Positions 1-64,000 of a DNA stretch of 64,000 bases are shown one piece after another. A program made the translations under genes and the position numbers. Source of the DNA: Xanthobacter sp. YC-JY1 (GTDB lineage Bacteria > Pseudomonadota > Alphaproteobacteria > Rhizobiales > Xanthobacteraceae); contig NZ_CP032674.1 of the NCBI RefSeq assembly GCF_021730305.1, positions 3,519,001 to 3,583,000 of the forward strand. Reading direction: 5' to 3'. The stretch's first letter is position 1; every line of letters starts with the position of its first letter. The notes below the pieces were generated by a model. It saw only the letters and a program-made list of their open reading frames with translations. It ran no database searches and was not told where the DNA came from.

Positions 1-1136
1 ACGTGCTGCCCCCCGAATATGCCGCCGAGCTGCAGAAGCTGCAGAGCGACGCCCCGCCCATGGGCTGGGCCTTCGTGCGCCGGCGCATGATGGCGGAGCT
101 GGGCCGCGACTGGGAGCAGAAGTTCGCCAGCTTCGAGCACGCCCCCTCCGCCGCCGCCTCCCTCGGGCAGGTGCACAAGGCGGTGACGCTGGAAGGCGCG
201 CGTGTTGCCTGCAAGCTCCAGTATCCGGACATGCAGGCGGCGGTGGAGGCGGACCTCTCCCAGCTCGACGTGCTCTTCTCCATCCACCGCCGCATGGATG
301 GCGCCATCGACACCCGCGAGATCGCCCGCGAGATTGGCGAGCGGGTGCGCGAGGAGCTGGACTATCGCCGCGAGGCCAAGCACGCGGCGCTCTATGCCCA
401 CATCCTGAAGGACGAGCCCAAGGTCCGCGTGCCCGGCACCCATGCCGATCTCTCCACCGGCCGGCTCCTCACCATGGACTGGCTGGACGGCGAGAAGATC
501 CTCGGCTTCACCGACCATCCCTTGGCCGAGCGCAACGCGCTGGCCGAAGCCATGTTCGCCGCCTGGTGGCAGCCCTTCTCGCGCTTCGGCGTGATCCATG
601 GCGATCCCCACCTCGGCAACTACACGGTCTTCTCGGTGCAGGGGCGGCCGGCGGGCATCAACCTGCTCGACTATGGCTGCATCCGCATCTTCCCGCCGGC
701 CTTCGTGACGGGCGTGGTGGACCTCTATCGCGGGCTGATGGCCGGCGACGATGCGCGCGTCGTCCATGCCTATGAGACGTGGGGCTTCAAAGGCCTGAAG
801 CGCGAACTGATCGATGTCCTGAACATCTGGGCGCGCTTCATCTACGGCCCGCTCATGGACGACCGGGTGCGCACCATCGCCGACGGGGTGTCTCCCTCAG
901 CCTATGGCCGCAAGGAGGCCTTCACCGTCCACACGGCGCTGAAGCAGCTCGGGCCGGTGACGGTGCCGCGCGAATTCGTGTTCATGGACCGCGCCGCCAT
1001 CGGCCTCGGCGGCGTCTTCCTGCACCTCAAGGCGGAGCTGAACTTCCACCGCCTGTTCGAGGATGCCATCGCCGACTTCTCCGCCGAGGGCGTCGCCGCG
1101 CGGCAGGCGGAGGCGATGAAGGTGGCGGGGCTCTAG
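1..1136 (+). CDS. ABC1/AarF (UbiB-like) atypical kinase family protein, 5'-truncated by the window edge
   Basis: The reading frame is open from the first base and the visible 378 codons begin inside the family fold (LPPEYAAELQKLQSDAPP, a segment that normally follows the KxGQ helix), so the true start lies outside the window. Visible family features are an Ala/Gly-rich loop ASLGQVH (about residue 55), the invariant-type Lys region VACKLQYP, a catalytic-loop-like HGDPHLGN (about 199) and the metal-binding DYG (about 223). These are hallmarks of the ABC1 kinase-like family, whose bacterial member UbiB supports ubiquinone synthesis. This copy could be UbiB-related or one of the soluble paralogues; no ubi gene is adjacent, so I leave the symbol blank. 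The next gene is on the opposite strand. Confidence 0.85.
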   Translation, partial: VLPPEYAAELQKLQSDAPPMGWAFVRRRMMAELGRDWEQKFASFEHAPSAAASLGQVHKAVTLEGARVACKLQYPDMQAAVEADLSQLDVLFSIHRRMDGAIDTREIAREIGERVREELDYRREAKHAALYAHILKDEPKVRVPGTHADLSTGRLLTMDWLDGEKILGFTDHPLAERNALAEAMFAAWWQPFSRFGVIHGDPHLGNYTVFSVQGRPAGINLLDYGCIRIFPPAFVTGVVDLYRGLMAGDDARVVHAYETWGFKGLKRELIDVLNIWARFIYGPLMDDRVRTIADGVSPSAYGRKEAFTVHTALKQLGPVTVPREFVFMDRAAIGLGGVFLHLKAELNFHRLFEDAIADFSAEGVAARQAEAMKVAGL

Positions 1137-1315
1137 GCCTGTCGCGTCCCGGACCAGCGACCCCGGAGGTGGAGCGCCGATCCGGGACCCAGGGGAGAAG
1201 GCGGCGAAGCCGGCAATGCCCGTCGCAATGCCCGGCCGGGCCGCCTTCGGCGAACTCTTGCGCTGGACCCCGGCTCTCCCTCCGCTCACGCTCCGGTCGG
1301 ACGGGAAACGAACCG

Positions 1316-2035
1316 CTAAACCGCCCGCCCCTCGATCACCAGCGCCCCGTCGGCACCGCGCGCGGCCGGCAGCGGGGCGAGGCGGCGGTGGAGGTGCACC
1401 ATGAAGGCGGTGCCGAACACCGGCAGGATCAGGTTGAGGATCGGCACGAACAGGATCGGCGCGATGAGCAGGCCGGCGACGAACACCGTCACCCCGTTCG
1501 CCCGCCGCAGCGCCCGCGCCTCCTCGGGCGTGCGATAGCGCATGGCGGCCAGCTCGAAATATTCCCGGCTGATGAGATAGGCGTTGGCCACGTAGAAGAT
1601 GATGACATTCACCCCCGGCACCAGCAGCAGAAGCAGCGCCGCGAGGTTCACCAGCAGCACCAGCCCGAAGAAGCGCACGGAATAGAACAGCGCGCGCAGG
1701 AAAGGCTGCGGCTGGCCGGGCGGATCGTTGGGATAGGTCGTGGTCTCCACCCGCTCGGCCACCTCGTCGAGAAAGAGGCCCGCCACCAGCGAGGACACCG
1801 CCGGCATCAGGTAGACGATGCCGAACACCAGCCCCAGCCCCGCGATCACGGCCAGCGTGGTCTCGATCCACGGATAGGACGAGATCTCGACGAAGTGGGT
1901 CAGCGCCGCCTCCAGCCCCACGGCGAGGGCGATGAGCAGCGCCAGCGCCAGCCCCATGGATTTCAGCAGCACGCCGCGCAGCAGCGGCGAGAAGGTCTGG
2001 CGCAAGGCGAGAATGGCGGCGGCGAGCATGGTCAT
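1316..2035 (-). CDS. EI24/CysZ-like multi-pass membrane protein
   Basis: A 239-residue protein with about four to six hydrophobic segments (near residues 20-45, 60-85, 110-145 and 175-205) and the EI24-domain pattern NAYLISREYFELAAMR followed by RRANG. CysZ of this family is a sulfate permease in enteric bacteria; many alphaproteobacterial members are annotated only as EI24 or sulfate-transporter-family proteins, and no cys gene is nearby, so sulfate transport is an inference from the family. It lies 53 bp downstream of the DUF3574 gene on the same strand, so the two may be co-transcribed. Confidence 0.75.
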   Translation of the reverse strand: MTMLAAAILALRQTFSPLLRGVLLKSMGLALALLIALAVGLEAALTHFVEISSYPWIETTLAVIAGLGLVFGIVYLMPAVSSLVAGLFLDEVAERVETTTYPNDPPGQPQPFLRALFYSVRFFGLVLLVNLAALLLLLVPGVNVIIFYVANAYLISREYFELAAMRYRTPEEARALRRANGVTVFVAGLLIAPILFVPILNLILPVFGTAFMVHLHRRLAPLPAARGADGALVIEGRAV

Positions 2036-2088
2036 TCCTGATGGGGCGCGGGTGAGAGGTAGGGTGTGCGGCCCTCCCCCTCAAGTGG

Positions 2089-2556
2089 TCACAGCGTGAC
2101 GCGCACCGCGTTGGTCACCTGCAGAACGCCCCACTGGTGGAAGCGTTCGGAATAGACCTTGCGGATTTCGGCGAGCTTGGCCGCCGCCTCCGGCGTGTCC
2201 GGGTGATAGAGGAGCACGAGGCGCATGCCCTCGCGCACCACCTGTGCCGTGCCGTGGGCCTCGCCCTTCACCTGCCCGTAGGCGGCGACCACGGTGAGGC
2301 CGTCGGGAAAGCGGGGCGTCACCTCGGTGGCGAGGAAGCTCTCCCATTCCTGCTCGCTCACCCCGCTGCCGTCGGCGCTGGCGAGGCCGAAGAGCAGCTT
2401 GGTCTCGATCATCACCACGCTGATGCCCGGCTTGAGCGTCGCGGGCGCGGCCTCCTCCGCGCGGGCGCCGGTGGGCAGGAGCAGGCAGGCAAGCAGAAGC
2501 GCGGCGCATCGCCACGCTTGGCGTCTCCGGGCGGAAAAGGGCATCAGAAGCGGCAT
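2089..2556 (-). CDS. DUF3574 exported protein
   Basis: The 155-residue product starts with a basic n-region and hydrophobic core ending in GARA (about residue 33), a clear signal peptide. The mature part matches the DUF3574 pattern: ETKLLFGL, then SEQEWESFLATEVTPRFPDGLTV, a GYGQ-like AYGQV, and VLLYHPDT near the C-terminus. Function of the family is unknown; it acts outside the cytoplasmic membrane. It is divergent from the TetR gene, and the shared 195-bp gap carries two TetR-type operator copies, so the efflux regulator may also influence this gene. Confidence 0.75.
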   Translation of the reverse strand: MPLLMPFSARRRQAWRCAALLLACLLLPTGARAEEAAPATLKPGISVVMIETKLLFGLASADGSGVSEQEWESFLATEVTPRFPDGLTVVAAYGQVKGEAHGTAQVVREGMRLVLLYHPDTPEAAAKLAEIRKVYSERFHQWGVLQVTNAVRVTL

Positions 2557-2658
2557 CGGGAATCAGGGCTCCGCTAAGGAAGCCTGAGCATTGGCGCCCC
2601 TTCGCCCGGCCGCAAGCACCCGCCGCCGGGAGCACGGGGCCGACCGCCGCCCCAAGCC

Positions 2659-2720
2659 GCGAACGAACGTTCACTCTTGCGCCGCAATCGTGCCGGCAGT
2701 ATGCGAACGAACATTCGCTC
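2659..2720. promoter_or_regulatory. Two tandem TetR-type operator copies upstream of the efflux operon
   Basis: Positions 2659-2676 and 2703-2720 carry near-identical 18-mers of the form GCGAACGAACRTTC followed by RCTC or GCTC, 44 bp apart (about four helical turns). Each is an imperfect inverted repeat (arms GCGAA/TTCGC in the second copy; GAACG/CGTTC in the first). They lie between the divergent DUF3574 and TetR genes, the usual place for autoregulation and control of an RND pump by its TetR repressor. Recognition by this TetR is inferred from position. Confidence 0.6.
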
Positions 2721-2751
2721 TCATTTCTGTCCCAAGGTGCCGACCGCGCAG

Positions 2752-3402
2752 ATGTCACGCCCCATGCCAGAGACCGCGCTGCGCGAAACCGCCGCCCCGC
2801 GCCCCGACCACAAGCAGGAGCAGCGCAAGCGCATCCTTGATGCCGCCATGGTCTGCTTCGGCCGCGACGGCTTCCATGGCGCGTCCATGCAGAAGATCTG
2901 CGCCGAGGCGGGCATGAGCCCGGGTGCTCTCTACCGCTATTTCCCCTCCAAGGAATCGCTCATTGCCGCCATCGTCGAGGGCGAGCGGGCCGAACGGCTC
3001 GGCATGTTCGACATGATCACCAAGGCGCCGTCCGTGCTCGGCGCGCTGGCCTCCTGCCTCGGCGCCCTCCTGACCGAGGACAATATCGCCTCGGCGCGGC
3101 TGGGGCCGGAGATCATGGCCGAGGCGATCCGCAATGCCGACCTGCGCGAGGCGGTCGAGCCCTGCGAGGCGGAGACCAGCACCCTCCTCGCCCAGGCCCT
3201 CGCCACCGCGGTGAAGCAGGGCGAGATCGACCCCGCCCTCGACCTCGACACCGTCTGCATCCTGATCCAGCTCATCGGCGACGGCGTACTGCTGCATCAT
3301 CAGCTCCATCCCGAATGGAAGCTGGACGCGCGGATGCCGGCCATCGAGGCGATGGTGCGCCGGATGCTGGCCCCGGCCCAACCGAAAGCGGTGCCGGAAT
3401 GA
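2752..3402 (+). CDS. TetR/AcrR-family repressor of the adjacent RND efflux operon
   Basis: The protein (216 residues from this start) has an N-terminal helix-turn-helix, RILDAAMVCFGRDGFHGASM then AEAGMSPGALYRYFPSKESL (about residues 25-70), typical of TetR. I chose ATG 2752 because the earlier in-frame starts at 2677 and 2701 would place coding sequence across the duplicated operators. The C-terminal half resembles TetR_C ligand domains of efflux regulators. The stop overlaps an ATG (ATGA, 3399-3402) in the frame of the membrane fusion protein gene, so regulator and pump form one operon: a regulator first, then adaptor, then pump. The ligand is unknown. Confidence 0.85.
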   Translation: MSRPMPETALRETAAPRPDHKQEQRKRILDAAMVCFGRDGFHGASMQKICAEAGMSPGALYRYFPSKESLIAAIVEGERAERLGMFDMITKAPSVLGALASCLGALLTEDNIASARLGPEIMAEAIRNADLREAVEPCEAETSTLLAQALATAVKQGEIDPALDLDTVCILIQLIGDGVLLHHQLHPEWKLDARMPAIEAMVRRMLAPAQPKAVPE

Positions 3403-3503
3403 CACGCACAATCAAGAACTGCATCGCCCTTGCCTTGCGTCACGGGAATGCCGCGGTTCAACCGCACTTTCCCGCGCCCATCCGGAACGAGGTTTTGTCC
3501 ACC

Positions 3504-4748
3504 ATGTCCGCGTCCGTCCGTCCGGCGCTCCGTCCCGCCCGCTTTGCGGCGTCCCGCCTTGCCGTCTCGGCCTTCGCCGTCCTCGCCGCCGGCGCCCTTG
3601 CCGCGCCCCCTGCGGCTGCGGCCGAGCCTGCGAAGGCGGCCGAGACGGCCCGCGCGGCCGCGCTCTCGGTGACGGTGGTGAAGCCCCGGCCCGACACCCT
3701 GACCGACACGCTCCTCGTCACCGGCTCCATCAAGCCGCGCGAGGAGATCGAGGTGGGGCCGGAGATCGAGGGCTATCGCCTCATGGAGATTCTGGTGGAG
3801 GCCGGCGACCGGGTCCAGAAGGGCCAGGTGCTGGCCCGCCTCTCGCGCGACGTGCTGGAGACCCAGCTCGCCCAGAACACCGCCTCTGCCGCCAAGGCCC
3901 GCGCTGCCATCGCCCAGCAGCAGGCGGCCCTCGACCAGGCCATCGCGCAGGAAACCGAGGCCACCGCCGCGGTGGAGCGCACCCGCCAGCTCAGCAAGAC
4001 CGGCACCTCCTCCCAGGAGCAGCTGGAGCAGCGCGAGCGCGCGGCCAAGGTCGCCACCGCCCAGGTCGCCGCCGCCCGCGAGACGCTGATCGCCGCCCAG
4101 GCGGAAGCGGTGTTCGTGAAGGCGCAGCGCGACGAGATCGAGGTGAAGCTGAAGCGCACCGACGTGCGCGCCCCCGCCTCCGGCCTCGTGCTCTCGCGTG
4201 AGGCGAAGCTGGGTGCCATCGCGCTTTCCACCCGCGCCGCGCCCCTGTTCCGCATCGCCGAGGACGGCGCCATGGACCTCGACGCCGACGTGCCGGAAGG
4301 CGCCATGCCGCGCATGAAGGACGGTCTGGCCGTCCAGGTGGTGCCGGCCGGCTTCGACGAGCCCATCGGCGGCAAGGTGCGCCTCGTCTCCGCCGAGGTG
4401 GACCGCGCCTCGCGCCTCGGCAAGGTGAAGATCGCTTTGCCCGATGACCCGCGTTTGAAGTCCGGCGCCTATGGCCGCGCGGTGATCGCGCTCGGCGAGG
4501 TGAAGGGCCTCAGCCTGCCCCAGTCCGCCGTGATGTTCGACGCGGAGGGGGCCTATGTGCTCACCGTCACCGACGGCATCGTCGGCATCCAGCGCATCAC
4601 GCCCGGCCTGAAGAAGGACGGCCGCATCCTCGTCACCGAGGGGCTCTCCGCCGACGCGGACGTGGTGGCGCGGGCCGGCAGCTTCCTGCGCGACGGCGAC
4701 CGGGTGACGCCGGTGCGCACGCCGCTCTCCGTGGGCGAGGCGCGCTGA
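3504..4748 (+). CDS. RND efflux periplasmic adaptor (membrane fusion protein)
   Basis: From ATG 3504 the protein has 414 residues with a signal peptide (hydrophobic core AVSAFAVLAAGALAAPPAAAA). It shows the HlyD/AcrA layout: beta-barrel and lipoyl strand EVGPEIEGYRLMEILVEAGDRVQKGQVLARL, an Ala/Gln-rich coiled-coil hairpin (about residues 115-205), then DVRAPASGLVLSREAKLGA, the second lipoyl half. It links the inner-membrane pump to an outer-membrane channel. An alternative start at 3399 overlaps the tetR stop but would put 35 non-hydrophobic residues before the signal sequence. The stop shares one base with the pump start. No TolC-type channel gene is present here. Confidence 0.88.
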   Translation: MSASVRPALRPARFAASRLAVSAFAVLAAGALAAPPAAAAEPAKAAETARAAALSVTVVKPRPDTLTDTLLVTGSIKPREEIEVGPEIEGYRLMEILVEAGDRVQKGQVLARLSRDVLETQLAQNTASAAKARAAIAQQQAALDQAIAQETEATAAVERTRQLSKTGTSSQEQLEQRERAAKVATAQVAAARETLIAAQAEAVFVKAQRDEIEVKLKRTDVRAPASGLVLSREAKLGAIALSTRAAPLFRIAEDGAMDLDADVPEGAMPRMKDGLAVQVVPAGFDEPIGGKVRLVSAEVDRASRLGKVKIALPDDPRLKSGAYGRAVIALGEVKGLSLPQSAVMFDAEGAYVLTVTDGIVGIQRITPGLKKDGRILVTEGLSADADVVARAGSFLRDGDRVTPVRTPLSVGEAR

Positions 4749-7700
4749 TGGCCCTCAACGTCTCCGCCTGGGCGATCCGCAAGCCTGTCCCCGCGCTCGT
4801 CTTCTTCTTCATCCTCACGGCGCTCGGCATCGTGCATTTCCGGGAACTCCCGGTGACGCAGATGCCGAACATCGACCTGCCCATCGTCATGGTCACCGTC
4901 ACCCAGTCCGGCGCCGCGCCGAGCGAGCTGGAGACGCAGGTGACCAAGAAGGTGGAGAACGCCATCGCCGGCATCTCCGGCGTCAAGCACATCACCTCCT
5001 CCATCAGCGAGGGGGCGAGCGTCACGCTGGTGGAATTCCACCTGGAGACGCTGGTGGACCGCGCCGTGAACGACACGCGCGACGCCATCACCAAGATCCG
5101 CATGGACCTGCCCCGCTCCATCGACGAGCCGCAGATCCAGCGCATCGACATCGAAGGCCTGCCCATCGTCACCTACGCGGTCTCCGCGCCGAACATGACG
5201 ACGGAGCAGGTGAGCTGGTTCATCGACGACACCCTCGCCCGCGCCCTGCAGGGCGTGCGCGGCGTGGCGCAGGTGAAGCGGCAGGGCGGCGTGGACCGAG
5301 AGATCCGCATCTCCCTCAATCCCGACCGGCTGATGTCGCTCGGCATCACCGCCGCCGAGGTCAGCCGGCAGCTGCGCGCCACCAATCTCGACGTCTCCGG
5401 CGGTCGCGGCGAGGTGGGCACGCAGGAGCAGCCCATCCGCACGCTCGCCGGCGCCTCCTCGGTGGAGGCGCTGGCGGACACCCGCATCGTGCTCTCCAAC
5501 GGCCGCTCGGTGCGCCTCGGCGAACTGGGCAGCGTGGTGGACGGCGCGGCGGAGCAGCGCGTGTTCGCGCGGCTCGACGGCAAGAGCGTGGTGGCTTTCG
5601 GCGTCTACCGCGCCAAGGGCTTCTCGGACGTGACGGTCTATGACCGCGTGACCGAGGAACTCGCCAAGCTGCGCGCGGCGCATCCCGACGTCACCATCAC
5701 CGAGATCGACACCACGGTCCGCTTCACCAAGTCGGACTATGAAAGCGCCATGCACACGCTGATCGAGGGCGCCATCCTCGCGGTCATCGTGGTGTTCCTG
5801 TTCCTGCGCGACATCCGCGCGACGCTCATCACCGCCCTCGCCATCCCCCTGTCCATCCTGCCCACCTTCTGGGTCATGGACATGCTGGGCTTCTCGCTGA
5901 ACGCGGTGAGCCTGCTCGCCATCACGCTCGTCACCGGCATCCTGGTGGACGACGCCATCGTGGAGATCGAGAACATCGTCCGCCACATGCGCATGGGGAA
6001 ATCCCCCTATCGCGCGGCCATCGAGGCGGCGGACGAGATCGGCCTCGCGGTGGTGGCGACCACCCTCACCATCGCCGCGGTGTTCGCGCCCGTGTCGTTC
6101 ATGGGCGGCATTGCGGGCCAGTATTTCAAGCAGTTCGGCCTCACGGTCGCCATCGCCGTGCTGTTCTCGCTGGCCGTGGCGCGGCTCATCACGCCCTTGG
6201 TGGCAGCCTATTTCATGAAGGACACCGGCCACCGCGAGGGCCGGGACAGCCTGGTCATGCGCGGCTATGTGCGCCTGCTGGCGTGGTCGGTGCGGCACCG
6301 CTTCGCCACCATCGGCATGGGCATCGCCATCTTCGCCGGCTCCATCTGGCTGTCCACCCTGCTGCCGTCCGGCTTCCTGCCCACCAACGACATCTCCCGC
6401 GCCCTCCTCTCGGTGGAACTGCCGCCCGGCAGCACCATCGCCGAGACGCAGAAGGTGGCGGATGACATCGCCCGCGCGGCCCTGAGCCTGCCCGAGGTAA
6501 AGAGCGTCTATGCCACCGCCGGCACCGGCGGCGCTGGTGGCCTCGCGCTTTCCTCCGGCGAGGTGCGCAAGGCGCAGGTGGTCATCAACCTGAAGCCGCG
6601 CAGCCAGCGCACCATCGACCAGAAGACCTTCGAGACCCAGTTCTCGAAGACGCTGGCGGCCATGCCGGACCTGCGCGTTTCCTGGAGCCAGAACGGGCAG
6701 AACACCCAGCGCGGCTTCCAGGTCATCCTCTCCGGCAGCGACGGCGCGGCGGTGGCCGAGGCGGCGGTGGCGGTGGAGAAGGCGGTGCGCGCCGACGTGC
6801 CGGAACTCGCCAACGTGGTCTCCTCCGCCGCCCTCGACAGGCCGGAAATCCGCATCGTGCCCAAGCTGGACGAGGCGGCGGAGCTGGGCGTCTCGGTGGA
6901 CACCATCGCCGAGACGGTACGCATCGCCACCATCGGCGACATCTCCGCCAACCTCGCCAAGTTCTCCGCCAAGGACCGGCAGATCGACATCCGCGTGCAG
7001 CTCGCCGAGAACGCGCGGACCCGGCTGTCCACCTTCGATGCGCTGAAGGTGCCCACCGCCTCCGGCGGCGCGGTGCCGCTCTCCGCCGTGGCGGACGTCC
7101 AGTTCGGCAAGGGCCCGACGGCGCTCGACCGCTACGACCGCGCCCGCCGCGTGGCGGTGGAGGCGGACCTCGTGGGCGACACGCCTTTGGGCGACGCCCT
7201 CGCCAAGGTGAAGGCCCTGCCCGCGGCGCAGAACCTGCCGGCCGGCGTGACCCTCAAGGAGGCCGGCGACGCGGAGATCATGGCCGAGGTGTTCTCCGGC
7301 TTCGCCATGGCGATGGCGGCGGGCCTGATGCTGGTGCTGGCGGTGCTGGTGCTGCTGTTCCACGACATCCTGCAGCCCATCACCATCCTCGTCTCGCTGC
7401 CGCTGAGCGTGGGTGGCGCCTTCATCGCGCTGCTCATCACCGGCAATTCGGTGTCCATGCCGGTGGTCATCGGCTTCCTGATGCTGATGGGCATCGTGAC
7501 GAAGAACGCCATCCTGCTGGTGGATTTCGCCATCGAGTCCATGCACCAGGGCGCCGACCGCTTCACCGCCCTCATCGAGGCCGGCCGCAAGCGGGCGCAG
7601 CCCATCGTCATGACCACCATCGCCATGGTGGCGGGCATGGTGCCCTCGGCCATGGCGCTGGGCGAAGGCGGCTCCTTCCGCGCGCCCATGGCCATCGCGG

Positions 7701-7879
7701 TCATCGGCGGCCTCATCACCTCCACCGTGCTGTCGCTGGTGTTCGTGCCGGCGGTGTTCACGGTGATGGACGATCTGAGCCACTTCCTCGGCCGCATCTT
7801 CGGCCGCTTCATCGGCGGCAAGGACGAGCCGGACGGCCACGACCTGCCTCCGGCCCTGCACCATCCGGCCGGCGAGTAG
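4748..7879 (+). CDS. RND efflux pump, inner-membrane permease subunit
   Basis: A 1043-residue AcrB-type proton-driven pump, the usual length for hydrophobe/amphiphile RND transporters. It has an N-terminal TM helix (KPVPALVFFFILTALGIV), a first porter region with the PNIDLPIVMV motif, the TM4 proton-relay pair D401-D402 in GILVDDAIVEIENI, and the second TM bundle with MLMGIVTKNAILLVDF and MTTIAMVAGMVPSA. Export is from periplasm or inner leaflet through the adaptor encoded just upstream. The drug or solvent substrates cannot be read from sequence. A 12-bp-stem hairpin follows the gene. Confidence 0.93.
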   Translation: MALNVSAWAIRKPVPALVFFFILTALGIVHFRELPVTQMPNIDLPIVMVTVTQSGAAPSELETQVTKKVENAIAGISGVKHITSSISEGASVTLVEFHLETLVDRAVNDTRDAITKIRMDLPRSIDEPQIQRIDIEGLPIVTYAVSAPNMTTEQVSWFIDDTLARALQGVRGVAQVKRQGGVDREIRISLNPDRLMSLGITAAEVSRQLRATNLDVSGGRGEVGTQEQPIRTLAGASSVEALADTRIVLSNGRSVRLGELGSVVDGAAEQRVFARLDGKSVVAFGVYRAKGFSDVTVYDRVTEELAKLRAAHPDVTITEIDTTVRFTKSDYESAMHTLIEGAILAVIVVFLFLRDIRATLITALAIPLSILPTFWVMDMLGFSLNAVSLLAITLVTGILVDDAIVEIENIVRHMRMGKSPYRAAIEAADEIGLAVVATTLTIAAVFAPVSFMGGIAGQYFKQFGLTVAIAVLFSLAVARLITPLVAAYFMKDTGHREGRDSLVMRGYVRLLAWSVRHRFATIGMGIAIFAGSIWLSTLLPSGFLPTNDISRALLSVELPPGSTIAETQKVADDIARAALSLPEVKSVYATAGTGGAGGLALSSGEVRKAQVVINLKPRSQRTIDQKTFETQFSKTLAAMPDLRVSWSQNGQNTQRGFQVILSGSDGAAVAEAAVAVEKAVRADVPELANVVSSAALDRPEIRIVPKLDEAAELGVSVDTIAETVRIATIGDISANLAKFSAKDRQIDIRVQLAENARTRLSTFDALKVPTASGGAVPLSAVADVQFGKGPTALDRYDRARRVAVEADLVGDTPLGDALAKVKALPAAQNLPAGVTLKEAGDAEIMAEVFSGFAMAMAAGLMLVLAVLVLLFHDILQPITILVSLPLSVGGAFIALLITGNSVSMPVVIGFLMLMGIVTKNAILLVDFAIESMHQGADRFTALIEAGRKRAQPIVMTTIAMVAGMVPSAMALGEGGSFRAPMAIAVIGGLITSTVLSLVFVPAVFTVMDDLSHFLGRIFGRFIGGKDEPDGHDLPPALHHPAGE

Positions 7880-7901
7880 CCCGCCTTTCATCCGCCCATC
7901 C

Positions 7902-7937
7902 AGCGGCCCTCCCCTCCATCCGGACGGGAGGGCCGCT
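7902..7937 (+). terminator. Hairpin after the efflux operon
   Basis: Perfect 12-bp inverted repeat, AGCGGCCCTCCC (7902-7913) and GGGAGGGCCGCT (7926-7937), with a 12-nt loop, 22 bp after the pump stop. There is no T tract after it, so it may end transcription only weakly or with Rho. Its 3' arm abuts the putative -35 of the next operon. Confidence 0.45.
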
Positions 7938-7954
7938 TGACTTGTGCCGCCATC

Positions 7955-7989
7955 TGTACCATTCAGTACATTATTGACTGATCGGTACA
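7955..7989. promoter_or_regulatory. 35-bp palindromic operator before the NTF2-like/TetR operon
   Basis: The arms TGTACCATTCAGT (left, from 7955) and ACTGATCGGTACA (right, ending 7989) form a long imperfect palindrome centred near 7972; the left arm also contains a shorter TGTAC/GTACA repeat. It lies just after a possible -35 TTGACT (7937-7942) and 10 bp before the start codon at 8000. A bound TetR would block this promoter. Assignment to the TetR encoded as the second gene is inferred from position. Confidence 0.65.
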
Positions 7990-7999
7990 GGAGAGACCC

Positions 8000-8464
8000 A
8001 TGGCCCGCCCGCCGCTGCCGCCCTTCACCATCGAGACCGCCGCGCAGAAGGTGCGCATGGCGGAGGATGCCTGGAACACTCGCGACCCGGAGCGCGTCTC
8101 CCTCGCCTACACGCCGGACAGCCGCTGGCGGAATCGCTCCGACTTCCTCACCGGCCGCGCCGAGATCGTCACCTTCCTCACCGCCAAGTGGCGGCGGGAG
8201 CTGGATTATCGCCTCATCAAGGAGCTGTGGGGGCTGAACGACAACCGCATCGCGGTGCGCTTCCAGTATGAGTGGCACGATGCCGATGGCGCGTGGTACC
8301 GCTCCTATGGCAACGAGCAGTGGGAGTTCGACGCCGAGGGCCTGATGCGCCGGCGCGAAGCCTCCATCAACGACGTGGCGATCGCCGAAAGCGACCGCCG
8401 CTTCCTGTGGCCCCTCGGCCCGCGTCCGGCGGGCCATCCGGGCCTCACCGAACTGGGGATGTGA
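8000..8464 (+). CDS. NTF2-like fold protein, DUF1348 family
   Basis: A 154-residue soluble protein. It has the DUF1348 signature: [43 protein letters not shown], an [24 protein letters not shown] core and a REASINDV strand. The NTF2 fold is used by small enzymes and ligand-binding proteins; the family has no assigned reaction, so no function is given. A good ribosome site (GGAGAG, 7990-7995) precedes the ATG. The stop overlaps the TetR start by one base, and the palindromic operator in front makes it the probable target of that regulator. Confidence 0.8.
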
Positions 8465-9027
8465 TGGCACGAACGGTGGCCGAGCGCGCGGACATCCTGC
8501 CCCTCCTGGGCGAGGTGTTCCGCGAGCACGGATATGAGGGGGCGAGCCTCGCCCACATCACCGCCCGCACCGGGCTCGGCAAGGGCAGCCTCTATCACTT
8601 CTTCCCCGGCGGGAAGGAGGAGATGGCGGCCGCCGTGCTCAAGGAGATCGACGGCTGGTTCGAGGCCAATGTCTACGCCCCTCTGCGCGCGGACGAAGAC
8701 CCGGCTGCCGCCGTGCGGGACATGCTGGCCCGCACCGATGCCTATTTCCGCTCCGGCCGGCGGGTGTGCCTCGTGGGCGTGTTCGCCCTCGGCGAGGTGC
8801 GCGACCGGTTCGGCGAACAGGTCGCCTCCTACTTCGCCCGCTGGCGCGAGGCGCTCGCCGCCGCCCTCGCCCGCGCGGGCCTGCCTTCCGCCGAAGCGGA
8901 CGACCGGGCAGAGGAAGCGGTGCTCGCCATCCAGGGCGCGCTGGTGCTGGCCCGAGCGCTGAACGATCCCGCCGTGTTCGGCCGGGCGCTGGCGCGGCTG
9001 GGCCGGCGGCTGCTGGACGGGTTATAG
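8464..9027 (+). CDS. TetR-family regulator (LmrA/YxaF-like type)
   Basis: A 187-residue protein with a TetR HTH at the N-terminus (ILPLLGEVFREHGYEGASLAHITARTGLGKGSLYHFFPGGKEEM) and a C-terminal ligand domain carrying GRRVCLVGVFALGE, a pattern seen in the LmrA/YxaF group of TetR repressors. Translation is coupled to the NTF2-like gene through a TGATG overlap at 8462-8466. The arrangement (target first, repressor second, palindrome in front) suggests negative autoregulation. The inducer is unknown. Confidence 0.82.
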   Translation: MARTVAERADILPLLGEVFREHGYEGASLAHITARTGLGKGSLYHFFPGGKEEMAAAVLKEIDGWFEANVYAPLRADEDPAAAVRDMLARTDAYFRSGRRVCLVGVFALGEVRDRFGEQVASYFARWREALAAALARAGLPSAEADDRAEEAVLAIQGALVLARALNDPAVFGRALARLGRRLLDGL

Positions 9028-9057
9028 TGCTACTAATATAATCAACTTAATTCAGAC

Positions 9058-9086
9058 TTGACGCGTTCGATAAACCGAACGATATT
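9058..9086 (+). promoter_or_regulatory. Candidate sigma-70 promoter of metNIQ with an inverted repeat in the spacer
   Basis: TTGACG (9058-9063) and GATATT (9081-9086) are separated by exactly 17 bp. The spacer contains the inverted repeat CGTTCG-N6-CGAACG (9064-9081), where a repressor would prevent open-complex formation. The predicted transcript start is about 9093, which coincides with an ATG. The regulator is not identifiable; no regulator gene is linked to metNIQ. Confidence 0.55.
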
Positions 9087-9092
9087 GCCGCC

Positions 9093-9140
9093 ATGTTCGC
9101 CCCGGAACGGATGGGCCCTGCCATGATGATGTGTCGCTGA
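9093..9140 (+). CDS. Putative methionine-rich leader peptide of metNIQ
   Basis: Fifteen codons starting at the predicted transcript 5' end give MFAPERMGPAMMMCR then TGA. Five of fifteen residues are Met, three of them consecutive (9123-9131), followed by Cys. A run of codons for the transported amino acid just upstream of its transporter operon is the arrangement used in ribosome-mediated attenuation. There is no Shine-Dalgarno, so translation would be leaderless from 9093, or internal from 9123. Too short for a confident gene call; the interpretation is inference. Confidence 0.4.
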   Translation: MFAPERMGPAMMMCR

Positions 9141-9143
9141 CAG

Positions 9144-9168
9144 CCGCTGGAGCGGCGTGAAACCGCCG
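9144..9168 (+). promoter_or_regulatory. Mutually exclusive hairpins after the Met-rich leader ORF
   Basis: Directly after the leader stop, CCGC (9144-9147) can pair with GCGG (9152-9155), or CGGCG (9153-9157) can pair with CGCCG (9164-9168). The two stems share bases 9153-9155 and cannot coexist, which would suit an attenuation switch. No U-rich terminator is visible before the metN start, so any effect might be through Rho or translation. Confidence 0.3.
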
Positions 9169-9315
9169 AATGCCGCGCCAAGCGTGGCCCAGTCCCGGTT
9201 GCGCCGACACCCATCCCTTCCCAAGCCGCCTGTTCCCGCCTCCGCCCCTACCGCCGCTTGAACGCGCCGGGCGCAGGACCGGATTGACGAACAGCCGGTG
9301 ATGCCGGAGCCTTTC

Positions 9316-10446
9316 ATGAACGCCCCCCTGACTTTGGCGGCCGCCGTGCCTACCCTCCCCGAACCGTCCGTTTCCGCCGCCGCCCTCCCGGTGCCCGCGC
9401 GCTCGATCATCCGCTTCGAGCGGGTGGCGAAGACCTTTCCAGCGCGCCGCGGCCATGCGGCCGTGCATGCCCTCTCCGACATCACGCTGGACGTGCCGGA
9501 GGGCGCGATCCTCGGCGTCATCGGCCGGTCGGGGGCGGGCAAGTCCACCCTCATCCGCCTCGTCAACGGGCTGGAAAAGCCCACCGGCGGGCGCGTGCTG
9601 GTGGACGACGTGGATATCGGCGCCCTCGATGAGGCCGCGCTGCGCAAGGAGCGCCGCTCCATCGGCATGATCTTCCAGCACTTCAATCTGCTGGCGCGCC
9701 GCACCGCCTTCGACAATGTGGCCCTGCCGCTGGAGATTGCCGGCGTGCCGCGCGCTGAAATCAAGGCGCGGGTGGAGCCGCTGCTGGATCTCGTCGGCCT
9801 GTCCGACAAGCGCGACCGCTACCCCGCCGAACTCTCCGGCGGCCAGAAGCAGCGCGTCGGCATCGCCCGTGCCCTCGCCACCAAGCCCCGCGTGCTGCTC
9901 TCGGATGAAGCGACCTCGGCCCTCGACCCCGAGACCACCGAACAGATCCTCGCTTTGCTGCGCCGGGTGAATGCGGAACTGAACCTCACGGTGCTGCTCA
10001 TCACCCACGAGATGGCGGTCATCAAGGCGGTGGCCGACAAGGTGGCGGTGATCGACGGCGGTCGCATCGTGGAGGACGGCGCCACCTATGAGGTGTTCGC
10101 ACGTCCGCGCCATCCCACCACCCGCTCTTTCCTCGCCGCGCTGACCGCGAAAAGCCTGCCCCGCCGCGTCGCAGAGCGCCTGTCCGCCGAACCGCGCGAC
10201 GGCCGCGACCAGGCGGTGCTGCGCATCGTCTTCACCGGCGAGCACGCGCAGGACCCGGTGCTGTCGCGGGTGTCGCGCCTGCTCTCGGTGGACGTGAACA
10301 TCATCCAGGCCCAGGTGGACGAGATCGCCGGCACGCCCTTCGGCGTCATCGTGGTCTCGGTGCCCGGCGACGCCCCCACCGTGAGCGCCGTCATCAATGC
10401 CGTGGAACGGCTCAACCTGACGGCGGAGGTCCTCGGCTATGTTTGA
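9316..10446 (+). CDS. metN: Methionine ABC transporter ATP-binding protein MetN
   Basis: From ATG 9316 (GGAG at 9306-9309, 6-nt spacing; better than GTG 9298 or ATG 9301) the protein has 376 residues. It has Walker [10 protein letters not shown] (Lys about 76), the signature [15 protein letters not shown] (about 173), Walker [14 protein letters not shown] (about 197) and a C-terminal NIL domain (about 290-376) that senses methionine in MetN proteins and inhibits transport when the cell is replete. It powers D/L-methionine uptake with MetI and MetQ encoded downstream. The metI start overlaps its 3' end by 8 bp. Confidence 0.93.
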
Positions 10447-11125
10447 CATCACCTTCGGCCTGCTGCCGCCCACCATTGTCGACCTCATCATCGACGCCAC
10501 CCAGCAGACGCTCTACATGGTGGCCGTCTCCGGCGCGCTCGGCACCCTCATCGGCCTGCCGCTGGGCGTGTTCCTCGCCACCAGCCGGGCGGGCGAGCTG
10601 TTCGCCGCGCCGTGGCTCAACCAGACCCTCGGCCTCGTGGTGAATGCGGCGCGCTCGACGCCCTTCATCATCCTCGTGGTCGCCATCATCCCCTTCACCC
10701 GCCTCGTGGCGGGCACCTCCATCGGCACCAGCGCGGCCATCGTGCCGCTGACGGTGGCGGCGGCGCCCTTCATCGCCCGGCTCATCGAGGCCGCCATCCG
10801 CGAGGTGGACCAGGGGCTGGTGGAGGCCGCGCGGGCCATGGGGGCTAGCCCCATCCAGATCGTTGCCAAGGTGCTGCTGCCGGAGGCGCTGCCCGCCATC
10901 ACGCTGGCCCTCACCCTCGCGGCGGTGTCGCTGCTCGGCTACTCGGCCATGGTGGGCGCGGTGGGCGGCGGCGGCCTCGGCGACCTCGGAATCCGCTTCG
11001 GCTACCAGCGCTTCATGCCCGAAGTGATGGCGGCGGTGGTGATCGTGCTCATTCTCCTCGTGCAGGCGGTGCAGACGCTCGGCGATCTCCTCGCCCGCCG
11101 CCTCGACAAGCGCAGCCGCGGCTGA
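10439..11125 (+). CDS. metI: Methionine ABC transporter permease MetI
   Basis: A 228-residue inner-membrane permease with five predicted TM helices and the cytoplasmic EAA loop [26 protein letters not shown] (about residues 128-153) that docks on MetN. Near the end [27 protein letters not shown] is strongly characteristic of MetI. It sits between metN (overlapping) and metQ (45 bp gap). Confidence 0.93.
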
Positions 11126-11169
11126 GCCCCGGCGCGCACAGTCCCTTTCCAATTCAGATGGAGGTTTCC

Positions 11170-11949
11170 ATGAAGGCCCTGGCGCTGGCGCTTGCCGCCG
11201 GCATTTCCCTCGTCGCGTTTTCCGCCGCCGCCGAGACCATCAAGGTCGGCGTCACTCCCGGTCCGCACGCCCAGATCCTGGAGAAGGTGAAGGAAGAGGC
11301 GGCCAAGAAGGGGCTCGACATCAAGGTGATCGAGTTCTCCGACTATGTGGTGCCCAATGCCGCTTTGTCGTCCGGCGACATCGAGGCCAATTCCTTCCAG
11401 CACCAGCCCTATCTCGACAACCAGATCGCCGATCGCGGCTACAAGATCGTCCCCGTGGGCACCACGGTGAACTTCCCCATCGGCGTCTATTCCACCAAGT
11501 ACAAGAAATTCGAGGACATCCCGGCGGGCTCCTCCATCGGCATTCCCAACGATCCCACCAATGGCGGCCGCGTGCTGCTGCTGCTCGCCGACAAGGGCAT
11601 CATCAAGCTCAAGGACGGCGTGGGCGTGAAGGCCTCCGTGGTGGACGTGGTGGAGAACCCGAAGAAGCTGAAGTTCGTGGAGATCGACGCGGCGCAGCTG
11701 CCGCGCTCCCTCCCCGACCTCGCGGCGGCGGGCATCAACACCAATTACGCCAAGGAGGCCGGCCTCGACCCGGTGAAGGATCCCATCCTGCGCGAGGACC
11801 CCAAGGGCCCCTACGTGAACGTCATCGCCGTGCGCGCGCAGGACAAGGACAAGCCGTGGGTGAAGACCTTCGTCGAGACCTACCACTCGCCGGAGACGCG
11901 CACATTCATCCTCGAGACCTTCAAGGGCGCGGTTCTGCCGAGCTGGTGA
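11170..11949 (+). CDS. metQ: Methionine-binding periplasmic protein MetQ (NlpA family)
   Basis: From ATG 11170 (GGAGG at 11160-11164) the 259-residue protein begins with a signal peptide ending SAAA before ETIKVGVTPGPHAQIL. The NlpA-family motifs follow: IKVIEFSDYVVPNAALSSGDIEANSFQHQPYLD and AINTNYAKEAGL. There is no lipobox cysteine, so it would be cleaved by signal peptidase I and be soluble in the periplasm, as is common in alphaproteobacteria, unlike lipidated E. coli MetQ. The gene converges on tam with only 9 bp between stops and no visible intrinsic terminator. Confidence 0.92.
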   Translation: MKALALALAAGISLVAFSAAAETIKVGVTPGPHAQILEKVKEEAAKKGLDIKVIEFSDYVVPNAALSSGDIEANSFQHQPYLDNQIADRGYKIVPVGTTVNFPIGVYSTKYKKFEDIPAGSSIGIPNDPTNGGRVLLLLADKGIIKLKDGVGVKASVVDVVENPKKLKFVEIDAAQLPRSLPDLAAAGINTNYAKEAGLDPVKDPILREDPKGPYVNVIAVRAQDKDKPWVKTFVETYHSPETRTFILETFKGAVLPSW

Positions 11950-11958
11950 GCGCGAGCT

Positions 11959-12732
11959 TTACTTCACCGCAACGATGAAGAAGCGGGGGAAGGCGAGGAG
12001 CACCTTGCCATCCACCCGCGGCAGATAGGAATCCGAGAGGCGGGCGGCGTATTCCTCCAGGAATTGCGTGCGCTCGTCTCCCTCCAGCGGGTCGATGAAG
12101 GGGCGCAGGCCGGTGCCCTTCACCCACTCCACGATGGCCGGGATGCCATCGAGCGGGTGGTTGTAGATGGTGTGCCACACGTCCACCGCCCCCGCGTGGG
12201 GCTTCAGCATGTCGTAATAGGCACCGGGCTCCGGCAGCACGGTGCGGGCGCGGGTGGCGGTGTGGAGCGTGTCCGCCCAAGGGCCGGCCATGGCGGTCTC
12301 GCGCATGGCGACATGGGACGGCTCTTCCAGATTGTCCGGCATCTGCACCGCCAGCACCCCGCCGGGCGCCAGCAGCGACATGAGGCGCGGCAGCAGGGTG
12401 GCGTGATCCGGCACCCATTGCAGCACGGCGTTGGCGTAGATGAGGTCCGCCGGCTTCGGCAAGGTGAAGGTGGAAGCGTCGCCGAGCGCGAAGGTGACGC
12501 CGGGCAGGCGGGCGCGGGCCGCCTCCAGCATGGCCGGCGAGGTGTCGAGGCCGAGCAGTTCGGCGCCGGGGAAGCGCTGCGCCAGGATGTCGGTGGAATT
12601 GCCGGGGCCGCAGCCGAGATCCACCACGAACGCCGCGCTCTGAAGCGGCACCGCCGCGAGAAGATCGCGCGCCGGGCGGGTGCGCTGGTCTTCGAACTTC
12701 AGATATTGGCTGGCGTTCCAGTCGGCGGGCAT
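11959..12732 (-). CDS. tam: Trans-aconitate 2-methyltransferase
   Basis: From ATG 12732 the protein has 257 residues and begins ADWNASQYLKFEDQRTRPARDLL, the diagnostic Tam N-terminus. SAM-binding motif I VVDLGCGPGNST is at 37-47 and LIYANAVLQWVPDH at about 100. Tam methylates trans-aconitate, a spontaneous inhibitory isomer of the citrate-cycle intermediate cis-aconitate. An upstream start at 12783 adds 17 basic residues without support. It is a single gene between two convergent or tandem neighbours. Confidence 0.88.
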   Translation of the reverse strand: MPADWNASQYLKFEDQRTRPARDLLAAVPLQSAAFVVDLGCGPGNSTDILAQRFPGAELLGLDTSPAMLEAARARLPGVTFALGDASTFTLPKPADLIYANAVLQWVPDHATLLPRLMSLLAPGGVLAVQMPDNLEEPSHVAMRETAMAGPWADTLHTATRARTVLPEPGAYYDMLKPHAGAVDVWHTIYNHPLDGIPAIVEWVKGTGLRPFIDPLEGDERTQFLEEYAARLSDSYLPRVDGKVLLAFPRFFIVAVK

Positions 12733-12981
12733 CGGCGGCTCCGGGCGCGAGGGACCAGGCAGCGCCACGGCGCGGCGCCGCAAGAGAGTTCCCTGCTTAT
12801 ACCAGCTTGACCGCAGAGGCGACCGGCAAGGCGCAGGTTCTCATCCCCAGGGGATGGGCTTGCCGGAGATCGGAAGGAAGATGGGGCGCGAAATGCGCGG
12901 GGCTCGACGGCGAAGGCCGGAGGGAGGCGCCGGAGAAACCGCGCGAGGCGGTCGGCAGGAAGAACAGCCCGTCACGGCCAC

Positions 12982-13020
12982 AAAAAAACGCCACGGCGCG
13001 CGCGGAGGCACGCCGTGGCG
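12982..13020 (-). terminator. Rho-independent terminator of glnII
   Basis: On the minus strand the perfect 10-bp stem CGCCACGGCG / CGCCGTGGCG (13011-13020 pairing with 12989-12998), 12-nt loop, is followed by seven T residues (12988-12982). It starts 7 bp after the glnII stop. A textbook intrinsic terminator. Confidence 0.9.
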
Positions 13021-13026
13021 AAGGGG

Positions 13027-14061
13027 TCAGGCCGCAGCCGAGACGTCGGTGGAGACCGACGAAATGGTCTTCAGGATCTGGGAGGCGATCTGGTAGGGGT
13101 CGCCCATGGAGTTCGGGCGGCGATCCTCGAGATAGCCCTTGTAATCGTTGCGGATGAAGGAGTGCGGGACGCGGATGGACGCGCCACGGTCCGCAACGCC
13201 GTAGGAGAACTTGTTCCACGGCGCGGTCTCATGCTTGCCGGTGAGGCGCATGTGGTTGTCCGGGCCATAGACGGCGATGTGGTCATCGAGGTTGGCCTCG
13301 AAAGCCGCCATCAGCTTCTCGAAATACTCCTTGCCACCCACTTCACGCATGTAGGAGGTGGAGAAGTTGGCGTGCATGCCCGAGCCGTTCCAGTCGGTGT
13401 CGCCGAGCGGCTTGCAGTGGAACTCGATGTCCACGCCATACTTCTCGGTGAGACGCAGGAGCAGGTAGCGGGCCATCCACACTTCGTCAGCGGCCTTCTT
13501 GGAGCCCTTGCCGAACACCTGGAATTCCCACTGGCCCTTCGCGACTTCCGCGTTGATGCCCTCGTGGTTGATGCCGGCGGCGAGGCAGAGGTCGAGGTGC
13601 TCCTCGACGATCTGGCGGGCGACGTCGCCCACATTCTTGAAGCCGACGCCCGTATAGTAGGGGCCCTGCGGCGCGGGATAGCCGGCCTCGGGGAAGCCGA
13701 GCGGGCGGCCGTTCTTGTAGAAGAAGTATTCCTGCTCGAAGCCGAACCAGGCGCCGGCATCATCGAGGATGGTGGCACGCTTGTTGGACGGGTGCGGGGT
13801 GACGCCGTCGGGCATCATCACTTCGCACATCACCAGGGCGCCGTTGGTGCGGGCCGGGTCGGGATAGACAGCGACCGGCTTCAGCACGCAATCCGAGCTG
13901 CGGCCTTCGGCCTGCTGGGTCGACGAACCGTCGAAGCCCCACAGCGGCAGCTCCTCGAGGCTCGGGAACACGTCATATTCCTTGATCTGGGTCTTGCCCC
14001 GGAGATTGGGAACCGGGGTGTAGCCGTCGAGCCAGATATACTCGAGCTTAAACTTTGGCAT
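13027..14061 (-). CDS. glnII: Glutamine synthetase type II
   Basis: A 344-residue enzyme of the short, eukaryote-like GSII class (GSI is about 470 residues). Motifs: LPLWGFDGSSTQQAEG (about 39-54), NHEGINAEVAKGQWEFQVF (about 164-182), GSGMHANFSTSYMR and the C-terminal NKFSYGVADRGASIRVP. It makes glutamine from glutamate, ammonia and ATP. GSII in rhizobia and relatives is octameric, not adenylylated, and made under nitrogen limitation. Here the gene has a perfect sigma-54 promoter, an NtrC-type site and a strong terminator, and faces gstI divergently. Confidence 0.97.
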   Translation of the reverse strand: MPKFKLEYIWLDGYTPVPNLRGKTQIKEYDVFPSLEELPLWGFDGSSTQQAEGRSSDCVLKPVAVYPDPARTNGALVMCEVMMPDGVTPHPSNKRATILDDAGAWFGFEQEYFFYKNGRPLGFPEAGYPAPQGPYYTGVGFKNVGDVARQIVEEHLDLCLAAGINHEGINAEVAKGQWEFQVFGKGSKKAADEVWMARYLLLRLTEKYGVDIEFHCKPLGDTDWNGSGMHANFSTSYMREVGGKEYFEKLMAAFEANLDDHIAVYGPDNHMRLTGKHETAPWNKFSYGVADRGASIRVPHSFIRNDYKGYLEDRRPNSMGDPYQIASQILKTISSVSTDVSAAA

Positions 14062-14174
14062 TGCAGTCTCTCTGAGCCGATGACGTGAAATTCGGGACCT
14101 TGTTTCTCGAACTCTTGATTCAGGAAGCGTCCGGCCGTGAAGGATCCACTGGCCGCGGGGGCCGGGACATATCT

Positions 14175-14190
14175 AGCAATCCGCGTGCCA
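14175..14190 (-). promoter_or_regulatory. Sigma-54 promoter of glnII
   Basis: Minus strand reads TGGCAC-GCGGA-TTGCT, a full match to the -24/-12 consensus TGGCAC-N5-TTGCW with correct GG-to-GC spacing. It lies about 114 bp before the glnII start codon. Nitrogen-regulated sigma-54 transcription of glnII is established in rhizobia. Confidence 0.92.
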
Positions 14191-14287
14191 GCCGCGGGCC
14201 CATAGCCGGACAAGGGCTTTTCCCGCCCGGCCGCAGCGTCAGCTGCCCATTGCTGCATCAGGAATCGGCCACTCTCTTGGGCGGAGC

Positions 14288-14302
14288 GCACACCGCGTGT
14301 GC
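14288..14302. promoter_or_regulatory. NtrC-type enhancer site
   Basis: The perfect 15-bp inverted repeat GCACACCGCGTGTGC has the GCAC-N7-GTGC geometry of NtrC sites. It is about 100-125 bp upstream of the sigma-54 element, the usual enhancer distance. Lying between glnII and gstI, it could affect both. Confidence 0.7.
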
Positions 14303-14465
14303 AGCCGCTCGGTACGCGCCCGGTCGCGAGCGAAATCCGCCCCCGCGAGGGAACAAAAGGGCGGCAGCCACGCTTGGATGTGAGCACGCCGCTGCACTGC
14401 GAAAGACGCGCGTGGGCCATGCAGCAAACGCGGAAATAAAAGAGCCAAGTGACGCCAATTTATAT

Positions 14466-14495
14466 TTGCCTAAAATTTAGGCACTAAACTAAAAT
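14466..14495 (+). promoter_or_regulatory. AT-rich promoter region of gstI with a 15-bp palindrome
   Basis: In the 528-bp gene-free gap between glnII and gstI, bases about 14450-14540 are unusually AT-rich for this genome. TTGCCT (14466-14471) and TAAAAT (14490-14495), 18 bp apart, form a plausible sigma-70 promoter toward gstI. The perfect palindrome GCCTAAA-A-TTTAGGC (14468-14482) overlaps the -35 and is a candidate operator for an unknown protein. The rest of the gap, apart from the sigma-54 and NtrC elements, shows nothing recognisable. Confidence 0.45.
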
Positions 14496-14589
14496 ATGCC
14501 CGCATTGATGTATATGTAGGGTGCAAATCATGTTATGAAGTCTGCAAGTGATGGCGCCCAGGAGGCTCATCGGACAGGAGACCGGAGTG

Positions 14590-14787
14590 ATGACTGCGAA
14601 CCACGAGCGCGAGACGGCGAAAATCTATGTCTTCCCAGTGAAGAATGGCGCGAAGAACGGCATGCTCGCCAAAGAGGCGAAATGGGCTGCCGAGATCGCC
14701 GCCGTGGGAGCCGCGCAGGCCGTGATCGGAAGCAGCTGGTATCACGAAGAAGCGGTAAAGGCCGCCGATCTCCCCAACCGCCGCTGA
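14590..14787 (+). CDS. gstI: GstI-like small protein (DUF2735), regulator of glutamine synthetase II
   Basis: A 65-residue protein starting MTANHERETAKIYVFP, the DUF2735 signature, with KEAKWAAEIAAVGAAQAVIGSSWYHEEAV in the C-terminal half. In Rhizobium leguminosarum the product of gstI, a small gene divergent from glnII, inhibits translation of glnII mRNA; the divergent glnII/DUF2735 arrangement is the same here. ATG 14590 is chosen over GTG 14548 and ATG 14551 because homologues begin at MT..RE(S/T)AKIY and a GGAG lies at 14577-14580. Assignment combines family resemblance and gene context. Confidence 0.8.
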   Translation: MTANHERETAKIYVFPVKNGAKNGMLAKEAKWAAEIAAVGAAQAVIGSSWYHEEAVKAADLPNRR

Positions 14788-14896
14788 ACGGTCGGGTTCA
14801 GGTCCGGCGCCTTGCGCGCCGGCCAACCCGCCTCCGCGATGGACCGCTTCTTGCGTGACCTCCTCCCCGAGACCTCTTCGGGTAGGACTTGCGACA

Positions 14897-15211
14897 ATGG
14901 CCCTCGACCTCAACACAGACTGGACGAACGCGGAGCTTTCGGCCCTCATCGGCTCCGTGGTGGACGACCGCGACTGGCGTCTGGAAGTGAGCAAGGACGG
15001 CATCGCCTCCCTCGCCGACAAATCCGCCAATCCCACCGGCGCGGATTATGACGAGGGCCTGCACGGCTTCTTCGAGACCTGGATGGCCGGGACCGATTTC
15101 GTCGGCCCCTCGGCCGCCGGCGACAAGGACCTGATCGGCAAGATCGCCACCGCTCTGCGCGCCAACTATCCCACCCTCAAGGCCGACAAGTTCATCTACG
15201 TGGCGCTGTAG
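14897..15211 (+). CDS. Hypothetical protein, 104 residues
   Basis: I do not recognise a family. From ATG 14897 the product begins ALDLNTDWTNAELSALIGSVVDDRDWRLEVSKDGIASLAD and is acidic, soluble and without signal peptide or TM segment. A weak ribosome site AGGA (14884-14887) precedes it; an in-frame ATG at 14855 adds 14 residues with less support. It follows gstI by 109 bp and precedes a GC-rich hairpin at 15237-15261, so the two small genes may share a transcript. A link to glutamine synthetase control would be speculation. Confidence 0.6.
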   Translation: MALDLNTDWTNAELSALIGSVVDDRDWRLEVSKDGIASLADKSANPTGADYDEGLHGFFETWMAGTDFVGPSAAGDKDLIGKIATALRANYPTLKADKFIYVAL

Positions 15212-15236
15212 CCGCGCGGCCTGCCCTGGTGGCAAG

Positions 15237-15261
15237 GGTCCCGCGCACGGCGCGCGGGACC
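15237..15261 (+). terminator. Terminator-like hairpin after the 104-residue ORF
   Basis: Perfect 10-bp stem GGTCCCGCGC (15237-15246) / GCGCGGGACC (15252-15261) with a 5-nt loop, 25 bp after the stop. Pyrimidine-rich sequence with TTTCCCCTTTTT follows some 15-25 bp later and not directly, so termination efficiency is uncertain. Confidence 0.55.
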
Positions 15262-15436
15262 GGCCTCCAGAGCGCTTTCCCCTTTTTCCCAAACCCTTTA
15301 GGCTGGCCCGGCCGGTTTCCGCCGGATCGCCTCATGCGGTCACGCGCCATTCGAGATGAGTGGCGCGAGCCGCCCTGAGCGGGGTCTTGGCAGGGCAGAC
15401 AAAGAGCCGCCAAGCGGCCGGGTTGGGGAGAGTGGC

Positions 15437-17143
15437 GTGGGAAGCGGCAGGCTGCGGTACGATCTTGAGTCTCATCCGCCGCTCCCGGTGCTCATCGGCT
15501 CGGTGGCCCAGCATATGGGCCTGATGGCGGTGACGCTGGTGTTCCCGCTGCTGGTGGCGCAGGCGGCCGGCGTCGATGCCGAGATGCAGCGGCGCTATCT
15601 CGATCTCGCCATGCTGGCCATGGGGGTGGCGACCCTCTTCCAGTGCTGGGGCCGGCCCATCCTGTTCCTGCCGCGCACCGGCTGCGGCTATCTCCTGCCC
15701 GCCGTGTTCACCGCCGCCTATCTGCCCGCCGCCCTATATGCCGCCCGCGCCGGCGGGCTGGAGGCGGTGGCAGGCATGACCATCGCGGCCGGCCTCGCCG
15801 AGGTGCTGTTCAGCCGCGTCATGCATCGCGTACGCCCCTTCCTGCCCATCGAGATCGTCGGGCTGGTGGTGATGCTCATCGGCATCATCCTTGGCGTCGT
15901 CGCCATCAAGCTGATGGTGGGCTACAGCCAGTCCATGGCGCAGGTGACCCTCACCGGCACCGGCGGCGCGGTGGTCGGCCTCGCGGTCATGATCGCACTC
16001 GCTGCCTGGGGCAGCCCGCCGCTGCGCGCCATGGCGGTGCTGGCGGGGCTGGCCGCCGGCTCGGCGGTGCACCTCGCCCTCGGCTTCGGCGCGCCGCGGC
16101 CAGAGGTGTCGGTGAAACCCCTGCTGGAGCTGATCCGCTGGCCGCTGGTGGTGCCGAGCTTCAGCGTCGGGCTGCTGCCCGGCTTCCTCGCCGGGGCGCT
16201 CGCCTGCATCCTGCGCAGCTTCGGTGACATGGTGGCGAGCCAGCGCGCCAACGATCCGCAGTGGCGCCGGCCGGACTATGCCAATATCGAGGCCGGCGTG
16301 CTGGCGGATGGCCTCGGCACCCTGTTCGCCGGCCTCATCGGCACCATGGGCCTCAACACCTATTCCGCCAGCGTCGGCCTCTCCGTCGCCACCGAGGTCA
16401 AGGCCCGGCGGGTGGGGCTGGGCGTCGGCATCGGCTGGATCGCGCTCGCCTTCATTCCCGGCTCGTCGGTGGCAGTGATGGCCATTCCCCGGCCGGTGCT
16501 CGGCGCGGCGCTACTGTTCGCCTCCGCCTTCATCGTGCTGTCCGGCATTTCCATCCTGGGCCAACGGATGCTGGATGCGCGGCGCACCATCGTGGTGGGC
16601 CTCGGCTTCCTCGTCGGCATCTCCTTCGACGAGATCCCGGATTTCTACGCCCGTGTGCTCTCCGAATCGGCGCGGGAGCTGGTCACGTCCTCGCTGGTGC
16701 TCGGCCTGTTCACGGCGCTTGCGATCAACGCTTTGTTCCGCATCGGCGCGGTGAAGAGCCATCGGCTGGTCTGGTCGCCGGGCGAGGGCCATGCGGCGCT
16801 GCACCAGTTCCTCATGGACGCCGCCGCCGCCGATGGCGCCCGCACCGAGGAGGTGGGGCGCATCGCCCAGATCGCCGAAGAATTCGCCACCGCTGCCCCC
16901 TCTCTCGCCGAGGGGCCGGTGGAGGTGACGACGCGGTTCGATGAATTCGTGCTGGATGTGTCCTTCGCCTGGGCCGGCGGCGCGCTCCAGCCGGGGCCGG
17001 CGCCGAGCTTCGATACTGGTGTGGACGAGGACGCCATGCTCAACGGCATCACCTTCCACCTCATCCAGCGGCTCGCCGACCGCACCCACCGCCGCACGCT
17101 GCCGGATGGGCGGCACGAACTGCGCTGCGAGGTGGACCAGTAG
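15437..17143 (+). CDS. NCS2-family nucleobase/xanthine permease with an unusual C-terminal extension
   Basis: From GTG 15437 (GGGGAG at 15425-15430, 6-nt spacing) the protein has 568 residues; ATG 15356 would add 27 residues with a weak ribosome site. Residues about 15-435 form the 12-14 TM NCS2 (xanthine/uracil permease, SLC23) core: GSVAQHMGLMAVTLVFPLLVAQAAG, PRTGCGYLLPAVFTAAYL, a conserved-type LRSFGDMVASQ and GLIGTMGLNTYSASVGLS. It imports purines, pyrimidines or related compounds with cations. Residues about 440-568 are soluble and end FHLIQRLADRTHRRTLPDGRHELRC, which resembles the last part of anti-sigma-type histidine-kinase-like ATPase domains. The typical NCS2 length is 430-480 residues. 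Confidence 0.85.
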   Translation: MGSGRLRYDLESHPPLPVLIGSVAQHMGLMAVTLVFPLLVAQAAGVDAEMQRRYLDLAMLAMGVATLFQCWGRPILFLPRTGCGYLLPAVFTAAYLPAALYAARAGGLEAVAGMTIAAGLAEVLFSRVMHRVRPFLPIEIVGLVVMLIGIILGVVAIKLMVGYSQSMAQVTLTGTGGAVVGLAVMIALAAWGSPPLRAMAVLAGLAAGSAVHLALGFGAPRPEVSVKPLLELIRWPLVVPSFSVGLLPGFLAGALACILRSFGDMVASQRANDPQWRRPDYANIEAGVLADGLGTLFAGLIGTMGLNTYSASVGLSVATEVKARRVGLGVGIGWIALAFIPGSSVAVMAIPRPVLGAALLFASAFIVLSGISILGQRMLDARRTIVVGLGFLVGISFDEIPDFYARVLSESARELVTSSLVLGLFTALAINALFRIGAVKSHRLVWSPGEGHAALHQFLMDAAAADGARTEEVGRIAQIAEEFATAAPSLAEGPVEVTTRFDEFVLDVSFAWAGGALQPGPAPSFDTGVDEDAMLNGITFHLIQRLADRTHRRTLPDGRHELRCEVDQ

Positions 17144-17220
17144 GCGGACGCCGATGGCCGGCCTCAACTGCCGGTGGTATGCGTAGTGCGGTTGGTCGCA
17201 GGATGTTTGGGGGCACGACG

Positions 17221-17895
17221 ATGGCGGGCATGCGTACTGTCGGGGCCTGCCTCACCCTTGCCTTGGGGCTCCTCGTCCCGGCGAGCGCCACCCTGGCGGC
17301 ACCGGCGTCCGGGACGACCGATTCGCAGAAATTCCAGAGCTATCTTTATTCGGATGCCTACAGGGTCGCGCTGGCGCAAGCGTGGAAGAAGGTGCCGCCG
17401 GCCTCCCTGCCCGCCTGCGCCAACCTCACCGATGGCGATGTCTCGGTGACGCTGCAGCAGGAGGTGTCCTTCGATGCCAAGGGCCTGCCCAGGTCCGGCG
17501 CGTGGTGGGGGCATTATCCCATCAAGGGCTGCGGCACGGAGCGCATCATCAACATTCTGTTCCGGGCCGAGCCCTCGGGCGTGCGCTTCCTGGTGACACT
17601 GCCGGGCCGCACACGCGCCAACATCGTGCTCCAGCGCGATGCGCTCACCTATGCCTTCATCGGCGCCGGCACCAAGGTGGCCGACTGCAAGGACATGGAG
17701 GTGGCGGACACCGCCTTCGACGGCTTCGGCCTTTCCGCCGGCGACAAGTCGGCGCCGGAGACCGGCCCATGGCGCGAGACATGGACGGTCGCCGCCTGCG
17801 GCAAGATGCTCGCGGTGCCCATGGAATTCATCCCCGACGCCACCGGCACCACCATCAACCAGCGCCCCGCCGAGGTGCGGCAGCTGAAGAAGTGA
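17221..17895 (+). CDS. Exported hypothetical protein with conserved-looking cysteines
   Basis: From ATG 17221 the product has 224 residues and a signal peptide (GACLTLALGLLVPASATLA then APASG). The mature domain has five Cys, including ACANLTDGDV, YPIKGCGTER, VADCKDM and VAACGKM, which could form disulfides in the periplasm. No family with a known function is recognised. An in-frame ATG at 17179 would precede the signal sequence by 14 basic residues. It sits 77 bp after the permease gene and converges on soxG with a 4-bp gap. Confidence 0.65.
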   Translation: MAGMRTVGACLTLALGLLVPASATLAAPASGTTDSQKFQSYLYSDAYRVALAQAWKKVPPASLPACANLTDGDVSVTLQQEVSFDAKGLPRSGAWWGHYPIKGCGTERIINILFRAEPSGVRFLVTLPGRTRANIVLQRDALTYAFIGAGTKVADCKDMEVADTAFDGFGLSAGDKSAPETGPWRETWTVAACGKMLAVPMEFIPDATGTTINQRPAEVRQLKK

Positions 17896-17899
17896 GGCC

Positions 17900-18457
17900 T
17901 CAGGCGAATTCCCGCGCCGCATCCTGAAGGAAGGCGTGGACATAGGGCGCGAAGGAGCGCCAGCACTCCAGCCGGAAGGCCTCCCCCACCCGCACCAGCA
18001 CCACCTCCGTCTTGCCCAGCAGCGTGCGCGTGGCCGAGCCGGGCGGGAAGGCAGTGTCGGACAGGTCGAGGGCGATCCCGGCATTGAGGATGTCCGCCGC
18101 GTGCGGACCGCTCAAGAGGAACGCCGCATTGCGGTGGCCCACCGCCACCAGCGAAAAGAAGCGGCCGGCGAGATCGCTGGCGATCGCCGGCTCGGTGGCC
18201 GTCCCCTCCCCCTCGGGACAGACAAGCAGCCACTCCCCCGGCCCGAGGCGGGCGGCGAAGCGCTCCGGCCTGCCGCGCACGCTGTTGAGCGGGCCGGAGA
18301 GATCGAAGCCCCCGGCCGCTGACGGCAGCACGGCGCCGCGCGGCGCCTTCATCTGCAGCACGAAGCGGTCGGCGGCCGGCAGCACCCGCACGGCACTGGA
18401 TGCCGAGGGGGCGAGGATGGGCGCGCGCCGCGCGTGGATGGCAACCGGCTCAGGCAT
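17900..18457 (-). CDS. soxG: Sarcosine oxidase gamma subunit
   Basis: A 185-residue SoxG protein, with FVLQMKAPRGAVLPSAAGGFDLSGPLNSV, LGPGEWLLVCPEGEG and the DLSDTAFPPGSATRTLLGKTEVVLVR region typical of gamma subunits. It is the last gene of soxBDAG and overlaps the 3' end of soxA by 8 bp, showing translational coupling. The gamma subunit completes the heterotetramer that demethylates sarcosine and resembles the N-terminal domain of the GcvT fold. The start at 18457 (MPEPVAIHAR) is preferred to 18475. Confidence 0.88.
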   Translation of the reverse strand: MPEPVAIHARRAPILAPSASSAVRVLPAADRFVLQMKAPRGAVLPSAAGGFDLSGPLNSVRGRPERFAARLGPGEWLLVCPEGEGTATEPAIASDLAGRFFSLVAVGHRNAAFLLSGPHAADILNAGIALDLSDTAFPPGSATRTLLGKTEVVLVRVGEAFRLECWRSFAPYVHAFLQDAAREFA

Positions 18458-21455
18458 GAACGCCTCCTTCCACAAGACCTTCCACCCTTTTGCCCTCGGG
18501 ATCGAGGAACACCGGGGCCACCACCTTCACCGCCGTGAACCCGGCCGGCGTCGTCACAAAGAGCGTCTCGCCCATCCGCGCCCGCCCGCCGGAGATCACC
18601 GCCAGCGCGATGGGATGGTTGAGGGTGGGGCTGAGATAGGAGGAGGTGACATGCCCCAGCATCTTCATGGGCAGCGCCTGCTGGGTGTCGGCGACGATCT
18701 GCGCCCCCTCCTCCAGCACCGTCCGCCCATCCGCCGAGAGCAGGCCCACCAGTTGCTTGCGATCCGCCCGCGCCATGTCCGGCCTGGCGAGCGAGCGCTT
18801 GCCGACGAAATCCTTCTTCGCCTTGGAGATCATGCCGGAGAGGCCGACATCATCCGGCGTCACCGTGCCGTCCGTCTCCTGCCCGACGATGATGAAGCCG
18901 CGTTCCGCGCGCAGCACATGCATGGCCTCGGTGCCGTAGGGCGTGATGCCGAAGCGCTGGCCGTAGGCGAACAGCGCCTCCCACACGGCTTGAGTGAAAT
19001 CCGCCGGCACGTTGATCTCGAAGCCCAGCTCGCCGGTGAAGGACACGCGCATGAGCCGCGTCGGCACGCCGAGAATCTCCCCCTCGCGCACCGCCATCTG
19101 GGGGAAAGCCTCCGGCGAGAGGTCGATGCCGGAGACGAAGGGGGCGATGACTTCGCGCGCCCGCGGCCCCTGCACGGCGATGACGCCCCATTGCTCGGTG
19201 ATGGAGGTGAGGAAGACGTCGAGGTCCGGCCACTCCGTCTGGAGATAGTCCTCCATGTGCGCCATCACACGCGGCGCGCCGCTGGTGGAGGTGGTGACGT
19301 GGAAGCGGTCGGGCGCCATGCGGGCGACGATGCCGTCGTCGAGGATGAAGCCGTCTTCCTTCAGCATCAGGCCGTAGCGGCACTTGCCCGGCTCGAGCTT
19401 GGTCCAGCCGTTGGGATACATGCGGTTCATGAACTCGGCCGCATCCGGCCCCATCACCTCGATCTTGCCGAGGGTGGAGGCATCGAGCAGGCCGACGCTT
19501 TCGCGCACCGCCCGGCATTCGCGGGCCACCGCCGCGTGCATGTCCTCGCCCGGCTTGGGGAAGTACCAGGCGCGGCGCCACAGGGCGACGTTCTCGAACT
19601 TGGCGCCCTGCTTCGCCGCCCACTCATGCACCGGCGCGGTGCGGATGGGGTCGAAGGTCTCGCCCCGCGCCGTGCCGACGATGGCGCCGAAGGTGACGGG
19701 CGTATAAGGCGGGCGGAAGGTGGTGGTGCCCACCTGCGGGATGTCCTTGGCCAGGATCTCCGAGACGAGGCCGAGGGCGGCCATGTTGGAGGTCTTGCCC
19801 TGGTCGGTGGCCATGCCGTTGGTGGTGTAGCGCTTCACATGCTCGACGCTCTCGAACCCCTCGCGCACCGCAAGGCCGATGTCCTTGGCGGTCACGTCGT
19901 TCTGGAAGTCGAGGAAGGCGCGCACCTTCTTCGGGTCTGCATCGGTGGGCAGCACCCGCGCCGCCCTGAAGCCGGTGGGCGTGGCGGGCGCCGCCGCGAA
20001 GGCGCGGGTTGACGGAACCCCGGCCGCTTCCGCGCCGGCCGTCCAGCCCTCGGCGAGGATGCCGGCGAGGTCATAGGTGCCCTTGCACGCGCCGGCCGAG
20101 CGCTCCGCCTGCACGGACGAGCCCGGCACGAAGGCGTCGATCTCGGTGCGGAAGGTGAGCTTGCCGCGCGACTGGGAGAAGAGATGCACGGCCGGCGTCC
20201 AGCCGCCGGACATGCCGACGCAATCGCAGGCCAGCGTCCGCCGCGCGCCGACGCGCCCGGCCGAAAGCGGCGCCACGATCAGCCCGGTCACCGCCTTGCC
20301 GCCGGTGGAGCCGACCACCGTATGGCCGGCAAGAAGCTCGTTGCCGGAGAGGAGGGCCCGCTCGGGGCCGATCTCCGCCTCGGGGCGCAGGTCCACGAGG
20401 GTCACGTCCAGCCCCGCCGCCTTGGCATCCGCCGCCGCGCGATAGGCGGAAGCGCCGTTGGTGGCGAAGACGATGCGACGGCCCGGCGCGACGCCGTAGC
20501 GGTTCACATAGGTGCGCACGCTCTCGGCCAGCATGATGCCCGGCCGGTCGTTGTCGGCGAAGCCGAGCGGACGCTCATGGGCGCCGGTCGCCAGCACCAC
20601 CTCCTTCGCCCGCACCTGCCACAGCCGCTCGCGCGGCAGCTTGGCGTCCGGCGCGGCGAGGTGGTCGGTGACACGCTCGGTGAGGACCACGTGGTTGTGG
20701 TTGTAATAGCCGAACGCCGTGGTGCGGTTGAGCAGCGTCGCGTTCGCCCGGCCGGCCAGTGTCTTCAGCGCATACGCCACGAAGGCCGAGGCGGTCTTGC
20801 CATCGATGGTGGCAGTGAGATCGGCGAGGAGGCTGCCGCCCATCTCCGCCTGCTCGTCGGCGAGGATCACGCGCTTGCCCGCCTCCGACGCCGCCAGTGC
20901 CGCCGCGAGGCCGGCCGGGCCCGCGCCCACCACCAGCACGTCGCAATGGGTGTTGCGATGGACGTAGCGGTCCGCATCCGGCGCGTCCGGCGCGACGCCC
21001 AAGCCGGCGGCGGCACGGATGGCCGGCTCGTAGAGCTTGTCCCAGAAGGACCGCGGCCACATGAAGGTCTTGTAGTAGAAGCCCGCCGTCAGCACGGGGG
21101 CGACGAGGTCGTTCACCTGCCCGATGTCGTGCTCCAGCGACGGCCAGTGGTTCTGCGAGGAGACCTTCAGGCCGGCCACCGCCTCCACCACCGTGGCGCG
21201 GTTGTTGGGATCGGCCCGGCCGGGGCCGCGATCCACCTGGAACAGCGCATTGGGCTCGTCGGCGCCATGGGTCAGCACGCCGCGCGGGCGGTGATACTTG
21301 AAGGAGCGGCCCATCAGCCTGATGCCGCTGGCGAGCAGCGCCGAAGCGAGCGTGTCGCCTTCATAGCCCTCGACGGTGCGGCCGTTGAAGGTGAAGGCGA
21401 TGGGCTTCGTCCGGTCGACGCGGCCGCGGCCGGGAATGCGGAAATCCTGCGCCAT
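18450..21455 (-). CDS. soxA: Sarcosine oxidase alpha subunit
   Basis: A 1001-residue alpha subunit of normal length. The N-terminal NoxA-like segment (RSFKYHRPRGVLTHGADEPNAL) is followed by an NAD-binding Rossmann fold with DVLVVGAGPAGLAAALAASEAG (about 168-189), and the C-terminal third is a GcvT-like aminomethyltransferase domain (VGLLDASTLGKIEVMGPDAAEFMNRMY onward) that passes the methylene group to tetrahydrofolate. With SoxB, SoxD and SoxG it oxidises sarcosine to glycine, H2O2 and 5,10-methylene-THF. Its start overlaps the soxD stop by one base. Confidence 0.95.
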   Translation of the reverse strand: MAQDFRIPGRGRVDRTKPIAFTFNGRTVEGYEGDTLASALLASGIRLMGRSFKYHRPRGVLTHGADEPNALFQVDRGPGRADPNNRATVVEAVAGLKVSSQNHWPSLEHDIGQVNDLVAPVLTAGFYYKTFMWPRSFWDKLYEPAIRAAAGLGVAPDAPDADRYVHRNTHCDVLVVGAGPAGLAAALAASEAGKRVILADEQAEMGGSLLADLTATIDGKTASAFVAYALKTLAGRANATLLNRTTAFGYYNHNHVVLTERVTDHLAAPDAKLPRERLWQVRAKEVVLATGAHERPLGFADNDRPGIMLAESVRTYVNRYGVAPGRRIVFATNGASAYRAAADAKAAGLDVTLVDLRPEAEIGPERALLSGNELLAGHTVVGSTGGKAVTGLIVAPLSAGRVGARRTLACDCVGMSGGWTPAVHLFSQSRGKLTFRTEIDAFVPGSSVQAERSAGACKGTYDLAGILAEGWTAGAEAAGVPSTRAFAAAPATPTGFRAARVLPTDADPKKVRAFLDFQNDVTAKDIGLAVREGFESVEHVKRYTTNGMATDQGKTSNMAALGLVSEILAKDIPQVGTTTFRPPYTPVTFGAIVGTARGETFDPIRTAPVHEWAAKQGAKFENVALWRRAWYFPKPGEDMHAAVARECRAVRESVGLLDASTLGKIEVMGPDAAEFMNRMYPNGWTKLEPGKCRYGLMLKEDGFILDDGIVARMAPDRFHVTTSTSGAPRVMAHMEDYLQTEWPDLDVFLTSITEQWGVIAVQGPRAREVIAPFVSGIDLSPEAFPQMAVREGEILGVPTRLMRVSFTGELGFEINVPADFTQAVWEALFAYGQRFGITPYGTEAMHVLRAERGFIIVGQETDGTVTPDDVGLSGMISKAKKDFVGKRSLARPDMARADRKQLVGLLSADGRTVLEEGAQIVADTQQALPMKMLGHVTSSYLSPTLNHPIALAVISGGRARMGETLFVTTPAGFTAVKVVAPVFLDPEGKRVEGLVEGGVHA

Positions 21456-21742
21456 CAGCGGCCTCCCGTGATGTCGGGGCGGGGCTCGCCCATCTCGTAG
21501 GTGGTGATGAAGGCGTCGCTCACCGTGTTGCGCAGCGCGTTGAACCAGCGGCCGCAGCCGTGGGCGTGCAGCCAGCGCTCGGCATGGACGCCCTTCGGGC
21601 TGGTGCGGGCGAAGAGATATTCGGCCCAGGCGGCGTCATCGAGGGCGTCGGGATCGGCCGGGCGGGCGATGTGCGCCTCGCCGCCGCAGCGGAATTCCAC
21701 CTCGGGGCGCGGCCCGCAATAGGGACAGGGAACGAGCAGCAT
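21455..21742 (-). CDS. soxD: Sarcosine oxidase delta subunit
   Basis: A 95-residue protein beginning LLVPCPYCGPRPEVEFRCGGEAH, the zinc-binding Cys/His head of SoxD (three Cys, one His), followed by WAEYLFARTSPKGVHAERWLHAHGCGRWFNALRNT, the family signature. It bridges alpha and beta subunits in the heterotetramer. The stop (21455-21457) shares one base with the soxA start; soxB ends 8 bp upstream. Confidence 0.93.
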   Translation of the reverse strand: MLLVPCPYCGPRPEVEFRCGGEAHIARPADPDALDDAAWAEYLFARTSPKGVHAERWLHAHGCGRWFNALRNTVSDAFITTYEMGEPRPDITGGR

Positions 21743-21750
21743 CTTGGGCC

Positions 21751-23004
21751 TCAATGCGCCACCGCCGCCGCCGCCGCCTCGTCGATGAGGCGGCCGGTGC
21801 GGAAGCGGTCGAGGGTGAAGGGGGCGTTGACGGGGTGGGGCTCGTCGCGGGCGATGGTGTGGGCGAACACATGGGCCGAGCCCGGCGTCGCCTTGAAGCC
21901 GCCCGTGCCCCAGCCGCAATTCACATAGAGGCCCTTCACCGGCGTCTTGCCGATGATGGGCGAGCGGTCCGGCGTCACGTCGACGATGCCGCCCCAGTTG
22001 CGGAGCATCTTCATGCGCGTGAACTGGGGGAACAGCTCGCAGATGGCGTCCAGCGTGTGGGTGGTGATGTGGAGGCCGCCCTGCTGGCTGTAGGAGACGT
22101 ACTGGTCCGTGCCGGCGCCGATCACCAGCTCGCCCTTGTCGGACTGGGAGATGTAAGCGTGCACCGCGTTGGACATGAGCACGCAGGGGAAGCACGGCTT
22201 CACCGGCTCGGAGACCAGCGCCTGCAGCGGGAAGCTCTCCAGCGGCATCCGCACTCCGGCCATGGCCATGACCATGGAGGTGTGCCCCGCCGCCGAGACG
22301 CCGATCTTCTTCGCGCCGATCGGCCCGCGCGTGGTCTCCACCCCGGTCACGGCACCGTCCGGCCCGCGATGGATGGCGGTGACCTCGCAATTCTGGATGA
22401 TGTCGACACCGAGCGCGTCGGCGCCGCGGGCATAGCCCCACACCACCGCGTCGTGCCGCGCCGTACCGCCCCGCCGCTGGAGGGCGCCGCCGAGCACGGG
22501 ATAGCGGATGTCCGGCGAGATGTTCAGCTGCGGGCAGAACTCCTTCGTCTGTTCCCGCGTCAGCCACTCATTGTCGATGCCGTTGAGGCGGTTGGAATAG
22601 ACGTGGCGCTTGAAGCTCTGCACGTCGTGCTGGTTGTGGGCCAGCATCAGCACGCCGCGCTGGGAGAACATGACGTTGTAGTTCAGCTCCTGCGAGAGCC
22701 CTTCCCACAGCTTCACCGCGTGCTCGTAGAGGGCGGCGCTTTCGTCATAGAGGTAGTTGGAGCGGATGATGGTGGTGTTGCGGCCGGAATTGCCGCCGCC
22801 GATCCAGCCCTTCTCCAGCACCGCGATGTTGCGGAGGCCATGCTCCTTCGCGAGGTAGTAGGCCGCGCCGAGCCCGTGGCTGCCGCCGCCGATGATGAGC
22901 ACATCGTAGGCCGGCTTGGGCGTCGGGTTGCGCCACTGGCGGCTCCAGCCCTGATGGGCGTTCAGCGCCTCGGAAAGGAGGGTGGGAAGGGAGAAGCGGC
23001 GCAT
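21751..23004 (-). CDS. soxB: Sarcosine oxidase beta subunit
   Basis: A 417-residue flavoprotein, first gene of soxBDAG. FAD-binding motif [23 protein letters not shown] is at residues 34-56; [20 protein letters not shown] and the C-terminal [22 protein letters not shown] are typical of SoxB. The catalytic site for sarcosine oxidation is in this subunit. ATG 23004 ([14 protein letters not shown]) matches the family N-terminus; the start at 23055 is less likely. Folate genes often joined to this operon (glyA, purU, folD) are not in the window. Confidence 0.95.
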
Positions 23005-23357
23005 TTGGGTCTCTGAATGGAGAAACCGGGGGTGTCCCCTGTTCGACCGTGACAATGCGCCTGCCCGCTGCCCCGCTCTCGTGGAAATGCGACGGCAAAC
23101 TGGAATGGAGGCGACACAGACGCCCGTCTCCCCTTTCGTCTACCGCTGCGCCGTCTGCCGCTCCGGCACCGGCGCGGCCCGGCAGAAAATGGCGCCATCC
23201 CTCAAAAATGAACGCAAGATAAGGTGTGACGCGGAAGCCGCGACGCTATAAGGAGCCGATGAGGCGCTCTCCCGGCGGTGGTCCAGGGGGAGCAGCCGCC
23301 CCGCCATGGCGCCGACGGGCCCCGTGGCCGAACCCGAGAGTCGAGCGCGAGCAAGAG
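23005..23357. other. Gene-free divergent spacer between soxB and the moxR operon
   Basis: About 350 bp hold the promoters of two divergent operons. I see a short perfect hairpin CGCGG-AAG-CCGCG at 23230-23242 and a CTATAA hexamer at 23246-23251 that could be a -10 for the moxR side, but no convincing -35 and no clear operator. Nothing else is recognisable. Confidence 0.4.
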
Positions 23358-24413
<1,056 letters not shown>

Positions 24414-24426
24414 GGCGACACACTCC

Positions 24427-25413
24427 ATGGCCGAGCGCGATCCGCTCCGGGGCGTCGTTGCCCGCCTCGCCGACCTGGTGGCGGCGCGTCCGCGCGTCCA
24501 GGGCGGCTTCTCGGGCGGCAAGCGCGTCAGCAGCCAGCTCTACGGGGGCCACAGCTCCTCCTTCCGCGGTCGCGGCATGGAGTTCGACGAGGTGCGCGTC
24601 TACCATCCCGGCGACGATGTGCGCACCATCGACTGGCGGGTCACCGCCCGCACCGGCACGACGCACACCAAGCTGTTCCAGGAAGAGCGCGAGCGCCCGG
24701 TGCTGGTGCTGGTGGACGCCCGCGCCTCCATGCGCTTCGGCATCCGCGATTGCTTCAAGTCGGTGCTGGCGGCCAAGGCGGCCGCCGTGCTGGCATGGAT
24801 CGGCATCGGCGGCGGCGACCGGGTGGGCGGGCTGGTCCTCTCCCCCTCCGGCATCATCGCGCTGCGCGCCGAGCGCACCCGCCGGCGCATCCTCGCCTTC
24901 GTGCGCTCCATCGCCGACGCCACCGCCGAGCGCCTCGGCCCGCCCGGCTCCGAACCCACTTTGGCGGAGGCGCTGGCGCGGCTGCGGCCACTGGTGAAGC
25001 CCGGCACGCTCATCTTCCTCGTCTCCGATTTCGCCGATCTCGATGAGCACGCCGCCCGCGAACTCGGCCGCATCGCGCTGGACGGCCACGTCACCTGCCT
25101 GTTCGTCTATGACCGGCTGGAGACGCAGATGCCCTCCGGCGGCGTCTTCCCCGTCACCGACGGGATATCGGTCGCCCGGCTCGACGACAGCCGCGCGGCG
25201 CAGCGGGAGGGCTATGCCCGCCGCTTTGCCGAACGCCGCGGCGCGCTGGAGCGGCTCTGCCGCGAGCGCGGCCTCACCCTGATGGACCTCGAGACGGGCT
25301 GCGACCCGGCGGAAGTTCTCAATCCCGAGCGGATGCGGCAGGCGGCGGCGTCGGCCCGTGCCGGCGCAGCCGGGGCCATCGCGCCCGGCACAGGACGGAC
25401 GGTGGCGCGATGA
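24427..25413 (+). CDS. DUF58 domain protein of the MoxR/Bat operon
   Basis: A 328-residue protein with the DUF58 core GRGMEFDEVRVYHPGDDVRTIDWRVTARTG (about 51-80) followed by a vWA-like fold beginning VLVLVDARASMRFG, whose DARAS is a MIDAS-like DxxxS variation. No TM helix is evident. DUF58 proteins are constant partners of MoxR ATPases. The 13-bp gap to moxR and the ATGA overlap with the DUF4381 gene show one transcript. Confidence 0.88.
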   Translation: MAERDPLRGVVARLADLVAARPRVQGGFSGGKRVSSQLYGGHSSSFRGRGMEFDEVRVYHPGDDVRTIDWRVTARTGTTHTKLFQEERERPVLVLVDARASMRFGIRDCFKSVLAAKAAAVLAWIGIGGGDRVGGLVLSPSGIIALRAERTRRRILAFVRSIADATAERLGPPGSEPTLAEALARLRPLVKPGTLIFLVSDFADLDEHAARELGRIALDGHVTCLFVYDRLETQMPSGGVFPVTDGISVARLDDSRAAQREGYARRFAERRGALERLCRERGLTLMDLETGCDPAEVLNPERMRQAAASARAGAAGAIAPGTGRTVAR

Positions 25414-26042
25414 CCACGCCCGCCATCCCGCCCGCACCCACCGCGCCGGGGGCCGCCGCCGGCCCCACCCCGCTCATCGCGCCCGGGGGCGCCCCGGCGA
25501 CTCCGCCCAATTTCCAGACGCCGAATTTCCTCAACGGAGCGCCGCCCACCCCGCCGGTGCCGGGCTCGGCCGAGGACCCGCTGGCGGCGCTGCGCGACAT
25601 CCATCTGCCGCCCGACGTGCCGCTCTTTCCGCTGGCGCCGGGCTGGTACGTGCTGGCCGGACTGGCGGTGCTGGTGCTCATCATCCTCGCCGTGCGCGAA
25701 TGGCGCTGGCGGCAGACGCTCGCCTACAAGGCCCTGAAGATGTTCGACGCCGAGGTCGGCCGCGCCGAACCGGACGACACCCACGCCGTCGCGGTCGCCG
25801 CCTCGGACGTGTTGCGCCGTCTGGTGCGCGCCGAGTCCGGCGAGGCGAAGGCGACGCTCACCGGCGAGGCCTGGGCCCGCCTGCTTGTCACCGGCCGCGC
25901 GCCCTTCGCCCCGCGAGAGGCCGCCTTCCTCGCGCGGGCGCCCTACATGCCCCCGCAGACGGCGGAGCAGGTGGCCGCCGGCAGCATCACCCCCGCCGCC
26001 CTCGCCGACGCGGTGCGGCGCCACATCCGGGCGCGCCGATGA
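25410..26042 (+). CDS. DUF4381 membrane protein of the Bat operon
   Basis: A 210-residue protein with a Pro/Ala-rich N-terminal 50 residues, then DPLAALRDIHLPPDVPLFPLAPGWYVLAGLAVLVLIILAVREWRWR, the DUF4381 pattern with its single TM helix (about 73-92). The cytoplasmic remainder contains DVLRRLVRAESGEAKATLTGEAWARLL. Role unknown; the family always travels with MoxR and vWA genes. Start and stop overlap both neighbours. Confidence 0.82.
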   Translation: MTTPAIPPAPTAPGAAAGPTPLIAPGGAPATPPNFQTPNFLNGAPPTPPVPGSAEDPLAALRDIHLPPDVPLFPLAPGWYVLAGLAVLVLIILAVREWRWRQTLAYKALKMFDAEVGRAEPDDTHAVAVAASDVLRRLVRAESGEAKATLTGEAWARLLVTGRAPFAPREAAFLARAPYMPPQTAEQVAAGSITPAALADAVRRHIRARR

Positions 26043-27097
26043 TTACGCTCGCCTGGCCCTGGATGCTGGCGCTGCTGCCGGCCCCCCTCCTCGCCCGTTT
26101 CGTGGTGCCCCGCGCCCGCGAGCAGAAGGCCGGCGCGCTGCGCCTGCCCTTCTTCGCCGCGCTCGCCCGGGCCGGGCTGGTGACGCCCGGCCGGCCGGCC
26201 TGGAGCAAGACGCGCCTCGCCGCGCTCGCCTTCATCTGGACGCTGCTCGTGGTCGCCGCCGCCCAGCCCATCTATGTGGGTCGGCCGGTGGAGGTTCCGG
26301 TGGAGGGGCGCGAGATCATGCTGGTCATCGACCTCTCCGCCTCCATGGCGCAGCGCGACCTCGCCCTCACCAAGCCCATGGACCGCCTGCAGGTGGTGAA
26401 GCAGGTGGCGGACGACTTCATCGCCCGCCGCGCCGGCGACCGGGTGGGCCTCATCCTGTTCAGCACCCGCGCCTATGTGCAGGCGCCCCTCACCCTCGAC
26501 CGCCGGGTGGTGCGCGATCTGCTCGCCCAAGCCACCATCGGCATGACCGGGCGCAACACCTCCATCGGCGACGCCATCGGCCTCGCGGTGAAGACCCTGC
26601 GCGACGGCCCGGCCAAAGAGCGGGTGGTGGTGCTGCTCACCGACGGCGCCAACACCTCCGGCGTGCTCGACCCGCTCCAGGCCGCGGCCATCGCCGCCAA
26701 GGAGCATCTGCGCATCCACACCATCGGCGTCGGCTCCGATGCCGGGGAGTTCGTCCCCGGCGCGCCCATGAACCCCTCCTCGGACCTCGACGAGGGCGCG
26801 CTCAAGGCCATTTCCGGCCTCACCGGCGGCAAGTATTTCCGCGCCCGCGACCAGCAGGGCCTCGCCGGCATCTATGCCGAGATCGACAAGCTGGAGCCGG
26901 TGGCCGGCGATCCGCAATATGTGCGGCCGGCCCTCACCCTGTTCTTCTGGCCGCTCGGCGCCGCGCTGGTCGCGAGCTTCCTGTTCGCCGCCGCCTTGCT
27001 GCTGCGGATGCCGGCCCGCCGCGTGGCCGAGGCGCCCGCGCCGCGGGATGCGCCGGCTGCCGATGCCCCGGCCGTGCCGGTTGCGGAGGCGCGCTGA
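26039..27097 (+). CDS. BatA-like von Willebrand factor A protein
   Basis: A 352-residue protein with TM helices near residues 5-20 and 60-78, a vWA domain with an intact MIDAS DLSAS (98-102), and a C-terminal TM (about 300-322), so the vWA domain sits between membrane anchors. LLTDGANTSGVLDP and GVGSDAGEFVPGAPM are typical of BatA. It is proposed to work with MoxR in assembling or protecting envelope proteins. It overlaps both adjacent genes by four bases or fewer. Confidence 0.88.
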   Translation: MITLAWPWMLALLPAPLLARFVVPRAREQKAGALRLPFFAALARAGLVTPGRPAWSKTRLAALAFIWTLLVVAAAQPIYVGRPVEVPVEGREIMLVIDLSASMAQRDLALTKPMDRLQVVKQVADDFIARRAGDRVGLILFSTRAYVQAPLTLDRRVVRDLLAQATIGMTGRNTSIGDAIGLAVKTLRDGPAKERVVVLLTDGANTSGVLDPLQAAAIAAKEHLRIHTIGVGSDAGEFVPGAPMNPSSDLDEGALKAISGLTGGKYFRARDQQGLAGIYAEIDKLEPVAGDPQYVRPALTLFFWPLGAALVASFLFAAALLLRMPARRVAEAPAPRDAPAADAPAVPVAEAR

Positions 27098-29151
27098 TGG
27101 CGAGCTTCCACTTCCTGCGACCGGAATGGCTCCTGGCGTTGCTGCCGGCGGCGATCCTCGCCGCCCTGCTCCATCGCCGGCTGCGCGAGGGCAGCAATGA
27201 CTGGGCGCGCGAGGTGGACCCGCACCTCCTCGCCCACCTCGCTCTGCCGGGGCGGCGCGCCTCGGGCCAATGGCCGGCCGTGCTGCTGTTCGCTGGCTGG
27301 GTCGCCGCCGTCTTCGCCATGGCCGGCCCCACCTGGCAGAAGCTGCCCCAGCCGGTGACGGGCCGGCTCGATCCGCTGGTGATCGCGGTCAATCTGTCGC
27401 CGACCATGAACGCCCCCGACGCCAGCCCCTCGCGCCTCGTCGCCGCCCGCTACAAGATCGCCGACGTGCTGCAGCGCATGCGCGGCAGCGAGGTGGCGCT
27501 GGTGCTCTATTCCGACATCCCGTTCGCCGCCGCGCCGCTGACCGAGGACGCGCACGTGGTGGCGCAGATGCTGCCGGACCTTTCCACCAGCCTCATGCGC
27601 GGCAATGCCAATCGCCCGCAGGCCGCCATCGCCATGGCCGTGGACCTGCTCAAGGGCGCCGGTGCCATGAGCGGCCGCATCCTCCTCGTCACCGACGGGC
27701 CGGGCGACGAACCGGCCAAGACGCAGGCGGCAGCGAAGGCGGCCGCGGCTGAAGGCTACAAAGTGAACGTGATCGGCGTCGGCGCGGAGGGCGCCAATGG
27801 CGCGCCGGCTTTGGACACGGCGGCGCTGACGGCCATCGCCACGGCCGGACAGGGTGCCTACACGCCCCTCACTGCCGACGACCGCGACATCGCCTATGCC
27901 CTGCCCCCCGCAGCCAGCTCGAACGGCGCCGTCACCGATAGCGAGGGCTTCACCGCCGACGTGTGGGCGGACATGGGGCCCTACGTGCTGCTCCTGGCGG
28001 TGCTGCTCGCCCCCCTCGCCTTCCGTCGCGGCTGGATCGCCGTCCTCGCGCTTGCCGCACTCGGCGGCTTCGCGGCGCCGCAGCGGGCGCAGGCGCAGCC
28101 CCTGCCCCAGGGCTTGACGCAATCCCTGCCGCAGAGCTGGGCCGATATGTGGTGGCGCCCCGACCAGCAGGGCGCGGCGGACTACGCGAGGGGCGACTAC
28201 GCCGCCGCTGCGCAGAAGTTCGAAGACCCCACCTGGAAGGCCAATGCGCTCTACAAGGCCGGCGACTATTCCGGCGCCGCCGCCGCGCTCTCCCGCCTGC
28301 CGGGCGGCGACTACAACCGCGGCAACGCTTTGGCGCGCGCTGGGCAGCTGGAGCAGGCGGTGGCCGCCTACGACAAGGCGCTGGCCGCCAACCCTGACAA
28401 TGCCGACGCCAAGTTCAACCGCGATCTGGTGCAGAAACTGATCGACGCGAAGAAGAAGCAAGAGGAAGACAAGCAGAAGCAGGACCAGAAGCAGAACCAG
28501 GCTGGCGGCGGTGGGCAGGACCAGAACAAGGACCAGAAGCCCGACCCCAAATCCGACCAAAAGCAGAAGCAGGACCAGAAGCCCGGGGGGGACAAGCCGC
28601 AGGACGCGCAGAACAGCCCGCAGCCGGGTCCGCTCCCCCCGCCTGCACCGCTGCCGCCGCGCCGCCCGTCCGAGCTGGCGCAGCAGCAGCCCCAGCAACA
28701 GCCGACCCAGCCGCAGTCTCCGCCGCCCCAGGAGCAGGCCAGGCAGGCGCCGCCGCCCGATTCCCCTCCGCCCCCGCTGGCGCCGCAGGACCCGTCGCAG
28801 CCGCCGCAGGAGCCGGAGGTGATGGCCGGCGACGTGCCCGCCGCGCCGGTGACGCCCAAGGCCCCGCCCCCGCCCATGCCGGACGACAAGGACAATGGGC
28901 AGGACGCGGCGAAGCAGGATCCCAACTCCGCCTTCTCGGCGCCCCCGACCGCGCCCTCCCAGGTCGCGCAGCCGAAGCCGCCCCAGCCCACGCCGCAGGC
29001 GCCGCCGGCCGTGGCCTTCAGCGACGACGACCAGAGCCGCGAGCAGGCGCTGCGGCAGGTGCCGGACGATCCCGGCGGACTGCTGCGCGCGCGTATCCGG
29101 TCCCAGTATACCGGCGGGCCCGTATTCCTCTCCGAGGGGGATGCGCAATGA
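27097..29151 (+). CDS. BatB/BatC-like vWA-TPR fusion protein with long low-complexity tail
   Basis: A 684-residue protein: N-terminal TM segment (about 10-25) and another near 66-78, a vWA domain (about 90-270), a TM segment (about 295-320), TPR repeats (about 350-448; ANALYKAGDYSGAAAALSRLPGGDYNRGNALARAGQLEQAVAAYDKAL), then about 200 residues of Lys/Gln/Asp- and Pro/Gln-rich sequence. The metal site reads NLSPT (99-103) in place of DxSxS, so the first metal ligand is lost. Fusion of the BatB vWA part with BatC TPR repeats is common. The last codons overlap batD. Confidence 0.85.
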   Translation: MASFHFLRPEWLLALLPAAILAALLHRRLREGSNDWAREVDPHLLAHLALPGRRASGQWPAVLLFAGWVAAVFAMAGPTWQKLPQPVTGRLDPLVIAVNLSPTMNAPDASPSRLVAARYKIADVLQRMRGSEVALVLYSDIPFAAAPLTEDAHVVAQMLPDLSTSLMRGNANRPQAAIAMAVDLLKGAGAMSGRILLVTDGPGDEPAKTQAAAKAAAAEGYKVNVIGVGAEGANGAPALDTAALTAIATAGQGAYTPLTADDRDIAYALPPAASSNGAVTDSEGFTADVWADMGPYVLLLAVLLAPLAFRRGWIAVLALAALGGFAAPQRAQAQPLPQGLTQSLPQSWADMWWRPDQQGAADYARGDYAAAAQKFEDPTWKANALYKAGDYSGAAAALSRLPGGDYNRGNALARAGQLEQAVAAYDKALAANPDNADAKFNRDLVQKLIDAKKKQEEDKQKQDQKQNQAGGGGQDQNKDQKPDPKSDQKQKQDQKPGGDKPQDAQNSPQPGPLPPPAPLPPRRPSELAQQQPQQQPTQPQSPPPQEQARQAPPPDSPPPPLAPQDPSQPPQEPEVMAGDVPAAPVTPKAPPPPMPDDKDNGQDAAKQDPNSAFSAPPTAPSQVAQPKPPQPTPQAPPAVAFSDDDQSREQALRQVPDDPGGLLRARIRSQYTGGPVFLSEGDAQ

Positions 29152-30944
29152 TCCGCGCGGCGCTCCGCACCTGCCTTTTCGCGCTCGCCCTCGCGCTGTG
29201 GGCGACGGCCGCCCCCGCCGCATCGTTCAAGGCCACGGTGGAAAAGCCGCCGACGGACCAGGGCGACACTTTCGAGCTGGTGCTCAGCGTGATTGGGCGG
29301 GACAGCCTGGAGCCGCCCAACATCAGCCCCCTCAACAGGGATTTCGAGATTCTCGACCGCGGCAAGCGCAGCCGCATGGAGAGCGTCAACGGCCGCATGG
29401 TGGAGGTGAACGAATGGGTGCTGACGCTGGCGCCCAAGCGGGCCGGCCATCTCGTCATCCCGGCCCTCACCCTCGGCAGCGAGACGAGCGCACCCATTGA
29501 GATGGACGTGGCGCCCGGCTCCACCGCCGAGCCGCCTGACGACGGCCCCATCGCCCTCTCCGTGGATGTGCTGGGCACGCCGCCCTTCTACCTCCAGAGC
29601 GAGATTCCCGTGGTCGTGCGCATGTATGACCGCGTGGGCGCCCTGGAGGCCTCGGCCGACCAGCCGGCGGCGGAGGGCGCCACCTTCACCCCCGACGGGA
29701 CGCTGAAGCGCTTTTCCCGCATCTATGGCCGCCAGCGCTACCGTGTGGTGGAGCTGCGCTACATCATGCGGCCGCAGCGCACCGGCACCATCCAGATATC
29801 CTCGGTGGCCCTGCGCGCCTCCATCCCCGTGTCCCCGCCCGGCGCGCAGGAGCAGGCGCGCGCTATGGGACGCCCCGCCATGCCGTGGCTCGGCGGCGGC
29901 TTCGATGCGGGCCGCAAGGTCACGGTGTTCGCCAATCCGGTGGAGGTGACGATCCTGCCCCGCCCGGCCGGCGTCACCGGCTGGTTCCTCCCGGCACGCG
30001 CGGTGCGCCTCAAGGAGACCTGGAGCAGCCCGCCGGCCAAGGCGAAGGTGGGTGTCGCCCTCACCCGCACGCTGCGGCTGGAGGTGCAGGGCGCCAGCCC
30101 CGCCCAATTGCCGCCGCTGAAGCCGGCGGAGACGGACGGCGTGCGCCAGTATGCCGACGAGGAGCATCCCGAGGCGGCACAGGTGGGCGGCGCGCCCGGT
30201 GCCATCGCGGAAGTCCACATCAGCGTCGTGCCCACCCGTGCCGGGTCGATCACGCTGCCCGCCATCACCGTGCCCTGGTGGAACATCACCACCAACCGCG
30301 CCGAGACGGCCCAGCTGCCGCCGGTGACGCTGCAGGTGGCGGGAGCGGCCGATCCCGCCGGCATCGCCCCGCCCCCCGCACCCGCGAAAGACGCCCCCAA
30401 GCCGCAGGCGGCGCCGGCCGACGACGCCAGCCCCCTGCCGCTGCGCGATATCGCCGCCATCGCGCTGGTGGTGGTGATGATCGGCGGATTCCTGCTGTTC
30501 TCCGGCCGGCGCGCCGGGCGCAATGCCCGCGCCATTGCGGAGCCGACCGCAGGGCCCGTTGCCGCCCGACCCGCGCGCCCCGGCCGCCCGACCCCGACGC
30601 GCCCCGCCGTGCGCCGGCCGAGGCTCGCCGTGCCCGACGAGAAGACCGCCGCCGGCGCGGTGGAGGCCGCCTGCAAGGCCGGCCACGCCACGGCCGCCTA
30701 TCGCGCTTACCTCGACTGGAACCGCGCCTCAGGGCCGGGCCATGCGGGCACCGCTTCGGCCCGCACGCCGGCCATGGCGGCCGCGCTGCACGAGATCAGC
30801 CGCCATCTTTACGCGGGGGATGGGGACACCTGGGACGGCCACGGCTTCCGCTCCGCGTTTGCCGCCGAGCGCAAGGCCGCCCTGAAGCCTGCCAAGGCGC
30901 GCACCGCCCGGGGTCTCGCCCCGCTCTATCCCAAGGCGCGCTGA
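29148..30944 (+). CDS. BatD family protein
   Basis: A 598-residue protein with a signal peptide (LFALALALWATAAPAA), two immunoglobulin-like regions characteristic of BatD (SFKATVEKPPTDQGDTFELVLSVIG, LEPPNISPLNRDFEILDRGK; then a second half with TIQISSVALRASIPV), and one TM helix (about 435-452, IAAIALVVVMIGGFLLFSG) ahead of a basic cytoplasmic tail. It is the last gene of the MoxR/Bat operon. The periplasmic domain position suggests the complex acts on envelope targets, which remain unidentified. Confidence 0.87.
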   Translation: MIRAALRTCLFALALALWATAAPAASFKATVEKPPTDQGDTFELVLSVIGRDSLEPPNISPLNRDFEILDRGKRSRMESVNGRMVEVNEWVLTLAPKRAGHLVIPALTLGSETSAPIEMDVAPGSTAEPPDDGPIALSVDVLGTPPFYLQSEIPVVVRMYDRVGALEASADQPAAEGATFTPDGTLKRFSRIYGRQRYRVVELRYIMRPQRTGTIQISSVALRASIPVSPPGAQEQARAMGRPAMPWLGGGFDAGRKVTVFANPVEVTILPRPAGVTGWFLPARAVRLKETWSSPPAKAKVGVALTRTLRLEVQGASPAQLPPLKPAETDGVRQYADEEHPEAAQVGGAPGAIAEVHISVVPTRAGSITLPAITVPWWNITTNRAETAQLPPVTLQVAGAADPAGIAPPPAPAKDAPKPQAAPADDASPLPLRDIAAIALVVVMIGGFLLFSGRRAGRNARAIAEPTAGPVAARPARPGRPTPTRPAVRRPRLAVPDEKTAAGAVEAACKAGHATAAYRAYLDWNRASGPGHAGTASARTPAMAAALHEISRHLYAGDGDTWDGHGFRSAFAAERKAALKPAKARTARGLAPLYPKAR

Positions 30945-31041
30945 GGGGGCTGCGCCGCCCCAAAAAGCCCGCGCGGCGATTGAGCGGAAGCAACGACGCA
31001 CACCCACGTCGCCTGAGCGTACGGCGGAGCGCGTTCCCGCC

Positions 31042-31935
31042 CTACGTCCCGCCCCACACCCGCCGCATGTAATCGGTGAAGACCGTCACCGCCGGCGCGT
31101 GGACCGGAGTCGCCCAGGCGGCGCAGGTGATGAGCTTGTCGGCCACGTCGTCGAGGTCGCGGATGACGATGCCGCGCCGCTGCAGGTTGCGCACACAGCT
31201 CGCATAGACCGAGACCCCCGCCCCCGCCGCCACCAGGCCGAAAATGCCTTCGGAGGATGACGCCTCCTGCACAATGCGCGGGGTGAAGCCGGCGCGGTGG
31301 CAGACGGCGAAGAAAGCGGTGCGGAAGGCCCCCCAATTCTGCCCCGAGCCCAGCACGAACGGCTGGTCGGCGAGATCGGCGAGGCGCAGCACCCGCACGT
31401 TGGAGAGGGGATGGGTGATGGGCAGCAGCGCCACATAGCGGTTGTCGTCGAAGGCATAGCTCGCCATGCCCGCTTCCTCGAATGGGCCGATCATGAAGCC
31501 GATGTCGATGCGGTCTGCGAGCAGCGCCTCCTGCTGCTGCAGGGTCGGGGTGAAGGACAGTTCGAGCCGGATTTCCGGACGATAGCGGCTGAAGCTGTTG
31601 AGGAACTCCGGCAGCCGGCCGTTGATGGCGAAGTCCATGTAGCCGATGCGCAGCACACCCACCTCGCCGCCTGCCGTACGCCGCGCGCGGGTCACGGCCC
31701 GCTCCAGCCGCGCCAGCGCCTCCCGGCTTTCCGCAAGGAAGGCCTTCCCGGCCTCGGTGAGCACCACGGTGCGGGTGGTACGGGCGAACAGGGGCACGCC
31801 CACATCCTGCTCCAGATCGCGGATGAGGCGGCTCATGCCCGGCTGGGTCATGTGGGCCCGCTGGGCGGCACGGCCAAAATGCAGCTCCTCGGCGAGGAGC
31901 ACGAAACAGCGGACATGGCGAAGATCAAAGCGCAT
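31042..31935 (-). CDS. LysR-type transcriptional regulator
   Basis: A 297-residue LTTR: wHTH in the first 60 residues (HVRCFVLLAEELHFGRAAQRAHMTQPGMSRLIRDLEQDVGVPLF) and a periplasmic-binding-protein-like effector domain (GVLRIGYMDFAINGRLPEFLNSF onward). It is divergent from the isochorismatase-like hydrolase with a 126-bp AT-richer spacer, so it most likely controls that gene and perhaps the ABC/dipeptidase operon beyond. The effector is unknown. Confidence 0.88.
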   Translation of the reverse strand: MRFDLRHVRCFVLLAEELHFGRAAQRAHMTQPGMSRLIRDLEQDVGVPLFARTTRTVVLTEAGKAFLAESREALARLERAVTRARRTAGGEVGVLRIGYMDFAINGRLPEFLNSFSRYRPEIRLELSFTPTLQQQEALLADRIDIGFMIGPFEEAGMASYAFDDNRYVALLPITHPLSNVRVLRLADLADQPFVLGSGQNWGAFRTAFFAVCHRAGFTPRIVQEASSSEGIFGLVAAGAGVSVYASCVRNLQRRGIVIRDLDDVADKLITCAAWATPVHAPAVTVFTDYMRRVWGGT

Positions 31936-32061
31936 CGATATTCATACCAGAAAAATCATCAATAAGGCTGAAATTAGAATTTCCCAAGCCGGCCGACCTC
32001 GCCCAATCTTCTCCCTGCGAGCCCGGTGGCAACGGGCGGAAAATCATCAGGGATCAAGGAT

Positions 32062-32772
32062 ATGGCCTTCGAGGAAGACCTCGACGCAGCGCTGACGCGC
32101 GCCTTCGAGCAGGCAACCCAGCTCTATCAGCGCAACGGCTTCCAGCGGCGGGTCGGCTTCGGCCGGCGGCCGGCGCTCATCAATGTGGACCTTGCCAATG
32201 CGTGGACCCGGCCGGGCAACCCGTTCACCTGCGAGAAGATCGACGACGAGATCATCCCCGGCGTGCAGGCTCTGCTCGCCGCCTGCCGGCGCAACGGCCA
32301 TCCGGTGGTCCACGTCACCACCTGCTACCAGGTGACGGACGAGACCAAGGCCGCCACCGACATGGGCCTGTGGCACCACAAGATCCCGATCGAGGTGGTG
32401 GACCAGGCCAAGCCCGAGCTGTGGGCCATCGACAGCCGCATCGAGCCCGTGGCGGGCGAGCAGGTGCTCATCAAGAAGCGGGCCTCGGCCTTCCACGGCA
32501 CCTATCTCGCCGGCTTCCTGCGCGCCAACAACGTGGACACTATCCTCGTCACCGGCGTCACCGCCTCGGCCTGCGTGCGCACCACCCTGTGCGACGGCCT
32601 CGCCGAAGGCTTCCGCACCATCGCGGTGAAGGAATGCATCGGTGACCGGGTGCCCGGCGCGGTGGCGTGGAACCTGTTCGACATCGACGCCAAGTTCGCC
32701 GACGTGGAACCCCTGGAGCGCTGCATCGCCTATCTCGACGAGGTGGGCGGCAAGTCCAAGGCGGCCGCGTGA
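32062..32772 (+). CDS. Isochorismatase-fold hydrolase, N-carbamoylsarcosine amidase-like
   Basis: A 236-residue cysteine hydrolase. The catalytic triad is visible: D43 in ALINVDLANAW, K138 or K139 in VLIKKRASAFHGT, and C171 in GVTASACVRTT, with the expected cis-peptide VTAS. The N-terminal RNGFQRRVGFGRRPAL and the VDLANAWTRPGNPFTC segment resemble N-carbamoylsarcosine amidase more than nicotinamidase. That enzyme splits N-carbamoylsarcosine to sarcosine, CO2 and ammonia; the true substrate is not provable here. A sarcosine oxidase operon lies 9 kb to the left, and an importer operon follows directly. Confidence 0.8.
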   Translation: MAFEEDLDAALTRAFEQATQLYQRNGFQRRVGFGRRPALINVDLANAWTRPGNPFTCEKIDDEIIPGVQALLAACRRNGHPVVHVTTCYQVTDETKAATDMGLWHHKIPIEVVDQAKPELWAIDSRIEPVAGEQVLIKKRASAFHGTYLAGFLRANNVDTILVTGVTASACVRTTLCDGLAEGFRTIAVKECIGDRVPGAVAWNLFDIDAKFADVEPLERCIAYLDEVGGKSKAAA

Positions 32773-32786
32773 CCCTCTCCAACCGC

Positions 32787-32898
32787 CGTCATGCCCCGGC
32801 TTGTCCGGGGCATCCACCCGGCCGCCCGAGCCGCCACAGCAGGACGGGAGCCGCCCCGGCCCACCCGTGGATCCCCCGGACAAGCCGGGGGATGACGG
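32787..32898. repeat. RIME-like palindromic repeat element, copy 1
   Basis: Two inverted half-units: CGTCATGCCCCGGCTTGTCC at the left end (32787-32806) and the near reverse complement ending in GATGACGG at the right (to 32898). Each half folds by itself (CCCCGGC/TTGT/CCGGGG type stem) and the halves also pair with each other. Similar intergenic mosaic palindromes are dispersed in Hyphomicrobiales genomes. A second copy lies at 37965-38074. Confidence 0.85.
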
Positions 32899-33004
32899 TC
32901 GGTCTAAGTGCGGAAAGGGCGTTCGCACACGAGTGACTTCCCGGTGGCGCTTCCCGCGCCGCCGGCTTCTGCGTTCGACTTCAAATCATAATCCAGAGGC
33001 GAAC

Positions 33005-34072
33005 ATGACCAAGCTCATCGACCAGCTCACCGGCGCCCCCTCCCGCCGCGCCGTCCTCGCCGGCCTCGGCGCAGGCGCAGCCGCCATCTCACTGCCCGGC
33101 CTTGCGCGCGCGCAGGACAAGACCCTCGTCGTCTCCAACTGGGGCGGCGACTGGAATGAACGCACCATCAAGTTCGTGGAAGCCCCGCTCGTGGAGAGCC
33201 AGGGCATCAAGATCGTCCGCGACCTCGGCATGGAGCCTGAGCGCAAGGCGAAGCTGATCGCCGAGAAGCGGCTGCGGCGCGGCACCATCGACGTCATCCA
33301 CATCAACGAGGGCGACAGCGTCGAGCTCTACGGCCAGGAGGTGATCGAGAACATCGATTTCTCCAAGGTGCCTAACTATGCGAGCGTCGTCCCCGCGCTG
33401 AAGTCCAAGCCCTTCTTCGTTCCGTGGCTCTATAGCGGCGTGACCATCATCTACAACAAGGACAAGGTGCCGAACCCGCCCAAGTCCTATGCCGAGCTAT
33501 GGGACAAGAAATGGGCCGGCAAGATCGGCCTCACCAACCAGCTCTATTTCAACTACATCATGATGGCCGGCCTCATCAAAGGCGGCAACGTCACCAATAC
33601 CGAAGAAGGCAAGGCCCGCCTCGTCGAGCTGAAGGAACTCACCCAGCCGCGCATCTACGCCGCGCACCAGCAGCTCGGCGCCGGCCTCGTCAATGGGGAG
33701 GTGGACATCGCGGTGAACTACAAGGCGCGCGGCCTGCAATGGGCCAATGACGGCGCCCCCCTCGCCATCGGCTACCCGTCCGAAGGCGCCATCGCGGTGA
33801 TGTTCGGCGCGGCTTTGCCGAAGAAGGCGCCGAGCCCGGATTTGTCCCTGATCTATTTCAACGCCATGCTGGACCCCAAGGCCATGGCCGGCCTTGCCGG
33901 CGCCAGCTTCTACGCCCCGGCCAACAGCAAGGCGGAGCTTTCGCCCGAACTCAAGGCGAAGGTGGACTTCACCGCCGCCGAAGCCGCCGCGCTGAAGTTT
34001 CCCGATTACGCGCACGTGGCCAAGAATACGGCGGAATGGCTGGAGTGGTGGAACAAGAACATCGCCCGCTGA
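33005..34072 (+). CDS. ABC transporter substrate-binding protein, spermidine/putrescine (PotD) type
   Basis: A 355-residue protein with a twin-arginine-type signal (SRRAVLAGLGAGAAAISLPG, then ARAQ), implying Tat export of a folded protein. The mature part starts KTLVVSNWGGDWNERTIKFVEAPL and contains VPWLYSGVTIIYNKDKVPNPPKSYAELWDKKWAGKIGL, typical of family 1 (PotD/YdcS-like) binding proteins. It feeds the two permeases and ATPase that follow. Ligand unknown; dipeptidase and amidase neighbours suggest an amide, betaine or polyamine-like compound. Confidence 0.88.
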   Translation: MTKLIDQLTGAPSRRAVLAGLGAGAAAISLPGLARAQDKTLVVSNWGGDWNERTIKFVEAPLVESQGIKIVRDLGMEPERKAKLIAEKRLRRGTIDVIHINEGDSVELYGQEVIENIDFSKVPNYASVVPALKSKPFFVPWLYSGVTIIYNKDKVPNPPKSYAELWDKKWAGKIGLTNQLYFNYIMMAGLIKGGNVTNTEEGKARLVELKELTQPRIYAAHQQLGAGLVNGEVDIAVNYKARGLQWANDGAPLAIGYPSEGAIAVMFGAALPKKAPSPDLSLIYFNAMLDPKAMAGLAGASFYAPANSKAELSPELKAKVDFTAAEAAALKFPDYAHVAKNTAEWLEWWNKNIAR

Positions 34073-34083
34073 GCGAGGCCGAC

Positions 34084-35025
34084 ATGACCTCCTCGGCAAG
34101 TTCGGGCCCGGCAACCTCCGGCGCCACCGCGCCGGTGGCGACAGCTTCCCCGCCTGCACCGCGCGGGCGGGAGGGGCGGCGGCTCGCCCCCGCCTACGGC
34201 CTCACGGCGCCGGCCACGATCTTCGTGCTACTGGCACTGATTGGGCCGCTCGCGCTCATGTTCCGCTATTCGCTGAACCGGTTCGTGCCGGGGCAGATGA
34301 TGGTGGAGGCGCTGACGCTCGACAATTACGCGCGCTTCTTCGCCGACAGCTTCTATCAGGAGGTGCTGGGCACCACGCTGTGGATCTCCGCCCTCTCCAC
34401 CCTCCTCTGCCTCGTGGCGGGCTTTCCGGTCGCCTATTTTCTGGTGCGGCAGGCAAGCGACAAGTGGAAGGGCCGGCTGCTCCTGCTCATCGTGCTGCCT
34501 CTGCTCATGGGCAATGCGGTGCGGACGGCCGCGTGGATGGTCATCCTCGGCGACAAGGGCCTGTTCAACGCCGTCATCGGCGCCATCGGCATCTCGCCGG
34601 TGAAGCTGATGTACACGCCCACCGCCGTGGTCATCGGCCTCGTCTCGGTGCTGCTGCCCTTCATGATCGTGACGCTGCAAAGCGTCATCGAGGGCATCGA
34701 CGCGAACCTTGAGTCCGCCGCCCAGTCGCTCGGCGCCTCCCACCTCACGGTGCTCCGTCGCGTGGTGCTGCCCTTGGCGCTGCCCGGCATCCTCGCGGGG
34801 ACGATGCTCTGCTTCATCCTCTCCATGAACGCCTATGCGACGCCGGTGCTCATTGGCGGACCGAGCTTCCACATGATGGCGCCCACCGTCTACCAGCAGG
34901 TGGCCAAGGCCATGAACTGGCCCTTCGGCGCGGCGCTCGCCTTCGTGCTGATGGCGGTGACCCTGGTGCTCACCACCACCGCCAACGTTCTGGTGCAGCG
35001 CCGCTACCGGCGCTGGAGCGAGTGA
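34084..35025 (+). CDS. ABC transporter permease (PotB-like)
   Basis: A 313-residue inner-membrane permease with a Ser/Ala/Pro-rich N-terminal tail, six predicted TM helices and the EAA loop LESAAQSLGASHLTVLRRVVLPLALPGI (about 214-241). It pairs with the next permease. The gap to the binding-protein gene is 11 bp. Confidence 0.9.
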   Translation: MTSSASSGPATSGATAPVATASPPAPRGREGRRLAPAYGLTAPATIFVLLALIGPLALMFRYSLNRFVPGQMMVEALTLDNYARFFADSFYQEVLGTTLWISALSTLLCLVAGFPVAYFLVRQASDKWKGRLLLLIVLPLLMGNAVRTAAWMVILGDKGLFNAVIGAIGISPVKLMYTPTAVVIGLVSVLLPFMIVTLQSVIEGIDANLESAAQSLGASHLTVLRRVVLPLALPGILAGTMLCFILSMNAYATPVLIGGPSFHMMAPTVYQQVAKAMNWPFGAALAFVLMAVTLVLTTTANVLVQRRYRRWSE

Positions 35026-35032
35026 GGGGCAA

Positions 35033-35839
35033 ATGGGACTTCTCGCCGTCAACCGCATCTATGCCGCCATCACCGCCCTGGTGCTCGCCTTCGTGGTGCT
35101 GCCGCTGGGCGCGGTGATCTGGGTCAGCTTCTTCGCCAACCGCATCCTCTCCTTCCCGGCCACCGGCTACACGCTGGACTGGTACGTGCGCGCCTGGCAG
35201 CTCGATTCCTTCCGCAACGGCTTCATCACCAGCGTCGAGACGGCGCTGGTGGCGGTGGCCCTCTCGCTGGCGCTGGGCGTGCCGGCCAGCCTCGCGCTGG
35301 TGCGCTATCGCTTCCCCGGGCGCGACGCCATCCAGACCCTGCTGCTCTCGCCCATGGTGGTGCCGGGCATCGTCGGCGGCGCCGCGCTGTTCATGGCCTT
35401 CATCGAGCTGGAGATCCTGCTGGACGTGGACATCTCCGGCACCCTGCCGGGCCTGTTCGTGGCCCACGGCCTCATCGCTTTGCCGTGGACCGTGCGCCTC
35501 GTCACCGCCTCGCTGGTGGGCATGAGCCCGTCCTACGAGGAAGCGGCGCAATCGCTGGGGGCGGGCCGGCTCACCACCTTCTTCCGGGTGACGCTGCCCA
35601 TCATCAAGCCGGGCATCGTGGCGGCGGCACTCTTCTCCTTCGTCATCTCTTTCATCGATCTGGAGAAGTCGATCTTCCTCGTGGGGCCGGGGCGCACCAC
35701 GCTGCAGATCGCGCTCGTCTCCTATCTCGAATGGAATCTGGATTCGACGGTGGCGGCGGTGGCCACCGTGCAGATCCTCATCATCGGCGTGCTGCTCCTC
35801 GTCTCGGACCGCTACGCCCGCCTCTCCCGCGCCTTCTGA
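35033..35839 (+). CDS. ABC transporter permease (PotC-like)
   Basis: A 268-residue permease with six TM helices and EAA loop YEEAAQSLGAGRLTTFFRVTLPIIKPGI (about 169-196). Together with the PotB-like partner it forms the membrane channel. Only 7 bp separate it from the upstream permease, and it has a good GGGGC-type context before ATG 35033. Confidence 0.9.
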   Translation: MGLLAVNRIYAAITALVLAFVVLPLGAVIWVSFFANRILSFPATGYTLDWYVRAWQLDSFRNGFITSVETALVAVALSLALGVPASLALVRYRFPGRDAIQTLLLSPMVVPGIVGGAALFMAFIELEILLDVDISGTLPGLFVAHGLIALPWTVRLVTASLVGMSPSYEEAAQSLGAGRLTTFFRVTLPIIKPGIVAAALFSFVISFIDLEKSIFLVGPGRTTLQIALVSYLEWNLDSTVAAVATVQILIIGVLLLVSDRYARLSRAF

Positions 35840-35851
35840 GGAGCGAGCCAC

Positions 35852-36907
35852 ATGTCCGATGTCGTGCTGCAATCCATCGTCAAGCGCTACGACGCTATGA
35901 CCGCCGTGGACCACGTCTCCCTCACCATCGGCGAGGGGGAACTGGTGGCGCTGCTCGGCCCCTCGGGCTGCGGCAAGACCACGACGCTGCGCATGGTGGG
36001 CGGCTTCATCCCCGTCACCGAAGGGCGCATCCTCGTCGGCGGGCGCGACCTCACCCACCTGCCGCCGAACAAGCGCAACATGGGCTTCGGCTTCCAGAAC
36101 TATGCGCTGTTCCCGCACATGAGCGTCGCCGAGAACGTCGCGTTCGGGCTGGAGATGCGCAAGCTCCCAAAGGCGGAGATCGGCGCCAAGGTGAAAACAG
36201 CGCTGGACCGGGTGAAGCTCTCCCACCTCGCCGAGCGCCTGCCCAAGCAGCTCTCCGGCGGCCAGCAGCAGCGGGTGGCGCTGGCCCGCGCCCTCGTCAT
36301 CGAGCCGGACGTGCTGCTGCTGGACGAGCCGCTCTCCAACCTCGACGCGCAATTGCGCCACGAGATGAAGACCGAGATCCGTACCCTGCAGCAGCAGCTC
36401 GGCATCACCACCATCTTCGTCACCCACGACCAGGACGAAGCGCTATCGGTGGCCGACCGCGTGGTGCTCATGCGCGCCGGCAAGATCGAGCAGCAGGGCT
36501 CGCCGGACGACCTCTTCGGCCGCCCCGCCTCGCGCTTCGCCGCCGAGTTCATGGGCGTGACGAACCTGCTGCCCGGCGAGCTGGCCGGCGTCGGTCGCTT
36601 CCGCCTCGCCAGCGGCGAGGAGGTGCGCGTGCATCCGGTGGGTGTCGGCGGCGATCTCTCCCTCGCGCTGCGGCCGGAGCGGCTGGCGCTCGACGCAGAT
36701 GAGCCCGACCACAACGCCCTTCCGGCGGTGGTGGACCTCGCCACCTATCGCGGCCTCGTCATCGACTATCGCGTGGCGACGGCCTCCGGCCTCGTCCTCA
36801 TCGCCCGCCGCCCCTCGCCCGCGGTGGGCGGCCCCGCGCCGCTCAAGCCCGGCCAGCCGGTGCGCGTCTCCTGGCATCCCGATGCCGGCACGCTGGTGCC
36901 GGCCTGA
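35852..36907 (+). CDS. ABC transporter ATP-binding protein (PotA-like)
   Basis: A 351-residue ATPase: Walker A GPSGCGKTTT (Lys42), Q-loop FQNYALFPHMSV, signature LSGGQQQRVALARAL, Walker B VLLLDEPLSNLD, H-loop TIFVTHDQDEA, followed by a TOBE domain (about 285-351) characteristic of the PotA/MalK group. It energises uptake through the two permeases just upstream. Confidence 0.93.
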   Translation: MSDVVLQSIVKRYDAMTAVDHVSLTIGEGELVALLGPSGCGKTTTLRMVGGFIPVTEGRILVGGRDLTHLPPNKRNMGFGFQNYALFPHMSVAENVAFGLEMRKLPKAEIGAKVKTALDRVKLSHLAERLPKQLSGGQQQRVALARALVIEPDVLLLDEPLSNLDAQLRHEMKTEIRTLQQQLGITTIFVTHDQDEALSVADRVVLMRAGKIEQQGSPDDLFGRPASRFAAEFMGVTNLLPGELAGVGRFRLASGEEVRVHPVGVGGDLSLALRPERLALDADEPDHNALPAVVDLATYRGLVIDYRVATASGLVLIARRPSPAVGGPAPLKPGQPVRVSWHPDAGTLVPA

Positions 36908-36947
36908 GCCTTTCCTGCATTCTCGCGTCCTATAAGGGGGAAACCCG

Positions 36948-37922
36948 GTGTCCGACCTCCACGACAAGCTTATCGTCATCGACGGGCTCATCATCTCCGA
37001 CTTCTCCCGCCCGGTGTTCGAGGACATGCGCAAGGGCGGCCTCACCGCCGCCAACTGCACCTGCTCCATCTGGGACAACTTCACCGAGACGATGCGCAAC
37101 ATCGCCCGGTGGAAGAAGGATTTCACCGCCAACGCGGACCTCATCTCGCAGGTCTACTCCACCGCCGACATCCTCAAGGCGAAGCAGGACGGCAAGACCG
37201 GCATCATCCTCGGCTGGCAGAACACCACCGCCATCGAGGATCACCTCGAATATCTCGAGCTGTTCCACGAGCTCGGCGTGCGCATCATCCAGATGACCTA
37301 CAACACGCAGAACTGGGTGGGTTCCGGCTGCTACGAGAGCCGCGACAGCGGCCTCTCCGACTTCGGCCGCGACGTGGTGGCGGAGATGAACCGCCTCGGC
37401 ATCCTCTGCGATCTCTCGCACGTGGGGCCGAAGACCTCGGAAGACACCATCCTCGCCTCGAAGCAGCGCGTCGCCTATTCCCACTGCCTGCCGGCCGGCC
37501 TCAAGGCGCACCCGCGCAACAAGACCGACGAGCAGCTGCGCTTCATCGCCGACAAGGGCGGCTTCATCGGCGTCACCATGTTCCCGCCCTTCCTGAAGAA
37601 GGGGCCGGCCTCCACCGTCGCGGACTATGTGGAGGCGATGGAATATGTGATCGACATTGCCGGCGAGGACATGGTGGGCGTCGGCACCGACTTCACCCAG
37701 GGCTATGGCAAGCCCTTCTTCGACTGGATCACCCACGACAAGGGCACCGGCCGCAAGCTCACCGACTTCGGCGAGGTCATCAATCCCGAGGGCTTCCGCG
37801 TGATCGGCGACTTCCCCAACCTCACTGCGGCGATGGAAGAGCGCGGCTGGTCCACCGGGCGCATCGAGAAGGTGATGGGTGGCAACTGGCTGCAACTGCT
37901 CAAGGATGTGTGGGGGAAGTGA
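36948..37922 (+). CDS. Divergent M19 (membrane dipeptidase) homologue lacking part of the metal site
   Basis: A 324-residue TIM-barrel protein of the renal-dipeptidase family, GTG start with GGGGG at 36936-36940. CDLSHVGPKTSEDTILASK and VAYSHCLPAGLKAHPRNKTDEQL keep the two histidines and arginine equivalent to H198, H219 and R230 of human DPEP1. But the N-terminal HxD metal motif reads LIISD, the bridging Glu region reads GWQNTTAIED, and the substrate His region reads MTYNTQN. One metal site therefore appears lost. It ends the transporter operon and likely processes, or simply binds, the imported compound. Confidence 0.85.
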   Translation: MSDLHDKLIVIDGLIISDFSRPVFEDMRKGGLTAANCTCSIWDNFTETMRNIARWKKDFTANADLISQVYSTADILKAKQDGKTGIILGWQNTTAIEDHLEYLELFHELGVRIIQMTYNTQNWVGSGCYESRDSGLSDFGRDVVAEMNRLGILCDLSHVGPKTSEDTILASKQRVAYSHCLPAGLKAHPRNKTDEQLRFIADKGGFIGVTMFPPFLKKGPASTVADYVEAMEYVIDIAGEDMVGVGTDFTQGYGKPFFDWITHDKGTGRKLTDFGEVINPEGFRVIGDFPNLTAAMEERGWSTGRIEKVMGGNWLQLLKDVWGK

Positions 37923-37964
37923 GGAAGACTCTTTGAGGTTGCCCGCTGTGGTGCTTTGAACGGT

Positions 37965-38074
37965 CGTCATCCCCCGGCTTGTCCGGGGGATCCACCGGGC
38001 CGACAAAACGGCGCATCCATTCGTGAACCGGGCGAGCGGAACAGGGGATCCCCCGGACAAGCCGGGGGATGACA
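37965..38074. repeat. RIME-like palindromic repeat element, copy 2
   Basis: Same architecture as the 32787-32898 copy: left half CGTCATCCCCCGGCTTGTCC (from 37965), right half ending CCGGGGGATGAC (to 38073). Between them is an unrelated linker of about 50 bp. It lies between the dipeptidase-like gene and the V4R gene, so the two copies bracket the five-gene transporter operon. The hairpins may also act as a transcript end. Confidence 0.85.
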
Positions 38075-38100
38075 GTGCATGAAGCCGGAGCGAGGTACCC

Positions 38101-38631
38101 ATGGCGAAGCCCGAAGTCGAGATCGACGTGGACCCAGAGACCGGCCGCTGGTTCGTGGACAAGATGCCCATGATCCTGGTGCCGCAGCACTTCTACAACA
38201 ACAATCACCTCGCCATCGAGGCGGCACTGGGGGCGGAGGCGTTTGACGCGGCGCTGGCGCCGGCTGGCCGGCTCTCGGCCTTCGTGTGGTGCGAGCGGCA
38301 GGCGGAAATCTATGGCCTGACCGGCGCCGACGTGTTCGCGCACTACATGAAACGGCTGTCGCAGCGCGGCTGGGGGCGGTTTTCCATCCTCGCGCTCGAC
38401 CCGGCGGCGGGGACGGCGACGATCCGGCTCGATCACTCCTCCTTCGTCACGGACGCGACGAAGGGGGCGGACCGCAAGCTCTGCTACATGTTCGCGCCGT
38501 GGCTTGCCGGGGCGCTGGAATTCGTGTGCGAGCAGGCGGGCGCGCCGCGCCGGCTTCAGGCCCGCGAGGTGCAATGCGCCGCTGAGGGCTTCGACCACTG
38601 CCTGTTCGAGGTGGCTCCCACCGCGGGCTGA
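38101..38631 (+). CDS. V4R-domain protein (DUF5943-like)
   Basis: A 176-residue soluble protein. The N-terminal part has DKMPMILVPQHFYNNNHLAIEAALG and LTGADVFAHYMKRLSQRGWGRFSIL; the C-terminal part has the V4R (4-vinyl reductase-like) ending LQAREVQCAAEGFDHCLFEV with two Cys. V4R domains bind small hydrophobic ligands or metals in regulators and tetrapyrrole enzymes. Genes of this type occur near dipeptidase and betaine-demethylase genes in alphaproteobacteria. Its job here is unknown. It follows the repeat element and ends at a strong terminator. Confidence 0.7.
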   Translation: MAKPEVEIDVDPETGRWFVDKMPMILVPQHFYNNNHLAIEAALGAEAFDAALAPAGRLSAFVWCERQAEIYGLTGADVFAHYMKRLSQRGWGRFSILALDPAAGTATIRLDHSSFVTDATKGADRKLCYMFAPWLAGALEFVCEQAGAPRRLQAREVQCAAEGFDHCLFEVAPTAG

Positions 38632-38654
38632 GCGCAAGCCATTACGCCAGACGC

Positions 38655-38693
38655 AAAAAAGCCGGGCGACCTCGCGGCCGCCCGGCTTTTTCT
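38655..38693. terminator. Bidirectional intrinsic terminator between V4R gene and porin gene
   Basis: Stem GCCGGGCG (38661-38668) / CGCCCGGC (38679-38686), preceded by AAAAAA and followed by TTTTTTCT on the plus strand, so both strands carry a T tract. It serves the convergent V4R and porin genes. Confidence 0.92.
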
Positions 38694-38701
38694 TGGAATG
38701 C

Positions 38702-40183
38702 TCAGTAGTTGATGGTGGTGCGCACGCCGAACACGGCGGCATTCTTCACCAGCGAGATGCCGAGGGGATCGTTCGGGTTGAGCACGCCGCCGCCGGGATT
38801 CCAGATGTACTGGAAGTCGGGCTGGATGGTCCAACCCGGCATCACCTGCGCCGAATAGGTCACTTCCAGCACCGTCTCGCTGCTGCGGATGGGATAATAG
38901 GACCCGTTGTAGAGCGCGGTGTAGAGGTCGGCCTGCTGGGCCGCGTTCGTCACCCGCGCATTGCCGAAGGCGACGCCGAACGCATCGTCCTCGCGGCCCG
39001 GAACGAGGCCCTTGAAGGTGATGCCGCCATCCCAATAGAAGCCGAGCTGGTTCTGCTCGCTGGGCGCCGCCGTAACACGCCCGAAGACGCTGATGCCCTT
39101 GTCCTTGGTGCCGGGCTTGCGCCAGATCATCTGGTCGATGATGGCGTAGAAGGCGTAGTCACCCTGGATCTGCTTGGCGAGACCAATGGAAGCGGGGCTC
39201 GCCAGCGGCACGCCGAAGATGTCGTAGACTTGGCTGTTGAACGAATTGGAATTGTACCAGCCACCGACCTTGACGGTGCCGGGCAGCCAGGCGGCGTTCT
39301 CGGCCTTGTTGTAGCTGTAGGCCACTTCGCCGATCACGAACACGCCCTGATCGACGATGAAGTTCAGGCCATACTTGTTCTCTTCCTGGGGATCGCCGCA
39401 GCAAGGCGCGGGATTGCCGTTGAACAGGCCGACGAGCACGGTCCACTCGTCGTTCGGCACCCACTTCACGCGCACGCCGGGGGTGGCGAGGGGATAGGCG
39501 GGACCGCCGCTCGGCAGGTCGGCGGCGAACAGAGCCGGCCAGCCGAAGGTGGAGTTCAGGAACAGCGAACCGTTGTCCGAGATGGCGAATTCCGAATCGG
39601 CGGAGAGCTGGCCGAAGCGGATGCTCGACTTGCCATCACCGAACGCCTGCTCGATGTAGAGCTCGAACAGGCGGGTGGTGGAGAGGGCGTCCACATTGCT
39701 GACGCCCATGATGTTGCCGAGATACTGGCCGGAGAAGCCCGAGCCCTGAATCTGCAGCACGCTGGCGTGGAAGGTCGCGCCCTTCCAGTTGAACAGCTTG
39801 TCCAGATCGGCATCGAGCGAGAACTGGAAGCGGCCGTTATAAGCGGTGCCGGTGCCGAGGCCGCCCTCGGTGTTGCGCCAGAGTTCGCCGATATAGTTCA
39901 CGCCGATCTTGATGCCGGCTTCCGCCAGCTTGGGACGGTAGCCGCCCCAGTCGCCGAGCCAGCCGAGCTGCGGGGCGATGGAGGGCTCCGCCTCCTCTTC
40001 CGCCGGGGCGGCGGCCGGCGCCTTGGTGGCCATGTCGGCCGCATGCGCGGTGCCGAGCATGGGGGTGCCGAGCAGCGCACCGGCGGCGACGCCGGCAAGA
40101 AGATAGCGGCCGAGAAGGGTCCGCGTGCCCGGAAGGTCCCCGCTTCTGCCGCGGGCGGCGGTCCGAAACACGGTATCCAGCAT
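38702..40183 (-). CDS. OprB-type carbohydrate-selective porin
   Basis: From ATG 40183 (GGGGGA upstream on the minus strand) the product has 493 residues with a signal peptide ending AHAAD, an Ala/Pro/Glu linker, then a beta-barrel starting PQLGWLGDWGGYRPKLAEAGIKIGVNYIGELWRN, the OprB family signature. Alternating hydrophobic strands continue to the C-terminal FGVRTTINY, whose aromatic last residue is typical of outer-membrane proteins. OprB porins admit sugars, but no sugar operon is adjacent. The ORF extension to 40285 is Arg/Gly-rich and unlikely to be translated. Confidence 0.88.
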   Translation of the reverse strand: MLDTVFRTAARGRSGDLPGTRTLLGRYLLAGVAAGALLGTPMLGTAHAADMATKAPAAAPAEEEAEPSIAPQLGWLGDWGGYRPKLAEAGIKIGVNYIGELWRNTEGGLGTGTAYNGRFQFSLDADLDKLFNWKGATFHASVLQIQGSGFSGQYLGNIMGVSNVDALSTTRLFELYIEQAFGDGKSSIRFGQLSADSEFAISDNGSLFLNSTFGWPALFAADLPSGGPAYPLATPGVRVKWVPNDEWTVLVGLFNGNPAPCCGDPQEENKYGLNFIVDQGVFVIGEVAYSYNKAENAAWLPGTVKVGGWYNSNSFNSQVYDIFGVPLASPASIGLAKQIQGDYAFYAIIDQMIWRKPGTKDKGISVFGRVTAAPSEQNQLGFYWDGGITFKGLVPGREDDAFGVAFGNARVTNAAQQADLYTALYNGSYYPIRSSETVLEVTYSAQVMPGWTIQPDFQYIWNPGGGVLNPNDPLGISLVKNAAVFGVRTTINY

Positions 40184-40353
40184 CTCTAAATCCCCCAGAT
40201 CACAGCCAGCGGCGAAGCCCCGATCAGGGTCGCGCGACTGCCGAAAGCCTGAACGGCACCCGCCCGGCCCACGAAGGGCCCGCAAATCGCCGCTAGTGAG
40301 CCCGGATTGGGGGTGAGCGGCCCCGCTTTGTCAATCGGAGGAGCTCCCTTATT

Positions 40354-40366
40354 GATATAGAATATC
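40354..40366. promoter_or_regulatory. Palindrome in the porin/cyclase divergent spacer
   Basis: Perfect inverted repeat GATAT-AGA-ATATC in an AT-rich island about 170 bp before the porin start. The 424-bp gene-free stretch 40184-40607 otherwise holds the inverted repeat at 40455-40525 and the tandem start repeats at 40580. The palindrome is a candidate operator or promoter element; the binding protein is unknown. Confidence 0.35.
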
Positions 40367-40454
40367 TCTAAACTGGCGGTATCGAAATGCGGGCGCGATT
40401 TCGGCCCTCGCCAGAAAAACCTAGAAATTCTTTGGGCTTGCCCGACATCAACCT

Positions 40455-40525
40455 GTTACCACCAACCCCGCTCATACCCGCCGCGTCACCGAGGGGCATG
40501 ATCGATCGTCCGGGATTGTGGTAAC
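40455..40525. promoter_or_regulatory. Separated inverted repeat upstream of the GGDEF gene
   Basis: GTTACCAC (40455-40462) and its exact complement GTGGTAAC (40518-40525), with similar flanks, lie 55 bp apart upstream of the cyclase gene. They could be two operator half-sites for a looping or dimeric regulator. Confidence 0.35.
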
Positions 40526-40579
40526 TATGCAACGTGCCTCGCCGGCGACAGGAAGCCAAGAACGGCACCCGGGCGTGCC

Positions 40580-40621
40580 ATGACCGACGCCCCATGACCG
40601 ACTCCCCATGACCGACGCCAC
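40580..40621 (+). repeat. Three tandem 14-bp repeats at the start of the GGDEF gene
   Basis: Copies at 40580, 40594 and 40608 follow ATGACCGACNCCMM. Each carries an ATG in a different frame; only the third opens the cyclase ORF. The first two encode MTDAP-stop and MTDSP-stop, each stop overlapping the next ATG (ATGA). Confidence 0.85.
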
Positions 40622-41759
40622 ATTTCTGCTGCTCATCAATTGCGCGATCGGCCTGACCTTCGCTGCGGCGTTTCTTGCCGTCTCCTGGCGCTCCTCGGTC
40701 CGGCTGGGGCGATGGTGCGCCGCCGCCTTCGCCTGCGCCGCCGCCACCGTCCTCATCGAGGCGCTGGCGCCGGACATCCCCTCCGTCCGGCTCGCGTCCA
40801 CACTCTCGTTCGGATCGCTCATGGCGGCGGTCTTCTTCATCGCGGCCGGAATGCTGCGCCACTACCGGCCCGATTCGCGCCTCGGCTGGCCCGGCGCGGC
40901 GGCGCTCCTCGCGGTGGCCTTCACGGGGCTCGCCGGCGTCGATCTCCCGCGCGGAGGATGGGCGCAGGCGCTGACCTATCAACTGCCCTTCGCGGCCATG
41001 CTCGCGTTCGCCGCCGGCACGGTGCTGCGGCATTCGCCCGGGCGCGCGGTGGACCTTGTGCTTGCCGGCGTGCTGGGGCTCTGCGCGCTGCAGTTCGCGG
41101 CGAAGGCGGTTCTCATTCCGCTCGACGGGGCGGACAACGGCGTCCGCGATTATCTGACGAGCGCCTATGCCCGTTATTCGCAGACGGCCGGCAGCATCCT
41201 GTCGCTCATGCTCGGCGTGGCGCTGCTCGCGCTCGTCGTGACGGAGGTGATTGCCGAAGCCACCGGCCGGCTGGAGCGGGACGGCCTCTCCGGCGTCCTC
41301 ACCCGCACCGCCTTCCTCGAACGCGCGGAGCGCCTCGCGGACACCGCGCCGCCGGGCTCCGGCATCGGCCTGCTCATCTGCGACCTCGATCATTTCAAGG
41401 CGATCAACGACCGGTTCGGTCATTCGGCCGGCGACGAGGTGATCCGGCGATTCGGCGCGGTGCTCGCCTCGTGCGCCGGTCCCGCGGATCTGTGCGGGCG
41501 GATCGGCGGCGAGGAATTCTGCCTGCTGATGCCCGCTGCCGACGCGGTAAGCCTGCTGCGCGTCGCCCAGCGGCTGAGGGAAGCGACGGAGCACTTGAGC
41601 TGGCCCGGCCTGCCCCCCGGGCATCGCGTCACCACAAGCCTCGGCGCCGCCCTGGCCGCGCAGGGCGAGCCGCTGGCGACAGCGCTGCGCCGCGCCGACA
41701 TGGCGCTCTACCGGGCCAAGGCCGAAGGCCGCAACCGCGTGCAACTGGCGGACGGCTGA
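40608..41759 (+). CDS. Membrane-anchored GGDEF diguanylate cyclase
   Basis: A 383-residue protein with about seven N-terminal hydrophobic segments (residues 5-215) and a C-terminal GGDEF domain (about 225-380). The active-site loop is GGEEF (300-304), a catalytically competent variant, and DLDHFKAINDRFGHSAGDEV is the metal/substrate helix. No RxxD inhibitory site precedes the loop (CAGPADLCGRI), so product feedback is probably absent. It would make cyclic di-GMP at the inner membrane in response to an unknown signal. The start overlaps the second of two mini-ORFs in a tandem repeat. Confidence 0.88.
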   Translation: MTDATFLLLINCAIGLTFAAAFLAVSWRSSVRLGRWCAAAFACAAATVLIEALAPDIPSVRLASTLSFGSLMAAVFFIAAGMLRHYRPDSRLGWPGAAALLAVAFTGLAGVDLPRGGWAQALTYQLPFAAMLAFAAGTVLRHSPGRAVDLVLAGVLGLCALQFAAKAVLIPLDGADNGVRDYLTSAYARYSQTAGSILSLMLGVALLALVVTEVIAEATGRLERDGLSGVLTRTAFLERAERLADTAPPGSGIGLLICDLDHFKAINDRFGHSAGDEVIRRFGAVLASCAGPADLCGRIGGEEFCLLMPAADAVSLLRVAQRLREATEHLSWPGLPPGHRVTTSLGAALAAQGEPLATALRRADMALYRAKAEGRNRVQLADG

Positions 41760-41782
41760 TCCGCCCCGCCCTATTGCCACAC

Positions 41783-42703
41783 TCAGGCCGGCGGCGCGCG
41801 GCGGAGCTTCTCGGCGAGGAAATCCACGAAGACGCGCACCCGGGCCGGCGTGTTGGCCCCACCCACGAACACCGCGTGGATGCTTTCCCGATCCTGCGGG
41901 TTGAACGCTTCGAGCAGCGGCACCAGCGCGCCACTGGAAAATCCGCCGCGCGCATTGGCCTCATCGATGTGGAAGTTGCCGACGCGGGTGATGCCAACGC
42001 CCTGCGCGGCGAGCTGCACCAGCGTCTCGCCATTGTTGGCGGTGATGTTGCCCTTCACCTCCAGCATGTAATCGCGCCCGTCCTCGCGGAACGGCCAGCC
42101 GGGCTCGATGCGGCGGAAGCTGAAATCGAGGCAATTGTGCCGGGCAAGGTCCGCCGGCACCCGGGGCGTGCCGTGGCGGGCGAGATAGGAGGGCGCGGCG
42201 ATGACGGTGCGCCCGGTCTCGCCGAGGCGGCGGGCGGTCAGCGGGCTGTCGGCGAGGGGGCCGAAGCGGATGGCCACGTCCACCCGCCCGCCGAGCACGT
42301 CGGCGATCTCGTCGCTCAGCTCCATCTCCACCTCGATGTCCGGATAGCGCGCCACGAATTCGCCGAGCAGCGGCACGATGACGAGGCGGCCATGGGCCAT
42401 GGAGGCGCTGACGCGGATGCGCCCGCGCGGATTGGCGCGGTCGGCCAGCGCCGCTTCCGTCTCGTCGATGTCGGCGAGGATGCGCCGGGCGGCGCGGGCA
42501 TAGGCCTCGCCTTCTTCCGTGAGGCGCAACTGGCGGGTGGTCCGCACCATCAGGCGCACGCCGAGCCGCGCCTCGATGCGGGCCAGGATGCGGCTCACCG
42601 CCGAGGGGGTGAGACCCAGCTCGCGGGCCGCCCCTGAGAGGCTGCCGGCACACGCGACCTTGAGGAAGGCGGCCATCTCTCCGGTCCGGTCGGGGCGGTC
42701 CAT
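41783..42703 (-). CDS. LysR-type regulator, divergent from an MFS transporter gene
   Basis: A 306-residue LTTR: wHTH in the first 60 residues (AAFLKVACAGSLSGAARELGLTPSAVSRILARIEARLGVRLM), then an effector domain with GRIRVSASMAHGRLVIVPLLGEFVARYPDIEVE, typical of the CrgA/AaeR-like subgroup. It is divergent from an MFS exporter gene across 104 bp containing an inverted repeat, the standard arrangement for LTTR-regulated transporters. It converges on the cyclase gene with 23 bp between. Confidence 0.88.
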   Translation of the reverse strand: MDRPDRTGEMAAFLKVACAGSLSGAARELGLTPSAVSRILARIEARLGVRLMVRTTRQLRLTEEGEAYARAARRILADIDETEAALADRANPRGRIRVSASMAHGRLVIVPLLGEFVARYPDIEVEMELSDEIADVLGGRVDVAIRFGPLADSPLTARRLGETGRTVIAAPSYLARHGTPRVPADLARHNCLDFSFRRIEPGWPFREDGRDYMLEVKGNITANNGETLVQLAAQGVGITRVGNFHIDEANARGGFSSGALVPLLEAFNPQDRESIHAVFVGGANTPARVRVFVDFLAEKLRRAPPA

Positions 42704-42744
42704 TCGTGACTCCGGCGCACAGATGCTGGACCCGGATCGTCTCT

Positions 42745-42760
42745 ATTGCTGCACTGCAAT
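42745..42760. promoter_or_regulatory. LysR-type binding site between the regulator and MFS genes
   Basis: ATTGC-TGCACT-GCAAT is a 16-bp interrupted palindrome fitting the LTTR T-N11-A box. It lies in the middle of the 104-bp divergent spacer. The binding protein is inferred to be the adjacent LysR. Confidence 0.55.
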
Positions 42761-42807
42761 GTCAACCATATTCCGTGGCAACACGATTTGCCCCGGAGTT
42801 CCCTCCC

Positions 42808-43980
42808 ATGAAGATCAACCTGCCGCTGGTGGCGCTCGCCATCGGCGCCTTCGGCATCGGCGTCACCGAATTCTCGCCCATGGGGATGCTGCCGATCATC
42901 GCCTCGGACCTCGGCGTCTCCATTCCCGCCGCCGGCCTGCTGGTGAGCGCCTATGCCTTCGGCGTGCTGGTGACCGCACCCATCATGACACTCGCCTTCG
43001 CCAGCATGCCCCGGCGCCGGCTGCTGGTGCTGTCCATGGGCATCTTCACCGTGGGCAACCTCATCTCCGCCTTCGCCGACGGCTACTGGATGCTGCTCGC
43101 CGGCCGCATCGTCACCTCCTTCAACCACGGCGCCTTCTTCGGCGTGGGCGCGGTGGTTGCGGCGAGCGTTGTGCCGGCGGACAAGCGCGCCGGGGCGGTC
43201 GCCGCCATGTTCTCGGGCCTCACCATCGCCACCATCGGCGGCGTACCGCTTGCGGCATGGGTGGGCGAGGCGGTCGGCTGGCGCGTGGCCTTCTTCGGCA
43301 TCGCCGTCATCGGTGCCATCGCCATGGTGGCGGTGCGCCTCTCCCTTCCGCCGCTGGAGGTTCAGGGCGAGAGCGACATGCGCGCGGAACTGAAGGTGCT
43401 CATGCGCGGCCCGGTGCTCGCCGCATTGCTGCTGACCGTGGTCAGCTCCAGCGCCATGTTCACCGTCTTCACCTATATCGCGCCGATCCTGCAGGTGGAG
43501 ACCGGCGCCGCCTCCGGCTTCGTCACCGCCATGCTGGTGGTCTACGGGCTGGGTCTCGCGCTGGGCAACTGGCTGGGCGGGCGCTTCGCCGATCGCTCGC
43601 TGGACGGCACGCTCATCGGCTCGCTGACGGCGGTGGCGGTGCTGCTGGTGCTGTTCGTGCCGGGCATGCGCTCGCACCTCGCCACGGTGCCGCTGGTCTT
43701 CCTCTGGGGCATCGCCAGCTTCGCCCTCGTGCCGCCGCTGCAGATGCGGGTGGTGCACGAGGCGTCCGAGGCGCCGCACCTCGCCTCGGCCATGAATATC
43801 GGCGCCTTCAACCTCGGCAATGCGCTGGGCGCGGCGCTGGGCGGCGCGGTGATCGATGCCGGCCTCGGCTATCCCGCCGTCTCCCTCGCGGGCGCGGGCA
43901 CGGCCCTCGCGGGCCTCGCCTTCACGCTCCTCCTGCGGCGCAGCCGCCAGCGCCTGAAGGCCGCGACAGCCTGCGGCTGA
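42808..43980 (+). CDS. MFS transporter, DHA1/AraJ-type
   Basis: From ATG 42808 (CGGAG at 42794-42798) the protein has 390 residues and 12 predicted TM helices. It opens NLPLVALAIGAFGIGVTEFSPMGMLPIIASDLGVS, the AraJ/arabinose-efflux subgroup signature with motif D-like VTEF, and has the loop 2-3 motif A region ASMPRRRLLVLSMG. Probably an exporter of sugars or drugs; the substrate is unknown. A perfect palindromic terminator follows. Confidence 0.9.
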   Translation: MKINLPLVALAIGAFGIGVTEFSPMGMLPIIASDLGVSIPAAGLLVSAYAFGVLVTAPIMTLAFASMPRRRLLVLSMGIFTVGNLISAFADGYWMLLAGRIVTSFNHGAFFGVGAVVAASVVPADKRAGAVAAMFSGLTIATIGGVPLAAWVGEAVGWRVAFFGIAVIGAIAMVAVRLSLPPLEVQGESDMRAELKVLMRGPVLAALLLTVVSSSAMFTVFTYIAPILQVETGAASGFVTAMLVVYGLGLALGNWLGGRFADRSLDGTLIGSLTAVAVLLVLFVPGMRSHLATVPLVFLWGIASFALVPPLQMRVVHEASEAPHLASAMNIGAFNLGNALGAALGGAVIDAGLGYPAVSLAGAGTALAGLAFTLLLRRSRQRLKAATACG

Positions 43981-44010
43981 CGGCCCGCGATCCGGCGGTG
44001 ACAGCGTCCG

Positions 44011-44045
44011 AAGGGGTGGCGGAATTCCGCCACCCCTTTTCTTTG
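44011..44045 (+). terminator. Rho-independent terminator of the MFS gene
   Basis: A 28-bp perfect palindrome (AAGGGGTGGCGG pairing with CCGCCACCCCTT around AATT) is followed by TTTTCTTT, 30 bp after the stop. Confidence 0.92.
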
Positions 44046-44138
44046 CATCGGCGGATTTTCGCCCGGCGATTTTCTCGGCTCCGCAAAAAACCAACATCAT
44101 CACAACGCATTAATTGAGTCCGGCGCAGGCCGCATGGC

Positions 44139-44154
44139 TGGCATGCGCGGTGCA
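44139..44154 (+). promoter_or_regulatory. Sigma-54-like element upstream of the tauA-type gene
   Basis: TGGCAT-GCGCG-GTGCA matches the -24/-12 layout with GG and GC correctly spaced, but differs at two consensus positions. It is 53 bp before the start codon. Two genes downstream of the operon is a sigma-54 activator of the DctD type, which makes the match more interesting; chance is possible in such GC-rich sequence. Confidence 0.35.
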
Positions 44155-44206
44155 ATGGATGGCGCATTCGAACCGGCACCAATGCCGGGCTCCTGGGAGA
44201 AGCGCC

Positions 44207-45178
44207 ATGCTTAAACGACTTCGCATCACCGCCACCCTTGTGTCCGCCGTTCTGATGTCCGCCGTTGCGGCGGGCGCGGCCACGGCGCAGGAAACCGTGC
44301 GGGTGGGCAACCTCAAGCTCGCCCATTTCGCCGGCGTCTCCTACATGAAGGAGATCGCGCCGAGCTGCGGCATCACCATCGATCTCAAGCTCTTTCCCAA
44401 GGGGCCGGACGTGATGCAGGCGATCCTCGCCGGGGAGCTGGACGTGGGCGCCACAGCATCCGAGGCGGCGATCTCCGGCCGTGGCAATGGCGCGCCCATC
44501 TATATCGTCGGCGGCTTCGCCAGCGGCGGCGCGCGCCTTCTGGCGACCCCCGACAGCGGCATCAAGTCGGTGCCCGACATGAAGGGCAAGCGCGTGGGCG
44601 TCACCCGCGGCTCCATCCAGGAAGTCCTGCTGGCCGCCGAGCTCGGCAAGAACGGCATGTCCGCCAAGGACATCACCATCGTCTATCTCGGCTATCCCGA
44701 CCTCAACCAGGCGCTGCTGCAGAAGCAGGTGGACGCCATCATGCAGACCGAGCCGCAGTCCGCGCAGGCCATCGCCCGCGGCTTCGGCGTGGAAGTGCTG
44801 AAGCCCTACGACACGCCCATCGGCTCGCCCATCCGCACGCTGGTGATGAGCGAGAAGTTCTACAAGGAACACCCCGAGACGGCCAAGAAGCTGATGGATT
44901 GCTTCGTGAAGGCGCAGAAGACCTTCATGAACGACCCCAAGGCCGCCGAGAAGTTCGTGACGCAGGACGTGTTCAAGGGCCAGCTCACCGGCGAGGAATT
45001 CCAGGAAGCTCTCGCCAACTCGCCCTACTCCCTCGACATGAGCGCGGACCACATCCAGAAGACCACGGACGTGATGGCCAAGTACGGCGTCGGCAAGATG
45101 TCCGCCCCTGCCAAGGCCGAGGACTGGGTGAAGCTCGATCTGCTCAACGCCGCCAAGTCCGCCAACGGCGTGAAGTGA
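44207..45178 (+). CDS. ABC transporter substrate-binding protein, nitrate/sulfonate/taurine type
   Basis: From ATG 44207 (GGGAGA at 44195-44200) the protein has 323 residues, a signal peptide ending ATAQE, and the TauA/SsuA fold: VRVGNLKLAHFAGVSYMKEIA, GPDVMQAILAGELDVGATASEAAISGRGNGAPIYIVGG, and VPDMKGKRVGVTRGSIQEVLL. Such proteins bind sulfonates, nitrate, pyrimidine precursors or aromatic acids; no oxygenase or sulfonate gene is linked, so the ligand is open. A permease and an ATPase follow. Confidence 0.85.
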   Translation: MLKRLRITATLVSAVLMSAVAAGAATAQETVRVGNLKLAHFAGVSYMKEIAPSCGITIDLKLFPKGPDVMQAILAGELDVGATASEAAISGRGNGAPIYIVGGFASGGARLLATPDSGIKSVPDMKGKRVGVTRGSIQEVLLAAELGKNGMSAKDITIVYLGYPDLNQALLQKQVDAIMQTEPQSAQAIARGFGVEVLKPYDTPIGSPIRTLVMSEKFYKEHPETAKKLMDCFVKAQKTFMNDPKAAEKFVTQDVFKGQLTGEEFQEALANSPYSLDMSADHIQKTTDVMAKYGVGKMSAPAKAEDWVKLDLLNAAKSANGVK

Positions 45179-45188
45179 GGGCGGCCCC

Positions 45189-46010
45189 ATGAACATTTCG
45201 CGCTTCAAGGCGCTCGGCGAGGGGCTGCTCGTGCCCGTCGCCGTGGTGCTGCTCTGGCAGATTGCGTGCTCGGCCGGCTGGGTGAACCCCATGGTGCTCC
45301 CCTCCCCCGCCGCCGTCGCGGCGCGCTGGTGGAGCTACCTCGCCCCGCTCGAACCCTTTGACCCGGCAACGGAATCGAAGATCGCGTGGATCTTCTCCGG
45401 AGAGTTGATCCACGATTCCCTCGCCAGCCTGTCTCGGGTGGTGATGGGCTTCGTCGTCGGCGCGGGCCTCGCGCTGCCGCTCGGCCTGTTCATGGGCACG
45501 AGCGATTCCATCTATCGCTATGTCAATCCGCTGATGCAGGTGCTGCGGCCCATCCCGCCCATCGCCTATATCCCGCTCTCCATCCTGTGGTTCGGCCTCG
45601 GCAATGCGCCGGCAGTGTTCCTCATCGCCATCGGCGCCTTCTTCCCGGTGCTGATGAACACCATCGCCGGCGTGCGGCACGTGGACAGCATCTATATCCG
45701 CGCCGCCCGCAGCCTCGGGGCGAGCCGCCTCACCATCTTTCGGCGGGTGATCCTGCCGGCGGCGACGCCCTACATCCTGTCGGGCGCGCGCATCGGCATC
45801 GGCACCGCCTTCATCGTGGTGATCGTGGCCGAGATGATCGCGGTCAATAACGGCCTCGGTTTCCGCATCCTGGAGGCGCGGGAATACTTCTGGTCGGACA
45901 AGATCATCGCGGGAATGCTGACCATCGGCCTGATCGGCCTTGCCATCGATCTCGCCGTCAGCCGCCTGAACAATCATCTGCTGCGCTGGCATCGCGGCCT
46001 GGAATCGTAG
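45189..46010 (+). CDS. ABC transporter permease (SsuC/TauC-like)
   Basis: A 273-residue permease with six TM segments and the EAA loop IRAARSLGASRLTIFRRVILPAATPYI (about 173-199). IPLSILWFGLGNAPAVFLIAIGAFFPVLMNT is typical of the SsuC/TauC group. It lies 10 bp after the binding-protein gene and 8 bp before the ATPase gene. Confidence 0.9.
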   Translation: MNISRFKALGEGLLVPVAVVLLWQIACSAGWVNPMVLPSPAAVAARWWSYLAPLEPFDPATESKIAWIFSGELIHDSLASLSRVVMGFVVGAGLALPLGLFMGTSDSIYRYVNPLMQVLRPIPPIAYIPLSILWFGLGNAPAVFLIAIGAFFPVLMNTIAGVRHVDSIYIRAARSLGASRLTIFRRVILPAATPYILSGARIGIGTAFIVVIVAEMIAVNNGLGFRILEAREYFWSDKIIAGMLTIGLIGLAIDLAVSRLNNHLLRWHRGLES

Positions 46011-46018
46011 GGAACGCC

Positions 46019-46876
46019 ATGCCCACCGCAACGCCCCTCGCAACCATGCCCGCCCCCTCCCCCGCCGTGATGGCGAACGCCGCCCGGCCGCACATCGTGG
46101 TGTCGGACGTCGACAAGCGCTTCGTCATCCCCGGCGGCGAGATCGTCGCCCTGAAGGACATCGACCTCACCATCAACGAGGGCGAGTTCGTGTGCCTGCT
46201 CGGCCCCTCGGGCTGCGGCAAGTCCACCCTGCTGAACGCCATCGCCGGCTTTTCGGCACCCACGACCGGCACCATCACGGTGGACGGCCGCGCGGTGAAA
46301 GATCCGGGCCCAGACCGGGGCATGGTGTTTCAGGAATATGCCCTGTTCCCGTGGATGACGGTGGCGCAGAACATCGCCTTCGGCCTTGAGATCAAGGGCA
46401 TGAGCCGCGCCGAGATCGAGCCGAAGGTGAACGAGCTGCTCGCCATGCTGAAGCTCGCGGAATTCCGCGACCGCTTCCCCAAGGACCTGTCCGGCGGCAT
46501 GCGCCAGCGCGTGGCCATCGCCCGCGTGCTGGCACTCGACAGCCCGGTGATGCTGATGGACGAGCCGTTCGGCGCGCTCGACGCCCTCACCCGCCGTTCG
46601 CTTCAGGACGAGCTGATCCGCATCTGGTCGGCGACGGGCAAGACCATCGTGTTCGTCACTCACTCCATCGAGGAGTCCATCTATCTGGCGGACCGCATCG
46701 TCGTGCTCACCTACCGGCCGGGCACCATCAAGCGGGATATCAAGGTGGAGCTGCCGCGCCCGCGGGATTCCGCCTCCACCGCCTTCAACGAGCTGAAGCG
46801 GGAATTGTCCGCCCTCGTCACCGCCGAGCAGCACCGCTTCGAGGAGGTCGAGGTCAAAGGCTTGACCACCGACTGA
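46019..46876 (+). CDS. ABC transporter ATP-binding protein (SsuB/TauB-like)
   Basis: A 285-residue ATPase: Walker A GPSGCGKST (Lys68), Q-loop FQEYALFPWMTV, signature LSGGMRQRVAIARVL, Walker B VMLMDEPFGALDALTR and VFVTHSIEESIYLADRI, the last two diagnostic of the SsuB/TauB/NrtD group. It ends the three-gene importer operon. Confidence 0.92.
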   Translation: MPTATPLATMPAPSPAVMANAARPHIVVSDVDKRFVIPGGEIVALKDIDLTINEGEFVCLLGPSGCGKSTLLNAIAGFSAPTTGTITVDGRAVKDPGPDRGMVFQEYALFPWMTVAQNIAFGLEIKGMSRAEIEPKVNELLAMLKLAEFRDRFPKDLSGGMRQRVAIARVLALDSPVMLMDEPFGALDALTRRSLQDELIRIWSATGKTIVFVTHSIEESIYLADRIVVLTYRPGTIKRDIKVELPRPRDSASTAFNELKRELSALVTAEQHRFEEVEVKGLTTD

Positions 46877-46902
46877 GGGCGGACCAGCATCCCCCGCGAC
46901 AT

Positions 46903-46926
46903 GGCCGGGCCACGCAAGGCCCGGCC
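46903..46926. terminator. GC-rich hairpin between the importer and the sensor kinase gene
   Basis: GGCCGGGC (46903-46910) pairs exactly with GCCCGGCC (46919-46926). It has no T tract on either strand, so it may be only a weak transcript end or processing site. Confidence 0.35.
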
Positions 46927-46953
46927 TCACCGCCTTGAGGACGTGCGATTTCC

Positions 46954-48831
46954 ATGCGACCGAACCGCATCACGGCCCTCGGCGCCGTGCTGTCCGCCCT
47001 GCTGGCGGCGGCTGCGGTTTTCGCCGTTCTGGAAGCCGGAGAGATGGCCGAGGCCCGGGTGGGCGAGCGCCTCGCCTCGGATGCGCGCCACCGGGCGGAA
47101 ATCTATGCCCAGAGCCTCGAAGGCGCCATCGAGCGGTTCGGCTATCTGCCCGCCGCCGCCGCCCTCGATGAAAACGTGAAGCGCCTGCTTGCCACCCCCT
47201 CGGATGGCGAACAGGTGGCCCGGGTGAATGCGTATCTCGAGACGCTGAACCGCGCCGCCGGCGGCACCGTGCTCTATCTGCTGGCGCCCGGCGGCATGAC
47301 CATTGCCGCCTCCAACTGGAACACGCCGGAAACCTACGTGGGCACGGATTTCAGCTATCGCCCCTATTACACCGAGGCCATGGCCGGCGGCACCGGCCGT
47401 TTCTATGCGGTGGGCACCCTCACCGGCGTGCCGGGCTATTTCATCAGCGCGCCGGTGATGGTGGATGGCAAGGTGGCCGGCGTGGTGGCGACCAAGGTCA
47501 ATCTCGACCCGCTGGAAGCGGTCTGGCATGAGGCCGCCGATACCGTGCTGGTGGCGGACGAGCACGGCATCGTCTTCCTTGCCTCGGACCCGAAGTTCAA
47601 GTTCCGCGCGCTTCGGCCCGTCGACGCCACCGCCGCCGCCGAGATGGCCCGCACCCGCCAGTATGGCCACAAGTCCTATCCCCTGCTGCGCATGGGGCGG
47701 GGCGAGGATGAGGGCGGCCTGAAGGTGCTGTCGGGCTCGGACATCAGCCCCGCCGGCCTCGTGCTGCGCGACGAGAAGGATTTGCCCACCTACGACTGGC
47801 AGCTGCAGCTCTTCACCGATGCCGCGCCGGTGGTGCTGGCGGGGCGGTCCGCCCGCATCGGCATGACGCTGGCGCTGGTCATCCTCGGCCTCGTCGGCCT
47901 CTATTGGCGCCAACATCTGCGGCGCGCCCGCGAAACCCTTGCCGCGCAGGCGGCCCTCGCCGCCGCCCATCGCGAGCTGGAGGGCAAGGTGGTGGAGCGC
48001 ACCGCCGACCTCTCCGCCGCCAACACCCGCCTCGCCGCCGAGATCGAGGAGCGGCGCCGCGCCGAAAGCGAGCTGCGCGCCGCGCAGGACGAGCTGGTGC
48101 AGGCCGCCAAGATGGCGACCCTCGGCCAGATGGCGGCGGGCGTGACCCACGAGCTGAACCAGCCGCTGACCGCACTCCGCGCACTGGCCGACAACACCGC
48201 CAAGCTGCTCCAGCACGGCCGCGAGGAGGATGCGGAGGCGAACCTTGCCCGCATTGCCACGCTGGTGGACCGCCTCGGCAAGATCACCGGCCAGTTGCGC
48301 GCCTTCGCCCGCCGCACCTCCAGCGAGAAGGGGCCGGTGGATGCCGCGGCGGTGCTGGCGGAAAGCCTCGCCATCCTCGCCCCGCGCTTGCGCGCATCCG
48401 GCGCACGCGTCGTCAGCGCACTGGACCCCGACGCCGTGCAGGTGATGTTCGAGCCCATCCGCCTCAGCCAGGTGCTGGTGAACCTCGTGGGCAATGCCCT
48501 CGACGCGGTGAAGGGGCGGCCGGACGCGGCGGTCCGCATTGTCTCCCATCGCGATGGTAGCCGCATCGTTCTCACGGTGGAGGACAATGGGCCGGGACTT
48601 TCGGATGGCGCGGCCGAGCGCATCTTCGATCCCTTCTTCACCACCAAGCCGGCCGGCGAGGGGCTGGGGCTGGGCCTGCCGATCTCCCTCGCCATCGCCC
48701 GCGACTTCGGCGCCACCCTCACCGCCCGCACCCGAGCGGAAGGTGGCACCGCCTTCGATCTGGCAATGGACGCGGCCGAGGCTGAAGCACATCTGACCCT
48801 TCCCGCGGAGCCGCTGCGCCATGTTTCCTGA
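46954..48831 (+). CDS. DctB-like sensor histidine kinase
   Basis: A 625-residue kinase: N-terminal TM (about 8-28), a double-Cache periplasmic sensor (about 30-285; NWNTPETYVGTDFSYRPYYTEAMAG and FYAVGTLTGVPGYFISAPV are DctB signatures), a second TM (about 300-320), a coiled coil with VERTADLSAANTRLAAEIEERRRAE, HisKA with GVTHELNQPL (H399), and HATPase with NLVGNALDAV and GEGLGLGLPI. DctB senses C4-dicarboxylates, but no dctA or TRAP transporter is present, so the ligand could differ. It overlaps the response-regulator gene by 11 bp. Confidence 0.9.
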   Translation: MRPNRITALGAVLSALLAAAAVFAVLEAGEMAEARVGERLASDARHRAEIYAQSLEGAIERFGYLPAAAALDENVKRLLATPSDGEQVARVNAYLETLNRAAGGTVLYLLAPGGMTIAASNWNTPETYVGTDFSYRPYYTEAMAGGTGRFYAVGTLTGVPGYFISAPVMVDGKVAGVVATKVNLDPLEAVWHEAADTVLVADEHGIVFLASDPKFKFRALRPVDATAAAEMARTRQYGHKSYPLLRMGRGEDEGGLKVLSGSDISPAGLVLRDEKDLPTYDWQLQLFTDAAPVVLAGRSARIGMTLALVILGLVGLYWRQHLRRARETLAAQAALAAAHRELEGKVVERTADLSAANTRLAAEIEERRRAESELRAAQDELVQAAKMATLGQMAAGVTHELNQPLTALRALADNTAKLLQHGREEDAEANLARIATLVDRLGKITGQLRAFARRTSSEKGPVDAAAVLAESLAILAPRLRASGARVVSALDPDAVQVMFEPIRLSQVLVNLVGNALDAVKGRPDAAVRIVSHRDGSRIVLTVEDNGPGLSDGAAERIFDPFFTTKPAGEGLGLGLPISLAIARDFGATLTARTRAEGGTAFDLAMDAAEAEAHLTLPAEPLRHVS

Positions 48832-50194
48832 ACGCGCCTTCTCCGCCGAGACCGAAGCCCCACGCCACGCCAGCCGCCCCCGGGTGCTGCTGGTGGACGA
48901 CGAGGAGATGATCCGCGTCTCCATCGAGCAGACGCTGGACCTCGCCGGCATCGACGTGGCCTCGTTCGCCAGCGCCGAGGCCGCCTTGCCCGCCATCGGC
49001 CGGGACTATCCCGGCATCGTCGTCACCGACGTGCGCCTGCCCGCACGCGACGGGCTGGAGCTTCTGGCGGATATCCGCCGGCGCGATCCGGAGCTGCCGG
49101 TAGTGCTCATCACCGGCCATGGCGACGTGGCCATGGCGGTCAGCGCCATGCGCGAGGGCGCCTACGACTTCATCGAGAAGCCGTTCGTGAGCGACGCCTT
49201 CGTGGAGGTGGTGAAGCGCGCGCTGGAGAAGCGCGCCCTCGTGCTGGAAAACCGCCGCCTGCGCACCGCCCTCGACCGGGGCGATGCCATCGAGCGGCAT
49301 CTCGTCGGCCAGTCGGCGGCCATGCGGCGCCTGCGCGACGACATCGCCCAGCTCGCCTCCACCAGCGCCGACGTGCTGGTGCTGGGCGAGACCGGCGCCG
49401 GCAAGGAGCAGGTCGCCCGCGCCCTGCACGAGGGCGGCGTCCGGCGCGACAAGCCGTTCGTCGCGGTCAATTGCGGCGCCATCCCCGAAAGCATGTTCGA
49501 GAGCGAGATGTTCGGCCACGAGGCCGGCGCCTTCACCGGCGCCGGCAAGCGGCGCATCGGCAAGATCGAACACGCTTCCGGCGGCACCCTCTTCCTCGAC
49601 GAGGTGGAGAGCATGCCCCTCGCCATGCAGGTGAAGCTGCTGCGCGTGCTGCAGGACCGGCGCATCGAGCGCTTGGGCTCCAACACGCCGGTGCCGGTGG
49701 ACCTGCGCGTCATCGCCGCCACCAAGGAAGACCTCGGCGCGGAAGCCGATGCCGGACGCTTCCGGAAAGACCTGTTCTTCCGTCTCGACGTGGTGAAGCT
49801 CGCCTTGCCCCCGCTGCGCGAACGGCGCGAGGATATCCCGCTCCTGTTCGAGCTGTTCCTGGTGCAGGCGGCGGTGAAGTATCAGCGGCCGGTGGTGGAG
49901 GTTCCGCCCTCGCTGCGCCGCGCGCTGATGCTGGCCGACTGGCCGGGCAATGTGCGCGAGCTGAAAAATGCTGCCGAGCGCCACATGCTCGGCTTCCTCG
50001 CGCCCGATTTCACCGGCGGCGCCGCTGCCGCGCCGAGCCTCAACGAATTGCTGGACCGGGTGGAGCGCCTCGTCATCGAGGATGCGCTGAAAGCCTCCGG
50101 CAACCGCGTCTCCGCCGCCGCCCTCGCCCTCAACATTCCCCGCAAGACCCTGCACGACCGCATGAAGCGGCTGGGCCTCACCACCACCGACTGA
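48821..50194 (+). CDS. DctD-like sigma-54-dependent response regulator
   Basis: A 457-residue NtrC-family activator: receiver domain with phospho-acceptor D70 (VVTDVRLPARDG), AAA+ domain with Walker A GETGAGKEQVARALH and the sigma-54 contact loop GAFTGA (236-241), Walker B GGTLFLDEVESM, and a C-terminal Fis-type HTH (SGNRVSAAALALNIPRKTLHDRMKRLGL). It would receive phosphate from the DctB-like kinase and activate sigma-54 promoters. No target is certain; a sigma-54-like element lies before the upstream importer operon. Confidence 0.92.
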   Translation: MFPERAFSAETEAPRHASRPRVLLVDDEEMIRVSIEQTLDLAGIDVASFASAEAALPAIGRDYPGIVVTDVRLPARDGLELLADIRRRDPELPVVLITGHGDVAMAVSAMREGAYDFIEKPFVSDAFVEVVKRALEKRALVLENRRLRTALDRGDAIERHLVGQSAAMRRLRDDIAQLASTSADVLVLGETGAGKEQVARALHEGGVRRDKPFVAVNCGAIPESMFESEMFGHEAGAFTGAGKRRIGKIEHASGGTLFLDEVESMPLAMQVKLLRVLQDRRIERLGSNTPVPVDLRVIAATKEDLGAEADAGRFRKDLFFRLDVVKLALPPLRERREDIPLLFELFLVQAAVKYQRPVVEVPPSLRRALMLADWPGNVRELKNAAERHMLGFLAPDFTGGAAAAPSLNELLDRVERLVIEDALKASGNRVSAAALALNIPRKTLHDRMKRLGLTTTD

Positions 50195-50210
50195 CACATC
50201 CGGACCGTTC

Positions 50211-51059
50211 ATGACTGCTACCGCCCCCGCCGAGGCCCTCCTCTGGCCGCCCCTCGTCATCGCCAACGCGCCCAACGGCGCCACCCGCACCAAGGCGGAC
50301 CACCCGGCCTTGCCCATGACCGCGGCGGAGCTGGCGCGCAACGCGGCCGAGATCGTCGAGGCGGGCGCCGCGCTCATCCACATCCATGTGCGCGACGGCG
50401 AGGGCCGGCACCTTCTCGATGCGGAGGCCTATCGCGAGGCCACCGCCGCCATCCGCCGGGAGGTGGGGGACAGGCTGGTGGTACAGGCGACGTCCGAGGC
50501 GGCGGGCCGCTACAAGGCGCCGGAGCAGATCGCCGTGGTGCGCGCCCTGCGGCCGGAGGCGGTCTCCCTCGCCTTGCGCGAGATCATCCCGGACGAGGCG
50601 CACGAGGCTGCCGCCGTCGACTTCTTCGCCTGGCTGCGGCGCGAGCGCATCATGGTGCAGATCATCCTCTATTCGCCGGAGGAGGTGCATCGCTATTCCG
50701 CGCTGAAGGGGCGCGGCGTGCTGGGAGACGGCGAGGATTTCCCGCTCTTCGTTCTCGGCCGCTACACCAGCGGACAGGTCTCCACGCCCGCCGACCTCGT
50801 GCCCTTCCTCGCCGCCGCCGGCACGCCGCCGCGGCTTTGGGCCATGTGCGCCTTCGGGCCGAAGGAGAATGCCTGCGCTCTCACGGCCGCCGGCCTCGGC
50901 GGTCATGTGCGGGTCGGGTTCGAGAACAACCTGTTCGCGCCCGACGGCACCCTGGCGGACAATAATGCCGCGCAGGTGCGGCGCGCAGCGGAGGGGGCGC
51001 GGCTGCTGAACCGGCCGCTCGCCACGGCCGATGGGGTGCGGGGACTCTACGCCGCCTGA
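50211..51059 (+). CDS. BKACE-family (3-keto-5-aminohexanoate cleavage enzyme-like, DUF849) protein
   Basis: A 282-residue TIM-barrel enzyme. H57 and H59 in ALIHIHVRDGEGRH are the zinc ligands of the family, and VRVGFENNLFAPDG near the C-terminus holds the third-ligand Glu. BKACE enzymes condense a beta-keto acid with acetyl-CoA to give acetoacetate and a CoA ester; the keto acid varies by subfamily and cannot be set here. It begins 17 bp after the dctD-like gene, so it may be in the same transcript. Confidence 0.85.
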   Translation: MTATAPAEALLWPPLVIANAPNGATRTKADHPALPMTAAELARNAAEIVEAGAALIHIHVRDGEGRHLLDAEAYREATAAIRREVGDRLVVQATSEAAGRYKAPEQIAVVRALRPEAVSLALREIIPDEAHEAAAVDFFAWLRRERIMVQIILYSPEEVHRYSALKGRGVLGDGEDFPLFVLGRYTSGQVSTPADLVPFLAAAGTPPRLWAMCAFGPKENACALTAAGLGGHVRVGFENNLFAPDGTLADNNAAQVRRAAEGARLLNRPLATADGVRGLYAA

Positions 51060-51127
51060 CGGCGTTCGCGCCAGCGGCGAAGATGATCTAGAACGGCAGC
51101 GCTCCTCTCACCGGGCGTGCCGCCGAC

Positions 51128-52573
51128 ATGCAAGACTCCGCCGTCATCGCCTGGGTGTTTTACGCCGCCCACCTCAGCCTGCAGATCATCTTCGTCGTCC
51201 GCGCCCTGCTGCGCCCCCATCGCGAGCCCGCCTCGCGCATGGCCTGGGTGCTGGTGATCCTGCTGGCGCCCGTGGTGGGCATGCTCGCCTACGTCCTGTT
51301 CGGCGAGGTCAATCTGGGGCGCAAGGCCGTGGAGAGCCTGCGCGCGGCCGTGCGCGCCCTGCCGCCGGCGGACGGTGTCGCCGGACCTTCGGCGGAGGCG
51401 GACATTCCCGAGCGCCATGTGCCGCTGTTTCGGGTCGGCCAGTCGGTGAACCATTTCCTGCCGGTGGCGGGCAACCGCGCGGAACTGCTCCCGGATTCCG
51501 CCTCCGCCATCGCCGCCATGGTGCGGGACATCGATGGCGCGCGGCAGAGCGTGCATGTGCTGTTCTACATCTGGCTCGATGATGCGAGCGGACGATCGGT
51601 GATGGAGGCGCTGAAGCGCGCGGCGGCGCGGGGCGTTGTCTGCCGGGCCATGGCGGATGATCTCGGCTCCCGCGCCCTCATCCGCTCCCCCTTGTGGCGC
51701 GACATGGCGGCGGCGGGGGTGCGGCTCGCCACGGCCCTGCCCATCGGCAACCCGCTGCTGCGTCCGTTCAAGGGGCGCATCGACATGCGCAACCACCGCA
51801 AGATCGTGGTGATCGACAATGCCATCACCTATTGCGGCAGCCAGAACTGCGCCGACGCCGCCTTCGCGGTGAAGGCGAAGTTCGCCCCCTGGGTCGACGT
51901 GATGGCGCGGTTCGAGGGGCCGGTGGTGCGCCAGAACCAGCATCTGTTCGCCAGCAACTGGATGGCGCAGGTGGAGGAAGACCTCGCGCCCCTCTTCGCC
52001 GAGCCCCTGCCGCCGCAGCAGCCGGGCTTCGTGGCGCAGGTGATCGGCTCGGGGGCGGGCGTGCGCTACTCGGCCATGCCGGAGATGTTCGTCGCGCTGA
52101 TGAATGCGGCCCGGCGCGAGCTGGTCATCACGACGCCCTATTACGTGCCGGATGAGCCCCTGCAGGCGGCCCTCTGCTCCGCCGCCCGGCGCGGTGTGGC
52201 GACCACCATCGTGTTCCCCAGGCGCAATGACAGCTGGATCGTCGCCGCCGCCAGCCGCAGCTATTACCACGAGCTCTTGGAGGCGGGCGTCGAGATCCGG
52301 GAATATGTCGGCGGCCTGCTCCACGCCAAGACGCTGACCCTCGACGGCGAAATGACCCTCATAGGCTCCGCCAACATCGACCGCCGCAGCTTCGAGCTGA
52401 ATGCGGAGAACAACATCCTCCTCTACGACCCCGCCTTCACCCGCACGCTGCGGGAACGCCAGCAGGTGTTCCTCAATGCCGCGACGCCGGTGACGCAGGA
52501 CGATGCGGACGCCTACAGCGCGCCCCGCCGCCTGTGGAACAACACCATCGCCATGCTCGGCCCGGTGCTGTAG
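51128..52573 (+). CDS. cls: Cardiolipin synthase (phospholipase D family)
   Basis: A 481-residue protein with two N-terminal TM segments (about 5-20 and 37-57) and two HxKxxxxD catalytic motifs, HRKIVVID (H223, K225, D230) and HAKTLTLD (H399, K401, D406), each with its downstream GSxN (GSQN, GSAN). It joins two phosphatidylglycerol molecules to cardiolipin at the inner membrane. It is a single gene followed by an inverted repeat. Confidence 0.93.
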   Translation: MQDSAVIAWVFYAAHLSLQIIFVVRALLRPHREPASRMAWVLVILLAPVVGMLAYVLFGEVNLGRKAVESLRAAVRALPPADGVAGPSAEADIPERHVPLFRVGQSVNHFLPVAGNRAELLPDSASAIAAMVRDIDGARQSVHVLFYIWLDDASGRSVMEALKRAAARGVVCRAMADDLGSRALIRSPLWRDMAAAGVRLATALPIGNPLLRPFKGRIDMRNHRKIVVIDNAITYCGSQNCADAAFAVKAKFAPWVDVMARFEGPVVRQNQHLFASNWMAQVEEDLAPLFAEPLPPQQPGFVAQVIGSGAGVRYSAMPEMFVALMNAARRELVITTPYYVPDEPLQAALCSAARRGVATTIVFPRRNDSWIVAAASRSYYHELLEAGVEIREYVGGLLHAKTLTLDGEMTLIGSANIDRRSFELNAENNILLYDPAFTRTLRERQQVFLNAATPVTQDDADAYSAPRRLWNNTIAMLGPVL

Positions 52574-52587
52574 CGCTGCTGTTTTCT

Positions 52588-52612
52588 CAGGCGCCTATTT
52601 TTTAGGCGCCTG
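52588..52612. terminator. Inverted repeat between convergent cls and marR genes
   Basis: CAGGCGCCTA (52588-52597) and TAGGCGCCTG (52603-52612) form a perfect 10-bp stem with a five-T loop. A T tract after the stem is missing on both strands, so it is only a probable terminator. Confidence 0.5.
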
Positions 52613-52621
52613 CTGCCGAAA

Positions 52622-53140
52622 TCAGAGCAGATCGGACGAGGCCTGCCGTCCGCCATGGGCCGCGACGATTTTCTTCATGGCTTCAATGAATTGCTGCCGC
52701 TCCTCGGGCGTCAGCATCTCCACCGTCACCGCATGGGCGCGGCGGGCGGCAGCCTCCATCTCCTCCAGCAGGCGGCGCCCCTCCTCGGTGAGCGAGCAGC
52801 TTTGAGAGCGACGGTCGGTGGCCGACGTGCCGCGCCGCACGAGGCCCCGCGCCTCAAGGCGTTTCAAGGCCCCGGTGGTGGTGGTGCGATCCAGCGCGAC
52901 AATGCGCGACAGGGTGGTCTGGTCCGCCTCGGCGTGGTCCGCGAGCGCGGACAGCAGGCTGTATTGCACCGGCGTAACCCCGAACGGGGCACACAGCTCA
53001 GAAAACAGGCTGACATGGATCTGGTGCACCCGCCGTGCGAGGAAGCCCGGTCGGTCCGCGAGCGGCCAATCCTCATGGATCACGGCCTCGGGCTCCTCCT
53101 TGGAGGCCTTTGAATTTTTACGCGTTTTCGTCACGTCCAT
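52622..53140 (-). CDS. MarR-family regulator
   Basis: A 172-residue winged-helix protein. The core reads LFSELCAPFGVTPVQYSLLSALADHAEADQTTLSRIVALDRTTTTGALKRLEARGLVRRGTSATDRRSQSCSLTEEG, with the wing DRRS typical of MarR. It is divergent from the amidohydrolase operon, and a perfect palindrome lies between, so it probably represses that operon until a pathway compound binds. The N-terminus is Lys-rich. Confidence 0.88.
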   Translation of the reverse strand: MDVTKTRKNSKASKEEPEAVIHEDWPLADRPGFLARRVHQIHVSLFSELCAPFGVTPVQYSLLSALADHAEADQTTLSRIVALDRTTTTGALKRLEARGLVRRGTSATDRRSQSCSLTEEGRRLLEEMEAAARRAHAVTVEMLTPEERQQFIEAMKKIVAAHGGRQASSDLL

Positions 53141-53172
53141 CCCCTCCGGCGCGTGGCGCCGCTCTCGGAAAA

Positions 53173-53186
53173 TTGATCTAAATCAA
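53173..53186. promoter_or_regulatory. Perfect palindrome with FNR/FixK-box sequence
   Basis: TTGAT-CTAA-ATCAA matches the FNR/FixK consensus TTGAT-N4-ATCAA at every conserved base. It sits 33 bp from the marR start and 91 bp from the amidohydrolase start. Because it lies in a MarR-divergent spacer it could instead be the MarR operator; sequence alone does not decide. Confidence 0.6.
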
Positions 53187-53189
53187 AAC

Positions 53190-53205
53190 TGGCACGCGCC
53201 CTGCA
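53190..53205 (+). promoter_or_regulatory. Sigma-54-like promoter of the amidohydrolase operon
   Basis: TGGCAC-GCGCC-CTGCA differs from the -24/-12 consensus at a single conserved position (C for T) and keeps the exact GG/GC spacing. It lies 72 bp before the start codon at 53277 and 4 bp after the palindrome. Confidence 0.5.
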
Positions 53206-53276
53206 TTTGGAAAATGCGACGTATGCTTCGCTTTTCCAAGGCGGTCCCGAGACCGCACATGCATGGACGGAGACCC

Positions 53277-54557
53277 ATGATGGCTGAACCCGCCGGCTAC
53301 GATATCCTCCTCAAGGGCGGACATGTCATCTGCCCCGCCACCGGCATCAACGGCATACGCGACGTCGCCGTCCGCGATGGCCGCATCGCTGCGGTGGAGG
53401 AGACGATCCTCCCCTCCAGCGCCACGGAGACCATCGACGTCTCCGGCAAGCTGGTGCTGCCCGGCATGATCGACACCCATGGCCATATCTACCAGTACGT
53501 GACCGGCCGCTTCGGCCTCAACCCGGATATGGTGGGCGTGCATTCCGGCGTCACCACCGTGATCGACCAGGGCGGCCCCTCCTGCATGACTTTGCCGGGA
53601 TTCCGCAAGTTCATCGCCGAGCCGTCCGACACCCGCATCTATGCCTTCCTCTCCGCCTATCTCGTGGGCGGCCTCGAAGGCCATTACTACCCCAACCTCT
53701 ACAGCCCGGACTGCGTGGACATCGACGCCACCGTGCGCTCCGCCATCGCCAACCGGGATCTCGTGCGCGGCATCAAGGGCCATGCGGAGATCGGTGGCTT
53801 CGCCCGCTGGGGCATCCGGGTGATGGAGATGGCGGCGGAGATCGCCCGCCGCGCGGAAATCCCGCTCTACGTGCATTTCGGCACCCTCTGGGGCCTGCCG
53901 GAGAGCGGCGCCAACGGCGAGGACGCCGACACCATCCTCGAGCGCGTCATCCCGCTGCTGAAGGAAGGCGACGTGCTCGCCCATCCCTTCACCCGCCATC
54001 CCGGCGGCTTCGTGAACCAGAAGGGCGAGGTCCACCACGTCATCCAGGCGGCCCTCGACCGCGGGCTGAAGGTGGATGTGGGTCACGGCAGCCACTTCTC
54101 CTACCGCCTCGCGAAGAAGGCCATCGCCGCCGGCGTCGTGCCCCATACGCTGGGAGCCGACATGCACGGCTACAATACGCACGTCCCCGCCCCCGCCGGC
54201 ACGCCGGAGGAGCACTATGACGACGAGAACCACCCCTTCAAGGGCCAGGCGCGCTTCAGCCTCACGCAGGCGATGAGCTCCATGATGGCGCTCGGCCTCT
54301 CGCTGGAACAGGTGGTGCCCATGGTCACCATCAATCCCGCGAAGATGATCGGCCTCACCGACCGCGTCGGCTCGCTCACCGTGGGCTATGCGGCCGACAT
54401 CTCAGTGCTGGACGACAATCGCGGCCGCTTCCTGCTGCGCGACAACGAGGACACGAAAGTGGTGGCCGAGCGCCTGCTCACCCCCGCTTTCTGCCTGCGC
54501 GCCGGCAAGAAGTTCGACGCCGACGCCGTCATCCTGCCCCAGGCGGTGGCGGCGTGA
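53277..54557 (+). CDS. Amidohydrolase/deacetylase-family metallohydrolase
   Basis: A 426-residue TIM-barrel hydrolase (GGAGAC before ATG 53277; a second ATG follows directly). Metal ligands are visible: D66-T-H68-G-H70, a lysine for carbamylation K167 in GIKGHAE, and His residues in HFGT, HPFTRH and GHGSHFS, plus D295 in GADMHG. This is the binuclear cyclic-amidase type (D-aminoacylase, dihydroorotase or deacetylase-like). It opens a collinear block with a formamidase-like hydrolase and a molybdenum hydroxylase, so ring opening of a cyclic amide is likely; the substrate is unknown. Confidence 0.85.
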   Translation: MMAEPAGYDILLKGGHVICPATGINGIRDVAVRDGRIAAVEETILPSSATETIDVSGKLVLPGMIDTHGHIYQYVTGRFGLNPDMVGVHSGVTTVIDQGGPSCMTLPGFRKFIAEPSDTRIYAFLSAYLVGGLEGHYYPNLYSPDCVDIDATVRSAIANRDLVRGIKGHAEIGGFARWGIRVMEMAAEIARRAEIPLYVHFGTLWGLPESGANGEDADTILERVIPLLKEGDVLAHPFTRHPGGFVNQKGEVHHVIQAALDRGLKVDVGHGSHFSYRLAKKAIAAGVVPHTLGADMHGYNTHVPAPAGTPEEHYDDENHPFKGQARFSLTQAMSSMMALGLSLEQVVPMVTINPAKMIGLTDRVGSLTVGYAADISVLDDNRGRFLLRDNEDTKVVAERLLTPAFCLRAGKKFDADAVILPQAVAA

Positions 54558-55417
54558 GCCCGGCATCCGCAGCCGTTCGGCCGGCCCCGCAGGAGGTCTG
54601 GGACACCCTGTCCCAGGCCGAGCGGGATGCGGCTTACAACAACAATGCCGCGGTGAAGGACAGCGCGGCATGGGTCGAGGCGCGCGACAAGGCGGCCCCG
54701 CTTTTCCGCGCCGCCACGCCTGCCCATCTGGACATTCCCTATGGCTCTGGCGCCCGGCAGAAGCTGGACATCTATCCCGGCAAGCCGGGGGCGCCCTGCC
54801 TTTTCTTCATCCATGGCGGCTACTGGCAGCGCAACACCCGCGAGGTCTTCGCCCATTATGCGGAAGGCCTCCTCGCCCAGGGCTGGTCGGTGGCCATGCC
54901 CAGCTACACGCTGGCGCCGCAGGCACGCCTCGGCGCGATCGTCGATGAGATCGGCGCGGCGCTCGATCTCATCGGCAGGGATGGCGCGCAATATGGCCTC
55001 ACCGGTCCGGTGGTGATCTCCGGCTGGTCGGCGGGCGCACAGCTGGCGGTGATGCAGCTGGACCATCCCATTGTTGCCGCCGGCCTCGCCATCTCCGGCG
55101 TCTATGAATTGGCGCCGCTGCGCGACACCTTCCTGAACGCCGCGCTCGATCTCTCGGACGCGGAGATCGCCGCCTGCTCGCCGCTCCGTCACGACCCGTC
55201 GCCGAAGCCGCTGGCCATCGCCTACGGCACGGCCGAAGTGCCGGCGCTGGTGCACGATTCCCGCGCGCTGGCGGCAAAGCGCGTGGCCGCCCATGCGCCG
55301 GGGGCGCTGTTGCCCATCCTCGGCGCCAACCACTTCTCCATCCTCGACGAGTTGCGCCGGCACGACGGTCTTCTGGTGCGCGCGGCGCTCGACCTGATGC
55401 CGGGAGCCCACGCATGA
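54554..55417 (+). CDS. Alpha/beta hydrolase, kynurenine-formamidase-like
   Basis: A 287-residue alpha/beta hydrolase with GTG start overlapping the upstream stop. The oxyanion-hole motif is FFIHGGYW (H87), the nucleophile elbow GWSAGA (S159), and the general base probably H260 in GANHFS, all as in BNA7-type arylformamidases. The segment DAAYNNNAAVKDSAAWVEARDKAA also matches this group. It probably splits an amide or ester produced by the preceding amidohydrolase. It is coupled by overlaps on both sides. Confidence 0.83.
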   Translation: MSPASAAVRPAPQEVWDTLSQAERDAAYNNNAAVKDSAAWVEARDKAAPLFRAATPAHLDIPYGSGARQKLDIYPGKPGAPCLFFIHGGYWQRNTREVFAHYAEGLLAQGWSVAMPSYTLAPQARLGAIVDEIGAALDLIGRDGAQYGLTGPVVISGWSAGAQLAVMQLDHPIVAAGLAISGVYELAPLRDTFLNAALDLSDAEIAACSPLRHDPSPKPLAIAYGTAEVPALVHDSRALAAKRVAAHAPGALLPILGANHFSILDELRRHDGLLVRAALDLMPGAHA

Positions 55418-57771
55418 GCGAACCCCGGTCCCACGAGGGCGTCGGCGCCCGCCTTCCCCGGAAAGAAGACGACCGGCTGATGCGCGGGCGCGGCCAGTTC
55501 ATCGCCGACATCCGCATGGCGGGGATGCAGGACGTGGCCTTCGTCCGCAGCCCGCTGGCGCATGCGCGCATCCGCGCCATCCATGTGCCTGACGATCTGA
55601 AGGGCCGCGTCTTCACCGCCGCCGACCTCGACGGGGTGAAGCCCATCCGCGCCGTCTCCGGCCTGCCCGGCTTCAAGGTGTCGGAGCAGCCGGTGCTCGC
55701 CACCGGCAAGGTGCGGCAGGTGGGAGAGCTGATCGCCATGTGCGTCGCCGACACCCGCGCCGAGGCCGAGGACATGGCCGCCCGCGTGGAACTCGACCTC
55801 GAGGAGCTGCCCGCCCTCCACGACATGCTGGACGCCCGCAAGCCCGGCGCGGCGCTGGTGCACGAGCACTGGGGCGACAATGTCTTTCTCGAAAGCCTCG
55901 TGAACATCAACATCGAGGCCGCCTTCGACGCGCCGGTGAAGATTTCGCGCACCATCTCCACCGCCCGCCAGTGCATGGCGCCCATCGAGGGGCGCGGCAC
56001 GGTGGTGCATTTCGATCACCGCTCCGACCAGCTGGTGGTGCACACCGCCAGCCAGATGCCGCACATCGTCCGCTCGGGCCTCTCCGAATGCCTGGGGCTG
56101 GAAGAAGGACAGATCCGCATCATCTCCCCGGACGTGGGCGGCGGCTTCGGCTACAAGGCCATCCTGCTCAGCGAGGACGTCTGCCTGGGCTGGCTCACGC
56201 GGAAGATCGGCCGGCCGGTGCGCTGGCTGGAGGATCGCCGCGAGCACCTGACCGCCAGCGCCAATTGCCGCGAGCACCATTACGAAATCACGCTCTATGC
56301 CGAGCGCGACGGCACGCTGCGCGGCATCGATTGCGAGGCGAGCGTGGATAGCGGCGCCTATTCCGCCTATCCCTTCTCCGCGTGCCTTGAAGCCGCGCAG
56401 GTGGCGAGCATCCTGCCCGGCCCCTACGACTTCCCGGCCTATCGCTGCCGCACCTGGTCGGTGGCCACCAACAAGTGCCCGATCCTGCCCTATCGCGGCG
56501 TGGCGCGCACCGGCGTGTGCTTCGCGCTGGAAGTGGCGCTGGATGCGCTGGCGGCCGAACTCGGCCTCGCCCCGGAAGTGGTGCGCCTGAAGAACCTCGT
56601 GCGGCCCGAGCAGATGCCGTTCGACAACATCACCAACAAGCATTTCGACAGCGGCAACTATCCGGAAGCTCTCCGGCAGGCGCTGGACGCCATCAAGGCC
56701 GATGCGGTGCGCACGCGCCAGCTCGCGGGGGAGCCGGACGGCCGCCGCATCGGCCTTGGCCTCTCCATCTATTGCGAGCAGGCCGCCCACGGCACCTCGG
56801 TCTATTCCGGCTGGGGCATTCCCATGGTGCCCGGCCACGAGCAGGCCGGCGCGCGCCTCACCCCGGACGGCGGGCTGGAACTGCGCATCGGCGCCCATTC
56901 CCACGGCCAGGGGCTGGAGACGACGCTGGCGCAGGTGGCCCACGAAATCCTCGGCATGCCGGTCGCCCGCACCCGCCTCGTTCATGGCGACACGGCCATG
57001 ACGCCCTATTCCACCGGCAGCTGGGGCTCTCGGGTGATGGTGATGGCCGGCGGCGCCGTGGCCACCGCCTGCACCGAGCTGTCCGAGCGCATCCGCCGCA
57101 TCGGCGCGCACATGCTCCAGGCGCGGCCGGAGGATGTGCGGCTGGAAGCCGGGCGCGTCATCGGCCCGTCCGGCGACGTGACCATCCAGCAGGTGGCCCA
57201 CACCTGGTATCGCCGCCCGCAGGACCTGCCGGCGGACGTGGACCCCCACGGCCTCGAAGTCACCGCCGGCTACAAGCCGGTGCGCGACAGCGGCACGTTC
57301 AGCTACGCCGCCCACGCGGTGGTCGTTGCGGTGGACCCCGACCTCGGCGAGGTGGAGATCCTCGATTACGCCATCGTGGAAGACGGCGGCACGCTGGTGA
57401 ACCCCATGGTGGTGGACGGCCAGATCATCGGCGGCCTCGCCCAGGGCATCGGCACTGCACTCTACGAAGAGATGGCGTTCGACGCCTCCGGCCAGCCGCT
57501 CGCCTCGACGCTGGCGGACTATCTGCTGCCCGGCGCGCCGGAAGTGCCCATGCCCTTCATCGGCCACATGGAAACGCCCTCGCCCTATACCAAGTTCGGC
57601 GTGAAGGGCATCGGCGAGGGCGGGGCCATCGCGCCGCCCGCCGCCATAGCCAACGCCATCAACGACGCACTGCGCCCGCTGGGCGCGGAGATGCTGCGCT
57701 CCCCCGTGACGCCCCGGCGCATCGTGGAGCAGGTGCTGGCGGTGCGCGCCGGCGAAAGGAGCGCGGCATGA
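55414..57771 (+). CDS. Molybdenum hydroxylase large subunit (xanthine dehydrogenase/CO dehydrogenase family)
   Basis: A 785-residue molybdopterin-cytosine-dinucleotide-type subunit of normal length. It starts VGARLPRKEDDRLMRGRGQFIADI, has the Moco contacts GGGFGYKAI and PYRGVARTG, HSHGQGLETTLAQV, and the catalytic glutamate E735 in GIGEGGAIAPPAAIANA. The active-site loop is not the CoxL VAYRCSFR, so this is not CO dehydrogenase. It would hydroxylate an aromatic or heterocyclic substrate using water. The FAD and Fe-S subunits follow with ATGA overlaps. Confidence 0.92.
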   Translation: MSEPRSHEGVGARLPRKEDDRLMRGRGQFIADIRMAGMQDVAFVRSPLAHARIRAIHVPDDLKGRVFTAADLDGVKPIRAVSGLPGFKVSEQPVLATGKVRQVGELIAMCVADTRAEAEDMAARVELDLEELPALHDMLDARKPGAALVHEHWGDNVFLESLVNINIEAAFDAPVKISRTISTARQCMAPIEGRGTVVHFDHRSDQLVVHTASQMPHIVRSGLSECLGLEEGQIRIISPDVGGGFGYKAILLSEDVCLGWLTRKIGRPVRWLEDRREHLTASANCREHHYEITLYAERDGTLRGIDCEASVDSGAYSAYPFSACLEAAQVASILPGPYDFPAYRCRTWSVATNKCPILPYRGVARTGVCFALEVALDALAAELGLAPEVVRLKNLVRPEQMPFDNITNKHFDSGNYPEALRQALDAIKADAVRTRQLAGEPDGRRIGLGLSIYCEQAAHGTSVYSGWGIPMVPGHEQAGARLTPDGGLELRIGAHSHGQGLETTLAQVAHEILGMPVARTRLVHGDTAMTPYSTGSWGSRVMVMAGGAVATACTELSERIRRIGAHMLQARPEDVRLEAGRVIGPSGDVTIQQVAHTWYRRPQDLPADVDPHGLEVTAGYKPVRDSGTFSYAAHAVVVAVDPDLGEVEILDYAIVEDGGTLVNPMVVDGQIIGGLAQGIGTALYEEMAFDASGQPLASTLADYLLPGAPEVPMPFIGHMETPSPYTKFGVKGIGEGGAIAPPAAIANAINDALRPLGAEMLRSPVTPRRIVEQVLAVRAGERSAA

Positions 57772-58631
57772 AGCCCGCACCCTTCCGCATCGAGCGCCCG
57801 CGCACCATCGCCGACGCTGTCGCGCTCCTCGCCTCGGGCGGAGACGGCGCCAAGGTGATGGCCGGGGGCCAGTCCCTCGGCCCCATGCTCAATCTGCGCC
57901 TCGCGACACCCGACCTGATCGTCGATCTCTCCGGCATCGACGCGCTCCGCTCCATGCGCGAAGAGGCCGGGCACATGGTCTATGGCGCCCTCGTCACCCA
58001 CGCCGATGTGGAGGACGGCCGCGCGCCGGACGTGGGCGCGAACATTCTCCGGCGGGTGGCCGGCGGCATCGCCTATCGCGCCGTGCGCAACCGCGGCACC
58101 ATGGGCGGCAGCCTCTCCCACGCCGATCCCGCCGCCGACTGGGTGAACGCTTTGTCCGTGCTCGGTGCGGAGGTGGAGATCGCCGGACCGGCGGGCACGC
58201 GCCGCCTCGCCATGGGCGCCTTCCTCGCCGGAGCGCTCGCCACGGCGCTGGAGCCGGGCGAGATCCTTGTTTCCGTGCGAGTGCCCAAGGTGCCCGCCAC
58301 CGCGCGCTTCGGCTATGTGAAGCACTGCCGCAAGGTGGGCGAGTTCGCCCACGCCATCGGCGCCGTGCTGATCGATCCCACCACCGGCACCGGCCGCGCG
58401 CTGATGGGCGCCATCGACGCGCCACCCCTCGTCTTCGCCGACGCCGCGACGCTCTTCGGCGGCCAGATCGATGCCGGCTTCGCCACGCGCTTCGACGCAT
58501 CCGCCGCCGATGCTGCGCTCGCCGCCGCCGGCATGGCGGACGCGGTGGACCGCCATGTGCATGTGGAGGTGCTGCGCCGCGCCGCCACGCAGGCCGCCAG
58601 CCTCTTCACCGACACGCGGAGCGCGGCATGA
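57768..58631 (+). CDS. Molybdenum hydroxylase FAD-binding medium subunit
   Basis: A 287-residue CoxM-type subunit: FAD motifs AGGQSLGPMLNLRLATPDLIVDL (about 33-55) and RNRGTMGGSLSHADPAADW (about 105-123), and a C-terminal CO-dehydrogenase-flavoprotein domain. It carries electrons from the Fe-S subunit to the final acceptor. It sits between the large subunit and the Fe-S/CoxG fusion with four-base overlaps each side. Confidence 0.92.
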   Translation: MKPAPFRIERPRTIADAVALLASGGDGAKVMAGGQSLGPMLNLRLATPDLIVDLSGIDALRSMREEAGHMVYGALVTHADVEDGRAPDVGANILRRVAGGIAYRAVRNRGTMGGSLSHADPAADWVNALSVLGAEVEIAGPAGTRRLAMGAFLAGALATALEPGEILVSVRVPKVPATARFGYVKHCRKVGEFAHAIGAVLIDPTTGTGRALMGAIDAPPLVFADAATLFGGQIDAGFATRFDASAADAALAAAGMADAVDRHVHVEVLRRAATQAASLFTDTRSAA

Positions 58632-59842
58632 CCGCTTCGCCAAGGCCCGAGACCATCGCCATGGGCGCGTCCCGCATGATTTCGCTGACCCTCAACGGCC
58701 GTCCCGTGACGGCCGAGGCGGAGGGGCGCACCAACCTCGCCGATTTCGTGCGTGACACGCTGAATTTCACCGGCACCCATCTCGGCTGCGAGCACGGTGT
58801 GTGCGGCGCCTGCACCATCCTCGTGGACGGTGAGCCGGCGCGCGCCTGCCTCTCCTTCGCCGGCGCCTGCCAGGGGGCCGATGTCGTCACCATCGAGGGG
58901 CTGGACGACGATCCCGTCACCACCGAATTGCGCGCCGCCTTCAATCGCGAGCACGCGCTCCAGTGCGGCTTCTGCACGCCGGGCATGCTGGTCTCCGCCC
59001 GCGACCTCGTGCTGCGCCTGCCCGAGGCGGACGAGACCCGCATCCGCCTCGGCCTCGCCGGCAATCTCTGCCGCTGCACCGGCTATGCGGGCATCGTGAA
59101 GGCCGTGGCCTCCGTCATCGCCGCACGGCGGGCACAGGGCATCGGCCCCATGACCGCCGACCGGCCTCTTGGCCCGGTGGGCGCGCGGGCGGGGGGAGCG
59201 GTTTCCGCGGCCCAGCCGGCGAGCGTTGCCATCACGGCGCTGCCGTCCTCCGTCACCACCTCCCTCGCCGAGGATTTCACACCTGCCCACAGCTTCGAAC
59301 AGAGCTTCGAGGTGCCCTTCCCGCCGGCCGAGGTATTCGCCTTCTTCGGCCGCATCGAGGAGGTCGCCGCCTGCCTGCCGGGCGCGGTCATTGATGCCAT
59401 GCCCTCGCCGGAAAACGTGCAGGGCGGGATGCGGGTGAAGCTCGGCCCCATCGCCACCACCTTCCGCGGCAGCGCCCGCATCGGCCGCGATGACGCGACT
59501 ACGAGCGGCACCATCCATGGCGCGGGGGCGGACGGGCGCTCGCGCACGGAAGGCCTCATCCGCTATCGCGTCACGGACGGCGCTGCGCCCGGCACCGCCC
59601 GCGTGGTGCTCGACGTGGGCTACACGCTGAAAGGGCCGCTCGCCCAATTCGGCCGCCCCGGCCTCGTGCGCGAGGTGGCGGGACGTCTCATCGCCGAGTT
59701 CGCCGCGAACCTCGAGGCCCGCCTTTCCGGGAGCGAGGCCCCGCCCGCCGAGGCGCGCGGCCTCGATCCGCTCAAGCTTCTCATCTCGCTCGTTTCCGAC
59801 TGCCTTGGCCGCCTGTGGCGCCGCGGCGGCCCCACTTCTTGA
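58628..59842 (+). CDS. [2Fe-2S] small subunit fused to a CoxG-like SRPBCC domain
   Basis: A 404-residue fusion. Residues about 17-170 are a CoxS-type protein with both clusters: CEHGVCGACT plus Cys of ARACLS (plant-type) and CGFCTPGM...CRCTGY (alpha-helical). A linker of about 50 residues leads to a CoxG/SRPBCC domain (about 218-375; SFEQSFEVPFPPAEVFAFFGRIEEVAACLPGA) and a hydrophobic C-terminal stretch LKLLISLVSDCLGRL. CoxG in CO oxidisers helps attach the enzyme to the membrane; fusion here would tether the Mo-hydroxylase. In-frame ATGs at 58661 and 58676 are alternative starts. Confidence 0.9.
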   Translation: MTASPRPETIAMGASRMISLTLNGRPVTAEAEGRTNLADFVRDTLNFTGTHLGCEHGVCGACTILVDGEPARACLSFAGACQGADVVTIEGLDDDPVTTELRAAFNREHALQCGFCTPGMLVSARDLVLRLPEADETRIRLGLAGNLCRCTGYAGIVKAVASVIAARRAQGIGPMTADRPLGPVGARAGGAVSAAQPASVAITALPSSVTTSLAEDFTPAHSFEQSFEVPFPPAEVFAFFGRIEEVAACLPGAVIDAMPSPENVQGGMRVKLGPIATTFRGSARIGRDDATTSGTIHGAGADGRSRTEGLIRYRVTDGAAPGTARVVLDVGYTLKGPLAQFGRPGLVREVAGRLIAEFAANLEARLSGSEAPPAEARGLDPLKLLISLVSDCLGRLWRRGGPTS

Positions 59843-59876
59843 CCCTGACTGCCCCTTTCGAGACTGGAGACCAACC

Positions 59877-61037
59877 ATGTTGATGTCACGCCGGACGACA
59901 CTCGCCGCTCTCGCCTTCAGCCTTCTCGCCGGCACGGCCTTCGCCGCCGACACCATCAAGATCGGCGTCAACGAGCCCCTCACCGGCGCCTTCGCGGCGT
60001 CCGGCACCTATGTGGTGAACGGCGCCAAGATCGCCGCCGACGAGATCAACGCCAAGGGCGGCATTCTCGGCAAGAAGGTCGAGCTGGTCATCGAGGACAA
60101 CAAGAGCAACCCGACCGAGGCCGCCTCGGTGGCCGAGAAGCTCATCACCTCCGACAAGGTGCCGGTGCTGATGGGCGCGTGGGGCTCCTCGCTGACGCTG
60201 GCCACCATGCCGAAGCTGGAGGAATATTCCGTGCCGATGCTGGTGGAGACCTCCTCCTCCGGCAAGATCACCACCTCCGGCAACCCCTTCATCTTCCGCA
60301 TCTCGCCGCCCTCCTCCGTCGAGGCCGAGGCGTTCGAGCCCAGCGTCAAGAAGCTCGGCCTGAAGAAGGTGGACTTCCTTGTCATCAACAACGACTGGGG
60401 CCGCGGCGCCGCCGCCGACTTCTCCAAGATGCTGAAGGCCAACGGCGTCGAGGTCGGCCTCGTGGAGACCATGGACCAGTCGGCCCAGGACATGAGCGCC
60501 CAGCTCGCCAAGCTGAAGGCCTCCGACGCCGACACCATCATGGTGACCAGCGCCGTCGACCAGCTGACCCTGCTGTTCAAGCAGATGGCGGCCCTCGGCC
60601 TGAAGAAGCGCATCATCACCACCGGCGGCTCGCAGAACCCGGACCAGATCATCGCCCAGGCCGGCGCTGCGGCGGACGGCACCATGCACCTCACCACCTT
60701 CCTGCCCTGGTGGCCGGAGAAGACCCCGAACCCCGAAGCCACCGCCTACTTCCTCGGCGAGTGGAAGAAGCGCGGCTTCGACTTCGCCGGCGCCACCGAG
60801 AGCTTCCGTGGCTATGACGGCATCCGCACCGTCGCGGCCGCCATCGCGGCGGGCGGCGGCACCGACCCGGCCTCCATCCAGAAGGGCTTCTGGAAGGTGG
60901 ACTTCATGGGCCTCAACGGTCCCATCAAGTTCAACAAGAGCGGCCCGGCGGGCAAGGAGAGCGGCCAGTCCAAGCCCAACGTCTACATCATCGAAATCTC
61001 CGGCGGGAAGGTGAACCAGGTTCAGCTCGGCGGCTGA
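59877..61037 (+). CDS. Branched-chain-amino-acid-type ABC substrate-binding protein (LivK-like)
   Basis: From ATG 59877 (TGGAGA at 59865-59870) the protein has 386 residues, a signal peptide ending TAFAAD, then TIKIGVNEPLTGAFAASGTYVVNGAKIAADEINAKGGILGKKVELVIEDNKSNP, the family 4 binding-protein signature. Such proteins bind amino acids, amides, urea or aromatics. Its position after a Mo-hydroxylase operon suggests it captures the pathway substrate. Only 34 bp separate it from the fusion gene, so the cluster may be one transcript. Confidence 0.88.
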   Translation: MLMSRRTTLAALAFSLLAGTAFAADTIKIGVNEPLTGAFAASGTYVVNGAKIAADEINAKGGILGKKVELVIEDNKSNPTEAASVAEKLITSDKVPVLMGAWGSSLTLATMPKLEEYSVPMLVETSSSGKITTSGNPFIFRISPPSSVEAEAFEPSVKKLGLKKVDFLVINNDWGRGAAADFSKMLKANGVEVGLVETMDQSAQDMSAQLAKLKASDADTIMVTSAVDQLTLLFKQMAALGLKKRIITTGGSQNPDQIIAQAGAAADGTMHLTTFLPWWPEKTPNPEATAYFLGEWKKRGFDFAGATESFRGYDGIRTVAAAIAAGGGTDPASIQKGFWKVDFMGLNGPIKFNKSGPAGKESGQSKPNVYIIEISGGKVNQVQLGG

Positions 61038-61137
61038 GCCGGCACTTCTCAAATCCCCGCCCTCGGGCGGCGCTTCAGGTGAGGGACGGCGAAGGTCGCC
61101 CCTCACCCTGCCCCGAACGCCAGACCGGACAGGCCAG

Positions 61138-62010
61138 ATGGACCAATTGCTGCAACACATCTTCAACGCGCTGGTGCTCGGCGGCACCTATGCGCTCCTG
61201 GGCATCGGCCTCACCTTGATCTTCGGCATCATGAACGTGGTGAACTTCACCCATGGTGCCCTCTACACCTTCGGCGGCTACGCCATGTATCTGGCGGCGG
61301 TGGCGCTGGGGCTGAACTTCTTCGTCGCGCTGCCGGTGGCCCTCGTGGCCGGCCTCGTGCTCGGCGCGATCATCGAATTCACCCTGCTGCGGCCGCTGCG
61401 GCGCTCTGACATCGACACCACCATGCTGGTGATGATCGGCGCCGGCATCATCATGCAGTCCGGCACGCTCTGGATCTTCGGCGGCGTCGCCAAGGCGGTG
61501 CCCACGCCCTTCCCGGCGCAGCCGCTCACCTTCGGGCCGGTGTCGCTCTCCTATGTGAACCTGTTCGTGCTGTGCGCGGCGGTGGCGCTCATCGCCATCA
61601 CCTACTTCACCATCAACGGCACCAAGCTCGGCCGCGCCATGCGCGCCACCTTCCAGGACCACGACACGGCCGCTTTGATGGGAGTCAACGTCTCCCTCAT
61701 CTACACCGCCACCTTCGCCATCGGCTCGGCGCTGGCATCGGCGGCGGGCGCGCTGCTCGGGCCGGTCTATGTGGTGACGCCGCAGATGGGCGACCTCGCC
61801 GCGGTGAAGGCCTTCGCCATCGTCATTCTCGGCGGCCTCGGCTCCATCTCGGGTGCCACCATCGGCGGCTTCATCCTCGCCTTCGCCGAAGAGCTGGGCG
61901 CCGGCTACATCTCCTCGGGATATCGCGACGCCATGGGCTTCCTCATCATTATCGCGGTTCTGCTGGTGAAGCCCACCGGCCTGTTCGCGCGTGCGGAGCG
62001 GATCGGATGA
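61138..62010 (+). CDS. Branched-chain-type ABC permease (LivH-like)
   Basis: A 290-residue permease with eight or so TM segments. LVLGGTYALLGIGLTLIFGIMNVVNFTHGALYTFGGYA and GRAMRATFQDHDTAALMGVNVSLIY are LivH signatures. The 100-bp gap before it is the largest in the transporter operon and shows no clear promoter. The stop overlaps the LivM-like start. Confidence 0.9.
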   Translation: MDQLLQHIFNALVLGGTYALLGIGLTLIFGIMNVVNFTHGALYTFGGYAMYLAAVALGLNFFVALPVALVAGLVLGAIIEFTLLRPLRRSDIDTTMLVMIGAGIIMQSGTLWIFGGVAKAVPTPFPAQPLTFGPVSLSYVNLFVLCAAVALIAITYFTINGTKLGRAMRATFQDHDTAALMGVNVSLIYTATFAIGSALASAAGALLGPVYVVTPQMGDLAAVKAFAIVILGGLGSISGATIGGFILAFAEELGAGYISSGYRDAMGFLIIIAVLLVKPTGLFARAERIG

Positions 62011-63056
62011 CGCGCTTCATCGCCCCCCTCTTCCTCGTCGTCTTCGCCCTGCTGCCGCTGGGCCTGACCGACCCCTATCTGCTGAATGCCCTCATCATCA
62101 CGGGCATCCTCACCATCTGCGCCATGAGCCTCAACCTGCTGCTCGGCTTCACCGGGCAGCTCAGCCTCGGGCATGTGGCCTTCTTCGGCATCGGCGCCTA
62201 TGTGAGCGCGCTCACCGCGCTGGGTTTCGACGTGAGCCTGCCGTTCGGCCTGCGCGTGACCCACGAGGGCGGCTCGCCGCTCCTCGGCTTCGTGCTCGCC
62301 ATCGTGCTCACCGGGCTCTGCGGCTATCTCATCGGGCGGCTGTCGTTCCGGGTGCGCGGCGCCTACTTCGTCATCGTCACCATCTCGTTCGCCGAGGTGG
62401 TGCGGCTCGTGGCGCTGAACTGGGTGGAGCTGACACAGGGCCCCCTCGCCCTCACCGCCATTCCCAACATGGTGCTGCCGGTGCCGAGCATCGGCGACGT
62501 GGCGCTGCGCTCCAAGATGCAGAACTATTATCTGGTGTTGGCGGTTGGGGTGGCGAGCTATCTCCTCATCGCGCGCCTCGTCGCCTCGCGCTTCGGACGG
62601 GCCATGCGGGGGCTGAAGGAGAACGAATCCCTCGCCCTCTCTCTCGGCATCAACGCCACCCGCACGCTCACCGTCGCCGCCACCGTCTCGGCCGCGATGG
62701 CGGGGGCAGCGGGCAGCCTTTATGCCCACTACATCCGCATCATCGATCCCGACGTGTTCCTGTTCTCCTACACCGTCACCATGGTCATCATGGTGGTCTC
62801 CGGCGGTAAGGGCACCTTGGCGGGGCCGCTGGTGGGCGGCATCATCTTCGGCCTGCTGCCGGTGGCGCTGCGCCCGGTGATGGCGCCGGAAGCGCAGTGG
62901 ATCGTCTACGGCGCCATCCTCATCGCCATCCTGTTCCTGATGCCACGCGGCATCGTGCCGGCACTGGAAGGCCTCGGCGAACGCATCGCCGCACGCCGCA
63001 AGGCCGGCGACAAGCCGACGGACGCGATGCCTGCCAAGATGGGAGCGAACCCATGA
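62007..63056 (+). CDS. Branched-chain-type ABC permease (LivM-like)
   Basis: A 349-residue permease with MSLNLLLGFTGQLSLGHVAFFGIGAYVSALT near the N-terminus and SRFGRAMRGLKENESLALSLGINATRT, both typical of LivM. About ten TM segments; the last 25 residues are cytoplasmic and charged. It pairs with the LivH-like protein to form the channel. Confidence 0.9.
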   Translation: MTRFIAPLFLVVFALLPLGLTDPYLLNALIITGILTICAMSLNLLLGFTGQLSLGHVAFFGIGAYVSALTALGFDVSLPFGLRVTHEGGSPLLGFVLAIVLTGLCGYLIGRLSFRVRGAYFVIVTISFAEVVRLVALNWVELTQGPLALTAIPNMVLPVPSIGDVALRSKMQNYYLVLAVGVASYLLIARLVASRFGRAMRGLKENESLALSLGINATRTLTVAATVSAAMAGAAGSLYAHYIRIIDPDVFLFSYTVTMVIMVVSGGKGTLAGPLVGGIIFGLLPVALRPVMAPEAQWIVYGAILIAILFLMPRGIVPALEGLGERIAARRKAGDKPTDAMPAKMGANP

Positions 63057-63877
63057 GCACGACGAGCAGCAGCGCCATCCTGAACGTGGAGCACGTGGGC
63101 ATGAAGTTCGGCGGCCTCACGGCCATCGCCGACCTGCATTTCGACGTGCATGAGGGCGAAATCCTGAGCCTCATCGGCCCCAACGGTGCCGGCAAGACCA
63201 CCGCCTTCAACATCATGACCGGCTTCCTCAAGCCCACGCAGGGCCGGGTGCTGTTCCGTGGCCGCGACCTCTCGCAGACCCGGCCGAACGAGATCGCCCG
63301 CCTGGGTCTTGCCCGCACCTTCCAGCGCACCAGCGTGTTCGCCGACGACAGCGTGCGGGACAACGTGCTCATCGGCCTCCACCGCTTCGGCGACGACACG
63401 CGCGCGACGGCCCTCCTCGACCGCCTCTTCCCCACCCCCGCCGCACGGCGGGCCGAGAATGCGGTGCGCGAGCGGGCCGAGGCCATCATCGACATGGTGG
63501 GCCTTTCCGCCCGCGCCGGCGACAAGGCCGGCTCCCTCTCCTATGGCGAGCAGCGCCTCGTGGGCTTCGCGCTGGCGCTGGCGGTGGAACCCAAGATGCT
63601 GCTGCTGGACGAGCCGGTCTCCGGCATGAACGCCTCGGAGACACAGGGCTTCGTGCGCCTCATCCGAAAGGTGCGGGACGAGGGCGTCACCATCCTCCTC
63701 GTGGAGCACGACATGCCCATGGTGATGGAGGTCTCCGACCGCATCGTCTGCCTCAACTATGGCCGCCTGATCGCGGAGGGCCCACCCGAGGCCATCCGCA
63801 CCGATCCCAAGGTCATCGAGGCCTATCTCGGCAAGAGCGCCGCGAAGCTGGAGCAGCGGGAGGTGGCCCATGCTTGA
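63053..63877 (+). CDS. Branched-chain-type ABC ATP-binding protein (LivG-like)
   Basis: A 274-residue ATPase: Walker A GPNGAGKTT (Lys48), signature SLSYGEQRLVGFALAL (a LivG-type LSYGxQR variation), Walker B MLLLDEPVSGMN and TILLVEHDMPMVMEVSDRI. The family-specific FARTFQ region reads LARTFQRTSVF. It overlaps livM-like and livF-like genes at both ends. Confidence 0.92.
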   Translation: MSTTSSSAILNVEHVGMKFGGLTAIADLHFDVHEGEILSLIGPNGAGKTTAFNIMTGFLKPTQGRVLFRGRDLSQTRPNEIARLGLARTFQRTSVFADDSVRDNVLIGLHRFGDDTRATALLDRLFPTPAARRAENAVRERAEAIIDMVGLSARAGDKAGSLSYGEQRLVGFALALAVEPKMLLLDEPVSGMNASETQGFVRLIRKVRDEGVTILLVEHDMPMVMEVSDRIVCLNYGRLIAEGPPEAIRTDPKVIEAYLGKSAAKLEQREVAHA

Positions 63878-64000
63878 GATTTCCGATCTCGTCTGCGGCT
63901 ATGGACAGGTGGCCGCACTCCGGGGCATCTCGCTGACCGTCGGGGAGGGGCAGCTGGTGGCGCTGGTGGGCGCCAACGGCGCGGGCAAGTCCACGACGCT
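63870..64000 (+). CDS. Branched-chain-type ABC ATP-binding protein (LivF-like), 3'-truncated by the window edge
   Basis: Forty-three codons are visible: LEISDLVCGYGQVAALRGISLTVGEGQLVALVGANGAGKSTT, including the complete Walker A. The CGYGQ-like segment and position after livG identify the second ATPase of the Liv-type transporter. The gene overlaps the livG-like 3' end by 8 bp and runs off the window. Confidence 0.88.
   Translation, partial: MLEISDLVCGYGQVAALRGISLTVGEGQLVALVGANGAGKSTT

Follow-up and report, generated by a model that had tools for sequence, protein, structure and literature searches.

A candidate catabolic operon for a nucleobase-type N-heterocycle in Xanthobacter sp. YC-JY1

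Among described systems, the reductive urate pathway (E. coli xdhD-ygfK-ssnA-hyuA-ygeWXY), for which an F420-type variant has been proposed (PMC12507026), and the Hpx/All oxalurate branch of purine catabolism (HpxWXYZ; AllFGH, PMC11326118) are those closest to the locus presented here in gene kinds. In Sinorhizobium meliloti, nodule competitiveness has been associated with a 26-kb pSymA region carrying F420 genes (PMC8407117). At the level of single enzymes, the nearest relatives are quinoline 2-oxidoreductase, the picolinate/nicotinate-type Mo-hydroxylases and the cog3964 amidohydrolases. Some cog3964 proteins are acetyl-(R)-mandelate hydrolases/deacetylases.

Gene order and upstream DNA elements

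We analysed a 64-kb stretch of the Xanthobacter sp. YC-JY1 genome (G000), referred to below as the window. The 3' end of the last gene lies beyond it and was read from L009. The features are the following.

52622..53140, minus strand: MarR-family regulator, divergent (Pfam MarR_2, 52.8 bits)
53173..53186, no strand: FNR/FixK-type box TTGATCTAAATCAA, carrying an exact TTGATNNNNATCAA
53214..53233, no strand: palindromic operator, predicted MarR site (consensus ATRCGAAGNNNNCTTCGYAT, 2 mismatches in the window copy)
53277..54557, plus strand: AMH, cog3964/PRK09237-type amidohydrolase (NCBIfam NF006689, 443 bits, cut-off 371)
54554..55417, plus strand: ABH, alpha/beta hydrolase, lipase/arylformamidase-like (BD-FAE, Abhydrolase_3)
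55414..57771, plus strand: MoL, large (molybdopterin) subunit of a Mo-hydroxylase (MoCoBD_1, MoCoBD_2, Ald_Xan_dh_C)
57768..58631, plus strand: MoM, FAD-binding subunit (FAD_binding_5, 150 bits)
58628..59842, plus strand: MoS, [2Fe-2S] subunit with a fused CoxG/SRPBCC domain at its C-terminus (Fer2_2 86.8 bits, COXG 39.6 bits)
59877..61037, plus strand: SBP, Liv-type substrate-binding protein (Peripla_BP_6, 217 bits)
61138..62010, plus strand: LivH-type permease (BPD_transp_2)
62007..63056, plus strand: LivM-type permease (BPD_transp_2)
63053..63877, plus strand: LivG-type ATPase (ABC_tran, BCA_ABC_TP_C)
63870..64574, plus strand: LivF-type ATPase (window stops at 64000; L009:12870-13574)

Ten plus-strand genes are thus packed tightly opposite the divergent MarR gene, with 4-base overlaps at six junctions, an 8-base overlap between LivG and LivF, and gaps of 34 bp and 100 bp upstream of SBP and LivH, respectively; the gene after LivF lies on the opposite strand. 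Every gene named by an earlier sequence-only reading (MarR, amidohydrolase, hydrolase, Mo-hydroxylase and Liv importer, all collinear) is present, and its count of 'nine or more' collinear genes can be refined to ten plus the regulator.

The exact TTGATNNNNATCAA match occurs once in the window (0.01 expected; 1 of 100 shuffles had one), and its first base, 53173, is the position at which the earlier reading started. The surrounding box, of the FNR/FixK type, was found upstream of AMH in 5 of 70 regions, namely the window, L010, L012, L013 and L014. Where AMH identity exceeds 75%, the palindrome precedes AMH with up to 3 mismatches in 39 of 42 regions (the window included, and one genome counted twice); below 75%, this holds for none of 28 regions. 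The palindrome is the probable MarR site. A pattern search of 12 genomes returned 1 to 7 operator places per genome versus 1 to 4 for a reversed control pattern. The window's own operator has 2 mismatches to this pattern, a score shared by two other places in G000, and a place with 1 mismatch lies at G617:C138. Besides AMH promoters, the operator precedes a gene for an NCS1 permease of nucleobase/hydantoin type (best PDB match the Mhp1 hydantoin permease, 42 bits) in two genomes, G421 and G578, with 1 and 2 mismatches to the 12-genome pattern and 0 and 1 to a second pattern. A promoter/terminator scan gave a yield about equal to that of shuffled sequences.

Hydrolases, Mo-hydroxylase and transporters

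AMH passes the curated family cut-off and its binuclear metal site is complete (HxH, bridging Lys, two His, Asp), as the earlier assignment to binuclear cyclic amidohydrolases had it. Specifically, His69, His71, Lys168, His201, His237 and Asp296 (numbered from one codon 5' of the ATG) are kept in at least 97% of 70 sequences. A predicted model, used for fold class only (mean pLDDT 77, 63 residues below 50, alignment holding 20 of the kind found in the 69 loci compared below), matched 8wzy, 8je0 and 2ogj. For ABH, the alpha/beta hydrolase class stands; its best PDB match is 9n8r ('Lipase 1', 184 bits), followed by 2pbl (94 bits), and the match to kynurenine formamidase 4e11 is weak (39 bits), so that the deformylation step proposed earlier is not supported.

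The three-subunit Mo-hydroxylase was recovered as MoL, MoM and MoS, with the addition of the CoxG domain on MoS, not named in the sequence-only reading; this domain may link the enzyme to the membrane. The best PDB match of MoL is quinoline 2-oxidoreductase (483 bits), and its nearest relatives outside the clade in our tree include loci with pyridine-ring genes. Aerobic CO dehydrogenase was rejected, as it had been before, since MoL reaches 459 bits where one CODH cut-off is 991, and 534 bits where the other is 950. CoxL has the motif AYxCSFR, and MoL carries PYRGVAR at that position. Classical xanthine dehydrogenase was rejected as well (XdhA/PucD/XdhB equivalogs, 347 of 780, 330 of 916, 270 of 784 and 165 of 850 bits). 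In NCBIfam, MoM and MoS match glyceraldehyde dehydrogenase models best, and for MoL such a model ranks second; none of these matches reaches its cut-off.

The Liv-type importer, with SBP, LivH, LivM, LivG and LivF, lies downstream of MoS, as previously read. SBP falls below the cut-off for branched-chain amino acid binding proteins (132 of 477 bits) and matches the wider Peripla_BP_6 family. NCS1 permeases were found in 4 of 69 loci, two of them with a convincing operator; the NCS1 genes of L038 and L015 have none (5 and 8 mismatches). In L038 an 81% NCS1 homologue is the next gene after MoS; this locus also encodes distantly related Liv proteins (29-55%) and an ABC transporter of the amino-acid type. 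No NCS1 gene was found in G000. A dihydropyrimidinase beside NCS1 in L099 was not counted as evidence: it is convergent and matched only one other locus, L085, at 32%.

Conservation and genomic neighbours

We compared the operon with 69 other loci holding an AMH relative, calling homologues at fixed bit thresholds; one genome is in the set twice (L032 = L098) and several contigs are incomplete. MoL lies close to AMH in 61 of these loci, MoM and MoS in 53 each, the MarR homologue in 47 and SBP in 36, which indicates that the cluster is not a chance assembly; LivF orthologues occur in 34. This neighbourhood comparison, proposed in the earlier reading for AMH and MoL, therefore shows a conserved cluster. 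In the open-licence literature we found neither an orthologous cluster tied to a known substrate nor a substrate assignment for this one.

More distant operons are missing ABH and carry oxalurate/oxamate-type genes (AllG, HpxY/HpxZ/HpxW-like) instead. ABH alone is present in 32 of the 69 loci, AllG/HpxY alone in 15, neither in 22 and both in none. As the two do not occur together in these loci, ABH may catalyse an amide or acylurea hydrolysis related to the AllG/HpxY step; against such a swap, two hosts of an ABH-type operon, G012 and G031, encode an AllG at another genomic site. A Caballeronia AMH/MoL operon holds AllG and AtzH/HpxZ by Pfam, together with amidase PRK08310, and an Azospirillum operon holds genes homologous to this set by sequence, including a GGT whose best PDB match is the HpxW structure 5hft (330 + 272 bits); both operons thus combine AllG with HpxY/HpxZ-like genes. 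In G360 and G270, some 5-7 kb separate AMH-MoL-AllG from a purine cluster, and phosphoribosyltransferase PRK06031 (303 bits, cut-off 175) occurs in 6 of the 69 loci. The palindromic operator and the oxalurate-type genes belong to different clades, and a genome-wide search of G000 found neither AllG nor AllH. Ten genomes whose AMH locus carries AllG were tested for AllH, and 7 of them lack it; AllG on its own may therefore catalyse a different reaction. HIUase-family matches were present in 21 of 25 genomes tested, among them 18 of 20 AMH hosts including G000 (the exceptions being G003 and G013). An ordinary urate route therefore probably coexists with the operon, and the idea of the operon as the hosts' only purine route was rejected.

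In addition, a sister locus on Sinorhizobium pSymA (L103) encodes MoL and SBP with 75% and 62% identity to the window proteins, and its MoL joins the window clade with a support of 1.0. This MoL adjoins genes for an F420-type LLM protein, an M20 protein and a diaminopropionate ammonia-lyase, plus a PyrC-like gene (judged by eye, and so named in PMC8407117); the locus matches the pSymA region of that study. By gene kind the set appears reductive-urate-like, with the lyase below the YgeX cut-off (343 of 532 bits) and M20 below that of YgeY (91 of 322 bits). L120, outside the 69-locus set, combines MoLMS with a 49% AMH and a 34% LLM protein; among the 69 loci, neither the F420-type LLM nor the lyase was detected at the thresholds used.

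Substrate readings and comparison with known systems

Taken as a reading of sequence, these data make it somewhat probable that the operon is inducible and serves the catabolism of a nucleobase-type N-heterocycle, either a purine or a cyclic ureide/imide precursor. The sequences show the gene set, its conservation, the operator and the exchange of accessory modules; from these, the Liv importer would bring the compound in, MoLMS would add oxygen at one or more ring carbons beside nitrogen to give a cyclic imide or ureide, AMH would open the ring and ABH would cleave the resulting N-acyl (acylurea/amide) product. Other lineages may give this last step to AllG/HpxY/HpxZ/HpxW-like proteins, with oxamate and oxalate as the expected products. 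MarR would repress until the substrate or a product binds, and an FNR/FixK-type activator would add low-oxygen control in some Xanthobacter/Azorhizobium relatives. The N-heterocycle uptake, hydroxylation and ring opening proposed earlier are thereby kept, and the substrate class is narrowed by the NCS1 gene that an operator of this kind precedes in two genomes, the oxalurate/oxamate-type genes of more distant operons and the reductive-urate-like genes beside the sister enzyme in Sinorhizobium.

Among other substrates, an azine carboxylate (a picolinate-/nicotinate-like acid or pyrazine-2-carboxylate), with MoLMS hydroxylating the ring, AMH opening the lactam and ABH deacylating, is unlikely, though it ranks ahead of the remaining alternatives. 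It agrees with the quinoline 2-oxidoreductase match and with MoL homologues at 48-54% that sit with NicX/NicD-like genes, one outside-clade locus lying in the host genome itself (G000:C1:257121-259445), and pyrazinoate would give an oxalyl unit and a diaminopropionate skeleton. The pyridine-type loci, however, fall into a clade of their own (support 0.96). The ten operon genes include neither a 2,5-dihydroxypyridine dioxygenase nor maleamate-type hydrolases, which are present beside outside-clade homologues. In the window-clade loci searched, NicC/D/X/F-like genes were confined to a separate cluster of Azospirillum argentinense L060 and a single NicD-like match, at 26%, in L086; the NCS1, AllG, HpxW and phosphoribosyltransferase links are left unexplained. 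Slightly less likely still is an oxidative pyrimidine route, in which MoLMS would convert uracil/thymine to barbiturate, AMH would be a new barbiturase and ABH or AllG/HpxYZ would cleave the acylurea (ureidomalonate). The chemistry fits, as uracil C6 adjoins N1 and an acylurea would result; pyrimidine carriers are known among NCS1 permeases, and in L101 an SDR and a 2OG oxygenase accompany AMH and AllG. A malonate product, on the other hand, is at odds with HpxW (oxamate) and diaminopropionate ammonia-lyase, and of the annotated records viewed, L061 alone showed malonyl-CoA genes, at a distance of some 12 kb from AMH.

Catabolism of an ester or aldehyde, with MoLMS oxidising the aldehyde and both AMH and ABH acting as esterases, AMH in the manner of the cog3964 acetyl-(R)-mandelate hydrolases, would account for the glyceraldehyde dehydrogenase models and the lipase match; the residues following the metal-bridging Lys of AMH differ from those of 2ogj, and the NCS1, AllG, HpxY/Z/W, PyrC and M20 links find no explanation, so that we consider it improbable. 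Finally, importer and enzymes might be mere neighbours, the former carrying amino acids, in keeping with the gaps before SBP and LivH, the generic annotation of the Liv genes and the many loci lacking such an importer. This is very improbable, as importer and enzymes travel together in the 36 loci with SBP and the importer is also found with MoLMS in Sinorhizobium L103, a locus in which the search detected no AMH.

Beyond the nucleobase-type operon itself, we tentatively propose an undescribed oxidative purine/cyclic-ureide route in Alpha- and Betaproteobacteria, in which a Mo-hydroxylase and a cog3964 AMH would convert a nucleobase ring directly to an oxalyl-amide or acylurea. The last steps would fall to modules that replace one another: ABH, AllG-HpxYZ-HpxW, or a Sinorhizobium F420-dependent diaminopropionate branch associated with nodule competitiveness. 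If the nucleobase-type reading of the operon is right, a nucleobase breakdown route would be added that current annotation conceals behind the labels 'xanthine dehydrogenase family protein' and 'branched-chain amino acid transporter', the cog3964 amidohydrolases would gain a physiological role, and the association of the pSymA F420 region with nodule competitiveness (PMC8407117) would have a testable reason. Because the operator is rare and the modules are exchangeable, the substrate can be tested directly.

In conclusion, the operon or its relatives share parts with each of the closest known systems. Quinoline 2-oxidoreductase is the closest solved enzyme to MoL, and the picolinate/nicotinate-type Mo-hydroxylases form the closest outside gene clade; that clade is separate, and the ten genes of the window operon include no pyridine-ring genes. 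The cog3964 amidohydrolases (2ogj, 8wzy, 8je0, 2ics) have fold and metal ligands in common with AMH and are its best sequence and structure matches, whereas identity is 21-28% over the best fold matches and, from the metal-bridging Lys onwards, the AMH clade reads K-G-H-A-E and 2ogj K-V-R-A-S. From the Hpx/All branch (PMC11326118), the distant AMH/MoL operons carry AllG, HpxY-, HpxZ- and HpxW-like genes that are absent from the window operon. With the reductive urate pathway (PMC12507026), the window operon shares a Mo-hydroxylase family enzyme and ring opening by the amidohydrolase superfamily, the latter being cog3964-type here and SsnA and HyuA there; it differs in having a Liv importer, MarR and ABH, with no reductase, M20 or diaminopropionate ammonia-lyase among its ten genes.

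Operon architecture and enzyme classes

The window spans positions 3519001-3583000 of a 5.39-Mb genome (G000), which is complete. Reading of the genes and family scans confirmed all the gene classes named by the sequence-only reading, arranged on the plus strand as a ten-gene operon in the order AMH (cog3964-type amidohydrolase), ABH (alpha/beta hydrolase), MoL, MoM and MoS (Mo-hydroxylase large, FAD-binding and [2Fe-2S] subunits), SBP (Liv-type substrate-binding protein), LivH, LivM, LivG and LivF, with 4-base overlaps at six gene junctions and a divergent MarR gene. The relevant features are the following:

53173-53186: exact match to TTGATNNNNATCAA, presumed FNR/FixK-type box, upstream of the putative MarR operator
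53214-53233: palindrome with 2 mismatches, upstream of AMH
53277, plus strand: ATG start codon of AMH (some analyses were run from 53274, with one extra residue)
63870-64574, plus strand: LivF, whose end lies beyond the window and was read from L009, the record covering the window end (L009 coordinate + 51000 = window coordinate)

A CoxG domain at the C-terminal end of the MoS protein (39.6 bits) is a detail absent from the earlier reading. Convergent to the operon after LivF, a minus-strand gene (L009:13636-15006) shows by eye an O-GlcNAc-transferase/SPINDLY-type resemblance.

The AMH protein is 99% identical to that of Xanthobacter aminoxidans, the nearest named relative at this locus in a scan that may omit records very close to the window. 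It scores above the curated threshold for its family and retains every metal ligand. The first eleven fold matches of its predicted model were 8wzy, 8je0, 2ogj and 2ics chains (TM 0.69-0.74 on the query, 21-28% identity), and later ones included dihydroorotases, molinate hydrolase, allantoinases, triazine hydrolases and a hydantoinase. Because the AMH clade carries G-H-A-E after the bridging lysine, where 2ogj has V-R-A-S, it is a distinct subfamily. This subfamily is uncommon in the sampled genomes, being found (E 1e-90 or better) in 18 of 385 of the window's class, the window's own counted, and in 4 of 341 of the order of genome G610.

Scanning genome contigs at the protein level yielded 38 loci, which plasmid records and sampled genomes widened to 69 with an AMH relative at 47 to 99% identity, one genome being counted twice (L032 and L098, whose contigs have equal lengths of 186499). 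Scored by fixed bit thresholds, with misses that include short contigs, MoL was present in 61/69, MoM and MoS each in 53/69, MarR in 47/69, SBP in 36/69, ABH in 32/69, a small Rieske protein in 20/69 and AllG in 14/69.

Sequence matches place ABH among the lipase/arylformamidase-like hydrolases and MoL in the xanthine-oxidase family of hydroxylases, with quinoline 2-oxidoreductase as the nearest PDB relative of MoL. In a FastTree phylogeny of 38 MoL sequences chosen for diversity, nine sequences form an outside clade (support 0.96), which includes loci with pyridine-ring genes and a G000 locus at 257 kb. In the latter (L123, G000:C1:257121-259445), a 57% identical MoL paralogue is accompanied by a separate MoM/MoS pair, a Rieske-type match and a ring-hydroxylating dioxygenase (73% to a Paracoccus one); we read it as a second, pyridine-type heterocycle locus.

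Putative operators and the NCS1 permease

The 20-bp palindrome ATRCGAAGNNNNCTTCGYAT, a probable MarR site, occurs upstream of AMH with up to 3 mismatches in 39 of the 42 regions whose AMH is more than 75% identical (all except L040, L046 and L047), and in none of the 28 with lower identity, L076 having 4 mismatches. Composition shuffles equalled it in 0/100 cases for 38 of the 39 regions and in 1/100 for L056.

In two genomes of the window's family, G421 and G578, a second copy of the palindrome (0 and 1 mismatches) immediately precedes an NCS1 permease gene, the best PDB relative of whose product is the Mhp1 hydantoin permease, at 42 bits only. In L038, an 81% identical permease directly follows MoS, and the locus also contains distantly related Liv genes (29-55%) and an ABC system of the amino-acid type. 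The permease evidence is suggestive and narrow, because the gene occurs in only 4/69 AMH loci, at two of which a convincing operator was not seen; it was not found in G000.

The TTGATNNNNATCAA box is common to the window, L010, L012, L013 and L014 only (5/70 upstream regions), all Xanthobacter or Azorhizobium, and suggests low-oxygen control.

ABH and AllG/HpxY modules

ABH is limited to loci with AMH identity of at least 70% (32/42, against 0/27 below), lying elsewhere in the fetched locus rather than adjoining AMH in five (L033, L035, L071, L099, L100), whereas AllG (14/27) and HpxY (5/27) occur where identity is below 70% and in 0/42 above. Thirty-two of the 69 loci have ABH only, 15 AllG/HpxY only, none both and 22 neither (Fisher P ~2e-5), an exclusion weaker than the P value looks because the loci share ancestry. 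Genome-wide it fails, since G012 and G031 have an ABH-type operon and AllG elsewhere; AllG was present in 6/21 genomes tested.

Azospirillum ramasamyi has the clearest operon of the AllG type, GGT-SBP-LivHMGF-MoL-MoM-MoS-SRPBCC-amidase-HpxZ-MarR-AllG, with AMH nearby on the opposite strand; a sequence search supports the homology to the window genes. The best PDB match of its GGT is 5hft (330 + 272 bits over two chains; next entry 255), which we take to be the HpxW oxamate amidohydrolase. In Caballeronia, the DUF1116 protein is AllG and HpxZ is AtzH-like by Pfam, and the amidase lies above the PRK08310 cut-off (526 of 391 bits) and below that of AtzE (202 of 426). PDB matches of the amidase, 2dc0 being the best, include none named HpxY, and the label is therefore based on context and family. 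HpxY is called oxalurate amidohydrolase in an excerpt of PMC12625717, and AllFGH, the oxamic transcarbamylase of E. coli, splits oxalurate according to an excerpt of PMC11326118. AllH was found in 3/11 genomes tested (G360, G270, G438). Of the ten tested whose AMH locus includes AllG, seven lack it, and AllG on its own may therefore carry out another reaction.

In genus g231, a purine cluster lies ~5-7 kb from the AMH-MoL-AllG group; in G360 (L128) family scans identified xanthine permease, HIUase, PuuE allantoinase, OHCU decarboxylase, urate oxidase and FdrA/AllF, together with an HpxW-like GGT (56%) and an AllG-like match, and G270 (L129) has a GGT (54%), an AllG-like match and, by eye, similar reading frames. 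MoM and MoS were not detected downstream of MoL in L073, L075-L078 and L119 (L072 and L074 end too soon); what follows MoL is an MsrB-like frame in L075 and L119 (by eye) and AllG in L076-L078. L079, L081 and L084 encode a phosphoribosyltransferase, a PhyH-type dioxygenase and a Rieske protein close to AMH/MoL/AllG, the L079 MoL grouping with Pacificitalea in the tree. L101 (7033-11155) has AMH and AllG without MoL, and its SDR and 2OG-Fe(II) oxygenase are possible substitutes for the Mo-hydroxylase.

Candidate substrates and the Sinorhizobium sister locus

The NCS1 permease, the AllG/HpxY/HpxZ/HpxW-like genes, the phosphoribosyltransferase, the purine-cluster neighbourhood and reductive-urate-like genes, spread over several lineages, point to a nucleobase-type ring. 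The chemistry suggests that it would be hydroxylated beside a ring nitrogen and then opened hydrolytically to an acylurea or oxalyl amide. A purine is our first guess; against it, HIUase-family genes occur in 18/20 AMH hosts tested, G000 among them, so that the ordinary urate route probably coexists with the operon. Uracil/thymine, an imidazole- or hydantoin-type ring, and a pyrazine or pyridine acid are further candidates. In the accessible portions of the open-licence literature, no substrate assignment for the cluster was found.

A sister locus on Sinorhizobium pSymA encodes MoL (75% identical), LivF (69%) and SBP (62%), its MoL grouping with ten window-clade sequences (support 1.0; the ten alone 0.81). 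Homology search found no AMH in L103; five Sinorhizobium records were counted with some AMH relative. Annotation gives CofC, CofD, an F420-type LLM oxidoreductase, an M20 deacylase, diaminopropionate ammonia-lyase and transhydrogenase genes, to which inspection by eye adds further F420 genes, CoA-transferase subunits and, on S. meliloti R14 pSymA (L103, L108), a PyrC-like dihydroorotase with an interrupted frame in R14. In a single locus, L120, MoLMS and a 49% AMH accompany an LLM protein (34%) and, by eye, a large oxoprolinase-like frame; it possibly bridges the AMH and F420-type modules.

Excerpts of PMC8407117 associate nodule competitiveness with k-mers in a 26-kb pSymA region (strains GR4, KH35c, KH46), tabulating F420 genes, PyrC, M20, diaminopropionate ammonia-lyase, LivF, PntAB and a 'putative caffeine dehydrogenase'. 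Because the gene lists match and the MoL search also hit a GR4 plasmid, we infer that this region is the sister locus.

The Sinorhizobium lyase exceeds the general curated threshold (517 of 276 bits) but stays below the YgeX-type one (343 of 532), and the M20 protein scores below that of YgeY (91 of 322). In the reductive urate pathway, as excerpted from PMC12507026, the last enzyme splits diaminopropionate, and a variant with an F420-type reductase is proposed for Chloroflexota. The Sinorhizobium locus has the gene kinds of that pathway and resembles an F420-dependent relative of it.
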